Shown piece by piece: positions 1-64,000 of a DNA stretch of 64,000 bases. The notes beneath the pieces were generated by a model. That model did not search any database. It saw only the letters and a list, made by a program, of their open reading frames with translations, and was not told the origin of the DNA. Source of the stretch: an uncultured bacterium. GTDB lineage: Bacteria > Planctomycetota > UBA1135 > GCA-002686595. Each line of letters starts with the position of its first letter. Position 1 is the stretch's first letter. Where the stretch lies: NCBI GenBank assembly GCA_938075305.1, contig CALJGV010000009.1:38096-102095 (forward strand), given 5' to 3'. Position numbers and translations under genes: made by a program.

Positions 1-1
1 C

Positions 2-1363
2 TGCCACCTTTGCAGCGGCGGGACGGGCAACATCACCACGTACTTCCACCCCGAGGCGGCCGCGCTCCTCACCAGCGCGTCCGAGGCCTGTAACCCGGCC
101 ATCTTCGAGGTCCAGGTCACCGCACCCGAGGTCGTCTCTGACCTCTCGCCCACCCAGACCATGATCCAGGCGGTCGTCGGCACTATCGGTTCCGCGACCA
201 TGAACTACCGCCTCGCGGGGACGACGACCTCGACGCCTGTCGCCATGACCCCCATGGGGAGCGGCGCCTTCGTCGCCGACATCCCCGCGGTCCAGTGCGG
301 CCTGACGGTCGAGTACTGGTTCGACATCGACATCGCTGGCATCGGCGCCACCGCTGCCCCCTCTGGCGCTCCGAACGAGTTCTACACCGCGGTCGGCGGC
401 ATCGAGACGGTGCTCTTCGCCGACGACTTCGAGACCAACCAGGGCTGGACCGAGGCCAACCTCGGCGCCAGCTCAGGCGACTGGGAGCGCGGCGTGCCGG
501 TGAACGACCCCAACTGGTCCTACGACCCGGCGTCCGACTACGACGGCTCGGGAAGCTGCTACCTGACCCAGAACCAGGCGGGTAACACCGACGTCGACAA
601 CGGCGCCGTCCAGCTGGTCTCTCCAGCGATCGACCTGAGCGTCCCTGGTTCGACCCTCAGCTACGCGTACTACCTGCGCCTCACCAACGCCAATGGCGTC
701 GACCAGCTGCTCGTCGAGGCGAGCTCCGCCGGCGGCCCGTTCGCCGAGGTGACGCGGCACGACACCGACGGCGGCTCCGACTGGCGCACGGCGACCCTGA
801 CCCAGGCCGACTTCGTCGCCGCGGGCGTGACTCCCGGGCCCCAGGTCCGGCTCCGCTTCACCGCCAACGACGACAACCCGCAGAGCATCGTCGAGGCTGG
901 CCTCGACGCGCTCATGGTCCGCGCCATCGACTGCGGTGCGGTTGGCACTGTCTACTGTGATCCCGCCGCCCTGAACTCCACGGGAAACCCGGCCACCATC
1001 TCGGCCGAGGGCAGCGAGCTGATCGCGGACAACGACGTCACGCTCACCATCGAGTCCCTGCCCCCCAACACGGTGGGCTACTTCCTGACCTCCCAGACCC
1101 AGGGCTTCGTCGCCAACGCCGGCGGGAGCCAGGGCAACCTGTGCCTCGGTGGGAGCATCGGCCGATACATCAGCACGGTGCTCAGCTCCGGGCCTGCGGG
1201 GACCTACTCGCTCCAGCTCGACCTGACCGCCGTCCCCCAGCCCACGGGCTTCGTCGGGGTGACCGCGGGGGAGACCTGGAACTTCCAGTCCTGGTACCGG
1301 GATCAGCTGCTCGGCTTCCCGAGCTCCAACTTCACCGAGGCCATCGAGATCCTCTTCCAGTAG
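2..1363 (+). CDS. C-terminal part of a secreted reprolysin-like metalloprotease (5'-truncated by the window edge)
   Basis: The reading frame is open from base 2, so the gene starts upstream; the ATG at 161 given by the ORF track is internal. The first residues (CHLCSGGTGN...) resemble the Met-turn and end of the M12B-type catalytic domain in the complete paralogue at 18660-20624 (MCSGLGGCNN), so the protease domain probably lies outside the window. After it come a beta-sandwich linker, a MAM/jelly-roll-like domain opening with ADDFETNQGW, and a terminal domain of about 140 residues containing LCLGGSIGRY and ETWNFQSWYRD. That last domain recurs in three other window proteins. The product is probably secreted or surface-bound. 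The protease assignment is inference from similarity to the paralogue because the zinc motif is not visible here. Confidence 0.7.
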   Translation, partial: CHLCSGGTGNITTYFHPEAAALLTSASEACNPAIFEVQVTAPEVVSDLSPTQTMIQAVVGTIGSATMNYRLAGTTTSTPVAMTPMGSGAFVADIPAVQCGLTVEYWFDIDIAGIGATAAPSGAPNEFYTAVGGIETVLFADDFETNQGWTEANLGASSGDWERGVPVNDPNWSYDPASDYDGSGSCYLTQNQAGNTDVDNGAVQLVSPAIDLSVPGSTLSYAYYLRLTNANGVDQLLVEASSAGGPFAEVTRHDTDGGSDWRTATLTQADFVAAGVTPGPQVRLRFTANDDNPQSIVEAGLDALMVRAIDCGAVGTVYCDPAALNSTGNPATISAEGSELIADNDVTLTIESLPPNTVGYFLTSQTQGFVANAGGSQGNLCLGGSIGRYISTVLSSGPAGTYSLQLDLTAVPQPTGFVGVTAGETWNFQSWYRDQLLGFPSSNFTEAIEILFQ

Positions 1364-1465
1364 GCGAACGCCAGAGAGCCATGCTGCTCGCCGCCCGCGT
1401 CCGCGGTCGCCCCAGGGCGCCCCGCGGGCGCGGGCTCTTTCGTGCCGCCCCCCCGGCGGCGACGC

Positions 1466-2077
1466 TCACCGCTCGCTCGCGTTGGAGCGGCCCTCGAAGG
1501 CCTCTCGCCAGTGTCGGCGGCAAAGGGACAGGTACGTCTCGTTGCCCCCGATCTGGACCTGCTCTCCCGTGGTCATCACGTTCCCCGCGCCGTCCTTCCG
1601 GATGACCATCGTGGCCTTGCGGCCGCAGTGGCAGATCGTGCGGATCTCGCGCATGGAGTCCGCCAGCGCGAGGAGCGCCGCGGAGCCGGGGAAGGGCTCC
1701 CCCCGGAAGTCCACCCGGAGGCCGTAGGTCATGATCGGGACGCCGAGGTCATCCGCGGCGCGAGCCAGCTGCCAGACCTGCTCAGGCGTCAGGAACTGCG
1801 CCTCGTCGATGAGGACGCAGGCGATCGGGTCGCTTCCAAGGCGGGCCTCGATCTCCGTCCCGATCACCTCGAAGAGGTCCTCTCCCGGGCGATACGTCCG
1901 CGCCTCGGTGTCGATCCCGATCCGGCTGGAGACGCGCCCGTCGCCGTCGCGGTCATCGAGGGCGGCGGTCATGACCAGCGTCCCCATGCCGCGCTCGCGG
2001 TAGTTGTAGTCGGCCTGCAGGAGCACGGTCGACTTGCCCGCGTTCATCGTGGAGTAGTTGAAGTAGAGCTTCGCCAT
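1466..2077 (-). CDS. tdk: Thymidine kinase (type II, 203 aa)
   Basis: ATP-dependent phosphorylation of thymidine to dTMP, a cytosolic salvage enzyme. The N-terminus shows the P-loop in family context (YFNYSTMNAGKST), then a Walker-B-like segment CVLIDEAQFL near residue 90 containing the catalytic Glu. The lasso/zinc region near residue 150 carries ICHCGRKAT, with a later SLCRRHW that completes a probable Zn site. Length is normal for bacterial TK. It is the last gene of the Mla operon, starting 9 bp after the upstream lipoprotein stop. The functional link to lipid transport is not obvious and is probably incidental co-transcription. Identity is firm. Confidence 0.95.
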   Translation of the reverse strand: MAKLYFNYSTMNAGKSTVLLQADYNYRERGMGTLVMTAALDDRDGDGRVSSRIGIDTEARTYRPGEDLFEVIGTEIEARLGSDPIACVLIDEAQFLTPEQVWQLARAADDLGVPIMTYGLRVDFRGEPFPGSAALLALADSMREIRTICHCGRKATMVIRKDGAGNVMTTGEQVQIGGNETYLSLCRRHWREAFEGRSNASER

Positions 2078-2086
2078 GGTTCCAGC

Positions 2087-2662
2087 TCAGTGACGGATGA
2101 CCGCCTCGACGACCCCGTTGACCGCGGCGGCCAGCGCCGCGGCTGCGGCCTCTGCCTCCCCCGCAGCGCCAGGCTTCGAGACCACCGCGCGCCCCTCGAA
2201 GCGGCGGTCCACGAGGACCCCGCTGCTGTCCTCGGCGAGGGCGATCAGCGTCACGGCGGCGGTCGAATCCGCTCCGCCCGCGATCTCGAGCTGCACGAGC
2301 TCCACCTGGAGCCTGAGGGTGGAGGCCCGCGCCAGGGAGCGCTGCCTGTAGAGGGCCTCCTCGAGCGCCCTCCGGGTGACCTGAGCGGGGTCCTCGGCCC
2401 ACCGCGAGTAGTCGTCGTAGCGGACCTCGTGGGCTGCGGTGCGCCTCATCAGCCGCTCCGTCACGGCCTCGGAAGCCGCCACGCGGCCGAGGCTCACACT
2501 GTCCCGCGTGGCGGATCCGGCGTCCCCCGCAGCCGGCGCCATCGCCTCCGCCGGGGGATTGAGGTCGAGCCAGTGGATCGGCGGAGCCGGGGCGGGCTTG
2601 AGGTCAACGCAGGCGAGGGCGAGGAGCCCGAGCGGCGCGAGGGTCCAGTGTGAGAGCTTCAT
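2087..2662 (-). CDS. ABC-transport auxiliary lipoprotein (PqiC/MlaD-partner type, 191 aa)
   Basis: Probable outer-membrane lipoprotein partner of the MlaD-family protein encoded immediately upstream. The N-terminus MKLSHWTLAPLGLLALACVD is a lipoprotein signal with lipobox LALAC. The mature part has IHWLDLNPP, a YDDYSRWAEDPAQV motif and a long C-terminal helix (AAAAALAAAVNGVVEAVI), which is the layout of the ABC_trans_aux/PqiC family: a YxxxxWaepP-like motif followed by alternating strands. It starts 18 bp after mlaD and precedes tdk by 9 bp. In the Mla/Pqi systems such a lipoprotein ties the MCE protein to the outer membrane. Family membership is by motif and context only. Confidence 0.8.
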   Translation of the reverse strand: MKLSHWTLAPLGLLALACVDLKPAPAPPIHWLDLNPPAEAMAPAAGDAGSATRDSVSLGRVAASEAVTERLMRRTAAHEVRYDDYSRWAEDPAQVTRRALEEALYRQRSLARASTLRLQVELVQLEIAGGADSTAAVTLIALAEDSSGVLVDRRFEGRAVVSKPGAAGEAEAAAAALAAAVNGVVEAVIRH

Positions 2663-2680
2663 GTTCGTTGTCGTTTGGGC

Positions 2681-3754
2681 TCAGCGCACAGCGCCGCCTG
2701 AGCGGCCCCGGAGCAGGACGCCTGGGTCTCGGTCGATCAGGCCTGCGAGCTCCTCGATCTTCTTCAGGGCGCGACGCACCTCCACGAGGGTCGCGGTGAG
2801 CTCGGCACCCGTGGGCTCGTAGCTCCGCGCCAACGCGCTGGTGGAGTCCGCCGCCCCGCGGAGCGACGCCGTGGTCCCCGCGAGGTCCGCGTCACGCAGG
2901 ACTCCCTCGGTGGAGCGCAGCGCCTCGCCGGCCGACGCCACCAGGGCCCGGACCTCCACGAGCAGCGCCTGGAACTCGCTCGCGCTCTGCTCGACGACCC
3001 CCTCCGCCCCGGTGAACCTCGTGAGGGCTCCGTCCAGGTCCCCGACGAACGCCCGGAGCTCCTGGACCAGGGCCTCGGTCTCGCCCATGAGCTTCGTGGG
3101 GTCCGCGCGGTCCAGGGTCACGCTGAGGCCCTCCGCCGCCGAGGAGATCGAGGTGGACAGGCGCTCCACGTCCATCTCGTTGAGCTTGCGATCCATCGTC
3201 GTCGTGAGGCGACGGAAGTCCGCGAGCGCCTTCGGGACGTCCTCGGCCAGCCCGCGGAGGGCGTCCTCGAGTCCCTTCAGGGTGGACGGGGTGGCGGGGA
3301 CGAAGCCCGGCGGCGGATCGAAGGGCACCTCGATCATGGGCGACGACTCGGGGAAGAAGTCCGCCTCGAGGAACTTGATGCCGGTGATGCCCTGGGACGC
3401 CATGGTGAAGCGCAGGTCCATGGGTACCTCAGGGAGCTCGTCGCTGGCCTGCTGGTCGCTGTCCAGCACGTTGAGGGACCGCATGGCCTCCACCCGGAGG
3501 CTGGCGTGAACCTCCACGAGGCGGCGGTCCTGGGCGAGGCGGATGTCGGTGACCTTGCCGATGGTCACCCCGCGCACCTTCACCGGCGCGCCGACCTCGA
3601 GCCCCTGGACCGACTCATCCAGGAAGGTCACCCGCTCGATGGTCTCGGAGTTGAATCGGTTGGCGCCCAGCCAGAAGAGCGTCGCCACGGCGGCCACCAC
3701 GCCGCCGACCACGAACGCTCCTACCTTCCACTCGTTGGATCGATTGACGCTCAC
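2681..3754 (-). CDS. mlaD: MlaD-family MCE-domain protein (357 aa)
   Basis: Inner-membrane-anchored, periplasmic lipid-binding subunit of an Mla-type ABC system. One N-terminal TM helix (VGAFVVGGVVAAVATLFWLG, about residues 11-30) is followed by a single MCE domain with VTFLDESVQGLEVGAPVKVRGVTIGKV (residues 43-69), the canonical opening. The rest is a long alpha-helical, coiled-coil-prone tail. The start codon is GTG and overlaps the ATPase stop by 4 bp (GTGA), which indicates translational coupling. The tail of more than 200 residues is longer than that of E. coli MlaD and more like the needle-forming helices of PqiB/LetB or the MCE proteins of mycobacteria and plastids. Confidence 0.9.
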   Translation of the reverse strand: MSVNRSNEWKVGAFVVGGVVAAVATLFWLGANRFNSETIERVTFLDESVQGLEVGAPVKVRGVTIGKVTDIRLAQDRRLVEVHASLRVEAMRSLNVLDSDQQASDELPEVPMDLRFTMASQGITGIKFLEADFFPESSPMIEVPFDPPPGFVPATPSTLKGLEDALRGLAEDVPKALADFRRLTTTMDRKLNEMDVERLSTSISSAAEGLSVTLDRADPTKLMGETEALVQELRAFVGDLDGALTRFTGAEGVVEQSASEFQALLVEVRALVASAGEALRSTEGVLRDADLAGTTASLRGAADSTSALARSYEPTGAELTATLVEVRRALKKIEELAGLIDRDPGVLLRGRSGGAVR

Positions 3755-4497
3755 GCGGTCACCTCGCCAGGCACGGACTCACGGTGGAAGAAGGCCCGCA
3801 CCCTGGGGTCCGTGCTCTCGTCCCGGAGCACCCGCGGGTCGCCCTCGGCGATGATGCCGCGCGTGTCCCGGTCCAGGAGGATGCAACGAGTACCGATGCG
3901 ATAGATGCTCTCGAGTTCGTGGGTCACGACGACGAGGGTCAGGCCGAGGGCTTGGTTCAGGGTCAGGAGGAGGTCATCGAGCTCGGAGGCGGTCACCGGG
4001 TCCAGGCCCGCCGACGGCTCGTCCAAGAAGAGGAGGTCGTTCTCGAGGGCCAGCGCGCGAGCAATCCCCGCCCGCTTGAGCATCCCGCCCGAGAGCTCAG
4101 AGGGTAGGCGATTGGCCGCCTGCTCCAGGCCGACCAGGCGGAGCTTTCCGGCGACGATGCCGTCGATGGTCGCCCCGTCCAGATCGGTCCACTGCTCCAG
4201 GGGCAGGGCCACGTTCTGGGCGATCGTCATGGAGCCGAACAGGGCGCCGGCCTGGAAGCTGACGCCGAAGCAGGGCCGCTTGCCATCGAGCAGCGCGGGG
4301 TCCCCGACGCCCTCCAGCTCGATGGAGCCGCCGAGCGGCGGCTGGAGCCCGATCATGGTCCGCAACATCGTGGACTTGCCGGTCCCGGAGCCGCCGAGCA
4401 CGAGGAACACGTCGCCCCGCTCGACGTTGAAGTCGAGGTGCTCCATCAGCGGCTTCGTATAGCCGATGGTCAGGTCTCTCGCCTCGATCAAGGCCAT
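3751..4497 (-). CDS. mlaF: MlaF-type ABC transporter ATP-binding protein (248 aa)
   Basis: Cytoplasmic ATPase energising the MlaE permease. I chose the internal ATG at 4497 (MALIEARDLTIGY) rather than the 471-residue ORF-track start, because the upstream part is an antisense shadow of the permease and the permease TGA overlaps this ATG (TGATG). Walker A is LGGSGTGKST, the ABC signature is LSGGMLKRAGIARAL, Walker B is LLFLDEPSAGLD and the H-loop is VVVTHE. The ELSGGMLKR form of the signature and the PSAGLDP stretch are characteristic of the MlaF/Ttg2A group. The gene sits between permease and mlaD with overlaps on both sides. Confidence 0.94.
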   Translation of the reverse strand: MALIEARDLTIGYTKPLMEHLDFNVERGDVFLVLGGSGTGKSTMLRTMIGLQPPLGGSIELEGVGDPALLDGKRPCFGVSFQAGALFGSMTIAQNVALPLEQWTDLDGATIDGIVAGKLRLVGLEQAANRLPSELSGGMLKRAGIARALALENDLLFLDEPSAGLDPVTASELDDLLLTLNQALGLTLVVVTHELESIYRIGTRCILLDRDTRGIIAEGDPRVLRDESTDPRVRAFFHRESVPGEVTA

Positions 4498-5606
4498 CAG
4501 TAGATCCCCCAGATGTTGAAGAACACGGCGAAGAGCGCGTCGAGGAGGACCAGCCAGAAGAGCATGGAGACCACCGCTGACGTGGTGGATCGCCCGACGC
4601 CCTCCGCGCCGCCGCGCGCCGCCAGGCCGCGCTCGCAGGCGATGCCCGCGATGAACACGCCGAACACCGACGCCTTGAGCAGGCCGCCGAGGATGTCCGC
4701 GGGGACCAGCGCCTCCTGCGTCGACATGAGGAACTTGCGCAGGCCGATCTCCAAGGTCGAGGTCGCCACCAGCGCGCCGCTGAAGATCCCCACCAGGTCC
4801 CCGGCGAGGGTCAGGAGCGGGAGCACGAGGAGCAGCGCGAAGATGCGCGGGAACACCAGGAACCGGTGCGGACAGATGCCGAGGGTCCGGAGGGCGTCCA
4901 CCTCCTCGGACACCTTCATGGTCCCGATCTCGGCGGCGATGGCAGCGCCCGAGCGACCGGCGACGACGATGGCTGTCATCAGCGGCGCGAGCTCGCGGGT
5001 CAGGGAGAGGCTGACGAGGTCCGCCACGAAGGCGTCGGCCCCGAACTTCTGGAGCTGAATCGCAGCCTGGAACGCGGTGATCAGCCCCATCAAGGATCCG
5101 ATCACGCACACGATGGGCAGGCCGTCCGCGCCGTGCCGCTCCACCTGGCGCCCCACCGCGCCCCACTCGATCGAGCTGGGTCGCCGCAGCCCCGCGACGA
5201 GCGCCCCCGAGAGCTGCCCGACGAAGGACAGCATGTCCCGCAGCCTCGCGATCAGCTCGAGCGTGGTCTCCCCCACCTCCGCGATGAACCCGTGGCGACG
5301 TCGGGGCTCCTGGCGCTCCGGTGCGCCGTCGCGCCAGTACAGGGCGACGATGGACGCCACGTCCTCAGCCGCGCCCTCCACCCGCGGTGGATCCCCCGAC
5401 GCGCAGAGCGCATCCGCCAGCACCGACGCGGCCGCCCCCTCCATGCGCTCCACCCCGCCGAGGTCGAGCAGGCCCACCGGCCCCTCGTCCAGCGCCGCCG
5501 TCAACTCGGCCCTCAGGCGGGACGCGTCGTCGAGGGCGAGGACCCCGTGGAGCCGGAGCACTCGCTCCCCCTGCGGTGTCTGCAGGATCTCGGCCAGCGA
5601 GGTCAT
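4497..5606 (-). CDS. mlaE: MlaE-family permease with N-terminal STAS-like domain (about 369 aa)
   Basis: Inner-membrane permease of the lipid transporter. Residues 1-100 form a STAS-like domain (RVLRLHGVLALDDASRL ... LLDLGGVERMEGAAAS), then a MlaE domain of about 260 residues with 5-6 hydrophobic segments and the family stretch LAPLMTAIVVAGRSGAAIAAEIGTMKVSEEVDAL. In E. coli the STAS protein MlaB is separate, so here it is fused. The usual phosphorylatable Ser/Thr of STAS anti-anti-sigma proteins is not evident at the expected place. The start is uncertain: ATG at 5606 (MTSLAEILQ) fits the STAS boundary better than ATG at 5642. First gene of the operon mlaE-mlaF-mlaD-lipoprotein-tdk. Confidence 0.9.
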   Translation of the reverse strand: MTSLAEILQTPQGERVLRLHGVLALDDASRLRAELTAALDEGPVGLLDLGGVERMEGAAASVLADALCASGDPPRVEGAAEDVASIVALYWRDGAPERQEPRRRHGFIAEVGETTLELIARLRDMLSFVGQLSGALVAGLRRPSSIEWGAVGRQVERHGADGLPIVCVIGSLMGLITAFQAAIQLQKFGADAFVADLVSLSLTRELAPLMTAIVVAGRSGAAIAAEIGTMKVSEEVDALRTLGICPHRFLVFPRIFALLLVLPLLTLAGDLVGIFSGALVATSTLEIGLRKFLMSTQEALVPADILGGLLKASVFGVFIAGIACERGLAARGGAEGVGRSTTSAVVSMLFWLVLLDALFAVFFNIWGIY

Positions 5607-5738
5607 GGACCGATTGGAGCAGGGCGGCCACCCGCCGTCCACCTCCGCGTGGTGGCACTGGGGCCGGGAGATCAGAGGCGCGCGCGGACGGGCGGGGCGC
5701 GTGGACCCCGGTGAATGGACCGGTGCCCGGCGAGTACC

Positions 5739-8700
5739 TCAGGGGCGCGATACGCCGAGGACCATCACCTGGCCAGCGGACGGGTCGGTGACGATCACCA
5801 GGTCGCCCGAGGCGACCACCTGCTCCACCGACCGCGCGCCCGTGAGCCATCCGGCGAAGACCGGGGCCGAGGGGTTCGACATGTCGAACGCGGCGACGGC
5901 GCCCGGACCCTCGAGGGCCGCCGCGAGGAACGGCACGCCGCCGGTCTCGCCCAGCGCGATGGACACCGGCCGCACGGCGCTCATGGTCGCCCCGGCGCGC
6001 TGGGCCGAGGGGTCGAGTTCGGCGGCCCGGCCCACGAGGCGCTGCCCCGTCTCCCAGAGCTGCGCGCCGTCCGCGTCCCGGATGCCAATCGACCGCGACC
6101 CGAAGGCGAGGAGCAGGTTGACGAGGCCGTCGCCGTCCGGGTCCGAACCAACGCTCGAGACCATGAGGTCACCGGCATCGGCGGCCTGCTGGAGCTCCAG
6201 GGCCGTGGGGAAGGTCATCGTGTCCAGGTTCAGGTCCCCGACGCGCACGCGCTCGTCGAACCCGGACCCCGACCCAGGGGGCAGGACTCTGGCCACGCCG
6301 CCGTTGGCGAGGGCCACCCGGGTCTCCCCACGATCCTCGAAGGTCAGGAGGTCCAGCGGCTGAACGAGGCCGTGGACCGGGAGCGGCTTGGGATCGAAGG
6401 GGCCCGCGACGCTCGAGGCGTCGAGTCCCTGCGGCTCCAGCTCCACGACCGCGAAGGCCGTGGCGGGCCCGCCGACGCCCGAGAGCACGCCGCTGCCCGG
6501 GGCGGCTGCCGCCTGCTCGAGCCCCGCGCCGTTGTCGAAGGTCACGATGAGGCGGTCCCCCAGAGCGGCGAGCCCGCTGGCGCGGCCGCTGCCGCCCAAC
6601 CCCGCCTCCGAGAGGTCCGCGCGCAGCACCTTGCTCACCGGGAGCACCGGGACCTGCAGCCCCCCGAGCTGGTCCGGCGGGGTGGACTCGAGCTGCGCGG
6701 ACACCGTCGCATAGTCCGCAGGAGACAGGCTCTGAAGGTTCGTCGCCGCGGACAGGTCGAGGGAGTAGACGCCGCGGAACCCCTCGGGGTCGGCGGCGAC
6801 CTCGAGGAGCGCGAGCCCACCGAAGGCCGGGCCGTCGGAGACGCAGAGCCCTTCGACCGCGTGGTCGGCGGCGTCGAGCACGAGGGCATACTCGCCCACG
6901 GTGTTGCCCGTGGCAGCATCGACCTGCAGCAGCCGGATCACGGCCGACGCGGCGGAGGTCGTATCCGCCGCGGTGTCGGGGTTGTCCAGAGGCAGCCGCG
7001 TGGCCGCGGTGAGGAGCCCCGAGACCCCATCATGGGCCAGGGCGCCGAAGCCCCCGAAGCGGCGGCCGAGGCCGAAGTCGAGGTTGGATCGGCGCGTGGC
7101 ATACGCCGCGGGAAGGGTCGGGCTCCCGAGGGACCCGGGGGTCCCGGCCGGGACCACGCGCCGGACCAGCGCCCCGGTCGCGTCGAACTCCCAGAGCCCG
7201 CAACGCCGCGCGTCCGCGAGCCAGAAGCCCCCGGAGGCCACGGCGGCCGCACCGCAGAACCGCGCGCCGAGCGCCGACGCGCCGACCGGGTTCCCGCTCG
7301 TGTCCACCGTGGGCTCGTCCTGGAAGGCGAGCCCCGTGGAGGAGGCGAAGAGGCTCGGCCGGCCCACCACCGGGGCCCCGGCCCCGTCAGAGAGCGGGAG
7401 CTCGGAGATCAGGGAGACCCCGCCGGTCTGGGGATCGACCTCCACGACCCGCACCTGGAGCTGCTGGTCGGGCGCCACCATGGGAAGCTCCAGGGAGAGG
7501 TCGCCGTCCAGATCCACGGGAGCAAGGACCGGCCCCGCTCCGTCGATCACCGTGGCTCGAACCCGGCCGCCCCCCGCGTCCACGGCCGCGACGATCCCGG
7601 TGAAGCCGCCCACCTCCACGGGGTCCCCGGCGGTCGTCGTGAGCTGGGCGGGCGGTGCGCTCCACTGGATACGCTGGCCGCTGGCGAAGGCGCCGGCCTG
7701 GAAGGTCCCCCACCCACGGTCGGCGAGGGGCAAGCACTGGGTTGCAAGCTCCTCGACGGTGTCCACGATCACGAGGGCGTCGTTCTCAGGGCAGGCGACC
7801 CACGCGCGGGTCCCGTCAGCGCTGAGGGCGACAGCGCGGGGGGTGAGCTCCAGGGAGGCGAGGGGGGAGCCGCCGTTGAACCAGCGCACGCCCGCCGCCT
7901 CGAGGACCGCTTCATCCCCGTCGAAGGCCGTGAAGGGGATCGGGGCGACGTCCGTCGACTGGTTCAGCAACGACGGTCCGCCGGGGGGGACCCGGAAGAT
8001 CGTCACGTAACCAAGACCCTCGCCTCCCCCGACGAAGGGGGGGTCACCCGCGCAGGCCACGGCGACCACCAGGCCGTCGGCCGTCACGTCGATCGCCACG
8101 GGGTTGGACCCCACGGACGAAATGGCCAGCTGCGGCGTGAGGGTCAGGGGGTCGATGAACTGAACCCGCCCGGGGTACTCGATGGTCTCGCCACTCCAGG
8201 TGACCACCACCGACCCCGAGGCCCCGCAGTCCACGTCGAGGGGCGGCCCGGGGAGGTATCCGAGCGACGCAGGAGGAGCGCTGATGCTCCCGACCGGGAT
8301 CGGCTTGGTGGGATCGGTCAGATCGAAGACCGCGACCTCCTCGAGGACGGGGTCGATGATGAACACCCGCGCGGTCGCGGAGTGGTAGGCCGATCGGAGC
8401 GCACGGCCGCTGCCCCCGAGGTCGATCGTGGAAAGCACGGTCGGCCCGAGCTGGAGCCGCGGCGCGTCGACCGTGACCATCACCGAGTCGGACCCGAGGG
8501 TCGCTCCCCCGGCGGAGAGGCCGCTGGCCACGAACTCGAGGTCACCGCCGATGTCCGGGGCCAGGAAGCTGATGGCTCCGTCCGGCCCGCCCGGGACGGC
8601 CTCGAGCTGCACTGGGGCGCCGGTGACCTGGGTCCACTGGAAGGACGCCACGCCGTCCCCCTCCACGACCGAGGCCTCGAGGCTGACCCTCGACCGGGAC

Positions 8701-8837
8701 AACGTGGACACGTCCTCCCCCGCGAAGACCGTCGCGGGGGACGGCCCTCCACCATCTCCACCCCCGCCACCGCAGGCCGCGAGGAGGCCGCCAAACCCGG
8801 CGAGGAGAAGAAACTGGTTCGTGCGATGGTCCAGCAT
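5739..8837 (-). CDS. Large beta-propeller-like lipoprotein (1032 aa)
   Basis: N-terminal lipoprotein signal MLDHRTNQFLLLAGFGGLLAACGGGGG with lipobox LLAAC followed by a glycine linker. Residues 35-120 resemble a PKD/REJ-like sandwich (VFAGEDVSTLSRSRVSLEASV ... FQWTQVTGAPVQLE). The remainder is all-beta with repeating blade-like stretches such as VAVFDLTDPTKPIPVGSISAPP, ALSADGTRAWVACPENDALVIVDTVEE and a final VAAFDMSNPSAPVFAGWLTGARSVEQV, matching LVIVD/YncE-type propeller repeats. Probably a surface or periplasmic scaffold or binding protein. It is monocistronic, convergent with nothing, and divergent from the aldolase gene at 8928 across 90 bp. No catalytic motif was recognised, so the specific role is unknown. 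Confidence 0.75.
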   Translation of the reverse strand: MLDHRTNQFLLLAGFGGLLAACGGGGGDGGGPSPATVFAGEDVSTLSRSRVSLEASVVEGDGVASFQWTQVTGAPVQLEAVPGGPDGAISFLAPDIGGDLEFVASGLSAGGATLGSDSVMVTVDAPRLQLGPTVLSTIDLGGSGRALRSAYHSATARVFIIDPVLEEVAVFDLTDPTKPIPVGSISAPPASLGYLPGPPLDVDCGASGSVVVTWSGETIEYPGRVQFIDPLTLTPQLAISSVGSNPVAIDVTADGLVVAVACAGDPPFVGGGEGLGYVTIFRVPPGGPSLLNQSTDVAPIPFTAFDGDEAVLEAAGVRWFNGGSPLASLELTPRAVALSADGTRAWVACPENDALVIVDTVEELATQCLPLADRGWGTFQAGAFASGQRIQWSAPPAQLTTTAGDPVEVGGFTGIVAAVDAGGGRVRATVIDGAGPVLAPVDLDGDLSLELPMVAPDQQLQVRVVEVDPQTGGVSLISELPLSDGAGAPVVGRPSLFASSTGLAFQDEPTVDTSGNPVGASALGARFCGAAAVASGGFWLADARRCGLWEFDATGALVRRVVPAGTPGSLGSPTLPAAYATRRSNLDFGLGRRFGGFGALAHDGVSGLLTAATRLPLDNPDTAADTTSAASAVIRLLQVDAATGNTVGEYALVLDAADHAVEGLCVSDGPAFGGLALLEVAADPEGFRGVYSLDLSAATNLQSLSPADYATVSAQLESTPPDQLGGLQVPVLPVSKVLRADLSEAGLGGSGRASGLAALGDRLIVTFDNGAGLEQAAAAPGSGVLSGVGGPATAFAVVELEPQGLDASSVAGPFDPKPLPVHGLVQPLDLLTFEDRGETRVALANGGVARVLPPGSGSGFDERVRVGDLNLDTMTFPTALELQQAADAGDLMVSSVGSDPDGDGLVNLLLAFGSRSIGIRDADGAQLWETGQRLVGRAAELDPSAQRAGATMSAVRPVSIALGETGGVPFLAAALEGPGAVAAFDMSNPSAPVFAGWLTGARSVEQVVASGDLVIVTDPSAGQVMVLGVSRP

Positions 8838-8927
8838 TCGTTCGCCGTAACCCTATCCCCTCCAGTGCGGCGAGTGTATCCATGGGGGAGATATGACAGC
8901 GACGGCCTCGATCGCCGCCTGACGTCC

Positions 8928-10061
8928 ATGGCTGCCCCCCTCCCCGCTCCGCTGGAGCCCGGCCTCGAAGGCCGCATCCTCACGCCCGCGCTCCTGGTCG
9001 ACCTCGGGGCCGCGAGGCGAAACATCGAGGCGGTCCTGCGGCTCACGGCGGGGCCCGCGCGCTGGCGACCCCACGTGAAGACCGCGAAGATCCCCGAGGT
9101 GCTCGCGCTCTACGCGAGGGCGGGCATCCGGCGGTTCAAGTGCGCCACCGCCCGGGAGGCCGACGTGCTTGCCGGGGTGCTGGAGGCTGAGTCCACCCCC
9201 TCCGGCGACATCCTCCTCGCTCACCACCTGTACGGCCGCGGCCTGGACCGGCTCGCCGAGCTGGCCGCCCGCTGGCCTGGTGTCTCATTCTCGACCCTGG
9301 TGGAGTCCGTGGACCAGGTGGCGGAGCTCCCGCCGGACCTGGGTGTCTTCATCGACGTGGACCTCGGGATGGGTCGCACAGGGATCGGGATCGGCAACGG
9401 CGACGAGATCCGCGCCATCGCAAGGGCCGCGGGCGAACGCTTCCGGGGCCTCCACGCCTACGACGGGCACCGGCACGAGGCCGACCTCGACGAGCGCGCT
9501 CGCCTGATCCACTCCTCCTACGACGAGCTGGTCTCGCTGGCCGGATCCCTCCGCGACTCGGGGCTCGCGCCCTCCGAGGTCATCACCGCGGGCACCCCGG
9601 CGTTCCCCGCCGCCCTCAAGCACGTGGGCCTCGCCACCCTGCCCGGGTCCGTCCATCGGGTCTCCCCCGGTACGGTGGTCTACCACGACCTGCGATCCGT
9701 GGAGCAGCTCCCCGACCTCGAGGCGGAGTTCGCGGCCACCGTCCTGACGCGGGTCGCGAGCCTCCCCGGCACGGACCGCGTGACCTGCGACGCGGGTTCA
9801 AAGTCCATCGAAGGCACGGGCCCTGATCGGATCGCCGAGGTCGTGGACCACGGGCACCTCAAGGCCATCGGCCAGAGCGAGGAGCACACCGTCCTGATGG
9901 CCGAGGGCGGAGAGCGGCCCGAGCGCGGCGCCTTGCTGCGGCTCATCCCGGGCCACGTCTGCCCCACCGTCAACCTCGCCACCCACGCCCTCCTGGTCGA
10001 GGACGGCAGGCTCATCGAACGGGTCGAGGTGGCCGCCCGCGGTCACGAGGCCCTCGCCTGA
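8928..10061 (+). CDS. D-threonine aldolase / D-serine dehydratase-like PLP enzyme (377 aa)
   Basis: Fold-type III PLP enzyme acting on a D-beta-hydroxy amino acid. The ATG at 8928 was chosen; the 1071 upstream codons of the ORF-track entry are antisense to the lipoprotein. Near the N-terminus TPALLVDLGAARRNIEAVL and RPHVKTAKIPEV contain the PLP-lysine region (HxKTxK), as in alanine-racemase N-terminal domains. The C-terminal domain has GHVCPTVNL, the HxC metal-binding motif of the DSD/DTA family. YDGHRHE also fits the family. Length is typical. The nitrilase starts 20 bp downstream, so the two are probably co-transcribed. Whether the reaction is aldol cleavage or dehydration cannot be decided from sequence alone. 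Confidence 0.85.
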   Translation: MAAPLPAPLEPGLEGRILTPALLVDLGAARRNIEAVLRLTAGPARWRPHVKTAKIPEVLALYARAGIRRFKCATAREADVLAGVLEAESTPSGDILLAHHLYGRGLDRLAELAARWPGVSFSTLVESVDQVAELPPDLGVFIDVDLGMGRTGIGIGNGDEIRAIARAAGERFRGLHAYDGHRHEADLDERARLIHSSYDELVSLAGSLRDSGLAPSEVITAGTPAFPAALKHVGLATLPGSVHRVSPGTVVYHDLRSVEQLPDLEAEFAATVLTRVASLPGTDRVTCDAGSKSIEGTGPDRIAEVVDHGHLKAIGQSEEHTVLMAEGGERPERGALLRLIPGHVCPTVNLATHALLVEDGRLIERVEVAARGHEALA

Positions 10062-10081
10062 CCGACCCCACAGCTCCCACC

Positions 10082-11011
10082 ATGCCCAACGCTCCCTACC
10101 GGGCCGCGGTCGTCCAGGCGGCCCCGGCAGCCCTCGACCTCGAGGGCACCCTCGAACGCGTGGACGAGCTCACCGGCCGCGCCGCCTCGGAGGGAGCCTC
10201 CCTCGTCGTCTTCCCCGAGGCCTTCGTCGGGGGGTACCCAAAGGGCGTCGACTTCGGCGTCCGGCTCGGCACCCGAAGTGAGGCCGGGCGCGCCGCCTTC
10301 GAGCGCTATCACGCGGGGGCGGTGGAGGTCCCGGGGCCAGCGGTGGACCGCCTCGGCGGGATCGCCGCGCGGCACGGGGTGGAGCTGGTCATCGGGGTCG
10401 TGGAGCGGGACGGAGGAACCCTCTACTGCACGGTGCTCTTCGTCGGACCCGGCGGCGAGCTGCGTGGCAAGCACCGCAAGCTCGTCCCCACGGCCCTGGA
10501 ACGCTGCGTATGGGGCCGCGGCGACGCCTCCACCCTGACGGTCGTGGACTCACCCCGCGGCAAGATCGGCGCGGCGATCTGCTGGGAGAACTACATGCCC
10601 CTCCTGCGCGCCGCCCTCTTCGAGCGGGGCACCGAGGTCTACTGCGCACCGACGGTGGACGACCGTGACGTGTGGCAGGCCACCATGCGGCACGTGGCCG
10701 TGGAGGGGCGCTGCCATGTCCTCGCGGCCTGCCAGCACATGCGTGGGCGCGACCTCCACGCCGACCTCGGCGGCGACGAGATCGCGCCAGATGAGGTCCT
10801 GATCCGAGGCGGCAGCGTCATCGTCGATCCGTTCGGAGAGGTGCTCGCCGGCCCGGTCTTCGAGGAGGACGCCGTGCTCGTCGCAGAGGTCGACCCCGGC
10901 GCCGTGATCCGAGGCCGCTTCGACCTCGACGTCTCCGGCCACTACGCCAGGCCCGACGTGTTCGAGCTGCGCGTGCTGCCCACCCCCGGAGACGGCACGT
11001 CCGCCGAGTAG
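10082..11011 (+). CDS. Nitrilase / carbon-nitrogen hydrolase (309 aa)
   Basis: Cytosolic CN-hydrolase of the nitrilase branch. The catalytic triad is visible: Glu46 in VVFPEAFVGGYPKG, Lys133 in GKHRKLVPT and Cys167 in GAAICWENYMPL. The CWENYMPL context and the VFPEAFVGGYPKG opening are diagnostic of true nitrilases/cyanide hydratases rather than amidases or ureidopropionases. The start at 10082 follows the aldolase stop by 20 bp. The substrate is unknown. The pairing with a D-amino-acid enzyme suggests processing of a nitrile or hydroxy-amino compound, but that is speculation. Confidence 0.9.
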   Translation: MPNAPYRAAVVQAAPAALDLEGTLERVDELTGRAASEGASLVVFPEAFVGGYPKGVDFGVRLGTRSEAGRAAFERYHAGAVEVPGPAVDRLGGIAARHGVELVIGVVERDGGTLYCTVLFVGPGGELRGKHRKLVPTALERCVWGRGDASTLTVVDSPRGKIGAAICWENYMPLLRAALFERGTEVYCAPTVDDRDVWQATMRHVAVEGRCHVLAACQHMRGRDLHADLGGDEIAPDEVLIRGGSVIVDPFGEVLAGPVFEEDAVLVAEVDPGAVIRGRFDLDVSGHYARPDVFELRVLPTPGDGTSAE

Positions 11012-11036
11012 AGCGACGGGGACGCGTCCCACCCGG

Positions 11037-11050
11037 GGCCGAAATCGGCC
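11037..11050. terminator. Short hairpin after nitrilase
   Basis: GGCCG-AAAT-CGGCC, 25 bp past the nitrilase stop. A weak stem without a T tract; possible terminator. Confidence 0.3.
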
Positions 11051-11076
11051 TCACAGCCCCGTACTGGGCGGTCGCC

Positions 11077-11106
11077 TTGCTTTGATGCGGTGCGCGAACC
11101 TAGCAT
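11077..11106 (+). promoter_or_regulatory. Candidate sigma-70-type promoter for the CBS gene
   Basis: TTGCTT and TAGCAT are separated by 18 bp, placing a start site near 11113 and giving a leader of about 55 nt before the ATG at 11169. Pattern match only. Confidence 0.4.
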
Positions 11107-11168
11107 CAAGTGTTCGCCATCGCCGAGCGGCGAAGCTCACCTACAACTCAAACAGCGAGGAGTCCGCC

Positions 11169-11585
11169 ATGCTGCGTTCTGTCGAAGCCGAGGATCACAT
11201 GACCCGATCACCGGTGACCCTGAGTCCGGAGACCCACATCTTCGAGGCTATCCGAGCGCTCACCGAGCGCAGCATCTCCGGCGCTACGGTCCTCGACGAC
11301 GACGGCAACGTGGTGGGGGTCATCTCCGAGATGGATTGCCTCCAGGCGGTGCTCAGCGGCACCTACCACGGCGAGGCTGGGGGCACCGTGGCCGACATCA
11401 TGACCACCGAGGTGGAGTCGGTGGAGGTCGGCATGAGCGTCGTGGACGTGGCCCAGAAGCTCATCGACGGCCACCGACGCCGCTTCCCCATCGTCAAGGA
11501 GGGCAAGTTCGTCGGGCAGGTCTCCTGCCGCTCGATCCTGCGGGCGGTCATGGCGTTCGCGAAGACGGACGCGCCAGCGGACTGA
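11169..11585 (+). CDS. CBS-domain pair protein (138 aa)
   Basis: Small soluble protein made of two CBS domains: residues about 8-62 (EDHMTRSPVTLSPETHIFEAIRAL ... DDDGNVVGVISEMD) and about 77-132 (VADIMTTEVESVEVGMSVVDVAQ ... PIVKEGKFVGQVSCRSIL). Such pairs bind adenine nucleotides and act as stand-alone energy-state sensors. The ATG at 11169 was preferred over 11082 because GCGAGGAG lies 7-14 bp upstream and the upstream residues look non-coding. It is convergent with the formate dehydrogenase operon (30 bp between stops). The target is unknown. Confidence 0.88.
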   Translation: MLRSVEAEDHMTRSPVTLSPETHIFEAIRALTERSISGATVLDDDGNVVGVISEMDCLQAVLSGTYHGEAGGTVADIMTTEVESVEVGMSVVDVAQKLIDGHRRRFPIVKEGKFVGQVSCRSILRAVMAFAKTDAPAD

Positions 11586-11615
11586 CCCGGCCGCCGCGCC
11601 AACCCTCGCGCCCGA

Positions 11616-14444
11616 TCAGGCGGGCGCGTCGACGCCGTAGAACGTCCCGGGGAACAGACCGTCGCGGGCCTCCCCTTCCTCGACCTTGCGGACCTCCGCG
11701 GCGCAGACCTTGTACTCCGCGGTGTCCGTCACGGGGTCCCCCGCGTCGTTGGTGATCACGTTGGCTCGCGCCTCGAAGAAGTGCAGGGGCATCCAGATGC
11801 AGCGCGGCTGGACCTGGCGTGAGTAGAGCGCCCTGACCCGCACCGAGCCGCGCCGGGTCGAGATCTCGACGAGGTCTCGGTCCTCGATGCCGCGCTTCTT
11901 CGCGTCGCGGGGGTGAATCTCAACCCAGGCCTCGGACTGCTTCGCGTCGAGCCCCGACTCGCGTCGGGTCTGGGTCGCACAGTTGTAGTGGTACAGCGTC
12001 CGCCCGGTCGAGAGGAGCAGGCCGTAGGTCTCGTCAGGGAGCTCCGCCGGCGGGCGATAGTCCACCGCCTGGAAGAGCCCCTTGCCCCGCAGGATCCCCT
12101 CCTCGTGGAGGAAGGTCGTCCCCGGGTGATCTGGGGTCGGGCAGGGCCACTGGAGGCCCGTCTTGGGGAGCTCAACCGTGGCATCGAGCCGCGCGTGGCT
12201 GATCCCGGAGAACTTGTCCGCGTCACGCACGAGCTCGTCGTAGACGTCGGCGGCCGTGTCGAACGACCAGTCCGCGCCGCTCGCGTTGGCGAGCGCGATC
12301 AGGATTCGCCAGTCCTCGCGCGCCTCGCCCGGCGGCTCGACGGCCTTGCGCACGCGCTGAACGCGCCGCTCGGAGTTGGTGAAGACGCCCTCCTTCTCGG
12401 CGAAGACCGACGCGGGGAAGACCACGTCCGCGAAGCGGCAGGTCTCGTTGAGGAAGGCGTCCTGCACCACGACGAACTCGGCGGCGTTCATGCCCTTCTC
12501 GAGCTCCATGCAGTTCGGCTCGGAGAGGACCACGTCCTCCCCCATGACGAAGAGGCCTTTGATGCTCTTGCCCACCTCCTTCATCATCACGTTCAGGTTC
12601 AGCCCCGGCTCGGAGGGGAACGTCGTCCCCCACGCTTCCTCGTACCTGGCGTGGACCTCGGGGTCGTCGACCCGCTGGTAGCCCGGGAGGAAGATCGGGG
12701 TCGCGCCGGCGTCGTTGGCGCCCTGGACGTTGTTCTGTCCGCGCAGCGGGTTCATCCCTGAAGAGGGCTTGCCCAGGTGCCCGGTCATCAGCACGAGGTT
12801 CGCGAGGGCGTAGACGTTGTCCGTGCCGTGCGTGTGCTCGGTGATCCCGAGGGTGTAGTAGATCCCGGCCTTCTCCGTGGTCGCGTACTTACGCGCGACC
12901 CAGCGGATGTCCTCGGCGGAGATCCCCGTGTGCTCCTCCGCCGCCTCGGGCGAGTAGCGCTTCACGGTCTCCCGCACCGCCTCGAAGCCCTCGGTGTTCT
13001 CCGCCACGAAGGTCTCGTCCACGAGGCCCTCCTCGCAGATCACGTGGGCCATGGCGTTCAGCAGCCAGACGTCGCAGCCCGGCTTCAGCTGGAGGTGCTT
13101 CTCCGCGATGGTCGACATCCAGATCTTGCGCGGGTCCGCGACCACCATGGTCGCGCCGCGCCGCACGGCCCGCTTCATCTCCATGGCGATGATCGGGTGC
13201 GCCTCGCTCGTGTTGCTCCCGATCACGAACAGGAAGTCCGCGTTACGGATCTCCCCGATCGAGTTCGTCATCGCGCCCGCTCCGAAGGTGGTGACCAGAC
13301 CGGCCACCGTCGGAGCGTGTCATGTCGCTGCACACTGATGGATGTTGTTCGTCTTGAACACCGCCCGGGATAGCTTCTGCACGAGGTAGTTCTCCTCCAT
13401 CGTGCAGCGCGACGAGCTGACGAAGCCGAGCCCGTTGGGCCCGTGCCGTTCACTGACGCCTTGGAGGCCCGCGGCCGCCACCGAGAGCGCGTTCTCCCAG
13501 CTGGTCGGCACGAGCTCGCCCGCGTCGTTGCGGACCAGCGGGCTCGTGATGCGCTCCTCGTGGTGGATGAAGTCGTAGGCGAAGCGGCCCTTCACGCACA
13601 GGTTGCCGTCGTTCGTGGTCGTGCCCGCGGGCGGGCTGGTGACCTTCACCACCTGACCGCGGCCGTCGTTGGCGTCGGGGTCCACGTTGAGATCGAGCTG
13701 GCACCCGACGCCGCAGAAGTTGCAGGTGCTGCGGACCTTGGTCAGCTCACGCTCCGGCTTCGCCTCGCGCGTCAGGGGCATCTTCTCCCCCATGGCGCCC
13801 GTGGGGCACACGTCGACGCACCCGCCGCACATCTCGCAGGTGGTGTCCATCAAGGACAGCCCGTCCACCGTCGCGATGGTGGTTTCGGCGCCGCGGCCCG
13901 CGAGGGTGATGGCGCTGACGCCCTCGACCTCCTCGCAGTAGCGCGTGCAGCGCGCGCAGGAGATGCAGGTGTCGGCGTTGAAGTGGATGTAGGGGTTGCG
14001 GTCCCCGTCGCGGTTGTCCCGCAGGGACTCCATGAAGCCCCAGTCCCGCGGCGCCTCGTAGCGCGCCGCCATCTCCAGCAGCTCGTTAGGCGCGCCACGC
14101 TCTGCGACCTCGATGTCCTGGGGGTGGTCCGTGAGGTAGAGGGCGAAGAGGGTCTTGCGGTGGCGATCGATCCGCTCCGTCTCCGTGCGCACCTCCGCGC
14201 CGTCCTGGGCGGGGGTCTTGCACGCAGGGAGCAGTCGGCGCTGCCCCTCGACCTCCACCAGGCAGGTCCGGCAGGCGCCCGCCGGCTCCAGGCGCGGGTC
14301 ATGGCACAGGGTCGGGATCTCCGCCCCCGCGCGCTGGGCGACCTCGAGGATCGTCTCGCCCGCCTGGAAGGGCATCTGCCGTCCGTCCACCTGGATGGAC
14401 CTGGCCGGCCGCTTGGGCTGGTCCGGTTCGCCTCGCTCGATCAT
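11616..14444 (-). CDS. fdhA: Formate dehydrogenase alpha subunit, selenocysteine-containing (942 aa; TGA at codon 375 read as Sec)
   Basis: Catalytic molybdenum/tungsten bis-MGD subunit oxidising formate to CO2. The ORF track splits it into 13320-14444 and 11616-13307, but both halves are in the same frame, separated only by an in-frame TGA (13320-13322). Around it the reading is NNIHQCAAT-U-HAPTVAGLVTTFGAGAMTN, which matches the ARV-U-HGPTVA active site of selenoprotein FDHs, with the catalytic His next to Sec. Order of domains: [2Fe-2S] (C47, C58, C61, C75); two ferredoxin clusters (C160/163/166/170 and C203/206/209/213); the FDH [4Fe-4S] (C241, C244, C248, C283); then molybdopterin oxidoreductase and C-terminal dinucleotide-binding domain. 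The NuoG-like segment DHPQDIEVAERGAPNEL lacks the three Cys expected for the His-ligated cluster. It lies 3 bp downstream of its electron-transfer partner. selA/B/C and fdhD are not in the window. Confidence 0.88.
13290..13322 (-). promoter_or_regulatory. Selenocysteine UGA and bacterial SECIS-like hairpin in fdhA
   Basis: On the coding strand UGA is followed by 11 nt, then GGUGGCC-GGUCU-GGUCACC: a 7-bp stem (one G-U pair) with GGUCU in the loop. From my memory of E. coli fdhF, the loop sequence and the distance from the UGA are the same. This is the SelB recognition geometry and lies wholly within the coding frame. Confidence 0.85.
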
Positions 14445-14447
14445 CTC

Positions 14448-16058
14448 TCAGCCCTCCTTGGAGGTCTCCTCTTCGAACGCCTCGGGGAAGTACTTGAGCG
14501 CACTCGTCAGCGGCAGCGGCGCCGCCTGACCCAGTCCGCAGATCGAGCCCTCGTTCATCTGCCAGGCCGCGTCGGCGGCGTTGGCCAGGGGGCCGTCCAC
14601 GTCGTCGCCGCGCGCCTGCCGCTCCACGGACTCGCGCAGGTAGCGCGTCCCGATCCGGCAAGGTGCGCACTGGCCGCAGCTCTCCGCCTCGAAGAACCGC
14701 AGCTGCTGGGCGGCCGCCCAGCGCATATCCACGGTGTCGTTCAGGACCACCACGCCGGCGGAGCCGAGCATGGAGCCGAGGCCGCCGAGGTGGGCGAAGT
14801 CCAGGGGGTCGCCCCGCCGCTCCGCGGGCAGGAACCCCGAGCTGGCCCCGCCGGGGCTGAAGGCCTTCAGCTCGCCGACGTAGCCGCCGGCCGCCTCCAC
14901 GAGCTCGTCCAGCGAGACGCCGAGCGGGAGCTCGTAGGTTCCGGGCTGGCCCACGTGACCGCTCACGCAGTAGAGCTTGGTCCCGGCCTCGGTTCGACCG
15001 AGCCCGCGGAACCACTCACCGCCGCGCTCGACGATCCCCGGGACGCAGGCGATGGTCTCCACGTTGTGGATCAGCGTGGGCTTGCCCCACAGCCCGACCT
15101 CCACCGGGAAGGGCGGCTTGATCCGAGGCATGCCGCGCTTGCCCTCGAGCGCCTCGAGCAGGGCCGTCTCCTCCCCGCAGATGTAGGCGCCGTTGCCCTC
15201 GTGGGTGTGGAAGTGAATGTCGCCGTAGATCCCCGAGGCGTGAGCCTCGTCGATCATCCGCCTGATGATCCCGAGGGGCACCTCGAACTCGCCACGCAGG
15301 TACAGGTAGCAGTCCTTCGCGCCGATGGCGTGCGCCGCGATGGCGAGCCCCTCGAGCACGAGGTCGGGGCGCCGCAGCATGCACTCGCGATCCTTGAACG
15401 TGCCCGGCTCTCCCTCGTCCGCGTTCAGGACGACAAAGCGCTCCTGCTCGGCCTGGCCAGCGACGCCGCGCCACTTGATGTGCGCGGGGAACCCAGCGCC
15501 ACCTCGTCCCTGGAGACCCGCGGCCTCGAGGAGGTCGATGACGCCCTCCGGGCCGAGCTCCGACGCCGCCTTGAAGGCCGCGCCCAGGGGCGCGGCGGGC
15601 TTGCAGAGGTCGATGGCGAGCTCCCCGTCCGCGGCTCCCTCCGGTCCGACCGCTCCGGTCCACTCGGTCTCACCGGGGGCCGCGGCGCTGTCGAGCTTGG
15701 ACCAGTCACTGCCGGCGGCCTTGACGTCATCAACGGTCACGTGCGGCATCGTCCGCCGATCGCGTAGCACGGCAGGCGGGACATCACAGCCGGCGAGGCA
15801 GGAGGCCTCCTCCACCGGAAGGCCCTGGGCCTTCGCAGCGTCGAGCACGTCCTGGGCGCCGCCGAGCAGGCAGCTCAGCCCGGTGCAGACGCGCACCTTC
15901 GCCTCGGAGCGCGAGAGCATGTGATAGAAGCTCCCGATCCCCCAGACGTGCGCCTCGGGGACGCCCGTCTCCCTCGCGATGTCGCGGGCCACGCCCTCGA
16001 GCAGTCCGCCTGCTTCGCGCAGACGGTCGGGTACGGAGGCAGCGTCGTGTCGGCTCAT
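14448..16058 (-). CDS. Formate dehydrogenase NAD-binding subunit, NuoE-NuoF fusion (536 aa)
   Basis: Diaphorase subunit passing electrons from FdhA to NAD(P)+. Residues 1-130 are a NuoE/FdsG thioredoxin-like [2Fe-2S] domain (VCTGLSCLLGGA ... EASCLAGCDVPP, the C-x4-C and C-x3-C pairs). Residues about 170-536 are NuoF/FdsB with the FMN site LQGRGGAGFP, the NAD site NADEGEPGTFKDR, GEETALLEALEG and the [4Fe-4S] motif ESCGQCAPCRIGTRY with a distant Cys in SICGLGQ. In most Fds systems these are two genes. It is first in the operon, with fdhA starting 3 bp after its stop. Upstream (16075-16100) are a hairpin and a CATAAT box. Confidence 0.9.
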   Translation of the reverse strand: MSRHDAASVPDRLREAGGLLEGVARDIARETGVPEAHVWGIGSFYHMLSRSEAKVRVCTGLSCLLGGAQDVLDAAKAQGLPVEEASCLAGCDVPPAVLRDRRTMPHVTVDDVKAAGSDWSKLDSAAAPGETEWTGAVGPEGAADGELAIDLCKPAAPLGAAFKAASELGPEGVIDLLEAAGLQGRGGAGFPAHIKWRGVAGQAEQERFVVLNADEGEPGTFKDRECMLRRPDLVLEGLAIAAHAIGAKDCYLYLRGEFEVPLGIIRRMIDEAHASGIYGDIHFHTHEGNGAYICGEETALLEALEGKRGMPRIKPPFPVEVGLWGKPTLIHNVETIACVPGIVERGGEWFRGLGRTEAGTKLYCVSGHVGQPGTYELPLGVSLDELVEAAGGYVGELKAFSPGGASSGFLPAERRGDPLDFAHLGGLGSMLGSAGVVVLNDTVDMRWAAAQQLRFFEAESCGQCAPCRIGTRYLRESVERQARGDDVDGPLANAADAAWQMNEGSICGLGQAAPLPLTSALKYFPEAFEEETSKEG

Positions 16059-16074
16059 GATGGGTCGGATCGGT

Positions 16075-16100
16075 GCGCCGTTCGGCGCCCCGACATTATG
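16075..16100 (-). promoter_or_regulatory. Leader hairpin and possible -10 box of the fdh operon
   Basis: On the minus strand CATAAT (16100-16095) precedes a perfect GCGCCG-AA-CGGCGC hairpin (16088-16075), 17 nt before the ATG at 16058. No convincing -35 was seen. The hairpin near the start may affect translation. Confidence 0.35.
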
Positions 16101-16172
16101 CGTCGGACGGCCCTGCTCCGCTGGACCAGTCTCGCTGCGGGAGCCGAATCCCCGGAGGTTCTCCGAGCCCCC

Positions 16173-18314
16173 TCAGCGCCCGCCCCTCGACCCATCGTCC
16201 GCGGCCCCGGGAAACAGCTCGGAAAGGGGTACCCGCTGGAACGTCATGTGCGCCCGGCTGCCCTCGTAGAGGATCCCCACGGTGGACCCGTCGATCATCG
16301 TCAGGCAGGAGTAGCCCGCCGACCTCCCCTCGTCGAGGAGCAGCCAGCGGTTCTCCGGCCACGACTCTCCCCCGTCGTCGGAGGCGCGGATCGTCATCCG
16401 GCGCCGGGGCCCCGCGGCGACCGCAGGGTTGGAGAAGAGCAGCCGGCCGTCGGCCTCCCCGGTGAGCTCCCGCCCCACGTGGATCAGGCTCGCCATGCAG
16501 ACGGGCTCGGTGAGGGCCGACCGCGAGCTCCCGTGGGCTAGCCACGTCGCGCCGCCGTCGACCGAGGTGTGCACCGCGCGGGAGCCGCCGCGGTTGTCCC
16601 GCATGTTCAGCATGAGCTCGCCATCGGCGAGCTCCACCACCGCCGACTCCGTCGTGTCGGCGCGCGCGCCAACCCCGATGCTCCAGGTCTCTCCGCCGTC
16701 CGCGCTGACGAGCACCGTCGAGTGCGGCGTGCGCCCCTCGCCGGGGCTCAGCTGGTACTGGGCTGGGAAGACCAGGCGCCCATCGCCCATGGTGATCCCG
16801 CGCCCGGGCCCCTGGAGCAGGTAGGACCAGGCGGGGTCCTTGACCATCCGGGTGAGGTTCCGGAGCGGCCCGAAGCTCCGACCGTCGTCGGTGCTCGTGG
16901 TGAGCACGAGCTGGCCGGTCTCCTCGGGCGCGAGCCCCGGCCCGCTCCCCCGCCACGCACGGTCCCCGTGACTCCAAGCCGCCAGCACGTGAACGTGCCC
17001 GCGTTCCCGGTCCACCAGCACGGCGGGGTCGCCCACGCCGTCTCCCCGCCACCCCTCGCCGGGCCCCTGGGACATGATCACCTCCATCGGCGACCAAGAC
17101 CGCCCCCCGTCCTCGCTCCGAGAACAGCCGACGTCGATGCGACCGGGCAGGTCACCCCAGCCGTTCCAGCGAATGTCGTACACCGCGACCAAGGTCCCCC
17201 TGGGCGTCGTGACCAGGCCGGGGATCCTGTAGGCCCGGGAGCCTCCGGAGCCAGCGGTGCGGAGCGCGAGGCCGAGGCGTTGGACGGGGTCCGGGCTGGG
17301 ATCCTCCACCTGGACCTCGGCTCCCCCGACCGTGACCGACTGAACCCTCGCGTCCACGCGGCCGTCCAGGTCCGCGTCCGCCGACGGCGCCACCGAGATC
17401 CAGAACACGTTGCGGCCCGGCGCGAGCGCCCGGCGGCCGCGCACGGTGTACACACGGGAGGGATCCTCGACCGGCCGCCGCGACTCCCCGAACCGATCGC
17501 CCTCGGAGAAGACCTGGTCCGGTTGATCGTAGGGGAGGTCGAGGCTGGAGCCGCCCTGGAAGACCTCCACGCGCTGGAGCTGATCCGGGCTGGAGGTCCC
17601 GGCGAGGTCGAAGCGGATCGCCTCGAGCTCGAGGGGCTCGAGGAGCCCTCGAGTCTCCACCTCCACGGCGAGGATGGGGTTCAGGGCGTTGCCCACCAGC
17701 ACGGGCAAGACCGGCTGGCGCGCTCGACACCCCACGATGACCATGGGCCGCGCCGGCTCGAGCACCACGTCGTCGATCAGGACCCCCTTGCCCGGCGGCG
17801 ACGTGCACCGGATCCGGAGCCCGTCCGCCCCCCGGGGCAGGACCGCGGAGACCTCCGTACGGAAGCCTCCGATGACCACCTCGTCCGAGGCGTCGAGGAG
17901 CGCGGACCACTCCCCATCCACGCGGACCGCCAGGGTGAACTCGAAGGGAGCGACGCGGGTCCAGCGCTCCGCCCAGAAGCCCACGCGGCCGGCACCGCCC
18001 AGGTCCTCGAAGTCCAGCTCGACCTCGCAACGCTCGCCGCCGGTCAGGTGCAGGCTGCGCTCGCCGGACCGGACATGCTCGCCGTGGATCGCCGCCACTC
18101 CATGGGTCACCCTCCAGGTCCCGAGCGATGACCGCAGCTCGGTGAACGGACCGAGGCGAGCGCCCTCGAAGCCCCCGTCGACCCGCGCCTCGGCGGCGCG
18201 CCCCTGCGGGTGCCCGCCGGACCCCTGCGAAGGCACCCCGGAGGCGAGGCCGACCGAGTCCAGCTGCGACGCGCCGGCGAGGACCACCAAGGGAGTGAGA
18301 ATCGGGATCCACAT
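16173..18314 (-). CDS. Secreted sialidase / neuraminidase-like protein (GH33 type, about 713 aa)
   Basis: Extracytoplasmic exo-alpha-sialidase candidate. The start at 18314 gives a signal peptide (MWIPILTPLVVLAGASQLDS). The N-terminal 160 residues are a concanavalin-like sandwich, followed by a BNR-associated N-terminal-type domain (LPVLVGNALNPILAVEVETRG). The catalytic propeller begins with the Arg-Ile-Pro motif in SRAYRIPGL and holds five Asp-boxes: SEDGGRSWSP, STDDGRSFGP, SADGGETWS, SVDGGATWL and SDDGGESWP. A further Arg lies in LLFSNPAVAAGPRRRMTIRASDDGG. The gene is monocistronic. Its upstream region is the 345-bp divergent interval with the protease gene. Substrate specificity (sialic acid or another glycan) is not provable here. 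Confidence 0.85.
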   Translation of the reverse strand: MWIPILTPLVVLAGASQLDSVGLASGVPSQGSGGHPQGRAAEARVDGGFEGARLGPFTELRSSLGTWRVTHGVAAIHGEHVRSGERSLHLTGGERCEVELDFEDLGGAGRVGFWAERWTRVAPFEFTLAVRVDGEWSALLDASDEVVIGGFRTEVSAVLPRGADGLRIRCTSPPGKGVLIDDVVLEPARPMVIVGCRARQPVLPVLVGNALNPILAVEVETRGLLEPLELEAIRFDLAGTSSPDQLQRVEVFQGGSSLDLPYDQPDQVFSEGDRFGESRRPVEDPSRVYTVRGRRALAPGRNVFWISVAPSADADLDGRVDARVQSVTVGGAEVQVEDPSPDPVQRLGLALRTAGSGGSRAYRIPGLVTTPRGTLVAVYDIRWNGWGDLPGRIDVGCSRSEDGGRSWSPMEVIMSQGPGEGWRGDGVGDPAVLVDRERGHVHVLAAWSHGDRAWRGSGPGLAPEETGQLVLTTSTDDGRSFGPLRNLTRMVKDPAWSYLLQGPGRGITMGDGRLVFPAQYQLSPGEGRTPHSTVLVSADGGETWSIGVGARADTTESAVVELADGELMLNMRDNRGGSRAVHTSVDGGATWLAHGSSRSALTEPVCMASLIHVGRELTGEADGRLLFSNPAVAAGPRRRMTIRASDDGGESWPENRWLLLDEGRSAGYSCLTMIDGSTVGILYEGSRAHMTFQRVPLSELFPGAADDGSRGGR

Positions 18315-18659
18315 GCCGACCAGAATGCCGCCGTCACGCGTGAGGCCGGGCACCGTGATCGCCGTCTACGCGTGAGAATCCCGTGAGATCGCCCCGCACC
18401 TGCGGAGGGGCGCCCGGCGAGCGGTCCGCCGCTGAATGGCCCGCGAGGGGGCCTCTTACGCCCGAAACAGGGGGTTCCGGCGCTTGGGGGAGCCTCGGGG
18501 AACCCCAGCTCCGCCGACTGCGTCCATCTGGGACGCCGCAGTCCTTGGCGCCACGAGGCCCAAGGACCACGTATTTTTTGGGGGCGATTCTCCGCCACCC
18601 TCGCGAGCAGCGCCGACCTCTGACGCGCTGCTCCCATCCGTCCGGCCTGATCTTCTCGA
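18315..18659. other. 345-bp divergent intergenic region
   Basis: Promoters of the sialidase (minus) and protease (plus) genes must lie here. No small ORF with a ribosome-binding site was seen. The right half contains the hairpin series described separately. Confidence 0.6.
18471..18579 (+). promoter_or_regulatory. Structured leader with terminator-like hairpin upstream of the protease gene
   Basis: Three consecutive inverted repeats: GGGGTTCC/GGAACCCC (18471-18506); GACTGC...GCAGTC with an inner GTCC/GGAC (18516-18543); and GTCCTTGG(C)GCC-ACGA-GGC-CCAAGGAC (18541-18567) followed by TTTTTT at 18574-18579. Hairpins 2 and 3 share three bases, so they could be mutually exclusive. The T6 run ends about 80 nt before the ATG at 18660. 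This is the layout of an attenuator or riboswitch expression platform; no known riboswitch consensus was recognised. Confidence 0.5.
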
Positions 18660-20624
18660 ATGCTGTCGATTCTCACGACCCTCGCTCTCGCCGCCGCTCC
18701 CCAAGCGGTCGACCCCATTGGCAGCCTCCAGCGGCTCACCATTCCGACCGACCCCGAGGGCACCGTCGTGATCTCGGTCGAGCTCGACGGCCTGCCCGCG
18801 GACCTCGTCCTCGAGCGCCACTCGCTCCGCGCCGGAGACTTCCAGCTGCTGGTCTCCCGGCCCGACGGATCCGTGGTCCCCATGCCAGCTCCGCGGCCGA
18901 ACACCTGGCGCGGCGAGGTCCCCGGGTGGCCTGACACCATCGTGACCGCGACCATCAACCACGAGGGTCTCTCGGCGGTCGTGGCCGACTACGCCACGGA
19001 CCGCGAGTGGCAGATCCAGCCGGCTGCGGGCCTGCCCGCCGGGACCTACTCGGTGGCGCGCTCCAGCGACCTCCCGGTCACCGGTGGCGTGTGCGGCGTG
19101 GGCAACCAGGTCGGCTTCCAGGACCCCATCACGGGCCCCGCCACCAGCAACCTCGGCACGGGCCTCCAGCTCTGCGAGGTCGCCTTCGACGCGGACTTCG
19201 AGTTCTTCCAGCGCAACGGCAACAGCGTTCAGGCCACGATCGATGACATCGAGCGGATCATGAACCGGGTCGACACGATCTACGTGCGCGACGCGGACGT
19301 GACGATCCAGCTGACGGGCATCGTGGTGCGGAGCACCTCCGCCGACCCGTACACCACCAGCGACGCGGGCCAGCTCCTCGACCAGTTCCGTAACCACTGG
19401 AACCAGAACTTCTCCGGCATCCGCCGAGACCTCGCCCACCTCTTCACCGGCCGTAACGTCAACGGCGGCACGATCGGCATCGCCTACCTCGGGGTGGTCT
19501 GCAGCCAGACCGTCGGCTACGGACTCTCCGAGTCCCGGTTCACCAACAACCTGGTGAACCGCACGGGCCTCACCGCCCACGAGATGGGCCACAACTTCAA
19601 CTCGAACCACTGCGACGGCAACGGGGACTGCCGGATCATGTGCTCCGGCCTCGGGGGATGTAACAACGACGTCTCGCGCTTCGGGACCGCCAGCGCGAAC
19701 GGGATCCGCAACTACGCCATCAGCCGCGGGTGCCTCCTGGACCTCTCCCCGCCCCTGGCCCTGCCTGTGGTGGACGAGTTCCCTGTGACCCAGCTGAACC
19801 GGGACATCTGGATCAGCTTCCAGGGCACGGAGATCACGGACGCAGCCGTCAACGAGCCCTCCGCTCCGTTCTCGATCCGCCTGAACGCGCTGAGCAACTC
19901 CACGCTCAAGGACGACCGGCTGATCTCCAACAAGCTCCTGCTCGCTGGCCTGAACAACGCCTCGGTCTCGTTCTATTCACAGCACCGCGGGGTCCCCGCC
20001 GGGGGCGCTATCGACGTCGAGATCCTCGACGCGAACAACGACTGGATCCTGCTCGAGCGCGTCGTCTCCGACGGTGTCGATGAGAGCAACTTCAACTTCC
20101 ACCAGATCGCAGTGCCCGCCGGCGCGTACTTCGACGAGGCCCAGGTCCGCATCACCGCGGACGTGGATAGCGGCAGCCAGAACTGGTACATCGACGACTT
20201 CGAGGTGTCCGACAACACCTGCGGGGGCGTGTCCAACTACTGCTTCGCCAACCCGAACTCGGTCAGCATCAACGGCGCGAACATCTCCATCCTCGGGAGC
20301 ACCAGCCTCGCGGCCAACGACCTGACGCTCCTGACCGCGAGCTGCCCGACCCTCAGCTTCGGCATCTACATCTTCGGGGACCAGCAGACCCAGGTCTTCC
20401 TGGGCAACGGCTTCCTCTGCGTCAGCGGGAGCCCGGTCTACCGACTGGGCATCGCCCAGGCCGACATCTTCGGGACGAGCTTCCTCACGATCGACAACCA
20501 GAGCCTCCCCGGGGGCCTGATCCTCAGCCCCGGCGACACCTACAACGCGCAGCTTTGGTATCGCGACTCGGTCGGTGCCGGCTTCAACCTCAGCGACGGC
20601 ATCGAGATCAACTTCTGCCCCTGA
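18660..20624 (+). CDS. Secreted reprolysin-like zinc metalloprotease with shared C-terminal domain (654 aa)
   Basis: Exported zinc endopeptidase of the M12B (ADAM/reprolysin) type. Signal peptide MLSILTTLALAAAPQA; pro-region to about residue 170; catalytic domain with TAHEMGHNFNSNHC near residue 305, a HExxHxxNxxH zinc motif with Asn in place of the usual Gly; Met-turn RIMCSGLGG about 20 residues later. After a linker comes a MAM/jelly-roll-like domain (WISFQGTEI ... NWYIDDFEVSDN), then the repeated C-terminal domain (NYCFANPNSVSINGANISI ... GFLCVSGSPVYRLG ... DTYNAQLWYRDS). Cys pairs fit an extracellular protein. It is followed by a strong hairpin and preceded by the structured leader. The substrate is unknown; a predatory or polymer-degrading role is possible. 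Confidence 0.88.
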   Translation: MLSILTTLALAAAPQAVDPIGSLQRLTIPTDPEGTVVISVELDGLPADLVLERHSLRAGDFQLLVSRPDGSVVPMPAPRPNTWRGEVPGWPDTIVTATINHEGLSAVVADYATDREWQIQPAAGLPAGTYSVARSSDLPVTGGVCGVGNQVGFQDPITGPATSNLGTGLQLCEVAFDADFEFFQRNGNSVQATIDDIERIMNRVDTIYVRDADVTIQLTGIVVRSTSADPYTTSDAGQLLDQFRNHWNQNFSGIRRDLAHLFTGRNVNGGTIGIAYLGVVCSQTVGYGLSESRFTNNLVNRTGLTAHEMGHNFNSNHCDGNGDCRIMCSGLGGCNNDVSRFGTASANGIRNYAISRGCLLDLSPPLALPVVDEFPVTQLNRDIWISFQGTEITDAAVNEPSAPFSIRLNALSNSTLKDDRLISNKLLLAGLNNASVSFYSQHRGVPAGGAIDVEILDANNDWILLERVVSDGVDESNFNFHQIAVPAGAYFDEAQVRITADVDSGSQNWYIDDFEVSDNTCGGVSNYCFANPNSVSINGANISILGSTSLAANDLTLLTASCPTLSFGIYIFGDQQTQVFLGNGFLCVSGSPVYRLGIAQADIFGTSFLTIDNQSLPGGLILSPGDTYNAQLWYRDSVGAGFNLSDGIEINFCP

Positions 20625-20645
20625 TCGTGGCGCCCACGCTCCACC

Positions 20646-20681
20646 GAGAGCCCCCGGCGGATCCTTCCGCCGGGGGCTCTC
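20646..20681 (+). terminator. Strong intrinsic-type terminator hairpin
   Basis: A 16-bp perfect stem, GAGAGCCCCCGGCGGA paired with TCCGCCGGGGGCTCTC around the loop TCCT, 22 bp past the protease stop. There is no T tract, but stem strength and position support termination. Confidence 0.8.
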
Positions 20682-20767
20682 CTCGTCTGCGATGATCCTG
20701 CCGCTGGCGGCCCGCAGGATGTGCTACATCTCTCCCGCAGCGCCGCCTCACCTGCGGCCCATCCCCC

Positions 20768-21346
20768 ATGAAGAAGCTCTCCCTGGTCCTGATCTCCCTC
20801 GCCCTCTTGGCCGGCGCCACCGCCTCCCTCGGCGGCTGCTCCTCGACCATCGAGAACCGCGACCCCTCCGGCGAGCCGTTCCCCTCGGTGGAGGCCACCT
20901 CCCTGGCGGGCGAGACGGTCCGGATTCCCGAGGACTTCGCCGGCGCCCCGGTGCTCCTGCTCGTCGGCTACGTACAGGGCTCCCAGTTCGACATCGACCG
21001 CTGGCTCTACGGGGCCATTGACGCGGATCTGGAGGTCGCCCTCCGGGAGGTCCCCGCCGCCCGGGGCGCCGCCGCGAGCCTCGCCAAGGGCTTCATCGAC
21101 TCCGGCATGCAGCGCGGGATCCCCAAGGACGAGTGGGGCGCGGTCACCACCACCTACGGGGGCGCGGCGGAGGCCATCGGACAGTTCACCGGGACGGAGC
21201 GCCCCCGGAACGCCCGGGTCCTGCTCCTCGACGCCAACGGCATCGTCCGGTGGTTCTACGATCAGGGCTACTCGGCTCTCAAGCTCAAGGGCCTCGAGGC
21301 CGCCCTCGAGGGCGTCACCCCGGCGGCGGACGTCGACGCCGACTGA
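20768..21346 (+). CDS. Lipoprotein with probable thioredoxin-like fold (192 aa)
   Basis: Lipoprotein signal MKKLSLVLISLALLAGATASLGGCSS with lipobox LGGC. The mature part begins like a redoxin/ATP10-type protein: GEPFPSVEATSLAGETVRIPEDFAGAPVLLLVGYVQGSQFDIDRWL, then ends with NARVLLLDANGIVRWFYDQGYS, the usual last strands of a thioredoxin fold. There is no CxxC; the only Cys is the lipidated one, so a classical thiol-disulfide role is unlikely. It lies 25 bp upstream of the oxyR-like gene on the same strand, probably co-transcribed, which hints at a redox-related context. Function unknown. Confidence 0.7.
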   Translation: MKKLSLVLISLALLAGATASLGGCSSTIENRDPSGEPFPSVEATSLAGETVRIPEDFAGAPVLLLVGYVQGSQFDIDRWLYGAIDADLEVALREVPAARGAAASLAKGFIDSGMQRGIPKDEWGAVTTTYGGAAEAIGQFTGTERPRNARVLLLDANGIVRWFYDQGYSALKLKGLEAALEGVTPAADVDAD

Positions 21347-21371
21347 GGGGCGAGGAGCCCCCCACCGAACC

Positions 21372-22274
21372 ATGGAACGCCCCTCCATCCGGCAGCTCGA
21401 GTACCTCGTCGCCGTCGCGGACCACCTCAACTTCCGCGAAGCCGCCGCCTCGTGCAACGTGACCCAGCCGGCCCTCAGCACCCAGCTCCAGCAGCTGGAG
21501 GCGCTCCTGGGGGTGCAGCTCTTCGAGCGCGACACCCGCCGCGTGGTCGCCACGGCCGCGGGCCTCAAGCTCGCCCAGGAGGCGCGCGGGATCCTCTCGG
21601 CCACCGACCACCTTCTGGACTCGGCCCGGGCCGCCGGGGAGCCGCTGTCGGGCAGGCTCCGCCTCGGCGTGATCCCAACGGTCGCTCCCTACCTGCTGCC
21701 CTCCGTGGTGCAGGCCACCCGCGAAGCCCACCCTGGCCTGGTCCTGCTGCTGCAAGAGGACCAGACGGACCGCATCGTCCAGCGCCTCCACTCCGGCGAG
21801 CTCGACCTCTTGCTGCTCGCCCTCGACGTGGACCTGCGCGGCGCCGCCGAGCTGGCTCTCTTCAGCGACCCCTTCGTGCTCGCCTGTCCGACAGGCCACC
21901 CCCTCGCCTCGCGGGAGGTGCTGGCCGAGTCGGACCTCGACGGGGAGTCCGTGCTCCTGCTGGAGGAGGGGCACTGCCTGCGCGACCACGCCCTGCCCAT
22001 CTGTAAGTCGGCGGGCATGACCGAGTACGCAGACTTCCGCGCCACGAGCCTGGGGACGCTGCTCCAGATGGTGGGCGCCGGGCTCGGCGTGACCCTCGTC
22101 CCGGAGATGGCCGTCGCGGGCGAGAGCAACTGCAACCCCAGCGTGGCCTTCAGGCCGTTCGACGAGGGCGGTCCGTCCCGCTCCATCGGCGTCGCCTGGC
22201 GCAAGAGCTCGGCCCGCGAGGCGGAGTTCAGGGACCTGGCGGAGACCATCCGCGCGGCGCACCTGGCGAGCTGA
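21372..22274 (+). CDS. oxyR: OxyR-type LysR regulator (300 aa)
   Basis: Peroxide-sensing transcriptional regulator. The ATG at 21372 gives MERPSIRQLEYLVAVADHLNFREAAASCNVTQPALSTQLQQLE, the LysR helix-turn-helix. The effector domain contains EEGHCLRDHALPIC, which puts the two OxyR redox cysteines nine residues apart exactly as in E. coli OxyR (GHCLRDQAMGFC), followed by DFRATSLGTLLQMVGAGLGVTLVPEMAV, also highly conserved in OxyR. The 118 codons upstream in the ORF-track entry are a shadow of the lipoprotein gene. Expected targets (catalase, Ahp) are not adjacent. Convergent with the DUF2891 gene, 15 bp between stops. Confidence 0.92.
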   Translation: MERPSIRQLEYLVAVADHLNFREAAASCNVTQPALSTQLQQLEALLGVQLFERDTRRVVATAAGLKLAQEARGILSATDHLLDSARAAGEPLSGRLRLGVIPTVAPYLLPSVVQATREAHPGLVLLLQEDQTDRIVQRLHSGELDLLLLALDVDLRGAAELALFSDPFVLACPTGHPLASREVLAESDLDGESVLLLEEGHCLRDHALPICKSAGMTEYADFRATSLGTLLQMVGAGLGVTLVPEMAVAGESNCNPSVAFRPFDEGGPSRSIGVAWRKSSAREAEFRDLAETIRAAHLAS

Positions 22275-22289
22275 GCGGCCCGCTGGCCC

Positions 22290-23342
22290 TCAGGGCGAGG
22301 CGACCCCCGCCAGGTAGAAGTTCAGCCAGATGAACTGCGGCATCCAGTGGGACACCACGGCGAAGTCGCCGTCCCAAAGCTCCCTGCGGCCGAGCAGTTC
22401 CGCGAGGGCCCGGTCCAGCTCCGCCGCCGCCGCCGGCTCCTCCGCCGCGCGGAGCGCCAGCGGCCAGAGCCGCGAGGCGTGCACCCCGAGCAGGTGGGTC
22501 GTCCGCATGGTCACCTCCGCGGGGAGCACCTCCCGCCGATCAAGGACGTAGGGCTCCAGCGGCGGGTTGAAGGGCTCGACCGAGTCCACGAGGTAGCCGA
22601 GGGTCGGCACCCACAGGAACTCGAAAGAGCGCGGGTCCACGGACGTGATGAGCTGCTCTCGCCAAGGGTCGAGCCGCTCCTCCCGCATCCGGGTGAGCCG
22701 CGCCCCTGCGCCCTCGGTGACGGGGCCTGCGGCCATGACCTGGTACCAGGTGAAGGCCCAGGAGGAGTAGTAGCCGACCACCCCCCGCCCCTCGAGGCGG
22801 CGGTCCCCCTCGAGCTCGGGGAAAGGGGCCTGGTCGAGGAAGTCGAGGAGCGCGCGCTCGGTCTCCTCCCGGAAGGCGCGGGTGGACGGGAGCACTGCCC
22901 GATGGCGCTCCAGCTCCGAGAGCAGCCGCAGGAGCCAGCACTGGCCGTAGCTGTAGGTCAGGCGGCCCCCGAGGCCCGCCTCGGCCAGCCGCGCCCGCTC
23001 CGCCGCCAGGGCCTCGTCGGAGAGCCGATCTAGGATCCGCCCCGCGCGCTCGCCGTCCCCGTCGCGCCGCGCCTGGGTCAGGAGCGCCCAGTGGGCGAAG
23101 ATGCAGGAGTGCCAGTCGTAAGAGCCCCCGAAGAGGGACTCCCCAGCGGCCCGGCTGACCATGTTGGCGCTGGGCTCGGTGCGATCGAGGCCGGCCTCCA
23201 TCACGTCGAGGAGGCCGGGCAGGTAGGAGGCCGAGGTCGGGAGCCCGGCGGGAACCATCGCGGGAGGCATCGAAGGAGACGCGCTACAGGCGAGGGCGAC
23301 CCACGTCAGGAGCGCCCCCCGAAGGGGTCGTGACCAGCTCAC
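22290..23342 (-). CDS. DUF2891-like lipoprotein coupled to the RND pump (350 aa)
   Basis: A GTG start at 23342 gives MSWSRPLRGALLTWVALACSAS, a lipoprotein signal with lipobox VALAC. The body is mostly helical, with GGSYDWHSCIFAHWALLTQ near residue 75 and YSYGQCWLLRLLSEL, SSWAFTWYQV and HWMPQFIWLNFYLAG further on. This Trp/His-rich pattern resembles DUF2891, an alpha/alpha-barrel-like family of unknown function. Its start overlaps the RND pump stop by 4 bp (GTGA), making it the last gene of the efflux operon. Whether it assists the pump or is only co-expressed is unknown. Confidence 0.75.
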   Translation of the reverse strand: MSWSRPLRGALLTWVALACSASPSMPPAMVPAGLPTSASYLPGLLDVMEAGLDRTEPSANMVSRAAGESLFGGSYDWHSCIFAHWALLTQARRDGDGERAGRILDRLSDEALAAERARLAEAGLGGRLTYSYGQCWLLRLLSELERHRAVLPSTRAFREETERALLDFLDQAPFPELEGDRRLEGRGVVGYYSSWAFTWYQVMAAGPVTEGAGARLTRMREERLDPWREQLITSVDPRSFEFLWVPTLGYLVDSVEPFNPPLEPYVLDRREVLPAEVTMRTTHLLGVHASRLWPLALRAAEEPAAAAELDRALAELLGRRELWDGDFAVVSHWMPQFIWLNFYLAGVASP

Positions 23343-26300
23343 TCGCCCGCCGCTGCACCGTCACCCTTCGCGGCCTCCACGGCCGGCGCCTCGGCGTCAG
23401 TCGGGCCCTCCGCGACCGCCGGGATCCCACCGCCGCCGAAGCGTTCGGAGAGCCCCTGGATCATCCGGTAGAGCGACGGCGTGAGGACGAGGCCGAGGAT
23501 CGTCGCGAGGATCATCCCGAAGAACACCGTGACGCCGAGGGCCACCCGCGAACCGGCGCCCGCGCCGGTGGCGAGGACCAGGGGCGCGGTGCCGAAGACG
23601 AAGGAGACCACGGTCATGAGGATCGGGCGGAAGCGCAGGCGCGAGGCCTCGATGGCCGCCGCGACCACGCCGAGGCCCGACTCCCGCTGCTCCTTCGCGA
23701 ACTCCACGATGAGGATCGCGTTCTTCGAGATGAGCGCGATCAGCAGCACGATGCCGATCTGGGTGTAGACGTTGTTCCCGAAGGGCGTGAGCATCGTGCC
23801 CAGCGCGGCCCCGAGCAGGCCCAGGGGCACGGCGAGGATGATGGCCACGGGGAGCATCCAGGACTCGTACTGGGCCGCCAGCACGAGGAACACGAGGAAG
23901 ATCGCGAGGAGGAAGATCGCGCCGGCGCCGCCGGTGGCCTCCTTCTCCTGGTACGACAGGCCGTTCCAGGCGATCCCGAAGTTGGGGCCGGGGAGGACCT
24001 GGTCCTTCACCCCCTCGATGATGTCCAGCGACTGGCCCGAGCTGATGCCGGGCGCCGCGCTGCCCTTGATGGAGGCGCTGGGGTACAGGTTGAAGCGGAC
24101 GATGGAGGCAGGCCCCACGCGCTCCTCCACCGTGGCCACCGAGGCCATGGGGACGATGCGCCCGTCGCTGGTGCCCATGCGCAGCTTGCCGATGTCCGAC
24201 GGCACCGAGCGCGTCTCCGACTCGCCCTGCAGGCGCACCTGGTAGGTCCGTCCGAACTCGTTGAAGTCGTTGGCGTAGGCGGAGCCCAGGTAGGTCTGGA
24301 GCGTGTTGAAGACCGTCTGCAGCGAGATCCCCATCTGCTTGACCTTGTCCCGGTCCACGTCAACGTAGAGCTGCGGCACCGTCGCGCGGAGGCCCGAGTT
24401 GACCCTCATCAGCGTGGGCTGCTCGTTGCCGGCGTCCACCAGGGCGTTGGCCGCCTTCGAGAGGTTCGCGATGCCGCCGCCGGCGCGGTCCTGCAGCTGC
24501 ATGTCGAAGCCGCCGACCAGCCCCACGCCGGGGATGGAAGGCACGGGGAAGGCAAAGATCTGGGCGTCGGGGATCTGCTGGAAGCGCCCCATCAGCCCCA
24601 TGATGATCCCCCTCAGGCTGGTCTCCTTCGTCGTGCGTTCGTCCCAGGGATCGAGGGTCACGATGAAGCTCACCGTCGAGGAGCTCGCGGCGCCGTCGAT
24701 CAGCGAGTAGCCGATCAGGGCCACGCTCGCGTCGACCCCGGGGGTCTTGTCGAGCACCGCGTCCACCTTCTGCCCCACCGCCCGGGTTCGCTCCTTGGAG
24801 GCTGCGTCGGGCAGCTGCGCCGAGACGATCAGGTAGCCCATGTCCTCCTGGGGCACGAAGCCCGTGGGGAGCTTGCTGAACGTGTAGCCCCCGGCGAAGA
24901 CGACGCTGAGGAAGACCACGAGGCTGATGGCGAACTTGCGCACCGCCATGCCCACCACGCCCACGTAGCCCTTGGTCGCGAGGTCGAGCGTCCAGTTGAA
25001 GCCGCGGTAGAAGAAGTTCTTCTTCTGCTTCGAGGGCCGCATGAGGATCGCGCAGAGCGCGGGGCTCAGGCTCAGCGCGTTGATCGAGCTGAAGACCGTG
25101 GCCGCGGAGATGGTCAGGCCGAACTGCTTGAACATCACGCCGACCAGGCCCGGCATGAAGGACGTCGGGACGAAGACCGCGAGCAGGACGAGCGTGGTCG
25201 CCACGATCGGCCCGGTCACCTCCTCCATCGCCTTGAGCGCGGCGTCCTTGCTGGAGAGCCCGGTGTCGATGTTCCGCGCCACGTTCTCCACCACCACGAT
25301 CGCGTCGTCCACGACGATCCCGATGGCGAGCACGATGCCAAAGAGCGACAGCGTGTTGAGGGAGAAGCCCAGGGCCGACATCACCGCGAAGGTGCCGATC
25401 AGCGAGACCGGGATGGTCACCGCCGGGATCAGCGTCGCCCGGAAGTCCTGGAGGAAGATGAGGACGGTGAGGATGACCAGCAGCGCCGCGATGAAGAGGG
25501 TGCTGATGATCTCCTGGATGGAGGCCCGCACGACGTCCGCGGCGTCGTAGGTGACCTGGGCGCTCAGGTCGTTCGGGAAGCTCGACCGGGTCGTCTCGAT
25601 GAGCTTGGCGACCTGGTCCGAGATCTGGATGAGGTTGGCGCCGGGGAGCTGATAGATCGCGATGTTCGCGGCCGGCCGCCCGTTCAGGGACGAACCCATC
25701 ACGTAGTTCTGGGCGCCGCGCTCGACCCGGGCGATGTCGCCCACGCGCAGGACGCGACCGTCCTTGCCGGTCCGGACGACGATGTTCTCGAACTCGGCGA
25801 CGCTCACGAGGCGGCCCTTGGTCGAGACGGTGTACTCGAAGGTGGTCCCCGCCGGAGCTGGGTCCTCGCCGATCTTGCCGGCCGCCACCTGCACGTTCTG
25901 CTCCTGGATCGCGGCCAGGACGTCCGCCGGCGTGAGGCTCCTGGCCTCGAGCTCGAAGGGGTCGAGCCACAGGCGCATGGAGTAGTCCGAAGCGCCGAAG
26001 ATCTGCGCGTCACCCACGCCGCTGATCCGCTTCAGCTCATCGCGCAGGTTGAGGGAGGCCCAGTTGCTCAGGTAGACGTCGTCCAGGCTGCCGCCCGGCG
26101 AGTACACCGAGATCATCTGGGCGAAGTCGGGCATCTTCTTGTTGGTTGTGATGCCCAACCGCCGGACGTCCTCAGGGAGGCTCGGCTCCGCAGAGGAGAC
26201 GCGGTTCTGCACCTGGACCGAGGCGATGTCGAGGTCCGTGCCCGGCTCGAACGTGATGGTCAGCGTGTAGCTGCCGTCCGACGCCGAGATGCTCGACATG

Positions 26301-26533
26301 TAGAGCATCCGCTCGACGCCGTTGACCTCCTGCTCGATGGGCGCCGCAACCGTGTCGGCCACCACGCTGGCGTCCGCGCCCGGGTAGTTCGCCTTGACGG
26401 CGATCGTGGGCGGCGCGAGGTCGGGGTACTGCGCGATCGGGAGCTTGACCAGCGCGGTCGCCCCCATGGTGATCACGATGATCGAGACCACCGTCGCGAA
26501 GATCGGACGGAGAATGAAGAATCTGGAGAGCAT
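23339..26533 (-). CDS. RND efflux pump, HAE1/AcrB family (1064 aa)
   Basis: Inner-membrane proton/substrate antiporter of a tripartite efflux system. N-terminus MLSRFFILRPIFATVVSIIVITMGATALVKLPIAQYPDLAPPTI is typical of AcrB/MexF-like pumps. TM4 carries GIVLAIGIVVDDAIVVVENV with the two proton-relay Asp. Two large periplasmic loops and 12 predicted TM segments are present; the C-terminal tail is Ala/Glu rich. Length fits HAE1 proteins. Order: membrane-fusion gene, 13 bp, pump, overlapping DUF2891 lipoprotein. Substrates are probably amphiphilic drugs or solvents by family. Confidence 0.95.
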   Translation of the reverse strand: MLSRFFILRPIFATVVSIIVITMGATALVKLPIAQYPDLAPPTIAVKANYPGADASVVADTVAAPIEQEVNGVERMLYMSSISASDGSYTLTITFEPGTDLDIASVQVQNRVSSAEPSLPEDVRRLGITTNKKMPDFAQMISVYSPGGSLDDVYLSNWASLNLRDELKRISGVGDAQIFGASDYSMRLWLDPFELEARSLTPADVLAAIQEQNVQVAAGKIGEDPAPAGTTFEYTVSTKGRLVSVAEFENIVVRTGKDGRVLRVGDIARVERGAQNYVMGSSLNGRPAANIAIYQLPGANLIQISDQVAKLIETTRSSFPNDLSAQVTYDAADVVRASIQEIISTLFIAALLVILTVLIFLQDFRATLIPAVTIPVSLIGTFAVMSALGFSLNTLSLFGIVLAIGIVVDDAIVVVENVARNIDTGLSSKDAALKAMEEVTGPIVATTLVLLAVFVPTSFMPGLVGVMFKQFGLTISAATVFSSINALSLSPALCAILMRPSKQKKNFFYRGFNWTLDLATKGYVGVVGMAVRKFAISLVVFLSVVFAGGYTFSKLPTGFVPQEDMGYLIVSAQLPDAASKERTRAVGQKVDAVLDKTPGVDASVALIGYSLIDGAASSSTVSFIVTLDPWDERTTKETSLRGIIMGLMGRFQQIPDAQIFAFPVPSIPGVGLVGGFDMQLQDRAGGGIANLSKAANALVDAGNEQPTLMRVNSGLRATVPQLYVDVDRDKVKQMGISLQTVFNTLQTYLGSAYANDFNEFGRTYQVRLQGESETRSVPSDIGKLRMGTSDGRIVPMASVATVEERVGPASIVRFNLYPSASIKGSAAPGISSGQSLDIIEGVKDQVLPGPNFGIAWNGLSYQEKEATGGAGAIFLLAIFLVFLVLAAQYESWMLPVAIILAVPLGLLGAALGTMLTPFGNNVYTQIGIVLLIALISKNAILIVEFAKEQRESGLGVVAAAIEASRLRFRPILMTVVSFVFGTAPLVLATGAGAGSRVALGVTVFFGMILATILGLVLTPSLYRMIQGLSERFGGGGIPAVAEGPTDAEAPAVEAAKGDGAAAGE

Positions 26534-26546
26534 CTGGATGGCCCCG

Positions 26547-27668
26547 TCAGCTGTCCTGCTTGATCCGGACCGGGGCGCCAGGCCGCGCGGAGATCATGCC
26601 GTTGACGATGACGTTGTCCGTTCCATCGATGCCCGACAGGATCACCAGCCCGTCGGAGGTCTGCTGTCCGACCTTGACGGAGCGGCGCTCCACCACGTCG
26701 TCCTTGCCGACGACGAGCAGGTAGGGCCCCTGCTGATCGCGACCCAGGGCCACCTCCGGTACGACCGTCGCGCCCTTGATCTCGCCCGCCTGGATCCGGA
26801 TCCGCACGAAGAGGCCGCCCTTGAGCTTGCCCTCCGCGTTGTCGAACTCGGCGCGGATGCGCAGCGTCCCGGTCTCGAGGTCCACCTCGGGGTCAACGTA
26901 GTCCACCCGCCCGGAGAAGGGGAAGCCCTCGTCAATCTCACGGGCCAGCTCGATGGGCGGCAGCGAGTCGAGGGCCTCTCGAACTCGCCCCTCCTTCTCA
27001 TCCCTGGCCGCGTACTCGAGCATGACCCGATCGGGGAGCGAGAACCACGCGTCGATCTTGGAGTCGTCGTAGATCTTGGTCAGCGCGGAGGTGCCGAGGC
27101 CACCCACGAGGCTGCCGACAAAGTAGTCGCTCTGCTCAGCGCGCCCGTCGATCGGGGCGTAGATCTCCGTGTAGGAGACGTCCAGCTGCTTGATGGCCAG
27201 GTTCTTGGTGGCCACCTTCACGTTCTCGGCGGCGACCTTGTGCTTGGCGCGCGCCTCGAGCGCCTGGAGCTCGGAGACCGCCCGATCCTTGTAGGCCTTC
27301 TCGAGCCGGGTCGCCGTCACGTCCGCCAGCTCGGCCTCAGCCTTGGCGCTGAGGAGCTGGGCGGCGGCGGCGTCCCGCGCGGCGGCGAAGGGCGCCGGGT
27401 CGATGCGGAACATCAGGTCACCGGCCTTCACCGGCTCCCCCTCCTTGTGGGCGATCTCCTCGAGGACACCGTTCACACGGGCCCGGATTTCCACCGTCTG
27501 GACCGGCTCCGTCTGACCGCTCACCACCTCGTACTTGGTGATGTCCTTGACGAGGGGCTTTTGCACCTCGACCAGCGGCGGCTTGGGGGCGATGGGCGCG
27601 GGCTTCTCGCTGCATCCGACGAGGCTGCCCAGGAGCCCGGCCGTCATGAGTAGGGTGGCCGTCTTCAT
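26547..27668 (-). CDS. RND periplasmic adaptor (AcrA/MexE-type, 373 aa)
   Basis: Membrane-fusion protein linking the RND pump to the outer-membrane factor. Lipoprotein signal MKTATLLMTAGLLGSLVGCSEK (lipobox LVGC). Then the lipoyl/hairpin region VEIRARVNGVLEEIAHKEGEPVKAGDLMFRIDPAPF, alpha-helical hairpin (AAAAQLLSAKAEAELADVTATRLEKAYKDRAVSELQ), beta-barrel and a membrane-proximal domain ending VNGMISARPGAPVRI. First gene of the minus-strand operon; its ATG is 72 bp from the divergent outer-membrane-factor gene, so both promoters share this gap. Confidence 0.94.
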   Translation of the reverse strand: MKTATLLMTAGLLGSLVGCSEKPAPIAPKPPLVEVQKPLVKDITKYEVVSGQTEPVQTVEIRARVNGVLEEIAHKEGEPVKAGDLMFRIDPAPFAAARDAAAAQLLSAKAEAELADVTATRLEKAYKDRAVSELQALEARAKHKVAAENVKVATKNLAIKQLDVSYTEIYAPIDGRAEQSDYFVGSLVGGLGTSALTKIYDDSKIDAWFSLPDRVMLEYAARDEKEGRVREALDSLPPIELAREIDEGFPFSGRVDYVDPEVDLETGTLRIRAEFDNAEGKLKGGLFVRIRIQAGEIKGATVVPEVALGRDQQGPYLLVVGKDDVVERRSVKVGQQTSDGLVILSGIDGTDNVIVNGMISARPGAPVRIKQDS

Positions 27669-27740
27669 TGCCCCAAGAGGGTAGGTGTAATGGAGAGCGC
27701 GCCACAGAGGCCCCGGCCAATTCTGCTACCGTTTGCCGCG

Positions 27741-29294
27741 ATGTCGACCCAAGCCCAGCCGCGTAGAAGCAGCCTCGTCCTGACGGCCCTCGCCGGCGCA
27801 CTCCTCGTCACGTCCTGCAAGGTCGGGCCCGACTACGAGGAGCCCGTCCTCGAGGAGGGCGTCCTGGAGGAGTCCTTCGCCGCCTCCACCGACCCGGCGT
27901 TCAAGCCCGGGGAGGCGGATCTCTCCGAGTGGTGGTCCGTCTTCAACGACCCCGTGCTGACCTCGATCATCGAGCGCGCAGAGGCCGGGAACAAGGACCT
28001 CAAGGTGGCGCTGGCGCGGGTCGAGGAAGCGCGCACCCGGGTCGAGTTCGCGAAGGGCGCCCGGTTCCCCGCCCTCTCCCTCGGCGGCGGCGCCGCGGTC
28101 TCGAGCAACCAGTTCACCGGCTTCAGGTCGGAGACCGTGTCCTCGCTTCAGGCGGAGGCCGCCTGGGAGCTGGACGTCTTCGGTCGCATCGCGCGCCAGA
28201 TCGAGTCCGATCAGGCGAGCTTCGAGGCGAGCGAGGAGGATCTCAGGGACGTCCGCGTCGCGCTGCTGGCGGAGGTCGCACGTTCCTACATCTCCGTCCG
28301 CGCCCTGCAGATGCAGCTCAAGAGCGCGGAGGAGAACCTGGCGAGCCAGAAGACGATCCTGGAGCTGACGCGCTCTCGCGCGGCGAACGGGATCTCCTCG
28401 GACCTGGACCTCAAGCGCTCCGAGAGCCTCTACGCCGCCTCGGAGGCGGCGCTGCCCCCGCTCCGGGTCAGCCTCAGCCAGGCGATCAACACCCTGGGCG
28501 TGCTGATCGGCAAGAACCCCACCGCGCTCCAGGAGGAGCTCAGGGCCCCCGCCCCCATCCCGGTCCCCCCCGGTGAGGTGACGGTCGGGGTGCCCGCGGA
28601 CCTGCTGCGGCAGCGTCCCGACATCCGCGGCGCCGAGCGCCGCCTCGCCGCCCAGACCGCCCGCGTCGGCGTCGCCACCGCGGACCTCTACCCGACCTTC
28701 GGGATCGGAGGGACCCTCGGCATCGGCAACCGCGCCGGCGGCAGCCTGCTCGGCGCGGGGAACACCGCCTACACCGTCGGGCCTGGCTTCACGAACTGGA
28801 CGATCTTCAGCGGAGGGAGGATCCGGAACCTCATCAAGGCCGAGGACATCCGCGTGGAGCAGGCGCTCCTGCGCTACGAGAGCACGGTCCTCAACGCGCT
28901 CCTTGAGGTCGAGACCGCCCTCATCTCGTTCACCCAGCAGGGCGCGCGCGTCGACGCTCTCGGGCGAGCCTCGACCGCCTCCACCGAGGCCCTCGACCTC
29001 GCCACGGGCCTCTACGAACAGGGCCTGATCGACTACGAGCAGCTCCTCAACGTCCAGCGAGACCTGCTCACCCAGGACATCGAGCTCTTCAACGCCCGCG
29101 GTGAGGCCGCGAGCGCCCTGGTCCTGCTCTACCGATCCATGGGCGGCGGCTGGAACCCGGAAGAGCTCGAGGCGGAGCCCGAGGAGGAGCCCCCCACCGA
29201 GCAGGAGCCGGCCGAGGGGGATGAGTCGTCGACGCCCGCCGCCGCTGCCCCCTCACAGGGCACCGAGGGCGACGCGGACGCAGACAAGGGCTGA
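27741..29294 (+). CDS. Outer-membrane efflux lipoprotein, NodT/OprM type (517 aa)
   Basis: TolC-like channel for the divergent RND system. The ATG at 27741 was chosen over 27690; it yields a signal with lipobox LVTSC followed by KVGPDYEEP, the standard NodT-family start. Two outer-membrane-efflux repeats: SEWWSVFNDPVLTSIIERA ... VALLAEVARSYISVRALQ, and VPADLLRQRPDIRGAERRLAAQTARVGVATADLYPTFG ... GLIDYEQLLNVQRDLLTQDIELF. The C-terminal 45 residues are an acidic low-complexity tail (EEEPPTEQEPAEGDESS) not usual in the family. Divergent arrangement relative to adaptor and pump suggests a shared regulator acting on 27669-27740, but no operator is evident. Confidence 0.93.
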   Translation: MSTQAQPRRSSLVLTALAGALLVTSCKVGPDYEEPVLEEGVLEESFAASTDPAFKPGEADLSEWWSVFNDPVLTSIIERAEAGNKDLKVALARVEEARTRVEFAKGARFPALSLGGGAAVSSNQFTGFRSETVSSLQAEAAWELDVFGRIARQIESDQASFEASEEDLRDVRVALLAEVARSYISVRALQMQLKSAEENLASQKTILELTRSRAANGISSDLDLKRSESLYAASEAALPPLRVSLSQAINTLGVLIGKNPTALQEELRAPAPIPVPPGEVTVGVPADLLRQRPDIRGAERRLAAQTARVGVATADLYPTFGIGGTLGIGNRAGGSLLGAGNTAYTVGPGFTNWTIFSGGRIRNLIKAEDIRVEQALLRYESTVLNALLEVETALISFTQQGARVDALGRASTASTEALDLATGLYEQGLIDYEQLLNVQRDLLTQDIELFNARGEAASALVLLYRSMGGGWNPEELEAEPEEEPPTEQEPAEGDESSTPAAAAPSQGTEGDADADKG

Positions 29295-29308
29295 GCGGGC
29301 GGAGCGGA

Positions 29309-29328
29309 CCTGATCGAGCTCGATCAGG
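29309..29328. repeat. 20-bp perfect palindrome
   Basis: CCTGATCGAG/CTCGATCAGG, 14 bp past the outer-membrane-factor stop, with no loop. It could be a protein-binding site or part of a termination region. Confidence 0.6.
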
Positions 29329-29408
29329 GGGGCGACGCGCCCGGAGCCGACGACACGCCCGACGACTCCCGGAATCGAGAGAGGGGCCGATCTCCTCCGC
29401 CCCCAGAA

Positions 29409-29427
29409 GGGAGCCCTCGAGGCTCCC
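29409..29427. terminator. Bidirectional terminator-like hairpin
   Basis: GGGAGCC-CTCGA-GGCTCCC between the convergent outer-membrane-factor and PqaA-like genes; 7-bp stem, no T run. Confidence 0.5.
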
Positions 29428-29470
29428 TGTGACTGGACGAGCGAGAGGTGATCGACGCCCCCGCCTCACC

Positions 29471-31336
29471 TCACGGGCAGGTCTGGATCGCGAGAGCGTT
29501 CGACAGGCCAGGGGAAAGGCCCTGGCTCAGCGCCTGCACCGCGAACTGACCGCTGGAGAGCGCCGTCCATCCAGCGGCACCGGGGTGCCACGGGAGGAGG
29601 GCCGCGCCGCCCGGACCTGCCTGCCCGTGCGCGATCACGCGCCGACCGCCGCCGATGCAGAGGCTCCCCGCAGGCACGCCCATCGGCAGGCCCCGCTGGC
29701 CGCCCACGAGGGCGACGGTGGCGCCGGGCGCCGCGTCGGTCAGCGCGAAGTGCAGGCTGTTCGCTGCCTGCGGCGGCATCAGCTCGAGCTGCGGCGCGCC
29801 GGCTCCCTGGTCGCAGAAGGACACCACGTCGAAGCAAGGACCGGCGCCTTCCAGCGGCACCCGGGTGTAGGGCGCGCTGATCGGGAGCGTGTGGCCATCG
29901 ACGGTGGCTGTGTGGGTGGTGATCAGGTCAATGGTCGTACGACCAGGCTCCAGCGGGATCGAGACGGTCCACGTGCTGCCGCTTCCCGTCATGTCCGCCC
30001 AGTTCTGCTCCGGGAAGAGGTCGTAGAGGTACCAGGACGACCCGTCGGGCCCCCGGTCGTACATCCAGAAGACGCGGCTCTCCTCGGGCTCGCCGCCCTC
30101 GGGGAAGGTCACCGTCACGTCGAGCTCGGCGCCGTTGACGACCGCGGAGATCTCGGGCGTCTCCAGCCCACCCTCGGCCCCGAAGAGCTGCTCCGCGAAG
30201 AACGCGGGGTTGACGCCGTTCGTGGGCGCCTCGGGGTGACCGGTTCGGCTGTGCCCGCCGTTGGGGACGATGTAGGTCCGAAGGCCGGGCAGGATCTTGC
30301 TGGTTTCGGGCACGTCGTAGGCGACCCAGTCGTGGGAGCCCGGGAGGCTGAAGATCTCGACGCCCCGGTCAGCGAGCTGCTCCCAGTTCTCGCTCACGTA
30401 GAGGTCGTCGGTGACGCGGTCGAACGCGGCCTGAATCTCCGCCTCCGTCCAGCCGTAGGCTCGGATCGCCGCGCGGAACGGATCGCCGGACCGGAAGGCC
30501 TTGAGGTAGTAGCTCCACCACTGATCGCCAGCGGGCAGGCCCGCCGCGCGGGCCTGGTCGAAGTCCGCGTCGGCGGCGACGACCTCGGCGACCGCGTCGG
30601 GTTCACCGGCTCGGATCGGGGACAGCGCCGTGAACGCGTGCGTGCTCCGGACCGCCGTGATGCGCTCGTCGTGGATGGACGAGATCAGGGGCGCGATGCC
30701 GTTCTTTGAGTTGCCGTGCGCGATGACCGGACCGGGCTGGATCAGCGAATCGTCGAAGGCCGCGGTGATCGAGCGCATCATGATGGCGCTCCACAGGAAG
30801 TACTCCGAGTAGCGGTAGTCGAGGGTCTCGATGAAGCGGTCCCGCAGCACGGGGTCCGAGGGGAGATCGGGGTAATTGCCGAGCCCGGTGATCAGCGGGG
30901 TGACGACCCCGACGCCGCCGTCAATGGCCAGCGCGGTCCCGTCGCTCACGAAGAGCTGCTGGTCCCCCACAGCTGGGGTCCCCTTCCCTCCGATCACGAA
31001 GCCGCTGGCGGTGCCGGTGAGGGGGACGATGAGCCGGACAGGCACTCGGATCTCCACGCCGGTCCACCAGTGGTCGACATGGATGTCGATGAGCTTCTGG
31101 CGGGTCGTGCCGCCGACGGTGTCCACGTGCCAGTCCTCGAGGACGACCACGTCCAACGTGCTCGCGTCGGTCATGGTCGGCATGTGGAACGGCTCGTCGA
31201 GGGTGGGCCCGCTGAGCTGGACCGAGCCCGTGGCGTCGGAGAACACCGTGTTCTGCGCGAGCGCCACGGGCGTCAGCAGGAAGCCCAGAGCGACGACGCT
31301 CCGCGCAGGGAGAGCGATCAGGATCTTGTTGGTCAT
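29471..31336 (-). CDS. Secreted PhoPQ-activated pathogenicity-related (PqaA-type) alpha/beta hydrolase (621 aa)
   Basis: The start at 31336 gives the signal peptide MTNKILIALPARSVVALGFLLTPVALAQ. The body resembles the PhoPQ_related/PqaA family: a long insertion-rich alpha/beta-hydrolase with VIAHGNSKNGIAP (nucleophile Ser in GNSKNG), GSHDWVAYDVPE (candidate Asp) and VPNGGHSRTGHPEAP (candidate His). A Big-like sandwich follows (VVNGAELDVTVTFPEGGEPEESRVFW). The C-terminal 130 residues (DVVSFCDQGAGAPQLEL ... GSLCIGGGRRVIAHGQAG) are a divergent copy of the secreted C-terminal domain shared by other window proteins. The ribosome-binding site lies in a hairpin. Activity unknown; peptidase-, esterase- or cutinase-like actions are possible. 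Confidence 0.8.
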   Translation of the reverse strand: MTNKILIALPARSVVALGFLLTPVALAQNTVFSDATGSVQLSGPTLDEPFHMPTMTDASTLDVVVLEDWHVDTVGGTTRQKLIDIHVDHWWTGVEIRVPVRLIVPLTGTASGFVIGGKGTPAVGDQQLFVSDGTALAIDGGVGVVTPLITGLGNYPDLPSDPVLRDRFIETLDYRYSEYFLWSAIMMRSITAAFDDSLIQPGPVIAHGNSKNGIAPLISSIHDERITAVRSTHAFTALSPIRAGEPDAVAEVVAADADFDQARAAGLPAGDQWWSYYLKAFRSGDPFRAAIRAYGWTEAEIQAAFDRVTDDLYVSENWEQLADRGVEIFSLPGSHDWVAYDVPETSKILPGLRTYIVPNGGHSRTGHPEAPTNGVNPAFFAEQLFGAEGGLETPEISAVVNGAELDVTVTFPEGGEPEESRVFWMYDRGPDGSSWYLYDLFPEQNWADMTGSGSTWTVSIPLEPGRTTIDLITTHTATVDGHTLPISAPYTRVPLEGAGPCFDVVSFCDQGAGAPQLELMPPQAANSLHFALTDAAPGATVALVGGQRGLPMGVPAGSLCIGGGRRVIAHGQAGPGGAALLPWHPGAAGWTALSSGQFAVQALSQGLSPGLSNALAIQTCP

Positions 31337-31345
31337 GGATTCGTC

Positions 31346-31363
31346 CCCCCTGGTGCCAGGGGG
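31346..31363 (-). promoter_or_regulatory. Hairpin containing the ribosome-binding site of the PqaA-type gene
   Basis: The minus strand reads CCCCCTGGCACCAGGGGGGACGA just before ATG 31336. CCCCCT/AGGGGG pair across a 6-nt loop and AGGGGG is the only Shine-Dalgarno-like sequence, so initiation may be controlled by this fold. Confidence 0.5.
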
Positions 31364-31580
31364 AATGCAGGTGGAGTCGGCGAGTTCGCTGGGGCGCCCG
31401 TACGGACGACGCCTTGAACCGACCTGCTCACCGATGGTTCCGCCCGTCCTGCTCACCCTTGGGGGAACGCCTCGAGCGCCGTCGTCGACGGCGCCCTGCG
31501 ACTTCACCACGCCTGGCCCCGGGGGCGCAGGGGCAGGGCGGCGTCCCCGAGCGGGAGCGACCGACCCGAGCGCGCGCCGC

Positions 31581-32771
31581 TCAGCCCAGGGCCGCGAGCC
31601 GCTCCACGAGGCGATCCACGTCTGCCTCGACCTGGTACAGCCCGAAGCCGAAGCGCAGCCGGTCGTCCCGCGCGTCCGTGACGACCCGCGCTTCCAGGAG
31701 GCGCCGCTGCAGGTCGCGCGCGTCGGCGCGTCGGAAGGTCAGGAAGTGACCTCGGCGCGCTCCCGGGACCTCGTGACGCCCGGGGACCAGCTCGGAGAGG
31801 TCGAGGGGGCCCGCGTCGCCCGCGCCGACGCGGTCGAGGAACCGCTCCTGAAGCGCCACGACGTGCCCGTGGATGGCAGCCACGGTGACACCCTCGGCCC
31901 CGAGGAGCTCGAAGATCGCCTGAAGCCGATGGAACGGGGTCGGCTCGAAGGTCGCCCCCAGCATCCGGGAGGCGCCAGGGTCGTAGCCCACCTGCTCCCC
32001 CTGCTCCCCGTCGAGCGACCCGAAGCCTGCGAACCAGCCCGTGAACTCCGGCCGCTCCTCGCGCCCGTCCGGCGCCACGATGAACGAGACCCCCTCGCCC
32101 GCCATGGCGTACTTGTAGCCGCCGCTCATGTAGTACAGGCGATCGCTGTAGGGGCCCAGGTCCGTGGGGAGCGCCATGAACCCGTGGTAGCCGTCCACCA
32201 CGCAGGCCGTCTCCTCGGGAAGCTCCGTCAGGAGGTCGAACACGCGATCGAAGGCGAACCCCGAGGAGAAGAAGACGTGGCTCGCGAAGACGAGGTCCCA
32301 GGGACCGTCCGCGGTCGCCGCCTCGAACCTGGCGGGGAGGGTCTCGAAGGGCTCGGCCGCGACCTGGGTCCACTGGACGCGACCGCTCTCCTGGAAGCGG
32401 CGCATCTGACGGGTGAAGCTGTGGAACTCGGCGTCCGTGGACAGGACCCGCAGGGGGCGATGCTCGTTCCACGATGGGAGCGCGCTCATGAGGCGCAGCA
32501 GCAGGTCGTGGGTGTTGGCCGAGAAGGCCACGCGTTTCGGGTCCGCCACCCCGAGGGTCCTCGCCACACCGGCCTGACAGGCGGGATAGACCTCCGAGAA
32601 GAAGCGCCCCCACTTCTCATCCGCGAGCGTGACCGCGTCCTCGAACGCCCGCAGGTGCGCCGCGTGCGCCGCGTCGGGCCACAGGTGGTGGCTGTGGGCC
32701 GCGAAGTGGAGGCGCCCGGGCTCGGCGGCCAGGGCGGTACGGAAGAGGTGGGTGACGTCGAGGGTGCTCAC
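31581..32771 (-). CDS. Class V aminotransferase / kynureninase-like PLP protein (396 aa)
   Basis: Fold-type I PLP enzyme. The GTG at 32771 (MSTLDVTHLFRTALA) was chosen; most of the 888-residue ORF-track entry is antisense to the oxidoreductase. Motifs: RLHFAAHSHHLWPDAA near residue 20; FSANTHDLLLRLMSAL for the PLP phosphate region; VVDGYHGFMALPTDLGPY with the PLP-N1 Asp; and SGGYKYAMAGEGVSF with the probable Schiff-base Lys. The YKY context and DGYHGF resemble kynureninase-type class V proteins. No kyn-pathway genes are nearby, so the substrate is open. Divergent from the Gfo/Idh gene (102 bp). Confidence 0.82.
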   Translation of the reverse strand: MSTLDVTHLFRTALAAEPGRLHFAAHSHHLWPDAAHAAHLRAFEDAVTLADEKWGRFFSEVYPACQAGVARTLGVADPKRVAFSANTHDLLLRLMSALPSWNEHRPLRVLSTDAEFHSFTRQMRRFQESGRVQWTQVAAEPFETLPARFEAATADGPWDLVFASHVFFSSGFAFDRVFDLLTELPEETACVVDGYHGFMALPTDLGPYSDRLYYMSGGYKYAMAGEGVSFIVAPDGREERPEFTGWFAGFGSLDGEQGEQVGYDPGASRMLGATFEPTPFHRLQAIFELLGAEGVTVAAIHGHVVALQERFLDRVGAGDAGPLDLSELVPGRHEVPGARRGHFLTFRRADARDLQRRLLEARVVTDARDDRLRFGFGLYQVEADVDRLVERLAALG

Positions 32772-32873
32772 GCCGCGAGGGTAACCCGGCAGCGCTGGAG
32801 CGAGTATCGCCGCGCTGGATAGACTCGGGAGCGTCACATCGCCCGTTCCCTCCAACGTCCCCTCCCCCCATCG

Positions 32874-34235
32874 ATGAGTCAGACCTTCGACCGCCGCTCC
32901 CTCCTCGTCACCGCCGGCGCCGGCGCCGTCACCCTGCTCGGAGCCTGCGCCACCCAGCCCCAGCGCAAGGTCGCCCCCCGCGCCACAGGAAGGAAGCTGC
33001 GGCACGGCGCCATCGCCTGTGGGGGCATGGGCTTCAGCGACCTCCGGGCCCTGGCCAGCCACCCCGAGATCGAGGTCGTGGCGCTCTGCGACGTGGACAC
33101 AGCGCGCATCGAGGGCGCGCGCCAGTTCGGTGAGGGCGCCCGTGAGTTCCAGGACTGGCGGGTGATGCTCGACGAGATGGCCGGGGAGATGGACTCGGTC
33201 CACGTCTCGACCCCCGACCACATGCACGCCGCCATCGCCATGGCCGCCATGGCCCGCGGCCTGCACGTGTACTGCCAGAAGCCCCTCACGAAGACCGTCG
33301 CCGAGGCGCGCGCCATGCGTCGCATGGCCGAGGAGACCGGAGTGGTCACCCAGATGGGGATCCAGAACCACTCCAACCAGAACTACGCGCGCGCGCTGGC
33401 GCTCTTCCGCCAGGACCTCATCGGCAAGATCCACGAGGTGCACGTGTGGTCCGACCGCCCCGCCGGCTGGTGGCCCCAGGGCGTCGAGCGGCCCGTGGGC
33501 TCCGACCCGATCCCCGAGACCCTGGACTGGGACGCCTGGCTCGGCGTCGCGCCGGAGCGGCCCTTCAAGGCCGGTGAGTATCACCCCTTCAAGTGGCGCG
33601 GCCGAGAGGACTTCGGCACCGGCGCCCAGGGCGATATGGCGTGCCACCTCATGGACCCCGTCCCGTGGTTCCTCGGCCTCGACTCGCCGCTCACGATTCG
33701 CTCGGACGGCCCGGCTCCGAACGGCGAGAGCTTCCCGCTCTGGTCGCGGGTGCACTACACCTTCGCGCCCAACAGGCTCACCACCCGCGGCCCGCTCCCG
33801 GTGACCTGGCACGACGGCGGCATGCTGCCCCCCGAGGACCTGCTCGCCTCCCTCGGCACCGACCGCGCCTCGCTCCCGAAGAACGCCTGCCTGTTCGTGG
33901 GCACCAAGGGCGCCCTGATCGCCAACCCCTACGGCGAGCCGCAGCTCCTGCCCGCGGAGCGCTACGCCGAGGTCGAGCTGCCCGACGTGAAGGGCACGAA
34001 CCACTGGCACCAGTGGATCGACGCCTGCCGCGGAGAGGGCGAGGCCTCCGCGCCCTTCGACTACGCGGCCAAGCTGACCGAGGTGGCGCTGCTGGGGAAC
34101 ATCGCCCTGCGCTTCCCCCACGAGACGCTGACCTACGACGGAGACGCCATGCGCTTCCCGGACCGGCCCGAGGCGGACCCGTTCCTCTACCCCAACGAGC
34201 GCGCAGGCTGGAAGATCGAGGGGCTGGGCGCCTGA
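32874..34235 (+). CDS. TAT-exported Gfo/Idh/MocA family oxidoreductase, likely lipoprotein (453 aa)
   Basis: NAD(P)-dependent sugar or cyclitol oxidoreductase family. The N-terminus MSQTFDRRSLLVTAGAGAVTLLGACATQ carries a twin-arginine motif (DRRSLL) and a lipobox (LLGAC), so it is likely TAT-exported and lipidated. The Rossmann region is degenerate at the start (GAIACGGMGFSDL), followed by VVALCDVD and VHVSTPDHMHA. The family EKP motif is QKP here (VYCQKPLTKT). The C-terminal domain includes TGAQGDMACHLMDPVPWFLGL. Exported Gfo/Idh proteins with this architecture are characteristic of Planctomycetota and Bacteroidota. Substrate unknown. Confidence 0.88.
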   Translation: MSQTFDRRSLLVTAGAGAVTLLGACATQPQRKVAPRATGRKLRHGAIACGGMGFSDLRALASHPEIEVVALCDVDTARIEGARQFGEGAREFQDWRVMLDEMAGEMDSVHVSTPDHMHAAIAMAAMARGLHVYCQKPLTKTVAEARAMRRMAEETGVVTQMGIQNHSNQNYARALALFRQDLIGKIHEVHVWSDRPAGWWPQGVERPVGSDPIPETLDWDAWLGVAPERPFKAGEYHPFKWRGREDFGTGAQGDMACHLMDPVPWFLGLDSPLTIRSDGPAPNGESFPLWSRVHYTFAPNRLTTRGPLPVTWHDGGMLPPEDLLASLGTDRASLPKNACLFVGTKGALIANPYGEPQLLPAERYAEVELPDVKGTNHWHQWIDACRGEGEASAPFDYAAKLTEVALLGNIALRFPHETLTYDGDAMRFPDRPEADPFLYPNERAGWKIEGLGA

Positions 34236-34291
34236 TCCACGCCGCACCGCGCGGCGGCTGACCGGAGGCCGCCGCCGTCTCGACCGCCATG

Positions 34292-34334
34292 AATCGCCGC
34301 GAGAGGGCCCTGGGAGGGGTCCTCCGCGGCGATT
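34292..34334 (+). terminator. Inverted repeat / terminator candidate after the Gfo/Idh gene
   Basis: AATCGCCGCG and CGCGGCGATT, 10-bp arms around a 23-nt interior that can pair partially, 57 bp past the stop. Confidence 0.5.
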
Positions 34335-34425
34335 TGTCGTGGGGCATGGAATGTGGGGCGGGCCCGGGGGTACAGAACGATGTCACCGACTTCCTCCCCG
34401 CCAACTCTCTGACCACCCACGCCAG

Positions 34426-35322
34426 ATGACTCCGAGTCGATCCTCCATCGAGAGCTCCATGACGCCAGCCTCCGGCTGGCCCGTCCTGATCGCCGTGCTC
34501 CTGACCCCGCCTCTCCTGCTGCTCGGCGGGGCCGGCCTCGACGCAGCGGACGTCCCCGAGGGCGTGATCGGACTCGGCGTAGCCCTCGTCGGGGTGGCGT
34601 GGTTCATCTGCCTCTGCGGCTTCTACATCGTCAACCCCAACATGAGCCGGGTGATGGTGCTCTTCGGCAACTACCGCGGAACGGTGCGCAAGCCCGGCTT
34701 CTGGTGGACCAACCCGTTCACCGTGAAGAACAAGCTCTCGCTCCGCGCGCACAACGTGTCCAGCGAGAAGATCAAGGTGAACGACTCGGTGGGCAACCCC
34801 ATCGAGATCGGAGCCGTGGTCGTCTGGAAGATCCACGACACCGCCCAGGCGAGCTTCGATGTGGAGGACTACGCGGAGTACGTGGACATCCAGGTCGAGG
34901 CCGCGGTCCGCACCCTCGCGAGCGCCCACCCCTACGATGAGCCCGGGGGCGACGAGTCGATCGTCTCCCTGCGCGGCGACCGCGATGAGGTCACGGCCGA
35001 GCTGCAGGTGGCGCTCTCCGAGCGCCTCGAGCGCGCCGGGGTCGCGGTGGTCGAGGCCCGCCTGAGCCACCTGGCCTACGCCCCCGAGATCGCCTCGGTC
35101 ATGCTCCAGCGCCAGCAGGCCCAGGCCATCATCGCCGCCCGGCGCCAGATCGTCGAGGGCGCCGTCGGCATGGTCCATGAAGCCCTCGAGATGCTGAAGG
35201 AGGGCGACGTGGTCACCCTCGACGACGAACACAGGGCCGCGCTCGTGGGCAACCTGCTCGTGGTCCTCTGCGGCCAGGAGAGCGCCCAGCCGATCCTCAA
35301 CACCGGCTCGCTCTCCACCTGA
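34426..35322 (+). CDS. SPFH/Band 7 domain membrane protein (about 298 aa)
   Basis: Membrane-anchored SPFH (stomatin/prohibitin/flotillin) protein. Two hydrophobic segments (GWPVLIAVLLTPPLLLLGGAGL and VIGLGVALVGVAWFICLCGFYIV) are followed by the SPFH domain: NPNMSRVMVLFGNYRGTVRKPGFWWTNPF, LRAHNVSSEKIKVNDSVGNPIEIGAVVVWKI, then the helical repeat EVTAELQVALSERLERAGVAVVEARLSHLAYAPEIASVMLQRQQAQAIIAARRQIVEGA. The start is one of two in-frame ATGs (34426 or 34456). Likely organises membrane microdomains. Neighbouring argJ starts 100 bp later beyond a hairpin, so it is probably independent. Confidence 0.88.
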   Translation: MTPSRSSIESSMTPASGWPVLIAVLLTPPLLLLGGAGLDAADVPEGVIGLGVALVGVAWFICLCGFYIVNPNMSRVMVLFGNYRGTVRKPGFWWTNPFTVKNKLSLRAHNVSSEKIKVNDSVGNPIEIGAVVVWKIHDTAQASFDVEDYAEYVDIQVEAAVRTLASAHPYDEPGGDESIVSLRGDRDEVTAELQVALSERLERAGVAVVEARLSHLAYAPEIASVMLQRQQAQAIIAARRQIVEGAVGMVHEALEMLKEGDVVTLDDEHRAALVGNLLVVLCGQESAQPILNTGSLST

Positions 35323-35352
35323 TCGGGGGGCGCGGCGAGGAGAAGTCAGGGC

Positions 35353-35371
35353 GCGGGAGCGACGCTCCCGC
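35353..35371 (+). terminator. Hairpin after the SPFH gene
   Basis: GCGGGAGC-GAC-GCTCCCGC, 8-bp perfect stem, 30 bp past the stop and 51 bp before argJ. Confidence 0.5.
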
Positions 35372-35422
35372 TAGGGTCTCCGCTCCCGCCCGTGCTGCTC
35401 CGGCCCACCCCACGCTCCCCCG

Positions 35423-36652
35423 ATGGATCCCACCCCCCACCTCGAGTGGCTCGCCGACGGCGACCTCCTCTCCGTCCCCGGCTGGCGCGGGGCGGGCATC
35501 AGGACCGGCGTGAAGGAGAGCGGCGCCCCGGACCTGGCCCTGTTCCAGGCGGACAGCCCCAGGCCCGCAGCCGCCGTCTTCACGCGGAACGAGCTGCCCG
35601 CCGCCTGCGTCCTGCTCGGCCGCGAGGCCATGGCCCGCCGCCCCGAGCTCCGCACCCTCTGCGTGAACTCGGGGAACGCCAACGCCATGACCGGCGCCCA
35701 GGGCCGCGCGGACGCCGAGCGCATCGTGGAGCTGGTCGAGCGTCACGCCGGGGGCCCCGCACTCGCGGTCTCCACCGGCATCATCGGCGTGCCGCTCCCC
35801 ATGGGGCTGGTGGAGCCCGGCATCGAGGAGGCCGCGCGCTCCCTCACCGCGCCCTGCCCCCAGCTCGCAGACGCGATCCTCACCACCGACACGTGCCGCA
35901 AGACCTGCGCCGTGGAGGTGGAGCTGCCCGCCCATGGGGGGCAGCCCGCTCGCGTGGTGCGCGTGGGCGGCATGGCCAAGGGGTCGGGGATGATCCACCC
36001 CAACATGGCCACCATGCTCGCCTTCGTGGCCACCGACGCCCCGGTGGAGGCCGGCGCCCTCGACGGGCTCCTCCGGCGGGCCACCGACGCCTCCTTCCAC
36101 GAGATCAGCGTCGACGGCGACACCAGCACCAATGACACGGTGGTCCTCCTCGGCGGCCCCTCCGGAGCGCAGGACATCACCGGTGGCGACCCGCGACTCC
36201 CTGCCCTCGAGGCCGCCGTCACCGCGGTCATGCAGCGCCTCGCGCGGGCGATCGTGCTCGATGGCGAGGGGCGCACCCGGCTCATGGAGCTCCGGGTGAC
36301 CGGGGCCGCCGACACGGCGAGCGCCCGCCGCGTGGCCGAGAGCGTCGCCCGCTCCTCCCTCGTCAAGACGGCGCTCGCCGGCGGGGACCCCAACTGGGGC
36401 CGCATCCTGGCCGCGGCGGCCAACGCGGGCGTCCCGCTGCAGGGCGCAGCGCCCTCCCTCGAGATCTGCGGGCACCGGGTTTTCGAGGATGGCGCTCCGA
36501 CGTCCTACGACCGCCCGGCCGTGGACGCTGCGTTCTCCGCCGAGGAGGTGCAGGTGGTCCTGCACCTGGGACTCGGCCACGGGGCCGCGCGGCGATGGAC
36601 CACCGACCTGACCGCGGAGTACGTGCGGCTCAACGCCGAGTACACGACCTGA
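35423..36652 (+). CDS. argJ: Glutamate N-acetyltransferase / N-acetylglutamate synthase ArgJ (409 aa)
   Basis: Arginine biosynthesis: transfers acetyl from N-acetylornithine to glutamate, and in bifunctional forms also from acetyl-CoA. It shows the self-cleavage site GGMAKGSGMIHPNMATMLAF with the nucleophile Thr after Ala near residue 191, the oxyanion-region CVNSGNANAMTG, and VSTGIIGVPLPM, FHEISVDGDTSTNDTV and DPNWGRILAAAANAGV. Length normal for the unprocessed precursor. Convergent with the FG-GAP gene, with only 7 bp between stops. Other arg genes are not in the window. Mono- versus bifunctionality cannot be decided here. Confidence 0.96.
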   Translation: MDPTPHLEWLADGDLLSVPGWRGAGIRTGVKESGAPDLALFQADSPRPAAAVFTRNELPAACVLLGREAMARRPELRTLCVNSGNANAMTGAQGRADAERIVELVERHAGGPALAVSTGIIGVPLPMGLVEPGIEEAARSLTAPCPQLADAILTTDTCRKTCAVEVELPAHGGQPARVVRVGGMAKGSGMIHPNMATMLAFVATDAPVEAGALDGLLRRATDASFHEISVDGDTSTNDTVVLLGGPSGAQDITGGDPRLPALEAAVTAVMQRLARAIVLDGEGRTRLMELRVTGAADTASARRVAESVARSSLVKTALAGGDPNWGRILAAAANAGVPLQGAAPSLEICGHRVFEDGAPTSYDRPAVDAAFSAEEVQVVLHLGLGHGAARRWTTDLTAEYVRLNAEYTT

Positions 36653-36659
36653 TCGGCGC

Positions 36660-38498
36660 TCAGACCGAACGCTCGATGAGCATCGGTTCGACCGGGCCCT
36701 CGACGGGCAGCGGCGCGAGCTGCCGGGCGCCGTCCGGCCAGATGACCTCGATCCGCTCGACGACGCCGGAGGAGCCGAGACCGAAGGTCAGCGGGAGCTC
36801 CGACTGGGAGAGGTAGCTGCGGGTCGCCGTGACCTCGCGCACCAGCGTCCGCCCGTTGACGTCGACCTCGATCCTCGCCCCGAGGGCATCCCGGTTCATC
36901 CCGGGTTGACGGAGACGGATCCGCAGGACCCGGCGGCCGAGGCCCTGATCGTTGCGGAGCAGGACCGGCGGCTCGGCCACCTGGCACAGGAGCACGTCAA
37001 GGTCCCCGTCGCCGTCGATGTCGGCGTAGGCCGAGCCGCGGCCGATGAGGTCTCGACCGAGGTCGCCGGTGTCCGCGGCAGGAACCTCCGTGAAGCACGA
37101 GCGGGCGTCCGGCCCCTGGTTCCAGAACAGCTGCGCAGGCTGCCGATAGGTCTGGCTCGGCTGCACCTCGTTGATGGTCTCATCGAGGTGGCCATTGACC
37201 TGGAGCAGGTCGAGCCGGCCGTCGAGGTCGTAGTCGAGGAAGAAGAGCCCGAAGGACAGGCGCAGGCGGCTCGGCGAGCCGATCCCCTCCCCCATGGCGT
37301 CGTCGTTGAAGCGCAGGCGCCCGCGCTGGCGGACGTAGAGGGACGAGCTCTCGTTGGCGAAGTTACCGATACAGATCCCGAGGGACCCGTCGCCGCGGAA
37401 GTCCGCCGCGTCGATCCCCATGGCGCCGGTCGCGCCCCCGTTGCTGTCGAAGCCGAAGCCGGTGCGGTCCGCGACCTCCTTGAAGCGGCACTCCCCTTCG
37501 TTGAGGAAGAGGTGGTTCTGGACGGTGTCGTTGGCCACGAGGATGTCCATCCGCCCGTCCCCGTCCAGGTCTCGGAACGCCACCCCGAGGGCCTTGCCCA
37601 TGGGGGCGCCCGTGGCGGCGTTCGCCACCTGGATCCCCGCCTCGGCAGAGACATCGGTGAAGGTGCCGTCTCCGTCGTTGCGGTAGAGGCTCGAGAAGGT
37701 GCCCTCGTAGTTGAGCGGTGAGCCGTAGGCGGAGTCCTCCCCGTTCAGCGTGTAGCCGATGTCCGCGTCGATCTCAGGGGACCAGCGCACGTAGTGGCAG
37801 ACGAACAGATCCAGGTCCCCGTCGCCGTCCGCGTCAAAGAACCCGGCGCTCGTGGTCCAGGCGTCCGCCCGGCCCCCAACGCCGGCCGCCTCGGTCACGT
37901 CGGTGAAGCCCTCGGGGTCGTTCCTGAACAGTCGGTTGCCGCCCACGCCGGTCAAGAAGACGTCCACGTCACCGTCGCCGTCGTGGTCGCCAACGGCCAC
38001 GCCCATGCCGTAGGGTGCGCCGCCCAGCCCCTCGGCCAGGGTGACGTCCTCGAAGCGTCCCGACCCGTCGTTGCGGTAGAGAGCGTTCTGTGCACTGCCC
38101 CCATCGAAGGAGCCGCTGTCCACCAGGAGCAGATCCTGGTCGCCGTCTCCGTCGTAGTCGAAGAACGCACCCCCGCCGCCCATGGTCTCCGGGAGCAGCT
38201 TGAGCTCGCTCCCCGCGACCGCGCCGTTGCGGTGCTTGAAGTCCAGCCCAGACTCGGCCGTGACATCCGTGAAGCGCACCGCGGGCAGCGTCTCCATGGG
38301 GACCTCGAGGTCCTCGATGGGGCCGACCTCCTTCTCCCGCACCTTCTCCTCGGCCTGCTCCTCGCCGCTCAGCAGCAGCACCCCCGCCACGGCCACCGCG
38401 ATCACGACGATCACCATGGCAGAGGCCCGGAATGCCCGTCCGATGACGGCGTCGTCCTCCGGCACGAACTGGTCGTCCGGGTGCGGCTGGTCGCTCAT
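36660..38498 (-). CDS. FG-GAP/VCBS repeat protein with ASPIC/UnbV domain (CRTAC1-like, 612 aa)
   Basis: Membrane-anchored extracytoplasmic beta-propeller. One TM helix at about residues 26-46 (ASAMVIVVIAVAVAGVLLLSG) is followed by seven or so repeats rich in D-x-D-G-D-G-D-x-D calcium loops (FFDYDGDGDQDLLLVD, DHDGDGDVDVFLTG, DADGDGDLDLFVCH, DLDGDGRMDILVAND, DYDLDGRLDLLQVNG, DIDGDGDLDVLLCQ). The C-terminus is ASPIC/UnbV-like (RDALGARIEVDVNGRTLVREVTATRSYLSQSELPLTFGLG ... IEVIWPDGARQ). The ATG overlaps the stop of the multihaem cytochrome gene by 4 bp (ATGA), so the two are translationally coupled. Function unknown; likely a binding or scaffold partner of the cytochrome. Confidence 0.88.
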   Translation of the reverse strand: MSDQPHPDDQFVPEDDAVIGRAFRASAMVIVVIAVAVAGVLLLSGEEQAEEKVREKEVGPIEDLEVPMETLPAVRFTDVTAESGLDFKHRNGAVAGSELKLLPETMGGGGAFFDYDGDGDQDLLLVDSGSFDGGSAQNALYRNDGSGRFEDVTLAEGLGGAPYGMGVAVGDHDGDGDVDVFLTGVGGNRLFRNDPEGFTDVTEAAGVGGRADAWTTSAGFFDADGDGDLDLFVCHYVRWSPEIDADIGYTLNGEDSAYGSPLNYEGTFSSLYRNDGDGTFTDVSAEAGIQVANAATGAPMGKALGVAFRDLDGDGRMDILVANDTVQNHLFLNEGECRFKEVADRTGFGFDSNGGATGAMGIDAADFRGDGSLGICIGNFANESSSLYVRQRGRLRFNDDAMGEGIGSPSRLRLSFGLFFLDYDLDGRLDLLQVNGHLDETINEVQPSQTYRQPAQLFWNQGPDARSCFTEVPAADTGDLGRDLIGRGSAYADIDGDGDLDVLLCQVAEPPVLLRNDQGLGRRVLRIRLRQPGMNRDALGARIEVDVNGRTLVREVTATRSYLSQSELPLTFGLGSSGVVERIEVIWPDGARQLAPLPVEGPVEPMLIERSV

Positions 38499-41332
38499 CG
38501 GTCGTTTGTCTCCGTGCCCGGCTCCCCGTCCATTCCCGGCGCTCCGGCCCGGTGGAGGTCGTAGATGACCACCGCCTCGGCGGCCACGTCCGCGGCGGGG
38601 TAGCGCTTCCGCGCCGCAGCGATCGCCCGGTCCGCGGCGTTGTCGTCCGGCTTGTAGAGGGCGTGAAGGTCACCATGGTGCCGAGAGCGGTCCTCGTCCC
38701 CGAGGTCCGCGTAGACCAGCTCCAGGTTGTAGTGCGCCGCAGCGTTCTCGGGGTCGATCTCGAGGGCCGCCTCGAGCCAGCCCGCCGCCTCGCGGAGCAT
38801 GCCCTCGCGACTCTCGCGACGACGATCGCCGCGCTCCTGTCGCGCCCGCTGGTAGACGGTGTTCCCGAGCTCCACCAGCAAGCGGTAGTCCTTGGAGAAG
38901 TCGAAGCCCCGGCCCTTCGCCTGGGCGAAGCCGCCCTCGACGATCTGCTCGAAGTTCGCGATGGCCGCGTCGAAGTTGCCGTTCTGCTTGTTGACGAGCC
39001 CCGTGAACCACAGGACCGACCACTCCCGCGCAGGAGGATCGAAGGCCGCGGCCCGGCGGAGCGCCTCTGGAGCGTCCCGCGCCACCCGGCCCTCCCGCAG
39101 GTAGACACGCGCGAGGTTGATGGGACCGTCCGGCCGGCCGAGCTCCTCCACCCGCTGGAACGCGACCTCGGCCTGGCGCAGCTGCCCGGTGCCCCGCTTC
39201 CGCAGGAGGCCGATGCCGTAGTCGTTCCAGCGCTGCCACGCCGGGATATCAGGGGCCTCAGCCTCGACGACCTCGCCCCCGACGACCGGGAAGGTGATCG
39301 TGTCCGACGCCAGCTCCAGGATGGGCAGGTCATTGGAGTACGCCGGATCGTCCATCACGAAGCGCATGTACTCCGTGTCGAACTTCCGGTAGCGGAGCTG
39401 GGCCTGGAACGTGACCGGACCGTCCGCGTCTGCGGGAACCACGAGGCGGTAGTGGATGACGTCCGCTGCCCCGGGCGGGATCCCGTGGTTGTAGAGCGGC
39501 GTGAAGATGTCCTCGGCGTTGCGGCGCGCGACCCGGTACCCGTCACGGTCCAGCACAAAGGCCCCGAGGAAGTGCGACCACGGGTCGACGCTCCCGTCGT
39601 CGGGCTCCATGCCACCGCTCCTGCCGATCAGCTGGCCGCCCTCTTCAGCGGCGGCGTCCAACCAGATCTGGTTGGAGTCCGCGGTGCCCTGGGTGAACTC
39701 GTGACCCATCTTCACGGTCCGGACCACGACCTCGACGAGGTACGTCTTGCCCGGCTCGAGCGCAGGGACCTCCGGACGGAGAGGCGCGACGAGGTCGCCG
39801 TCGATGGCCCCCTCCTCACGGATGCCGAAGATGTCGAGGCGCATCACGCCCTCGTTGAACTCCCGGTGCCGCGCAACCGCGGCGTCCGCCTGCTCCTGAG
39901 TCACGTGGCCGTAGTCCACCGCGATCTGGGAGACAGCGGTGTTCGCCGACGGGAAGAGGTGGTCGAGGGTCTTGGTGAGCCCGCTCTCATCGCGGACCCG
40001 CGCGCCGAAGTCGTCCGACACCATGGTCGGCATGTGGCACTCGTTGCAGCTCTCCTCCGCCACCCCGGGGTAGTAGAAGCTGCTGACCCCGTGCCCGGAG
40101 ACCCCGGAGAGCAGGAAGGAGTCGTAGTGGTTCTGGCCTCGGAGCCACTTGTAGCCGTTGAGCTCCTCGGGGAGGTGAACCTTGTGGCACGTCCCGCAGA
40201 ACTCCGTCGTCCCGTGGAGCGGCTTGAGGAAGGTCTTCTTGTGGAACTCCGGCTTGGCCTTCACGAGCTGCTCGTTGACCCACCGGAGGAGCGGGTTGTC
40301 CGTGAAGGTGAAGGGGTAGTGGATCGGCGTGTCGATCGTGTAGTCCGCGTTGCCTCGCGGGCTGTTGATGGCGCTGATCGAGTGGCAGACCGTGCAGGTG
40401 ATCCCCGCGTGTGCCGTCGGGTCGTTGCGGATGTCGAAGTTCGGGTCGCTGAACTTCCCGCTGAAGAAGGGGACCACGTCGTGGCACCCCGCGCAGAAGC
40501 GCGACGCGTTCACGTTCCCGTCGCGCTCCATGGAGAAGTTGCGCGTCTCGACCACCGACGCGAGGTACGGCTCGTTGTTGAATGACGAGAGGTGATGGGC
40601 GCTCGCCATCCAGCTCTCGTGGACGTCCTCGTGGCAGCGGACGCAATACTGGTCGTTCTGGAGGATGTGCTCGGGGATGAAGTCCCCCGAGACGGTCCGC
40701 GCGAGCGACGGGAAGAAGTACTTGGACCCCTCGGGGTTCCCCACCTCGTCCCACTGGCGGGGGTCCTGCACCTGGAGGATCAGCATCCCCCCCGCGAACA
40801 CGCCGGCAACGGCCGCCCACCGGCCACCCACCTTCCAGTTGATCTTGCGCCCGGCGAGGCGGTGCAGCACGAAGAGCCAGGCGCAGAAGAGCGGCAGGAG
40901 CACGTGGCTCCAGTAGGCGATCGCCCGCACGGTCGCGTCGTTGACGACGATGACGCCCTCGATCCGCGTGAGCACGATCCCCGTGACGAGGAGGAGGATG
41001 GCCGCGGCGAAAAGGGCGTACCCCACCCGCACCGCCCTGCGGTTCCGCCGCCCCCTCGCCGCCCTCATGTGCGCCACGCCGAAGACGATGACCGGCGTCA
41101 CGATGAGCGTCCCCAGCACGAGGTGCAGCAGGAACATGTAGAGGTAGGTGAGGTTCTCGAAGCTCTTGCCGCTCCACCAACCCGCGACGCTGACGCTCAC
41201 CAGGTAGACCGAGTTGACCGCGAGCAGCGCGAAGAGCCCGAGCACGACCGCCAGCACCTTGTTCAGGCGCGGACTCACCGCCGGCACGTACGGCCGGCGA
41301 ACCCTGGGGGCGCTCTCGGGGGTGTGACTCAA
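38495..41332 (-). CDS. Membrane-bound pentahaem cytochrome c with C-terminal TPRs (945 aa)
   Basis: A TTG start at 41332. Five predicted TM helices (about residues 24-50, 63-88, 103-122, 138-160, 172-187), including His-containing helices that could bind haem b. A periplasmic domain then holds five c-type haem motifs: CVRCH (230), CAGCH, CTVCH, CGTCH and CNECH, followed by a beta-rich domain (LEPGKTYLVEVVVRTVKMGHEFTQGT ... VTFQAQLRYRKFD). The C-terminal 250 residues look like TPR repeats (AEVAFQRVEELGRPDGPINLARVYLREG, DAAIANFEQIVEGGFAQAKG, AAGWLEAALEIDPENAAAHYNLELVYADLGD). Probably a quinol- or electron-transfer module. It is first gene of a two-gene operon with the UnbV protein. The electron donor and acceptor are unknown. 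Confidence 0.9.
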   Translation of the reverse strand: MSHTPESAPRVRRPYVPAVSPRLNKVLAVVLGLFALLAVNSVYLVSVSVAGWWSGKSFENLTYLYMFLLHLVLGTLIVTPVIVFGVAHMRAARGRRNRRAVRVGYALFAAAILLLVTGIVLTRIEGVIVVNDATVRAIAYWSHVLLPLFCAWLFVLHRLAGRKINWKVGGRWAAVAGVFAGGMLILQVQDPRQWDEVGNPEGSKYFFPSLARTVSGDFIPEHILQNDQYCVRCHEDVHESWMASAHHLSSFNNEPYLASVVETRNFSMERDGNVNASRFCAGCHDVVPFFSGKFSDPNFDIRNDPTAHAGITCTVCHSISAINSPRGNADYTIDTPIHYPFTFTDNPLLRWVNEQLVKAKPEFHKKTFLKPLHGTTEFCGTCHKVHLPEELNGYKWLRGQNHYDSFLLSGVSGHGVSSFYYPGVAEESCNECHMPTMVSDDFGARVRDESGLTKTLDHLFPSANTAVSQIAVDYGHVTQEQADAAVARHREFNEGVMRLDIFGIREEGAIDGDLVAPLRPEVPALEPGKTYLVEVVVRTVKMGHEFTQGTADSNQIWLDAAAEEGGQLIGRSGGMEPDDGSVDPWSHFLGAFVLDRDGYRVARRNAEDIFTPLYNHGIPPGAADVIHYRLVVPADADGPVTFQAQLRYRKFDTEYMRFVMDDPAYSNDLPILELASDTITFPVVGGEVVEAEAPDIPAWQRWNDYGIGLLRKRGTGQLRQAEVAFQRVEELGRPDGPINLARVYLREGRVARDAPEALRRAAAFDPPAREWSVLWFTGLVNKQNGNFDAAIANFEQIVEGGFAQAKGRGFDFSKDYRLLVELGNTVYQRARQERGDRRRESREGMLREAAGWLEAALEIDPENAAAHYNLELVYADLGDEDRSRHHGDLHALYKPDDNAADRAIAAARKRYPAADVAAEAVVIYDLHRAGAPGMDGEPGTETNDR

Positions 41333-41481
41333 TCGACTGATGGGGTGTCGTGGGCGCAGGGCGTCCGCCGACGCAGGCGGTCAGGCTGGCCCGGTCGGCC
41401 AGGGTGTCATTGGAGTGCCAAGTGGATACGACCAGCCGGGAACTGGGTGAGGACTTTTGGGCTCAATCCGCCGCCGCGGCA

Positions 41482-41523
41482 GCCTGTCCCACAGCCCCGG
41501 GTCGCACGACCCGCGGGACAGGC
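41482..41523 (-). terminator. Nested hairpin terminating the glucan operon
   Basis: GCCTGTCCC...GGGACAGGC (9-bp arms) enclosing GGGTCG-CA-CGACCC, about 30 bp past the glgP stop on the minus strand. The remaining 41333-41554 gap holds no ORF and must contain the cytochrome promoter. Confidence 0.6.
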
Positions 41524-41554
41524 CCGGGGCGCGCCAGGGCTCCCCGGACGAGGC

Positions 41555-43636
41555 TCAGAGATAGACGTTCTCAACGTACTCCCCCACCATCCGGTGGGTG
41601 TTGAACTGGCCGGGGATCGTCACGAGCGAGCGGCGGGCGCGCTCCATCCAGCGGCGCGGCATCCCAGCCTTGTCCCGGTCGAAGAACTCGGGCACAAGCT
41701 CACGCTCGAGGAGCTCCACGAGCGCGTCCGCGTCGTAGGCGTCCTGCTTGCGGCGGCTCTTGAACTCGCTGCCGTCACCGATGGCCCAGCCGTTCTCGCC
41801 GTCGAAGCCCTCGGGCCACCAGCCGTCGAGGATCGAGGCGTTCAGGCCGCCGTGCAGGGGCGGCTTCATGCCGCTGGTCCCGCTGGCCTCGTTGGGACGG
41901 ATGGGGTTGTTGAGCCAGACGTCGCAGCCGCTGGTGAGGATGCGCCCCACCTGCATGTCGTACTCCTCGAGCAGGGCGACCCGCCCCTTGAAGCCGGCCT
42001 TCTTGGCCTGGGTGTGGATGATCTGCGCGAGCTCCTGCCCCCCCTCGTCCCGGGGGTGAGCCTTGCCCGCGAACACGAGCTGCACCGGTCGGTCGGGGTC
42101 ACCCAGGAGCGCGGCGAGGCGCTTGGCCTCCTTGAAGATCAGCGGCGCGCGCTTGTAGGTGGCGAAGCGCCGCGCGAAGCCGAGGGTCAGCGCGTCCTCG
42201 TCGAACGCGCGGTACGCCTCGGCCACCGCCGCCGCGCCCTCACCCCGACGCTCCGCCTGCCGCGCGAGGCGGGCACGGACGAAGTGGACGAGCCGGCTGC
42301 GGAGCGTCTTGCGGAGCTCCCAGAGGGCCTCGAGGGGGATCTTCGACGCCCGCTTCCAGGGGTCGTCGTCCGGCCCCATGCCGTTCCACTTGACCTTGAG
42401 GTAGCGGCGATAGAGCTCGTCCGCCTCGGGCGCGAGCCAGGTCCGCGCGTGGACTCCGTTGGTCACGTGCCCGATGGGCACGTCCGCCACCTCATCCACT
42501 CCGTAGACCCCCTGCCACATCTCCCGGCTCACGTGACCGTGCAGCTCCGCCACGCCGTTCACGTTACGCGCCGTGTTGAGGCCGAGCACGGTCATGCAGA
42601 CGGGCTCCAGACGATCCCCGGGCTTCTCCCGGCCGAGGTCTGCGAAGGCCTCGGCGCTCAGGCCCATCTCCTTCAGGATCGGGCGCAGGTACTTGCCGAC
42701 GTCCTTCGCGCCGTAACGGTCGTGACCGGCCGGGACGGGCGTATGGGTCGTGAAGACGGTGCTCGACCGGACGGCCTCGAAGGCCGCGTCGTAGCTCTTG
42801 CCCCGGGCCATCAGCGCCCGGATCCGCTCCACGGCGGCGAAGGCGGCGTGCCCCTCGTTCAGGTGCACGACGGTGGGCTTGAAGCGCATGACCTCCAGGG
42901 CCCGGGCGCCTCCGACGCCGAGCAGGACCTGCTGGCGGAGTCGAAGGTCCGGCTCCCCCTTGTAGAGGCCCTCGGTCAGCTGGCGGTGAGCCTTCGGCTC
43001 TCCCTCGATGTCCGCGTCGAGGAGGTACAGGGGCACCCGGCCCACCTGCTGCTTCCAGATCTTGGCGCGGACCATCTTCCCGCCGATGGGGCACTGGATC
43101 TCCTTACCCGTGTCCACGATCGGCAGGTCCCCGAAGTTGACCTTGGGGTAGAGCACCCGCGTCGACCCGTCACCGCGCAGCTCCTGAATGTAGTAGCCGT
43201 GGCGGTAGAGGAGCCCGACTCCAACGAAGGGAATACCGAGGTCGGACGCCGACTTGACGTGGTCCCCTGCGAGGACCCCGAGGCCGCCCGAGTACTGCTG
43301 GAGGCTCTCATGGATCGCGAACTCGCTGCAGAAGTACGCGACCTTGAGGTCCGCGTTGCGCGGGGCAATCTTGCGCTCGAACCAGGTCTTGGCGCCGTAG
43401 TAGTCCGCGCCAGCTTTCTCCGCCGCGTCGAGGAGCTTGACGAACTCCTCGTCGGCGGCGCAGGCGTCAAGGCGAGCCGATGGGACGCGCCGGAGGGTCT
43501 CCAGCGGGGCGTGCTGGGTCGCCTCCCACTGCAGGGGATCCAGCGCGGCGAACACGGCCTGGGTCGTCGGGCACCACGACCAGCGGAGGTCGAGAGCGAG
43601 GGCGGAGAGGCGCTTGGCGAGGGCTTTTGTCTTCAT
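41555..43636 (-). CDS. glgP: Alpha-glucan (glycogen/maltodextrin) phosphorylase, short DUF3417 type (693 aa)
   Basis: GT35 enzyme releasing glucose-1-phosphate from alpha-1,4-glucans. The N-terminal DUF3417-like segment (LALDLRWSWCPTTQAVFAALDPLQWEATQHAPLETL) is typical of the compact phosphorylases of bacteria and archaea rather than the 800-residue GlgP. Further: VAYFCSEFAIHESLQQYSGGLGVLAGDHVKSASDLG, PTVVHLNEGHAAF, FTTHTPVPAGHDRY, VTNGVHARTWL, FARRFATYKRAPL and the PLP-Lys region RPNEASGTSGMKPPLHGGLN. The ATG overlaps the malQ stop by 4 bp. Last gene of the glucan operon and followed by a strong hairpin. Confidence 0.95.
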   Translation of the reverse strand: MKTKALAKRLSALALDLRWSWCPTTQAVFAALDPLQWEATQHAPLETLRRVPSARLDACAADEEFVKLLDAAEKAGADYYGAKTWFERKIAPRNADLKVAYFCSEFAIHESLQQYSGGLGVLAGDHVKSASDLGIPFVGVGLLYRHGYYIQELRGDGSTRVLYPKVNFGDLPIVDTGKEIQCPIGGKMVRAKIWKQQVGRVPLYLLDADIEGEPKAHRQLTEGLYKGEPDLRLRQQVLLGVGGARALEVMRFKPTVVHLNEGHAAFAAVERIRALMARGKSYDAAFEAVRSSTVFTTHTPVPAGHDRYGAKDVGKYLRPILKEMGLSAEAFADLGREKPGDRLEPVCMTVLGLNTARNVNGVAELHGHVSREMWQGVYGVDEVADVPIGHVTNGVHARTWLAPEADELYRRYLKVKWNGMGPDDDPWKRASKIPLEALWELRKTLRSRLVHFVRARLARQAERRGEGAAAVAEAYRAFDEDALTLGFARRFATYKRAPLIFKEAKRLAALLGDPDRPVQLVFAGKAHPRDEGGQELAQIIHTQAKKAGFKGRVALLEEYDMQVGRILTSGCDVWLNNPIRPNEASGTSGMKPPLHGGLNASILDGWWPEGFDGENGWAIGDGSEFKSRRKQDAYDADALVELLERELVPEFFDRDKAGMPRRWMERARRSLVTIPGQFNTHRMVGEYVENVYL

Positions 43637-45048
43637 CGATCCGCCAACCGGTCGGTGGCGTCAAGGAGTTCATGGATTTGGCGCGCGCGTGCCGCGGAAA
43701 GGTCGCGGCGCGTGACGCGCCAGGCCCAGTTTCCGGAGGGCGTGCCGGGTGTGTTCATGCGGGAGGCTCGGCCGAGGCCGAGGACATCCTGGAGCTGGAA
43801 GAGCGCGGTGTGGGCGCCGGTGGCGCACGCCGTTCGGACCATGTCCATCCCGACCGTCGGCCCGCCGCCGCCCGTGGCGGCTCGAAACCGCCGCCTCGTC
43901 GCGGGGTCGGCGCTGCGCCACCACCCCACGCAGGTGTCGTTGTCGTGGGTCGCCGGGTAGACGACGGAGTCGGCGCCGATGGCATGGGGCGCGTGGAAGG
44001 ACCCCGGCCCGAAGCCCCACTGGAGGATCCGCATCCCTGGGAGGCCGAAGCGGTCCCGCAGCTCGTGGACCTCAGGCGTCACCGAGCCCAGGTCCTCGGC
44101 GATCAGGGGGAGGCCGCCGAGCTCGTCCTCCACGGCCTCTAGCAACTCCTCCCCGGGGGTCTCCGCCCACGCGCCGTGGCGGGCGTTGACCGCCCCGGCG
44201 GGGACCTCCCAGGCGTTGCGGAAGCCGATGAAGTGGTCGATCCGGAGCGCCTCGAAGAGGTCCATCTGCCGGCGCATACGAGCACGCCACCAGCCGAAGC
44301 CCTCGGCCCGGTGGGCCGCCCAGTCGTAGTGGGGATGGCCCCAGAGCTGACCGTCCTCGTTCATGGAGTCCGGCGGGCACCCGGTGAGCACGAGGGGGGC
44401 GCCGTCCGCGTCGAGTCGGAAGAGCTCGGGGCGGGCGCCCACGTCGACCGAGTCGAGCGCCACGAAGATGGGCGCATCGCCCATGAGCAGCACCCCGCGA
44501 TCCCGGGCGTAGGCGCGCAGGGCGTCCCACTGGCGGCTCAGCTGGAACTGGAGGAACCGGGCGAGGTCGGCCTCCTCCGCGCTGGCCGCGCCGGCCAGGC
44601 AAAAGGGCTCGAGCCAGTCGGCCTCGCGGGCGCAGAAGCGCGCGAAGGCCGCGCGCTGGCGGCGGCGGGCTCGCCACGTCCCGAAGGCCTTGGCGAGCCG
44701 CGGGGTCTTGAACCGTCGGGCCCTTGCGTATCGCACCTTGCCCTCCCGGAGCTCCCGCGGCCCCGCGAGGTCTGCGCGGTCCAGGAGGCCCTCATCCGCG
44801 AGCCGCTCGAGAGAGAGATAGAGCGGCTCGGAGGCGAACGCCGAGCTGGAGGCGTAGGGCGAGTTGCCCGGGCCGAGGGGGACGACGGGGAGCATCTGCC
44901 ACCAGGTCACCCCCGCGCGCGCGAGCCAGTCCACGAAGCGGTACGCCTCGGGGCCGAGGTCGCCGATGCCGTGCCGCGCGGGCAGGGACGCCAGCGGCAT
45001 GAGCACCCCCGCAGCGCGGGGAAACAGATCGGTGAAGGACCCGCCCAT
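43633..45048 (-). CDS. malQ: 4-alpha-glucanotransferase (amylomaltase, 471 aa)
   Basis: GH77 disproportionating enzyme rearranging maltodextrins so that phosphorylase can use them. RAAGVLMPLASLPARHGIGDLG at the N-terminus; donor-site WWQMLPVVPLGPGNSPY; GDAPIFVALDSVDV; catalytic nucleophile in FEALRIDHFIGFRNAWEVPAG; acid/base in LPLIAEDLGSVTPEV; third acid in YPATHDNDTCVGWW. It is slightly shorter than typical (about 500 aa). It lies 6 bp after the amylase gene and overlaps glgP by 4 bp, forming one operon. Confidence 0.95.
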   Translation of the reverse strand: MGGSFTDLFPRAAGVLMPLASLPARHGIGDLGPEAYRFVDWLARAGVTWWQMLPVVPLGPGNSPYASSSAFASEPLYLSLERLADEGLLDRADLAGPRELREGKVRYARARRFKTPRLAKAFGTWRARRRQRAAFARFCAREADWLEPFCLAGAASAEEADLARFLQFQLSRQWDALRAYARDRGVLLMGDAPIFVALDSVDVGARPELFRLDADGAPLVLTGCPPDSMNEDGQLWGHPHYDWAAHRAEGFGWWRARMRRQMDLFEALRIDHFIGFRNAWEVPAGAVNARHGAWAETPGEELLEAVEDELGGLPLIAEDLGSVTPEVHELRDRFGLPGMRILQWGFGPGSFHAPHAIGADSVVYPATHDNDTCVGWWRSADPATRRRFRAATGGGGPTVGMDMVRTACATGAHTALFQLQDVLGLGRASRMNTPGTPSGNWAWRVTRRDLSAARARQIHELLDATDRLADR

Positions 45049-45054
45049 GGGAGA

Positions 45055-47673
45055 TCAGCTGCCCGGAGCCGTCCAGCGCCAGACCCGGCCAGCGATCGGG
45101 CCCACCGCCATCGGGGAGCCGTCGCGCTCCTCCCCATCCGGCGCCTCTCCGAACACGGGCGACCACGATCCTCCCCTCGCCGGAGGCGCAAAACGCGCGG
45201 GCTCGGACCCGGCGTTGAGGGCGACCAGGAGCACCTCGTCCCCCAGCGTCCGCAGGAAGACCCAGAGGTCCTGCGCGTCGTCAGCGAGGTGGGTCTCGAA
45301 GCCGCCGACCCGCAGCGCCTCGTGCTCCCGGCGCAGGGCGATCGCCCCGCGGTAGAACGCGTGGTGATCCTCCATGATGAAGTTCTGCTCGGGCCGTTCG
45401 TAGGGGCCGAGGTCGGCCCAGAGCATCGGCTTTCGATTGGTCGGGTCGTCGGCGCCCCACATGCCGACCTCATCCCCGTAGTAGATCATCGGCGCGCCGA
45501 CGTAGGTCATCTGGGCGAGGGCCACCAGCCGCTGGCGCTGGAAGTGCACCTCGTCCGGCCGGCCGCTGTTGTAGTCGTCACGGCGCTGCACCTGGTTGCT
45601 CCGGTCGTAGGGCCGGTCACGGTTGAGGAGCATGGACGCGATGCGATCGGTGTCGTGGCTCCCGACCAGGTTCATCAGGGCGTAGGTGGCCTCATCGGGG
45701 TAGGCGAGGCGCAGCTCCGCGAGGCGCGCGTCGAGCGCGGACACCGAGAGCTTGCGCTCGACGTTCCCCACCCACGCGACGACGGGGTCCGCGAAGCGAT
45801 AATTCATCACCGCGTCGAAGTGCTTGCCCCCCAGCCACTCGTCAGCCCGGTGCCAGATCTCACCGGAGATGAAGGCGTCGGGGTTGATGGACTTGACGAG
45901 GGTGCGCCACTCCTCCCAGAAGTCCGCGGGGAGCTCCATCGGGACGTCGAGGCGCCAGCCGTCGATCCCGTCCGAGGGGTCACCGTCCCCGTCCGGGTCC
46001 ATCCAGCGGCGGGTCACCGCGAACAGGTGCTCCTTCACCGCGGCCGACGCCAGCCCGCCCCCCTCCTTCGCGAAGACCGGCAGGTCCCCGAAGCCCGCCC
46101 AGCCCACGTACTCGAACGGCTCCCAGGAGCGGATCTGGAACCAGTCCGCGAAGCGTGAAGCCTCCCGGTGCTCCTGGACGTCCTGGAAGGCGGGGTGAGC
46201 CACGCCCACGTGATTGAAGACCGCGTCGAGCACGACACGCAGGCCCCGGCTCTTGCAGGTGGCGAGGAAGTCGAGGAACAGCCGGTCTGACGGCGTCCAC
46301 GTCCAGGTCGCCGGGTCGAGCAGGTCCTCGCCGGCCGTGGCCGCCTCGAAGTCCTCCCCCGCGCCCAGGCTCGTATCCACGTGACGGAAGTCGGTGGCGT
46401 TGTACTTGTGGGGTCCCGCGGCCTGGAAGATCGGGTTGAGGTAGATCGCCGTGACGCCGAGCTCCACGAGGTGGTCCAGCTGCTCCTCGATGCCGGCCAG
46501 GTCCCCGCCGTACATGCGCTGGTACACGTAGTACTCCCAGAACGTCTGGCCGTCGGCGCCTTCCCACTCCGCCGGCTCCGTCCACTCGCTCGTCCAGGCC
46601 CGGACGGGCTCCGGATCGTTCGAGACATCGCCGTTGCGGAATCGCTCGGGGAAGATCTGGTACCAGATCGCGTTCTTCGCCCAGTCGGGGGTCTCCAGCG
46701 TGGCGTAGGCCGCCGGGTCGTAGTCGTGGACCCGCGGATCCCCGACGCAGAGGGACTCGGTCTCCAGCCCGAAGGTGTAGCGGGCCCGCTCCTCGGCCCG
46801 GTCCATGTCGACCTGCCAGAACTGGAATGGGTCAGGGGAGGGCACGCGCTCCATGGGATAGATCGCGCCGCCGTCCACGAGCAGCGACACACCGGTCACG
46901 TCCCCCGCGAGGGTGCGGTAGCGCACGCGCCATCGGCCACCGGGGAGGCGGTGGAGGTAGAGCGGCTCCTCGGGGTCGTGGGTCAGCCCCTCGGTTCGGA
47001 TGCCGCCCACGGATGGTCCAAGGTCCAGCCCGTCGGGCTGGCCGAGTGATCCGAGGCGGAGGATCGAGTTGCAGGACTCGAACCCATCGTCCTCAGCCTC
47101 GGCGTTGGTCGGGTCGGGGACCCACTCCCGCCCGTCGAGGCAGAACTTGTAGCGGTAGGCCCCGCTGCGGAGGCTGACCTCTGCACGCCAACGCCCGTCG
47201 GCGGCGCGCTCCATGGGCGCCGCCTCGAGGTTCCACCCGTTGAAGTCCCCGGCGAGGGAGACCCGCTCCGCGTCGCGGTCGGAGGCCAGGGTGAAGACCA
47301 CACGCCAGCGGCCGGCCCCCGGCTCCTCGTCCACCTCGACGGACTCGGGCAGGCGCCCAGCCTGCCCCAGACCGATGTCGATCTGCTCGAGCCCCGGCCA
47401 AGCCTCGACGTCCGCCGAGTCCGCCTCGCGGGTCACGCCGGACTCTCCCTCGAAGCGCAGCGTGAGCACCGCGAGGAGGAGGACGCACAGAATGAGGGAA
47501 GGCAGGAGCAAGGGGAGCGGGCAGTCGGGGAAGGGGGCCAGGACTCGATGCCATCGATCGCGGCCCAGGATGGTGCCGAGAGGGAGGGCAACCTCCTCGC
47601 TACATCGGCTGGAATGCCCCCTGAGCGGCACTCCGGGGGCCAAGAACTTCTGTTCTCCTGCCCGGCTCGGATC
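45055..47673 (-). CDS. Membrane-anchored GH13 alpha-amylase/neopullulanase with glycogen-binding domain (about 872 aa)
   Basis: Extracytoplasmic hydrolysis of alpha-glucans. An N-terminal TM anchor (PLPLLLPSLILCVLLLAVLTLRF) is followed by an AMPK/CBM48-like domain (VSLAGDFNGWNLEAAPMERAADGRWRAEVSLRSGAYRYKFCLDG), a second sandwich as in neopullulanases, and the GH13 barrel: DAVFNHVG, GWRLDVPMEL (nucleophile Asp), FISGEIWH (acid/base Glu), NLVGSHDTDRI (third Asp), then a C-terminal beta domain. The start is uncertain: ATG at 47673 was preferred to 47787 because the upstream residues look non-coding and would overlap the divergent small gene. An even later start near the TM segment is possible. 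First gene of the operon with malQ and glgP. Confidence 0.85.
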   Translation of the reverse strand, partial: DPSRAGEQKFLAPGVPLRGHSSRCSEEVALPLGTILGRDRWHRVLAPFPDCPLPLLLPSLILCVLLLAVLTLRFEGESGVTREADSADVEAWPGLEQIDIGLGQAGRLPESVEVDEEPGAGRWRVVFTLASDRDAERVSLAGDFNGWNLEAAPMERAADGRWRAEVSLRSGAYRYKFCLDGREWVPDPTNAEAEDDGFESCNSILRLGSLGQPDGLDLGPSVGGIRTEGLTHDPEEPLYLHRLPGGRWRVRYRTLAGDVTGVSLLVDGGAIYPMERVPSPDPFQFWQVDMDRAEERARYTFGLETESLCVGDPRVHDYDPAAYATLETPDWAKNAIWYQIFPERFRNGDVSNDPEPVRAWTSEWTEPAEWEGADGQTFWEYYVYQRMYGGDLAGIEEQLDHLVELGVTAIYLNPIFQAAGPHKYNATDFRHVDTSLGAGEDFEAATAGEDLLDPATWTWTPSDRLFLDFLATCKSRGLRVVLDAVFNHVGVAHPAFQDVQEHREASRFADWFQIRSWEPFEYVGWAGFGDLPVFAKEGGGLASAAVKEHLFAVTRRWMDPDGDGDPSDGIDGWRLDVPMELPADFWEEWRTLVKSINPDAFISGEIWHRADEWLGGKHFDAVMNYRFADPVVAWVGNVERKLSVSALDARLAELRLAYPDEATYALMNLVGSHDTDRIASMLLNRDRPYDRSNQVQRRDDYNSGRPDEVHFQRQRLVALAQMTYVGAPMIYYGDEVGMWGADDPTNRKPMLWADLGPYERPEQNFIMEDHHAFYRGAIALRREHEALRVGGFETHLADDAQDLWVFLRTLGDEVLLVALNAGSEPARFAPPARGGSWSPVFGEAPDGEERDGSPMAVGPIAGRVWRWTAPGS

Positions 47674-47778
47674 CATTGGACCGGTGCCCACGAAGACGAC
47701 GCCGTGGGGACCGAGAGCGAGGAGGGCCACCAGGCGAGGCCAGACCCCGACCGGATCCGGAGCTCTGCGCTTCGGGGG

Positions 47779-48168
47779 GTGTGGCATTCCAGCGCAGCCC
47801 TCGCCGCCACGCTGGCCCTCCTGGCCTGGTTCGCCCCCTCATGGACCGGCGATCCCCGGGCGGCGCTTCTGCCCGGCGCGCCGGGAGCGGTGATGGGCCT
47901 GCTCTTCGTCCTGGGCGCGAGGCCCACCCGTCGGCGGGCCGCCATGGTCCTCGCGACCACGACAGCGGGGTTCCTGGCCCTCGCCACCGTCGCGAGCGTG
48001 GGCTCGATCTCCCTTCTGGGGACCGAGAGGGGTCCATCAGTGGCCTTCCAGCTCGGCTGCCTGGCTGCCTCGGCCGCCTTCCTGGCCCGCTCCGCCCCGG
48101 CCTGGCGGCGGGTGAACGCCGACGGGGACCAGGCGGATCAGCTCCTCCGCATGTACGACGAGCTCTGA
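47779..48168 (+). CDS. Small integral membrane protein (about 129 aa)
   Basis: Only the last 129 residues of the 206-residue ORF look coding. A GTG at 47779 preceded by a G-rich stretch begins VWHSSAALAATLALLAWFAPSW. Four hydrophobic segments (ALAATLALLAWFA, ALLPGAPGAVMGLLFVLGA, AAMVLATTTAGFLALATVASVGSISLL, VAFQLGCLAASAAFLA) are separated by Arg-rich loops, and a short cytoplasmic tail ends NADGDQADQLLRMYDEL. No family recognised. Divergent from the amylase gene and followed by a palindrome; function unknown. Confidence 0.55.
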   Translation: MWHSSAALAATLALLAWFAPSWTGDPRAALLPGAPGAVMGLLFVLGARPTRRRAAMVLATTTAGFLALATVASVGSISLLGTERGPSVAFQLGCLAASAAFLARSAPAWRRVNADGDQADQLLRMYDEL

Positions 48169-48176
48169 GGGGGCGT

Positions 48177-48191
48177 GTCCCATAATGGGAC
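48177..48191. repeat. 15-bp palindrome GTCCCAT-A-ATGGGAC
   Basis: Perfect inverted repeat 8 bp past the small membrane-protein stop. Too short a loop for a classical terminator on its own; possible operator for the 48316 gene. Confidence 0.45.
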
Positions 48192-48315
48192 GGATGGCCG
48201 CCCGAGGCGGTCCAAGAAGGCCCCCAGCCCCGTTGGCGGGTCGAGTCCCATCCGCCGTCAGCGGACCACCGTTTCCCGAAGAAGGGCCTGAGGCTCCGGC
48301 GCTCGGACATCCGAA

Positions 48316-48993
48316 ATGGAGATAGGGCCTGAGGGCCCCGGAGAGTTCCCCTTGGCCGATTTCATGTCCCGCTCAGTGGCCCGTCCAACGGTCCACGCCC
48401 CTGATGCCCCCCGTCACGTGATCGACGTGATGGAGACATGGATCGACCGGACCGCCGCGCGCGGCCAGCCCTTCGAGGACGGAGATGAGTTCCGCCTGGG
48501 CTTCATCTGGTTCCGCATCACCGACGACCACAAGGGCCTCCGGGTGACCGCCCCCAGGGTTGGCGACCCCGCGCTGATCTACACGGACGACTGCTCGGAG
48601 GCACTCCGGCTGGTCGCCATGCAGCGCAAGATGCTCGAGCGCTTCGGGCCCGATGCTGGCCTCTGCAACTGCAGGCAGACGGTGCTGATCGTCCGAGACC
48701 TCGACGAGTGCCAGACGACGTTCATCGACCGCCTCGCGGGAGAGATGGGTGACCGTTCCGGCTGGTACATCGGCGCCCACGACTCGAAGCTCGACGTCGG
48801 CGCGCCCGAGAACCTGAAGCTGGTGAGCCTCTGGACCATCATGAGCCGGCGCCCTGAGATCGCCCCCTACCTGCTGCTCCCCACCGGGTGGCAGGTCTCC
48901 TTCGCCAGCGGCGCGGTCGTGATGCACGACCGGCAGGTAGCACAGCCCATCAGCGGCGCGGAAGGGGTCGGTCAGCTCCCCCGGAGCGCGTGA
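48316..48993 (+). CDS. DUF2185/Imm33-like domain protein (225 aa)
   Basis: Soluble, no signal peptide or TM. The C-terminal 80 residues (DRSGWYIGAHDSKLDVGAPENLKLVSLWTIMSRRPEIAPYLLLPTGWQVSF) have the layout of DUF2185/Imm33: a conserved GW..G opening, then VSLw and RRPE..PyL.LP.G. The N-terminal half (HVIDVMETWIDRTAARGQPFEDGDEFRLGFIWFRITDD) is unrecognised. The start may instead be ATG 48364. In toxin immunity loci this domain neutralises a partner toxin, but no toxin is adjacent here, so a housekeeping or unknown role is more likely. Convergent with the glycosylase gene. Confidence 0.6.
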   Translation: MEIGPEGPGEFPLADFMSRSVARPTVHAPDAPRHVIDVMETWIDRTAARGQPFEDGDEFRLGFIWFRITDDHKGLRVTAPRVGDPALIYTDDCSEALRLVAMQRKMLERFGPDAGLCNCRQTVLIVRDLDECQTTFIDRLAGEMGDRSGWYIGAHDSKLDVGAPENLKLVSLWTIMSRRPEIAPYLLLPTGWQVSFASGAVVMHDRQVAQPISGAEGVGQLPRSA

Positions 48994-49020
48994 GCTGGGC
49001 GGCCCATCTCCGGGTCGCGC

Positions 49021-49674
49021 CTACTCCTCGCTGAGCCTCCAGAGGACCCACGAGGCCACGGACCTCAGCGGCGCCCAACGCTCGCCGCGCTCCGCGAGCT
49101 CCCGCGGCTTCGGCCGGTCCTCCAGCCCGTCCAGGCGACGCAGCCCTTCCTGCAGCCCGAGATCCCCCGGGGCCAGGACGTCGAGGCGTCCGAGCCGGAA
49201 CATCAGGAACATCTGCGCGGTCCACGGGCCGATGCCACGCACCTCCACCAGCCGCTCCACGACCTCGTCGTCGGGGAGGCGGGCGATCGAGGCCAGCGGA
49301 AGCGCGCCCCGCTGCACACGGTCGCCCAGGTCGCGGAGCGCCGCGAGCTTGGCCGCCGAGAGGCCCGCGCCCCGGAGCACCTCATCGGGTAGGGCATCGA
49401 TCTCCTCGGGCCTCGGGAAGCGCCTTCCGGGGGTGAGGTCCCGGACGCGGTCATGGATCGTGCGCGCCGCGGCCCCGGCGAGCTGCTGGTAAATGACCGA
49501 TCGCGCGAGCGCATGAAAGTGAGACCCCGCCTGACCAGGAGTCGGGAACCCGGGGAACGGCGCCAGCCTGCGTCGGGCCTTCCCGAGCAGGGGGTCCCTG
49601 CGATCCAGGCCCCTGAGGGCGGAGGCAGACGGAGCGCCCGCGGCGAGGACGTCCTTGCGGCTGGGATGGGGCAT
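49021..49674 (-). CDS. AlkA-type DNA-3-methyladenine glycosylase (217 aa)
   Basis: Base-excision-repair glycosylase of the HhH-GPD superfamily removing alkylated purines. The ATG at 49674 (MPHPSRKDV) was chosen since the earlier 57 residues look non-coding. FHALARSVIYQQLAGAAARTIHDRV matches the conserved first helices. The helix-hairpin-helix and catalytic region reads LVEVRGIGPWTAQMFLMFRLGRLDVLAPGDLGLQEGL, where the Asp of PGDLGLQ corresponds to the AlkA catalytic Asp. It lacks the N-terminal AlkA_N domain, as in the short archaeal/bacterial forms. No FeS cluster cysteines. Confidence 0.9.
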   Translation of the reverse strand: MPHPSRKDVLAAGAPSASALRGLDRRDPLLGKARRRLAPFPGFPTPGQAGSHFHALARSVIYQQLAGAAARTIHDRVRDLTPGRRFPRPEEIDALPDEVLRGAGLSAAKLAALRDLGDRVQRGALPLASIARLPDDEVVERLVEVRGIGPWTAQMFLMFRLGRLDVLAPGDLGLQEGLRRLDGLEDRPKPRELAERGERWAPLRSVASWVLWRLSEE

Positions 49675-49829
49675 CGTCCCATTCTGCCTCTCGCGTCTGC
49701 ATTGAATGGGGATATTGCGAGATCGAACCGAGCGCAACCTCAAGACCACCTCGCGGGAGTTTCGACGAGTTCCAACCGGAGCCCCTGCCAGGGCAAACCC
49801 GGCCGATAGCGGCCAGCGAGGAGGCGGAA

Positions 49830-50471
49830 ATGCGAGGGGACTCACCCAGGAACAGACGGTTCATCAGCTTCGGCGCGATCGCGCTGAGCAGCTACCTCGC
49901 CAGCGCCTGCGGGTCACTCGGAGCAGAGGGCGGAGCCGTGCAGAGCGTGCAGCTCGCCGATCAGATCAAGCGCGTCAACGTGGAGGCCCATCGATCCGAC
50001 GAGACCGTGCAGGCCATGCTCACGCGGCTTCAGCCGATCCTCACCTCCCGCAGTGAGGCCGCCGCCGCCGCGGCCCGGGAGCAGCTGGACGCCGCCACCC
50101 GGGCGTGCCAGCAGCAAGCGCACCAGCTGGAGCAGCAGCTCCCCGGCCTCGACGAGGAAGGGGAGGCCTTCTTCAAGCGTCGCAGGGCGGCCCTCCTCGA
50201 CATCGAGGACCCCGTGCTTCGAGCCGCTGCAGCGGCCAGGCTCGAGGTCGACCTCGAGCACTTCCTGGAGTATCAGGCGTCCGCCGTGGCAGTGCTCGAC
50301 GCCTATGAGGAGTTGAACCTCGAGCTTCACGCGATTCTCGAGGCCCTCCCGGAGCAGCCGGAGCCGAGCGAGCTCACCGAGGAAGCCCTGGACCTGCGCA
50401 ACCAGGCCTGGTCCCTGCGGATGATCCTCGAGGACTGCAAGCGAGCCGCAACCGAACTCAAGGTGCGCTGA
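49830..50471 (+). CDS. Coiled-coil lipoprotein of unknown function (213 aa)
   Basis: The signal sequence RRFISFGAIALSSYLASACGS contains lipobox LASAC. The mature protein is almost entirely alpha-helical and coiled-coil prone, rich in Glu, Ala and Leu (EQLDAATRACQQQAHQLEQQLPGL, EEGEAFFKRRRAALLDIEDPVLRAAAAARLEVDLEHFLEYQ). Its layout recalls DUF2959-type helical lipoproteins, but that is a visual impression only. Two internal Cys. Divergent from the glycosylase gene (155 bp). Role unknown; perhaps envelope-spacing or scaffold. Confidence 0.65.
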   Translation: MRGDSPRNRRFISFGAIALSSYLASACGSLGAEGGAVQSVQLADQIKRVNVEAHRSDETVQAMLTRLQPILTSRSEAAAAAAREQLDAATRACQQQAHQLEQQLPGLDEEGEAFFKRRRAALLDIEDPVLRAAAAARLEVDLEHFLEYQASAVAVLDAYEELNLELHAILEALPEQPEPSELTEEALDLRNQAWSLRMILEDCKRAATELKVR

Positions 50472-50706
50472 GCCCGCGACCCCACCACTCCCTCACCCTG
50501 GGCCCCCAGCGTCTGCTCCACCGCCTCCCGTCCGAACGAACCTCCGTCCAGTCGTCCTTCACCAAGCCAGGGCGCCCGCTGCCGCCTCCGCCGGGCTGGC
50601 ATCGCACGCCTCCGGTCACCTGTCCTGTCCGAGAACCCAACTGCCCTTCCACTGTCCTTCCACCGCCAAGTTTCGATCACTGATCACCTGGGTTGCCATC
50701 ATCACG
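50472..50706. other. Intergenic 235 bp, open in the frame of the next gene
   Basis: No in-frame stop and no ATG/GTG/TTG in the frame of the 50707 gene throughout this stretch. The last 20 codons before 50707 encode a plausible signal-peptide start (KFRSLITWVAII). Confidence 0.5.
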
Positions 50707-51303
50707 GTGTCACTCGCCGTCCCGCTCTTCCTCGGCCCCAACGCGAGCGCCACCTCCTCCAGCCCGACGGTCCTGGTCTCCGACGACGACGACAGCGGTG
50801 GCTGCGGAGGTCACTGCGACCCGACCACGCCCTTCTGCTTCGCCGACGAGAATGACTGCCCCTGCGGGAACAACGACCCGAACGGCGGCTGCGTCAACGC
50901 CTCCGGGCAGGGGTCCTTCATCACTGGCTCAGGCAGCCCCAGCGTCGCCGCGGATGACCTGGTCCTGACGGCCTTCAGCCTGCCGCCGGGGACGTTCGGG
51001 CAGTTCCTGATGGCACGGGGCACCACCCGTCTACCGCTCTCCAACAGCGGTGGACTGCTCTGCGTCGCCCCGCCGTACGGGGAGAAGATCTTCCGCATGA
51101 TGCCGGGACAGGTGAGCAACATGGGCACCTTCGAGGAGGGTCCGGGCATCGTCTCCTTCGCCAAGGCGAACAACGAGCTCCCCATCGGGGAGATCGACCC
51201 CGGCGAGACCTGGTACTTCCAGTCCTGGTTCCGCGACATGGGCGGCCCCTGCGCCGAACTCTCCGGTTCCTCGAACGCGGTCGGCGTGACCTTCACGCCC
51301 TGA
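50707..51303 (+). CDS. Small secreted protein consisting of the shared C-terminal domain (about 198 aa)
   Basis: A GTG at 50707 gives SLAVPLFLGPNASA, a short signal-like segment. The upstream in-frame codons KFRSLITWVAIITV would make a better signal peptide, so a non-standard start further upstream is possible. After a Cys/Asp-rich stretch (DDDDSGGCGGHCDPTTPFCFADENDCPCGNNDPNGGC) comes the domain seen at the C-termini of the 1363, 20624 and 31336 proteins: SPSVAADDLVLTAFSLPPGTFGQFL ... GLLCVAPPYGEKIFRM ... DPGETWYFQSWFRDM. It is effectively a free-standing copy of that domain. Probably cell-surface or secreted; function unknown. Followed by a terminator hairpin. Confidence 0.7.
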   Translation: MSLAVPLFLGPNASATSSSPTVLVSDDDDSGGCGGHCDPTTPFCFADENDCPCGNNDPNGGCVNASGQGSFITGSGSPSVAADDLVLTAFSLPPGTFGQFLMARGTTRLPLSNSGGLLCVAPPYGEKIFRMMPGQVSNMGTFEEGPGIVSFAKANNELPIGEIDPGETWYFQSWFRDMGGPCAELSGSSNAVGVTFTP

Positions 51304-51345
51304 GGGCGAGTCCAGTCGCCCACAGGGCCGCCGCGCCCTGATCTC

Positions 51346-51385
51346 GCGGGCCGTCGACCTCCCTCCGGGGGGGGCGGCGGCCCGC
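51346..51385. terminator. Bidirectional terminator hairpin
   Basis: GCGGGCCGTCG pairs with CGGCGGCCCGC (11 bp, one G-T) around an 18-nt loop, between convergent genes ending at 51303 and 51430. Confidence 0.6.
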
Positions 51386-51429
51386 AGCCATTGGGACGGG
51401 TCTCCGACGGCGCCCCCGCGCCAGCCGAG

Positions 51430-53010
51430 TCAGTCCGCGGGAAGAGGGTTCGCCAGCTGGGTGATCCAGTCGTTGTGCGCCATGTAGCGCATGTCAACCC
51501 GCGCGAGGTCAACCTCGGGATCGATCATCACCTGCGACCGTCGCCCGTTGAGCCTTACCCTCGAGCGAACGAAGACCTCCGCACCCGACCAGCCGTCTGC
51601 CTCGGCTCCACCCGCGAGGACCTGGGCGTATTGGCGGATCATGTACGGACGCGTGGCCATCTTCCGGACCTGCCAGTCCTCAAGGCGAGCGGACGGATCG
51701 ACGGTCTGCACCGCGCCGTCAGCGGGGTTCCGAATGATGTACATGAGCTGCCCATCCTTGCCCCGGAGCTTCATGTGCCACGAGAAGCGGTGCCCCTCTT
51801 CCGTCCAGTGCACCACGCCTGGGATGAGGTAGTGCCGCAGGGGAATGAGCGACTGTGATGCCATCCAGAGGACGACACAGAGCGTGATCAGTCGCGTCCC
51901 GCGCGCGCGCGTCACCCCCTCGGGCGCGGGCCCGCCGGGGTTCCGCTCGTCGTGCATGGCCGGAAACAGGCTCCAAGCGATGACCATGCCTGCGAGCGCC
52001 CCGACGCTGGACGGGACAAAGGTCCAGTCCCCCCTGAAGGCCGCGGCCATCACGGCGCCCAGGGCGGCGCCAAGGAAGGCAGCGATGCTCCGGCCCGAGA
52101 GCTGTCGGAGGTCACCCACGAGCCGCCGAGGCCAGTCCGGCGGGAAGAAGATGGTCGTGACGGCCATCATCGTCCACGGGAAGATCCCGATGTTGAAGAG
52201 CCGCGTGTTGGTGAAGTGGAACGCAACGAGCACCACGAACATCACCACGCGCGTCCGGCGCCACAGCAGCAGCGGCACCGCGAGCAGGTCGATCAGGACG
52301 CCGGAGTAGCTGAAGAAGTAGGCCGTGAAGGGGTGGTGGAACGTCTGGCCGATGACCGGGAAGTCATCCCGCGACGCGAGCCAGTAGCGCATCGGCGAGC
52401 CGTGCAACCAGTCGCTATTGAGCTTGGCGATGCCGCCGAAGAAGTATGGAACGCCGACTTGGAACCGCAGGAGCCAGAGCGCCCAGGCTGGCGCGGTCCT
52501 GCTGCGGAGCGCCGGCTCGAAGCGGGCGTCCACCGAGAGGCTCCGGTTGGCGGGGACGATCGCCAGCAGGAACGTGAGCAGGCAGACCAGGTAGAAGTGG
52601 TTCAGGTACCGCGCCTCCTCGAGGAGGAACACGTACGTGAAGGCGAGGCAGAGCAGGGCGGCGCTCAGCCGGTACATCAGCCCGATCATGACGCAGAACG
52701 CCATCGCCCCCAGGAAGATGAAGTGGTAGTACATCCCATCCCCCGGCCACGGCCTGACCCACTCGAAGAGGGGATAGGGGAAGTTGTACGAGGGCTCGAT
52801 GAAGTAGCGCTCGACCCAGCCGTACCCGTAGTAGCGGGTCACCTCCCAGACCATGATCGCGCCGAACGCGATACGGAAGAACACCAGGCTGCTGATGTCG
52901 ACCCGCTGGTGCAGCGCGCGATGAGCGCGCTCCAGCCACCCGCCGCCGGCCGCCGCAGGGGGCGAATCGGTGACCGGACCGGATGGGTCGGGGGCTTCCT
53001 TGCTGGACAT
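51430..53010 (-). CDS. HTTM / vitamin-K-dependent gamma-carboxylase-like membrane protein (526 aa)
   Basis: Integral membrane protein with a HTTM domain. RVDISSLVFFRIAFGAIMVWEVTRYYGYGWVERYFIEPSYNFPYPLFEWVRP at residues 35-88 and ARYLNHFYLVCLLTFLLAIVPANRSLSVDARFEP, FQVGVPYFFGGIAKLNSDWLHGSPMRYWLA, VAFHFTNTRLFNIGIFPWTMMAVTTIFFPPDWP are strongly HTTM/VKGC-like. About ten TM segments and a soluble C-terminal beta domain of about 150 residues (HLKLRGKDGQ-type region) follow. Family members carboxylate glutamates (animals) or have unknown bacterial roles. Transcribed divergently from the MarR gene; promoter region 53011-53183. Confidence 0.85.
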   Translation of the reverse strand: MSSKEAPDPSGPVTDSPPAAAGGGWLERAHRALHQRVDISSLVFFRIAFGAIMVWEVTRYYGYGWVERYFIEPSYNFPYPLFEWVRPWPGDGMYYHFIFLGAMAFCVMIGLMYRLSAALLCLAFTYVFLLEEARYLNHFYLVCLLTFLLAIVPANRSLSVDARFEPALRSRTAPAWALWLLRFQVGVPYFFGGIAKLNSDWLHGSPMRYWLASRDDFPVIGQTFHHPFTAYFFSYSGVLIDLLAVPLLLWRRTRVVMFVVLVAFHFTNTRLFNIGIFPWTMMAVTTIFFPPDWPRRLVGDLRQLSGRSIAAFLGAALGAVMAAAFRGDWTFVPSSVGALAGMVIAWSLFPAMHDERNPGGPAPEGVTRARGTRLITLCVVLWMASQSLIPLRHYLIPGVVHWTEEGHRFSWHMKLRGKDGQLMYIIRNPADGAVQTVDPSARLEDWQVRKMATRPYMIRQYAQVLAGGAEADGWSGAEVFVRSRVRLNGRRSQVMIDPEVDLARVDMRYMAHNDWITQLANPLPAD

Positions 53011-53183
53011 GGGGAGTGTCTCGGGGGTGAACGCAGATCGGGGCGCGCGTTCGACACGCTGGCACCCCGTTGGGCCTGACCGGAGCGGGCGCGGCGATGC
53101 GGGCGTCCGCTGCCGTCACCGGCCCGGGAGGCTGAGAGCATTAGTCTTACGAGCGAAGCGTTGGATTCACGGCCCCCGAACCT

Positions 53184-53215
53184 CAGTCATGACCGACAAT
53201 TAGCGGTCATGACTG
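53184..53215. promoter_or_regulatory. 32-bp palindromic operator overlapping the marR start codon
   Basis: CAGTCATGACCG-ACAATTAG-CGGTCATGACTG: perfect 12-bp arms with an 8-bp spacer. The ATG at 53209 lies in the right arm. Size and symmetry suit a MarR dimer and suggest autorepression of the efflux operon. Confidence 0.75.
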
Positions 53216-53691
53216 CCTTCCGCTTCGGAGCCCATGAGCGGCTGCCCTTCCCCCACGTCACGGGGTACTGGGTGAACCGACTCGGATCGGCCTTCCGGAC
53301 GGAGGTCGACCGGGAGCTGAGGGAGTTCGAGCTCACCCGCCGACAGGTCGGCATGCTGCACTTCATCGCCCGCGCAGAGCGACCGACAGCCTCCGAGCTC
53401 ACCCGGCAGATGGGAGTCGACAGCACGGCGGTGACGAGGATGATCGACCGGCTCCGCGACAAGGGCCTGGTGACCCGCGAGCCTGACCCCGAGGATGGCC
53501 GGCGCCACTTGATCGGGCTCACCCCCGCTGCCCGGAAGCTCCTGCCGCGCCTCTCGAAGACCGCGCGGAAGGTCGAGCGGCTGTTCGAGGCTGGAATCCC
53601 CCGTGACCGCCTCGCGGTCTTTCACGAGGTGCTGATGAACATGCTCGAGAACGTGGATGCGGATCACTTCGAGGTGGACATCGATGAATGA
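53209..53691 (+). CDS. MarR-family repressor of the second RND operon (160 aa)
   Basis: Winged-helix regulator. The ATG at 53209 was taken as start; TTG 53161 would extend it through the palindrome. HVTGYWVNRLGSAFRTEVDRELREFELTRRQVGMLHFIARAERPTASELTRQMGVDSTAVTRMIDRLRDKGLVTREPDPEDGRRHLIGLTPAARKLL contains the MarR HTH and the wing with the conserved D-x-R-x-x-x-x-x-LT motif. The stop overlaps the outer-membrane-factor start by 8 bp (ATGAATGA). As in emrR/mexR-type loci it probably represses its operon and is released by ligand. Confidence 0.92.
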   Translation: MTAFRFGAHERLPFPHVTGYWVNRLGSAFRTEVDRELREFELTRRQVGMLHFIARAERPTASELTRQMGVDSTAVTRMIDRLRDKGLVTREPDPEDGRRHLIGLTPAARKLLPRLSKTARKVERLFEAGIPRDRLAVFHEVLMNMLENVDADHFEVDIDE

Positions 53692-55162
53692 GCTCGGCCC
53701 CGCTCGCTTGATCCTCGCCTGCGTCGTCCTCGGCGTCGCCGCGGGCTGCCGCTCCACGCCGGAGCCTGCCGCTGACTCGGTGGAGATCGCCCTCCCTGCG
53801 ACCCTGAGCGCTCCGACCGCCGAGGGCGTAGAGGTCGGGGCCGAGCCCTGGTGGAGGACCTTCGGCGACGAGAGCCTCGACCGGGCGGTGGACCGGGTCC
53901 TCGACGGGAACTTCGAGCTCCGCCAGGCCTGGTCCAGGCTACGCCAGAGCGAGGCCGGCGCCCGCGCCGCGGGGGCGCCTCGGATCCCCTCCCTCGACGC
54001 CACCGCCGCGGCGCGGTACCAGGAGATCGACCAGAGCGGCAACGGCGGCTTCAACATCCCCATTCGGACCGGAGAGACCTACTCCCTGGGCCTCTCGCTC
54101 GGCTACGAGGTCGACCTGTTCGGCCGCATCGACAGCACCCTGAAGGCCGCTCGGCTGGAGGAGGCCGCGACGGCCGCCGACGTCCGCGCCACGGGGCTGG
54201 CCCTCAGCGGACGCGCCGTGGACGCGTGGCTCACCATCGTCGAGAGGAGCGCCCTCACGGACCTCGTGGGCGAGCAGGTCCGCGCGGGCGAGCAGCTCCT
54301 CGAGCTCACCGAGGCCCGCTTCGCCACCGCCGGCACGGGCTCGGCTCTTGACGTCCTGCAGCAGCGCCGCCAGCTGGAGGGCACGCGAGCTGAGCTGCCG
54401 CTGCTCGCCGGAGAGGCGGAGCGCGCGCGCTACCAGCTCGCGGTCCTCACCGGCGAAGCGCCGGCAGATCAAGCGGCGGACGCCCCGCGCCAGCTCCCCG
54501 CCCTGCCCCCGCTCCCCGTCCTCGACGTCCCCTCGGCCCTGCTGACCCGCCGACCGGACGTGGTCGCCGCGGGCCTTCGCGTGGAGAGCGCCGACGCCTC
54601 CGTCGCCGCGGCCATCGCCGCGCGCTACCCCCGCCTCGACCTCTCGGCCGCCTACAACTTCGACGCCAACGAGCTCGCCGACATCTTCGACCGGACGATC
54701 TCGTCCATCGCCGCCAACGTGGTCGGGCCCATCGTCGACGGCGGCGCCCGCCGCGCCGAGGTGGACCGGCAGCGCGCGGTTCTCGAGGGCGCCATCGACA
54801 GCCTGAACCAGTCCATCCTCGCGGCCCTCCAGGAGGTCGAGGACGCCCTCTCCCTGGAGCGTCGCGGCCTCGAGCGGATCGCGGTCCTCGAGCTCCAGGA
54901 GACCCTCGCCGCCGAGGAGCTGATCCAGGCCCGCCTGCGCTACGCGGGCGGGGTGGAGAGCTACCTCGAGGTCCTTGCCGCGGTCCAGACCGAGCAGGCC
55001 CTCCAGCGCCTCCTGATCACCGAGCGCGCCGGCGTCCTCCGGGCCCGCGCCCAGCTCCTCCGCGCCCTCGGCGGCTCCTGGACGGACGCCCTCGAGGACC
55101 CCATGGCAAGCGCCACCCCCATCGAACCGAACGACACCGCCCCCACCCCTGGCGCTCGCTGA
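53684..55162 (+). CDS. Outer-membrane efflux lipoprotein, NodT type (492 aa)
   Basis: TolC-like channel of RND system 2. The ATG at 53684 (MNELGPARLILACVVLGVAAGCRS) gives a lipobox VAAGC; the ORF-track start at 53657 lies within marR. Outer-membrane-efflux repeats: PWWRTFGDESLDRAVDRVLDGNFELRQAWSRLRQ ... ALSGRAVDAWLTIVERSAL and PSALLTRRPDVVAAGLRVESADASVAAAIAARYPRLDLSAAY ... LRYAGGVESYLEVLAAVQTEQALQRLLI. Second gene of marR-OMF-adaptor-pump; 15 bp before the adaptor. Confidence 0.92.
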   Translation: MNELGPARLILACVVLGVAAGCRSTPEPAADSVEIALPATLSAPTAEGVEVGAEPWWRTFGDESLDRAVDRVLDGNFELRQAWSRLRQSEAGARAAGAPRIPSLDATAAARYQEIDQSGNGGFNIPIRTGETYSLGLSLGYEVDLFGRIDSTLKAARLEEAATAADVRATGLALSGRAVDAWLTIVERSALTDLVGEQVRAGEQLLELTEARFATAGTGSALDVLQQRRQLEGTRAELPLLAGEAERARYQLAVLTGEAPADQAADAPRQLPALPPLPVLDVPSALLTRRPDVVAAGLRVESADASVAAAIAARYPRLDLSAAYNFDANELADIFDRTISSIAANVVGPIVDGGARRAEVDRQRAVLEGAIDSLNQSILAALQEVEDALSLERRGLERIAVLELQETLAAEELIQARLRYAGGVESYLEVLAAVQTEQALQRLLITERAGVLRARAQLLRALGGSWTDALEDPMASATPIEPNDTAPTPGAR

Positions 55163-55177
55163 GCCACGAATCTGCCC

Positions 55178-56365
55178 ATGGTCTCCCCCATCAAGGTCGT
55201 TGGAACCCTGCTCCGCTGGACGGCGCCCGTCGTCGTCATCGCCGGCGGCGCCCTGGTCGCCAAGGAGCTGATTGACCGGCGCGAGGCGCCGCCCAAGGTC
55301 GACCCGCCCCCCCGCGTTCTGCCCGTGGATGTGATCACGGTCGAGCGGCGGGACAACCCGGCGAGCCTGCAGGTCTTTGGGACCGTCCGCCCCCTGCGCA
55401 CCCTCGTCCTCCGGCCCACCGTCGGCGGCCCGGTCCAGGAGATCCACCCCGAGCTCCTGGAGGGCGGCCTCATCAGCCAGGGAGAGACCATCCTGCGGGT
55501 GGATCGCCGCGACTATCTCCTCGCCCTGGACGTGGCCAACTCCAACCTGGTCGCCGCCGAGGCCGACCTGGACATCGAGCTCGGGACCGCCGCGGTCGCC
55601 GAGCGGGAATGGAAGCTCCTCGAGGGTTCGATCGAGGTGACCGAGGCGGGCCGCAAGCTCGCGCTGCGCGAGCCGTACCTGGCCCGCCGCCGCTCCGAGG
55701 TGCAAGGCGCCCGCACCCGCGTGGCCCAGGCCCAGCTCGACCTCGAGCGCACGGAGATCAAGGCGCCCTTCGACGCGCTTGTGTTGAGCGAGAGCGTCGA
55801 GGTCGGCGGTCAGGCCGTGGTGGGCGCCGAGCTCGCGCGGATGGTGGACCGCTCCCGCTTCTTCGTGGAGGTCAGCGTGCCCGCCGAGCGGCTCGACCTG
55901 CTCCAGCCCGCGGGTGCGGCGGCGCGAGTCCTGCTCCCTGACGGGGAAAGGGATGGGACGCTCGAGCGAGTCCTGGGCGAGGTGGACCCCGAGGGGCGCA
56001 TGACGCGCCTGCAGGTCACCATCGCGGACCCGCTCGGCGCCGAGGGCGCCTCCGCCCTCCTGGGCGCCTACGCCGAGGTCCTCCTGCCCTGCCGCCCGAT
56101 CAAGGCCTCGATCTCCGTCCCCCGTGCGGCCCTGCGTGAGGGCGACACGGTCTGGGTGGCCGACGCCAACGACGAGCTCCAGATCCGCCAGGTCGACGTG
56201 GTCATGCGCCGCCCCGATGACGTGCTGGTCGTCGCCGGGCTCGAGGACGGTGAGCGCGTGATCACGAGCGCCGTTGCGGTGCCGCTCCCCGGACTCAAGC
56301 TCGCCCCCCGGATCCGCGGCGCCGAGCAGGTGGGTGCCGGATCCCTGGAGGAGGCCGGCCGATGA
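55178..56365 (+). CDS. RND periplasmic adaptor (395 aa)
   Basis: Membrane-fusion protein. N-terminal anchor TLLRWTAPVVVIAGGALVAKELI, then FGTVRPLRTLVLRPTVGGPVQEIHPELLEGGLISQGETILRVDRRDYLLALD (lipoyl half), a helical hairpin (ANSNLVAAEADLDIELGTAAVAEREWKLLEGS ... RTRVAQAQLDLERTEIKAPFDALVL) and the beta-barrel/MPD ending VITSAVAVPLPGLKL. Overlaps the pump gene by 4 bp (ATGA). Unlike the adaptor of system 1 it has a TM anchor rather than a lipobox. Confidence 0.92.
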   Translation: MVSPIKVVGTLLRWTAPVVVIAGGALVAKELIDRREAPPKVDPPPRVLPVDVITVERRDNPASLQVFGTVRPLRTLVLRPTVGGPVQEIHPELLEGGLISQGETILRVDRRDYLLALDVANSNLVAAEADLDIELGTAAVAEREWKLLEGSIEVTEAGRKLALREPYLARRRSEVQGARTRVAQAQLDLERTEIKAPFDALVLSESVEVGGQAVVGAELARMVDRSRFFVEVSVPAERLDLLQPAGAAARVLLPDGERDGTLERVLGEVDPEGRMTRLQVTIADPLGAEGASALLGAYAEVLLPCRPIKASISVPRAALREGDTVWVADANDELQIRQVDVVMRRPDDVLVVAGLEDGERVITSAVAVPLPGLKLAPRIRGAEQVGAGSLEEAGR

Positions 56366-59300
56366 GCGACGGGAAGGAACGCCCGCGCGGAGCCATCGCG
56401 TGGATGGCGAGCAACAGCATCGCCGCCAACCTCTCGATGCTCATCCTGGTCATCGGGGGCCTCATCTTCAGCACGCGGGTCACCCAGGAGACCTTCCCCG
56501 AGTTCAACCTCGACAGCATCACGGTCAGGGTCCCCTACCCCGGCGCGAGCCCCGAGGAGGTGGAGCAGGGCATCCTGCTCGCCGTCGAGGACCGGACCGC
56601 CGGGATCGTCGACGTCAAGAAGGTGTCGAGCCAGGCCCTGGAGGGCGTCGGGACGGTGACCCTGGAGCTCGTGACCGGCGCCGACCGCGGGCGCGTCCTG
56701 CAGGACGTGAAGAACGAGGTCGACCGGATCATCACGTTCCCCGCCGAGGCCGAGGAGCCGGTGGTCTCCATCGCGAACGCCGAGCGCACCGTGCTGAGCG
56801 TCATCGTGCACGGGGAGCTCTCTCCGTCCTCCCTGCGCCTGCTGGCGGAGCGCGTCCGCGACCGGCTCATCGCGCACCCCCAGATCACCCTCGCCGAGCT
56901 GGGCGCGGCGCGCGAGCACGAGATCGCCGTCGAGATCCCCCAGGAGCAGCTGCGGGCCTACGACCTGTCCCTGCCCGGCGTCGCCAACCGCATCCGCCAG
57001 GCAGCGCTCGAGCTCCCCGGCGGCGAGGTCAACACGGACGCGGGCGAGGTCCTCCTCAGGACCCAGGAGCGCCGCGAGCTCGCCAGCCAGTTCGCTGACC
57101 TGCCCCTGGTCACCACCGCCTCGGGCACGGTCCTGCGCGTACGCGACGTCGCCTCCGTCCAGGACGGTTTCAGCGAGGCGGACATCGAGGCCACCTTCAA
57201 CGGTGCCCCTGCCCTGGAGATCTTCGTGCGCCGGGTCGGCGGCGAGACGCCCATCGCCATCGCCTCGGCCACCCGAGAGGTCCTGGCCGAGCTCGCCGTC
57301 GAGCTGCCCGCAGGCGTCGGCCTCGAGGCCTGGAACGACCAGTCCGTCGCCTACAGCGAGCGGCTGGACCTGCTGGGCCGCAACGCCCTGCTCGGCCTCG
57401 GCCTGGTGCTGCTCCTGCTGGGCCTCTTCCTGCAGCCGCGCGTGGCCTTCTGGGTCACGGTGGGCATCCTCATCTCGGTGGTCGGTTCGTTCCTCGTGTT
57501 CCCCGCGACGAACGCCTCCATCAACATGGTGTCCCTCTTCGCGTTCATCGTGACCCTCGGCATCGTCGTGGACGACGCCATCATCGTGGGCGAGAACATC
57601 TTCGAGCGGCGACAGGCGGGTGAGCCGCCGCTGCAGGCGGCCATCGAGGGCGCCAAGGAGATGGCGACCCCGGTCGTCTTCGCGGTCCTGACGAACATCG
57701 CCGCCTTCATGCCCCTGTTCTTCGTGCCCGGGGCGAGCGGCAACATCTTCCGCCAGATCCCGGCGGTGGTCGTCTCGGTGTTCGCGATCTCCCTGATCGA
57801 GTCCCTGTTCATCCTCCCCGCCCACCTTGCCCACGCGCCGGAGCCGGGCCGGCTCATGCACCTCCTGGGCGCCCCGAACCGCGCGGTGGCGTGGCTCTTC
57901 GACCGCTTCAGCGAACGCCTCTACGCGCCCTTCGTGGGCTTCGCCCTGCACCAGCGCTACTTCATCCCCGCCGCGGGGCTCGCGATGCTGCTGATCACCG
58001 CCGGGGTCCTCGGCGGCGGCCTGATCCGGACGAGCTTCTTGCCCCGGGTCGACTCTGACCTGGCACAGGCCACCGCCCGGCTCCCGGTGGGCGTGCCCAT
58101 CGAGTCCACGCGCGAGGTCCAGCGGGTCCTCGAGGCGGCCGCGCGGGAGACCGAGGAGGCCCTTGGCGGCGACCTGATCAGCGGGATCTTCACCAAGATC
58201 GGCGGCATGGGCGGCTCCGCCAGTGAACTCTCCATCCAGGCCGCCCTGCGCCCCCCCGAGGATCGAGCCGTGGGCGGGATCGAGTTCAACAAGCGCTGGC
58301 GGCAGGTCGCGGGCGACGTCGTCGGCGTGGACGCGCTCTCGTTCAGCGGGCGCTCGTTCGGCCCGTCGGGCAAGGCCTTGGACGTCCAGCTGGCCGGCGA
58401 GGACCAGGCCGCGCTGGAGGCCGCGGCCCGGGAGATCGCCACCACCCTGCGCGGCTACTCCGGGGTGAGCGACGTGGACGACGGCACCGCGAGCGGCAAG
58501 CGCCAGCTGAGCTTCACCCTGACCGAGGCCGGTCGGAGCACGGGCCTCACCTCCAACGAGGTGGCGAGCCAGGTGCGCGCCGCCTTCTACGGCGCCGAGG
58601 CCCTGCGTCAGCAGCGCGGCCGCAACGAGGTCAAGGTGCTGGTCCGGCTCCCCAGGGAAGAGCGTGAGCGGCTGAGCACCGTGGAGAACCTGATCCTGCG
58701 CACACCGAGCGGCGGCGAGGTCCCCCTCTCCGTTGCCGCCGTCGTCGAAGAGGGCCGCAGCTACACGAGCATCGAGCGGCGCAGCGGTCAGCGGATCGTC
58801 GCCGTCTCGGGCGACGTGGACACGGAGGTGACCGACGCGGAGTCGATCCTCACGGCCCTGCAGGCGAACGAACTCCCGGAGATCCTCGCCCGCCACGGAG
58901 ACCTCGAGTACTCCCTGGAGGGCGAGCAGGAGAGCCAGCGCGAGTCCATCGCCGCTCTGGGCATCGGCCTGACCCTGGCCGTCTTCGCCATCTTCGCCAT
59001 GCTCGCGATCCCGCTGAAGAGCTACACCCTGCCCCTGGTGGTCCTCTCCGGAGCCCCCTTCGGCATCATCGGCGCGCTGCTCGGACACTTCGTGCTCGGC
59101 TACGGCTTTTCACTGATGTCCCTGTTCGGAATGATCGCCCTGACCGGCGTGGTCGTGAACGACAGCCTCATCCTGGTGGTGACGGCCAACCGCTACCGAG
59201 AGGCTGGTGTCCCAGCCTTCCAGGCCGTCCGCGACGCGTCGATCCGCCGCCTGCGACCGATCCTGCTCACCTCGCTCACGACCTCCATGGGCCTGCTGCC

Positions 59301-59517
59301 CATCATGCTGGAGACCTCGACCCAGGCGCGCTTCCTGGTGCCCATGGCCATCTCCCTGGGCTTCGGCGTCCTCTTCTCGACCCTGGTGATCCTGCTGCTG
59401 GTGCCGAGCCTCTACCTGATCCGTGAGGACGCCATCGCCATCCTGCGCGTGGCGCTGGGGCGCAAGCCCGAGGACGCTACCGGCGCCGAGCTCGAGGCCG
59501 CAAAGGGTCCCGCCTGA
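56362..59517 (+). CDS. RND efflux pump (1051 aa)
   Basis: Second AcrB-superfamily transporter in the window. MSDGKERPRGAIAWMASNSIAANLSMLILVIGGLIFSTRVTQETFPEFNLDSITVRVPYPGASPEEVEQGILLAVEDRTAGI is the typical N-terminus of the 'IAWMA.N.VAANLLM' subgroup, different from HAE1. The TM4 proton relay is FIVTLGIVVDDAIIVGENIFERRQAG. C-terminal TM block RLRPILLTSLTTSMGLLPIMLETSTQARFLVPMAISLGFGVLF. Twelve TM segments and two periplasmic loops. Substrate unknown. Ends 6 bp before the convergent prenyltransferase-repeat gene. Confidence 0.94.
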   Translation: MSDGKERPRGAIAWMASNSIAANLSMLILVIGGLIFSTRVTQETFPEFNLDSITVRVPYPGASPEEVEQGILLAVEDRTAGIVDVKKVSSQALEGVGTVTLELVTGADRGRVLQDVKNEVDRIITFPAEAEEPVVSIANAERTVLSVIVHGELSPSSLRLLAERVRDRLIAHPQITLAELGAAREHEIAVEIPQEQLRAYDLSLPGVANRIRQAALELPGGEVNTDAGEVLLRTQERRELASQFADLPLVTTASGTVLRVRDVASVQDGFSEADIEATFNGAPALEIFVRRVGGETPIAIASATREVLAELAVELPAGVGLEAWNDQSVAYSERLDLLGRNALLGLGLVLLLLGLFLQPRVAFWVTVGILISVVGSFLVFPATNASINMVSLFAFIVTLGIVVDDAIIVGENIFERRQAGEPPLQAAIEGAKEMATPVVFAVLTNIAAFMPLFFVPGASGNIFRQIPAVVVSVFAISLIESLFILPAHLAHAPEPGRLMHLLGAPNRAVAWLFDRFSERLYAPFVGFALHQRYFIPAAGLAMLLITAGVLGGGLIRTSFLPRVDSDLAQATARLPVGVPIESTREVQRVLEAAARETEEALGGDLISGIFTKIGGMGGSASELSIQAALRPPEDRAVGGIEFNKRWRQVAGDVVGVDALSFSGRSFGPSGKALDVQLAGEDQAALEAAAREIATTLRGYSGVSDVDDGTASGKRQLSFTLTEAGRSTGLTSNEVASQVRAAFYGAEALRQQRGRNEVKVLVRLPREERERLSTVENLILRTPSGGEVPLSVAAVVEEGRSYTSIERRSGQRIVAVSGDVDTEVTDAESILTALQANELPEILARHGDLEYSLEGEQESQRESIAALGIGLTLAVFAIFAMLAIPLKSYTLPLVVLSGAPFGIIGALLGHFVLGYGFSLMSLFGMIALTGVVVNDSLILVVTANRYREAGVPAFQAVRDASIRRLRPILLTSLTTSMGLLPIMLETSTQARFLVPMAISLGFGVLFSTLVILLLVPSLYLIREDAIAILRVALGRKPEDATGAELEAAKGPA

Positions 59518-59523
59518 TCCCGA

Positions 59524-60768
59524 TCAGCGGCGCTTCTTCTTCGCCCGGGCCGAGGACTCCCAGCCAGCGAAGGGACCCCGATCTGGGGCCTGGAGCGCCT
59601 GAAGAATCATGGCCGTGGAGTACGACGCCGTACGCGGGAACACCCGGTCGTTCCAGGACCCGTCGTCATTGCGGGTGCTCCAGATCAGGCGGCGCAGCTC
59701 GGCGCGGTGCGCGTCACGCTCCGCCTCGGGCAGCTCCTCGATCGCCAATGCCACGTAGGTGTGCCCGAAGAAGAAGTAGTAGGGCGCGATGCCGTACTTG
59801 CCCACGTGGGTGCCCTGCTGGCTCTTGCGCACGAGCAGGTCGTCGTAGCCCTCGAAGAAGCCCACCACCGCCTTGCGCAGCTCGTCCGCGTCGCTGCGCC
59901 CGGCCTTGTAGAGGGCCAGCTCCGCGCAGGCCGAGCGGGCGGAAGAGCCCGGCATGAGCACCTCGCCCCGGGCCTTGCCCGAGTAGGCATAGCTGACCGC
60001 CTCGGTGCGGCAGGCTTCAAGGGCGTCCAGGGCGCGCTCGACCATGTCCTCGTCCACGTCGTGGCCCGCCTCCTTCGCGTCGAACAGGATCAGCAGCGTC
60101 GAGCCCGTCATGAACGGGCTCACCGCCCGGTCGTTGGCGTAGTTCCAGCCCCCCATGGCGGTCTGGTTCGCCTCGAGGCGCTTGATGAGCTCCTTGATGG
60201 AGCCCTTGATCTTGCTGCTCTTCTTGAGCTTGGAGGGCCCGACCTCGCGCAGGGTGAGGAAGAACTGAAGGGCGTACGCGTGGCCCCAGCCGCGCACGTC
60301 GTAGCCGCGCTTGGGCCCGATGGCCATGCCCTTGTCGCGCTTGATCATGTCGAGCACGAAGTCCGCCGAGCGCTCGACGGCCTCCTCCAGCGCCTCCGCG
60401 TCCTCGCCGCCCGCGCCCGCTCGCAGGAGCGTGTCGCAGACGATGGAGGTGCCCCCCACCCGATAGCCCGACGGGATGATGCCGCCCCGGACCCGGTACA
60501 CGCCCTCGTAGGGCCACTCGGCCGCGTCCTTGTCCCCGTAGAGCTCCGCGAGTCGCTCGCGCTCTCCCTCCTGCCACGACTCCAGCTCATCGTCGGGGAG
60601 CGTGCCCACCGGCCGGTCCGCCTCGTAGCTCTCCTGGCGCTCGAGGAGCAGCGCCACGGCGGCGTCGATGGCCTCGGTCAGCTGCTCTTCGGTCGGCCCC
60701 TCCTTCTCGGTCTCTTGTACAGGAGCGATGGCGAGGGTCAGGAGAGATAGGGTGGCGAGGAGGACCAT
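59524..60768 (-). CDS. Secreted prenyltransferase/squalene-cyclase-repeat protein (about 414 aa)
   Basis: The start at 60768 gives the signal MVLLATLSLLTLAIAPVQETE. The chain is an alpha/alpha-toroid of QW-like repeats: GYDVRGWGHAYALQFFLTLREVG, AMGGWNYANDRAVSPFMTGSTLLILFDAKEAG, MPGSSARSACAELALYKAG, HVGKYGIAPYYFFFGHTYVALAIEEL, NDDGSWNDRVFPRTASYSTAMILQAL. This fold is shared by terpene cyclases and prenyltransferase beta subunits, but DxDD or Zn ligands are not evident and export argues against cyclase activity. Such secreted repeat proteins are common in Planctomycetota. Function unknown. Divergent from the EamA gene across 43 bp. Confidence 0.75.
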   Translation of the reverse strand: MVLLATLSLLTLAIAPVQETEKEGPTEEQLTEAIDAAVALLLERQESYEADRPVGTLPDDELESWQEGERERLAELYGDKDAAEWPYEGVYRVRGGIIPSGYRVGGTSIVCDTLLRAGAGGEDAEALEEAVERSADFVLDMIKRDKGMAIGPKRGYDVRGWGHAYALQFFLTLREVGPSKLKKSSKIKGSIKELIKRLEANQTAMGGWNYANDRAVSPFMTGSTLLILFDAKEAGHDVDEDMVERALDALEACRTEAVSYAYSGKARGEVLMPGSSARSACAELALYKAGRSDADELRKAVVGFFEGYDDLLVRKSQQGTHVGKYGIAPYYFFFGHTYVALAIEELPEAERDAHRAELRRLIWSTRNDDGSWNDRVFPRTASYSTAMILQALQAPDRGPFAGWESSARAKKKRR

Positions 60769-60811
60769 GGGAGCGTGGTTGGGAGGGGCCCGCGGTCGGT
60801 AGGCTCGGAAG

Positions 60812-61723
60812 ATGGAATCAGCCGACGGACGGGGCGTGGGCGCGGTGAAGGTCGCGCTCCTGACCATAGCGTCCGTGACCGCGTTCGCCGGGAACTCCGT
60901 CCTGTGCCGCCTGGCGCTGCTCGCGCCGGAGGAGGGCCCTGCTCCCATCGACCCCCTCTCGTTCACGGCGGTGCGCCTCGCGGCCGGGGCGCTGGCCCTC
61001 TCTCCCGTGCTCGTCGCCACCCGCGGCCAGTGGCGGGAGGCCGGCGCGAGCTGGGGCGGCGTGGCGGCGCTCTCGGCGTACGCCGTCGCCTTCAGCCTGA
61101 GCTACGTGACCCTGCCCGCGGGGATCGGCGCCCTGCTCCTCTTCGGGCTCGTGCAGATCACGATGGTGGGCGCCGGGCTCTTCACGGGGGAGCGGCTCGG
61201 CCTGGTCCGTGGCGCGGGCATGCTCACCGCCGCAGGCGGGGTGGTGCTCCTGGTGGCCCCGACCGGCGACGTCCTCGCCGGGACCGACGTGGACCCGCGC
61301 GGCGCCGTCCTGATGGCCGCCGCCGGCGTCGCCTGGGGCGCCTACAGCCTCGCGGGTCGCGGCCAGCCGCGCCCCGTACGGCTGACCGCCTTGAACTTCG
61401 CCCTCTGCCTCCCCCTGGCCGCCCTCCTGCTCGTCCTCTCGAGCCGCGAGTGGAGCCCCGAGGGGCTCCTGCTGGCCGCGGCCTCAGGGGCCATCACCTC
61501 AGGGGCGGGCTACGCCATCTGGTACGCGGCGCTCTCGGGGCACACGGCGACCTCTGCCGCCATCGTCCAGCTCACCGTCCCCGTGCTGGCCGCGGCGGGC
61601 GGCGTCGTCTGGCTGGACGAGGCGGTCACCCCGCGGAGCGTCGCCGCCACGGCGCTCGTGCTCGGCGGCGTGGCCGTCGCGCTCCTCGCCGGCGCCCGCC
61701 ACCGCGCCACCGCGCGACGCTGA
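60812..61723 (+). CDS. EamA/DMT-superfamily transporter (303 aa)
   Basis: Ten-TM drug/metabolite exporter with two EamA halves. Half one: VALLTIASVTAFAGNSVLCRLALL ... DPLSFTAVRLAAGALALSPVLV ... YAVAFSLSYVTLPAGIGALLLFGLVQITMVGAGLFTGERLG. Half two: GAVLMAAAGVAWGAYSLAGRG ... GAITSGAGYAIWYAALSGHTATSAAIVQLTVPVLAAAGGVVWLDEAVTPRSVAATALVLGGVAVAL. Length typical. Substrate unknown, possibly amino-acid or metabolite efflux. Single gene, convergent with the 61749 gene. Confidence 0.9.
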   Translation: MESADGRGVGAVKVALLTIASVTAFAGNSVLCRLALLAPEEGPAPIDPLSFTAVRLAAGALALSPVLVATRGQWREAGASWGGVAALSAYAVAFSLSYVTLPAGIGALLLFGLVQITMVGAGLFTGERLGLVRGAGMLTAAGGVVLLVAPTGDVLAGTDVDPRGAVLMAAAGVAWGAYSLAGRGQPRPVRLTALNFALCLPLAALLLVLSSREWSPEGLLLAAASGAITSGAGYAIWYAALSGHTATSAAIVQLTVPVLAAAGGVVWLDEAVTPRSVAATALVLGGVAVALLAGARHRATARR

Positions 61724-61748
61724 TCGGCACGCGCGGTCGCCGGAGCCG

Positions 61749-63932
61749 TCACGCCGCCGGACTCGCCTCGTCCGCGGCCTCTACCCTCGAGCGGTCCTCC
61801 ACGGGAGCCCGGAGGGTGGCGAAGAGCGCGATGAACGAGAGGAGCAGCGTGGCGAGCGGGATCGGCATGCGCCCGAGCGCGTCCACGGGCCCGTCCGAGG
61901 CGAGGTGCGCCTCCAGCTGCGCCTGGAACTCGGGCAGGGTCCGGAGCAGGCAGAGCGCGCCGACCGCTCGTGCGCTGTAGCTGGAGCAGTCCCGGCTCCC
62001 CCAGACGTGGGCGGTCTCCACGAGGTAAGCCTCGAGGGCGAGGAGGTCGATCCCCGCTCGGGAGCCGTCCGCGGGCGACCCGGGGACGCCCCACCGCGCC
62101 ATGGCCTCGACCGCGCTCGCCGTGGTGTCGATCCACCCGAAGTAGCTGGAGTCCTCCCACGCCACGCCGTCGGCGTCCCGCTCGTCTGCTTCGACGCTCC
62201 CCTTGAAGACGCCGCTGCGCCCGCCCTTGGTCCGCACCCAGGTGTCGAGCAGGGCCCGGTGCACGCGGTATGCCAGGGAGGGCACGCGCTTCGAGGCCTC
62301 CAGGAACTCCAGGGCGTCCGCGGCGTTCAGGTAGTCCGAGACAGCCCCGTGGCGGTCCGGCTCCGGCAGGTCCCTCAGGATCCGGGCGGCGAGCTCGGAA
62401 CGACCAGCCGCGACGATGCCGGCGAAGTCGGGGGTCTCGGCCACGAGCAGCGGCCGCCAGGTGCGCTCGAAGGGCTCCGGCCAGAACTCGATGCCGACCT
62501 TCCGGACCTCGTCCTCGCTACCCGGGCCGGTCCAGTGCACGGGGTTCGGCGCCATCCGCTCCGCGAGCTCCTGACGACGGTACAGCATCCGCGCGACGAC
62601 GCTCTCGTCGAAGCGCACCAGCTCCCGGAACCCGAGCAGCCCGATCAGCTCGTGGTCGTCCGAGTCGAAGTGCGAACGGCCCGGGACCTCGATGGAGCTC
62701 GAGCAGCCCTCCAGCTCGACGCGCAGCGCCTCGGGGAGCGCCTGGTCCGAGGCGCAGCCGGTCCCCAGCGCGCGGTCCAGGCGCAGCAGCGGGAGCAGGT
62801 ACAGGCGGTTGAGCTCCGCCCCCTCCCGGGCGAGCTGCTGATGCACCACCGACTCGAAGGCCGAGAGGTCTGGCAGGGGCTCCCCCGCCGCGTCCATCAT
62901 CCGGAGGGCCTGCCCGAAGGCGTCCCAGCGGCTCGAGTCCGCGAGCTGCTCGTCCTTGGCCTCACCGACCCAGCCGCGGACGTCCTCCGCGTCCGCCTCG
63001 ACCTCACCGAAGGTCGTCCAGAGCAAGCCGAACCCACCGACCGCGAGCGCCCAGAGCACCACGGCCCAGGCCACGGGCTTCCGGGAGCCGCTGCTCGCCG
63101 CCTTGCTGAGGCCGAGGCAGAGGCAGCCGGCCAGGAAGAGCACGGGGACGACGAGGAACGGAGCGAAGCGCTCCAGGGGCCCCGCGGAGCTGCTGCTCCC
63201 GGGCAGGACCATGAACTGCTGCGCCTGCATCGCGAAGATGGCGACGAACGAGAGGAAGCTGGCCATGAGCCGGCCGACCTGCTCGCGCGAGGCGAGCCCC
63301 TCCGCGGAGAGGCCGCGGAGCTGGGCGATGGCGGCCACCGCCGAGGCGAGGATGATGAGGACGAGGCCGTGCTCGAAGAAGCCGCCCGGGTCCAGCGCGA
63401 AGACCGAGGCCAGCAGCACCGCCGTGATCAGCGTCGGGACGAGGTTCCGCATCCACCAGGCACGGACCGCCCACGCCGCCTCGCGCTCGGCCGTGCGCTG
63501 CGCCCCGTCCCCGGACAGCCCGAGCTGCCCGCGGATGGCGTAGACGAGGGTCGCGGCGATCATCAGCAGCGTGAAGAACGGCATGGCCGCCAGCGCCGGG
63601 AGCGCCTTGAGGGTGAGCTTGGTGCCCGCCTTGGACGCCGCCGCCGTGCTCGCGCCGAGGACCGCCTTGCTCGCGCCCTTCGACAGCAGCATCGGCGGCA
63701 GGAGCCCCGCCGCCCAGCCGAGCCCGCCAGCGACCGCCGGCTCCGGCTGTCGCTCCATCCGCAGGGGCTCCGCGCCGCCCTCGGTGCCCTCAGCCTCGCG
63801 GATCCGCTCCCGGACCGCGGCGCCGAAGGCCTCCGGGTCGGACCGGTGCGGCGCCAGCGCCGCCTCCAGCTCGTCGGTGAGCGCGTCCCGCTCGCCGTCC
63901 AGCCAGTCGTCGATCTTCAGCCCGTCGCTCAT
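61749..63932 (-). CDS. Large membrane protein, candidate anti-sigma factor of the adjacent ECF sigma (727 aa)
   Basis: Soluble N-terminus of about 75 residues (SDGLKIDDWLDGERDALTDELEAALAPHRSDPEAFGAAVRERIREAEG), then about seven TM segments to residue 310 (ALPALAAMPFFTLLMIAATLVYAI, LVPTLITAVLLASVFAL, GLVLIILASAVAAIAQLRGL, LMASFLSFVAIFAMQAQQFMVL, APFLVVPVLFLAGCLCLGL, AWAVVLWALAVGGFGLLW). A large alpha-helical extracytoplasmic domain follows, with a last TM near the C-terminus (PLATLLLSFIALFATL). The ATG overlaps the stop of an upstream ORF whose end looks like an ECF sigma factor. A membrane protein coupled to a sigma gene is usually its anti-sigma. No zinc ZAS motif visible. No database family recognised. 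Confidence 0.6.
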   Translation of the reverse strand: MSDGLKIDDWLDGERDALTDELEAALAPHRSDPEAFGAAVRERIREAEGTEGGAEPLRMERQPEPAVAGGLGWAAGLLPPMLLSKGASKAVLGASTAAASKAGTKLTLKALPALAAMPFFTLLMIAATLVYAIRGQLGLSGDGAQRTAEREAAWAVRAWWMRNLVPTLITAVLLASVFALDPGGFFEHGLVLIILASAVAAIAQLRGLSAEGLASREQVGRLMASFLSFVAIFAMQAQQFMVLPGSSSSAGPLERFAPFLVVPVLFLAGCLCLGLSKAASSGSRKPVAWAVVLWALAVGGFGLLWTTFGEVEADAEDVRGWVGEAKDEQLADSSRWDAFGQALRMMDAAGEPLPDLSAFESVVHQQLAREGAELNRLYLLPLLRLDRALGTGCASDQALPEALRVELEGCSSSIEVPGRSHFDSDDHELIGLLGFRELVRFDESVVARMLYRRQELAERMAPNPVHWTGPGSEDEVRKVGIEFWPEPFERTWRPLLVAETPDFAGIVAAGRSELAARILRDLPEPDRHGAVSDYLNAADALEFLEASKRVPSLAYRVHRALLDTWVRTKGGRSGVFKGSVEADERDADGVAWEDSSYFGWIDTTASAVEAMARWGVPGSPADGSRAGIDLLALEAYLVETAHVWGSRDCSSYSARAVGALCLLRTLPEFQAQLEAHLASDGPVDALGRMPIPLATLLLSFIALFATLRAPVEDRSRVEAADEASPAA

Positions 63933-64000
63933 GACTTCACCTCCACGCTCCCGTCGGACTCCAGCAGCCGCCGGAGCTCCGTCCTCGCTCGCCGCAGCCG
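63929..64000 (-). CDS. C-terminal end of an ECF sigma factor (partial)
   Basis: The last 23 residues read RLRRARTELRRLLESDGSVEVKS. The RLRRARxxLRRLL stretch is the recognisable end of sigma region 4 in ECF sigma-70 proteins (VRSRLxRARxxL). The stop overlaps the ATG of the membrane protein by ATGA. The rest lies beyond the window, so this is a probable rather than certain call. Confidence 0.55.
   Translation of the reverse strand, partial: RLRRARTELRRLLESDGSVEVKS

Follow-up and report, generated by a model that had tools for sequence, protein, structure and literature searches.

The window analyzed here, a stretch of 64,000 nucleotides from an uncultured planctomycete, encodes several secreted proteins that end in a similar way. 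An earlier note on this DNA described four such ends as copies of one domain attached to unrelated enzymes, and proposed an anchoring, sorting or secretion module by analogy with T9SS and PEP-CTERM signals. The locus thus raises the questions of whether the four ends form a single domain, how far this domain extends beyond the window, and what it does at the C-terminus of exported proteins.

Four copies of a C-terminal domain in the window

The first gene (2–1363, + strand) encodes a secreted metalloprotease of the M12B (reprolysin) type, of which the window covers the C-terminal half. The gene begins outside the window, and the full open frame of 864 aa, read from the contig (G000:C9:36864-39455), contains a signal peptide and a Reprolysin_5 match (E 5.3e-23). 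Copy 1 of the domain, a core form of 137 aa identified by alignment, occupies positions 950–1360 (+) up to the stop codon. A second secreted M12B reprolysin of 654 aa, assigned from its translation and Pfam (18660–20624, +), ends in copy 2, a divergent form that also reaches the stop codon (20238–20621, +). Copy 4 (50887–51300, +) is a divergent form of a "CPCGN" subtype and is nearly stand-alone: the translated open frame in which it lies (50425–51303, +; GTG start at 50707 or upstream) holds little beyond a linker and the domain, which again extends up to the stop codon. Copies 1, 2, and 4 were themselves members of the genome-search profile, which they match with E-values of 2e-62, 4.8e-31, and 2.3e-32, respectively; copy 1 alone as query also retrieves copies 2 and 4 (single-sequence E 5.2e-9 and 6.0e-10).

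The remaining copy is more distant. The exported protein that carries it (29471–31510, −; translation and Pfam) had been taken for a PqaA-type hydrolase, a label that we could not sustain, as no Pfam family matches it at E ≤ 1. Its end, copy 3 (29474–29848, −), finishes with LSNALAIQTCP at the stop codon. The core profile misses this copy in its own genome at E 0.01, and a direct comparison with the core profile gives no signal. Against a profile of divergent copies, hhalign yields a probability of 62% (E 7.6e-5) over 99 columns, collinear to the final residue. The predicted model (pLDDT 75, pTM 0.71) is all-beta and its strands follow a similar order, but it is not independent because its alignment included family members. 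From the profile comparison and the model, copy 3 probably belongs to the superfamily of this C-terminal domain as a distant member. The four-copy claim therefore stands for copies 1, 2, and 4, clear members by alignment, profile, and single-sequence search, and becomes a probable assignment for copy 3.

The nearly stand-alone gene is adjoined, in convergent orientation, by a gene for a protein with HTTM and vitamin K-dependent gamma-carboxylase lumenal domains (51433–53115, −). Elsewhere in the window (11619–16172, −), NuoE/F-like and NuoG-like genes are followed by a molybdopterin oxidoreductase frame that is split from its N-terminal part at ~13320, possibly by a frameshift, or possibly as two genes.

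An undescribed domain concentrated in one planctomycete family

We refer to the domain of copies 1, 2, and 4, in its core and divergent forms alike, as CTD-I; it is an unnamed C-terminal domain of ~135 residues. A profile search of the window's own genome (4.42 Mb, 90% complete, sampled by locus) gave 95 matches, a number that excludes chance in a genome of this size. In 32 aligned copies, residues N9, G21, G62, L64, C65, G84, G107, W115, R117, and D118 are invariant. Family scans with hmmscan covered these 32 core copies against Pfam and the four carriers together with 23 divergent copies against NCBIfam. Neither these collections nor PDB sequences contain a family that matches CTD-I or the second domain, CTD-II, described below; a reading of either as a known domain was dropped, and no match to a characterized enzymatic domain, the outcome that the earlier note had named as contrary to its proposal, was found. 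A viral origin was likewise abandoned, as phage records gave no match and viral folds none at E 0.001. Literature searches, with most subscription papers outside their scope, revealed no description of CTD-I or CTD-II.

The window's genome and that of Planctomycetes bacterium Poly30 (CP036434.1), a strain of Saltatorellus ferox, fall into one genus. The other genomes of this genus contain at least 67 CTD-I copies each, with 101–474 candidates per genome by profile. Relatives in named genomes were sought with a profile built from 12 close copies; the nearest copies in other species are 86–99% identical to one query copy, and further copies reach at most 72%. Over a sample of 392 Planctomycetota genomes, the core-form profile finds 18 genomes of the window's family and five scattered others, the latter with a single copy each. 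The divergent-copy profile finds 45 genomes; 26 of these belong to other families and mostly contain between one and a few copies (a per-genome count reaching 10 in this sample means at least 10). CTD-I is thus confined mainly to one Planctomycetota family, which includes Saltatorellus ferox Poly30, in agreement with the earlier view of a module "of this lineage". A 64%-identical copy occurs in a MAG labelled Gemmatimonadetes (L082, JAHECL010000105.1), on a contig of 7.6 kb with a coverage of 1.9 that is probably a mis-binned planctomycete contig.

Position, export, and cargo

A profile search had been expected to find the domain always at the C-terminus of exported proteins, and this is largely what we observe. 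In the window's genome, 91 of 94 matches (90 distinct genes) end 0–6 residues ahead of the stop codon; this count enters one gene twice, as the window copy and within a longer locus, and leaves out one non-significant second stretch. One more match reaches the frame end, although its profile alignment halts earlier, and the exceptions are C4:6642-7043 and C5:2101, the latter a short frame. The loci sampled from related genomes contain 98 CTD-I ends, of which 96 lie within six residues of the frame end. None of the carriers examined has two copies in one frame.

Two of the deviating genes have a distinct layout. The frame at L150:907-1905 (G000:C4:6642-7043) encodes a signal peptide, the CTD, and a further 112 residues that include a CIICH motif of cytochrome-like type; the domain is N-terminal here. 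In Poly30, a long frame (L101:8210-10414) has an internal copy close to its start, with a hydrolase-like region after it.

A crude rule detects Sec signal peptides in 77 of 93 carriers. Of the 661 long frames without the domain in these loci it selects 136, a rough control that includes spurious frames. Inspection adds about ten more, which brings export signals to ~87 of the 93 CTD-I ORFs; carriers that lack one are truncated frames or have unclear starts, among them the 50425–51303 protein.

The earlier note had called the carriers unrelated. In the window this is only partly so: its "partial protease" is itself an M12B reprolysin, and two of the four carriers therefore belong to the same enzyme class. 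Genome-wide the description is accurate, since the N-terminal parts of 91 carriers match 55 Pfam families. Among the 25 of these families that are listed, all are of extracellular type, including M12B, S8, M14, sulfatase, GH16, endonuclease I, FG-GAP, LamG, and lectins. Nine carriers contain GBD_T9SS_assoc, a Pfam domain named after T9SS cargo. The carrier genes are scattered and show no strand or operon bias (74 of 142 neighbors on the same strand), and the idea of an operon partner was discarded on this ground.

Two exported proteins of the window without the CTD, encoded at 5742–8852 (−) and 20696–21343 (+), have lipobox-like N-terminal cysteines (LLAACGGG, SLGGCSS), and the former contains a choice-of-anchor I domain. 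Judging by these sequence features, exported proteins here may be either lipidated or CTD-tagged.

Predicted structure and the possibility of a binding module

The AlphaFold2 model of copy 1, computed from 51 sequences, is all-beta (pLDDT 94.5, pTM 0.89), and confidently predicts an Ig-like beta-sandwich. The best Foldseek matches are Ig-like ester-bond adhesin repeats (4ni6, 8f90; E 4e-4, TM 0.33–0.46, sequence identity 8–16%). These have the general sandwich in common with CTD-I but are repeats of other bacteria's adhesins, and the model points to a sandwich of the general Ig-like kind, for which the search gave no closely related solved structure. With TM below 0.5, the ester-bond or isopeptide domain suggested by Foldseek was rejected. 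A small outer-membrane beta-barrel anchor was considered because the last strand resembles the BAM beta-signal and 138 residues could give eight strands; the confident sandwich model contradicts it. Of 93 copies, 81 have the full cysteine pair (profile positions 2 and 64), and the two copies without the second cysteine also lack an aligned first. This co-loss, seen in only these two copies, fits a Cys3–Cys65 disulfide, which probably forms.

Fold, cargo, and distribution all bear on the main rival to a sorting function, in which CTD-I would be a surface-retention or matrix-binding module: its carriers would leave by general secretion (e.g., type II) and the domain would bind a lineage-specific glycan, S-layer, or exopolysaccharide. 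Ig-like sandwiches are typical of binding modules; the best fold matches are adhesin repeats; the carriers comprise surface enzymes and adhesion-type proteins; and the family-restricted expansion would suit a lineage-specific surface polymer. Binding modules, however, are commonly internal, N-terminal, or in tandem, whereas CTD-I meets the stop codon in all but three of the 94 matches and never appears twice in an ORF. Furthermore, no CBM or lectin family matches it. We consider this reading rather unlikely, while retaining it as the main rival.

A second, homologous domain and the distribution of exosortase

The cargo domain PF23759 has a CTD-I end in CTD-I-rich genomes and a different end in G039, which belongs to a sister family within the order. 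Searching with the C-terminus of the G039 cargo led to CTD-II, a second unnamed C-terminal domain, which ends in ...SNxLxxxI at the stop. An iterative search from CTD-II seeds drifted into CTD-I and was excluded as evidence; instead, two separately built profiles were compared. The divergent CTD-I profile matches CTD-II with an hhalign E-value of 5.9e-10, in an alignment that spans 117 of 130 columns; with the alignment made by the tool, the value is 6.9e-10. Among the controls, 40 column-shuffled profiles gave 0.0097 at best, a reversed profile 0.21, and an unrelated beta domain 0.53. The core CTD-I profile reaches only 0.0064, so the link between the two domains runs via the divergent copies. 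On this profile evidence, we regard CTD-I and CTD-II as homologous and as parts of one larger superfamily. CTD-II occupies a similar position: 29 of 35 matches, a count in which a few loci overlap, end 0–6 residues from the frame end, 27 of these in stop-closed frames, and three loci hold internal copies.

CTD-II is the prevailing form elsewhere in the order and in those members of the window's family that lack CTD-I. Genomes of families f2, f3, f4, f6, f7, and f8 have between 54 copies and 69 or more, and those of f5 have 7–19. Within the window's family, nine CTD-I-poor genomes have 15–66 copies and 28 CTD-I-rich genomes 0–22. The CTD-II densities per Mb of the two groups separate fully (U = 0, p 9e-6), and exosortase is found in 3 of the 28 CTD-I-rich genomes versus 7 of the 9 CTD-I-poor ones (Fisher p 3.5e-4), p-values that are descriptive and overstate the evidence because genomes of one family are phylogenetically non-independent. 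The window's genome has no exosortase.

This exchange of one domain for the other is difficult to reconcile with a structural cap, or a folding or protease-resistance domain, that has no targeting role and spread by shuffling and duplication. A small conserved domain with a conserved cysteine pair and one nearly stand-alone copy would suit such a function, and the identity values of the nearest (86–99%) and further (≤72%) copies fit vertical inheritance along with the cargo. Yet stabilization alone would not explain why the domain occupies a single end in 55 unrelated families, or why a homologous type takes its place wholesale in sister genomes, which makes this explanation improbable.

Comparison with known sorting systems

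The T9SS CTD is an Ig-like C-terminal sandwich that acts as an outer-membrane translocation signal (PMC4804311). Like CTD-I, T9SS CTDs (types A, B, and C; PF18962, PF13585) are found on many unrelated Sec-exported proteins, end at or near the stop, and are encoded by scattered genes with overlapping cargo, including GBD_T9SS_assoc. CTD-I differs from them in its length of ~135 residues, its conserved cysteine pair, its W.RD motif, and its occurrence in Planctomycetota rather than Bacteroidota. The CTD copies scanned against Pfam and NCBIfam leave the T9SS CTD models PF18962/TIGR04183 (type A) and PF13585/TIGR04131 (type B) unmatched. The PorU-type C25 peptidase is absent from the window's genome (90% complete) and from seven of the eight other genomes of the genus, and is present in 9 of the 37 family genomes. 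Membership in T9SS fails on both the sequence models and PorU. A SprA_N profile matched none of the 37 genomes, but no control genome either, and so had no positive control. If CTD-I were a divergent sorting domain of an unrecognized T9SS, this would account for the cargo types, position, and fold class that it shares with T9SS CTDs, and for its GBD_T9SS_assoc partner. This is nevertheless the least probable reading, highly unlikely given the unmatched models, the sparse PorU, and the description of T9SS CTDs as Bacteroidota-restricted (PMC10202324).

PEP-CTERM, the partner of exosortase (PF09721), is also a C-terminal signal on many exported proteins per genome that is recognized by its end position. 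It consists, however, of a short motif, a transmembrane helix, and a basic tail, whereas CTD-I is predicted to be a folded soluble domain with neither helix nor tail and with a beta-strand at the stop, and most CTD-I-rich genomes have no exosortase. GlyGly-CTERM/rhombosortase and LPXTG/sortase follow the same many-to-one tag logic, but their tags are short and tripartite, unlike CTD-I, which has no hydrophobic helix or basic tail.

The proposed analogy thus agrees with T9SS in position, fold class, and cargo, and with PEP-CTERM only indirectly, through the pattern of mutual exclusion with exosortase. The secretion gene that had been expected to accompany the domain did not emerge from the three candidate families profiled (C25/PorU, SprA_N, the latter lacking a positive control, and exosortase), none of which co-occurs with it.

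A proposed sorting and surface-delivery tag

More than 90 different exported proteins have one domain placed exactly at the C-terminus, which points to a system of protein delivery that has not been described. We favor, with a probability of about 0.6, the reading of CTD-I as a C-terminal sorting and surface-delivery tag that is analogous to T9SS signals but stands outside T9SS. The cargo would exit the cytoplasm by Sec, through the N-terminal signal peptide seen in the sequences. A dedicated receptor or translocon of the periplasm or outer membrane would then recognize the folded Ig-like CTD with its putative disulfide, move the protein to the cell surface, and probably retain it there. Recognition would require a free C-terminal end, which may be why the last beta-strand meets the stop codon in nearly all copies. 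A few internal copies speak against a sorting tag, and C-terminal binding modules can also be widespread.

CTD-II would serve an equal function in the rest of the order. From the distribution of the two domains, the Saltatorellus family appears to have largely switched from CTD-II, together with exosortase, to CTD-I. More tentatively, and with somewhat less than even odds, the Planctomycetota of this order may sort proteins at the outer membrane by an undescribed pathway that resembles T9SS in its logic but has independent components, in which CTD-I and CTD-II would be recognition domains that have replaced each other between lineages and about 100 to several hundred exported proteins would be tagged per genome.

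Implications for the planctomycete cell surface

The cell envelope of planctomycetes is unusual, and shape-shifting has been noted in the Saltatorellus clade (PMC11481906, PMC11032199). The literature searched gives no account of how the many exported proteins of these planctomycetes reach and stay on the surface. A domain on ~100 exported proteins per genome could serve as bait for the missing machinery, and naming it would provide a family name for a large set of C-termini that are unannotated in Pfam and NCBIfam. As a natural experiment, the contrast of CTD-I, CTD-II, and exosortase among close genomes lends itself to partial phylogenetic profiling, by which exosortase was discovered (PMC1569441).
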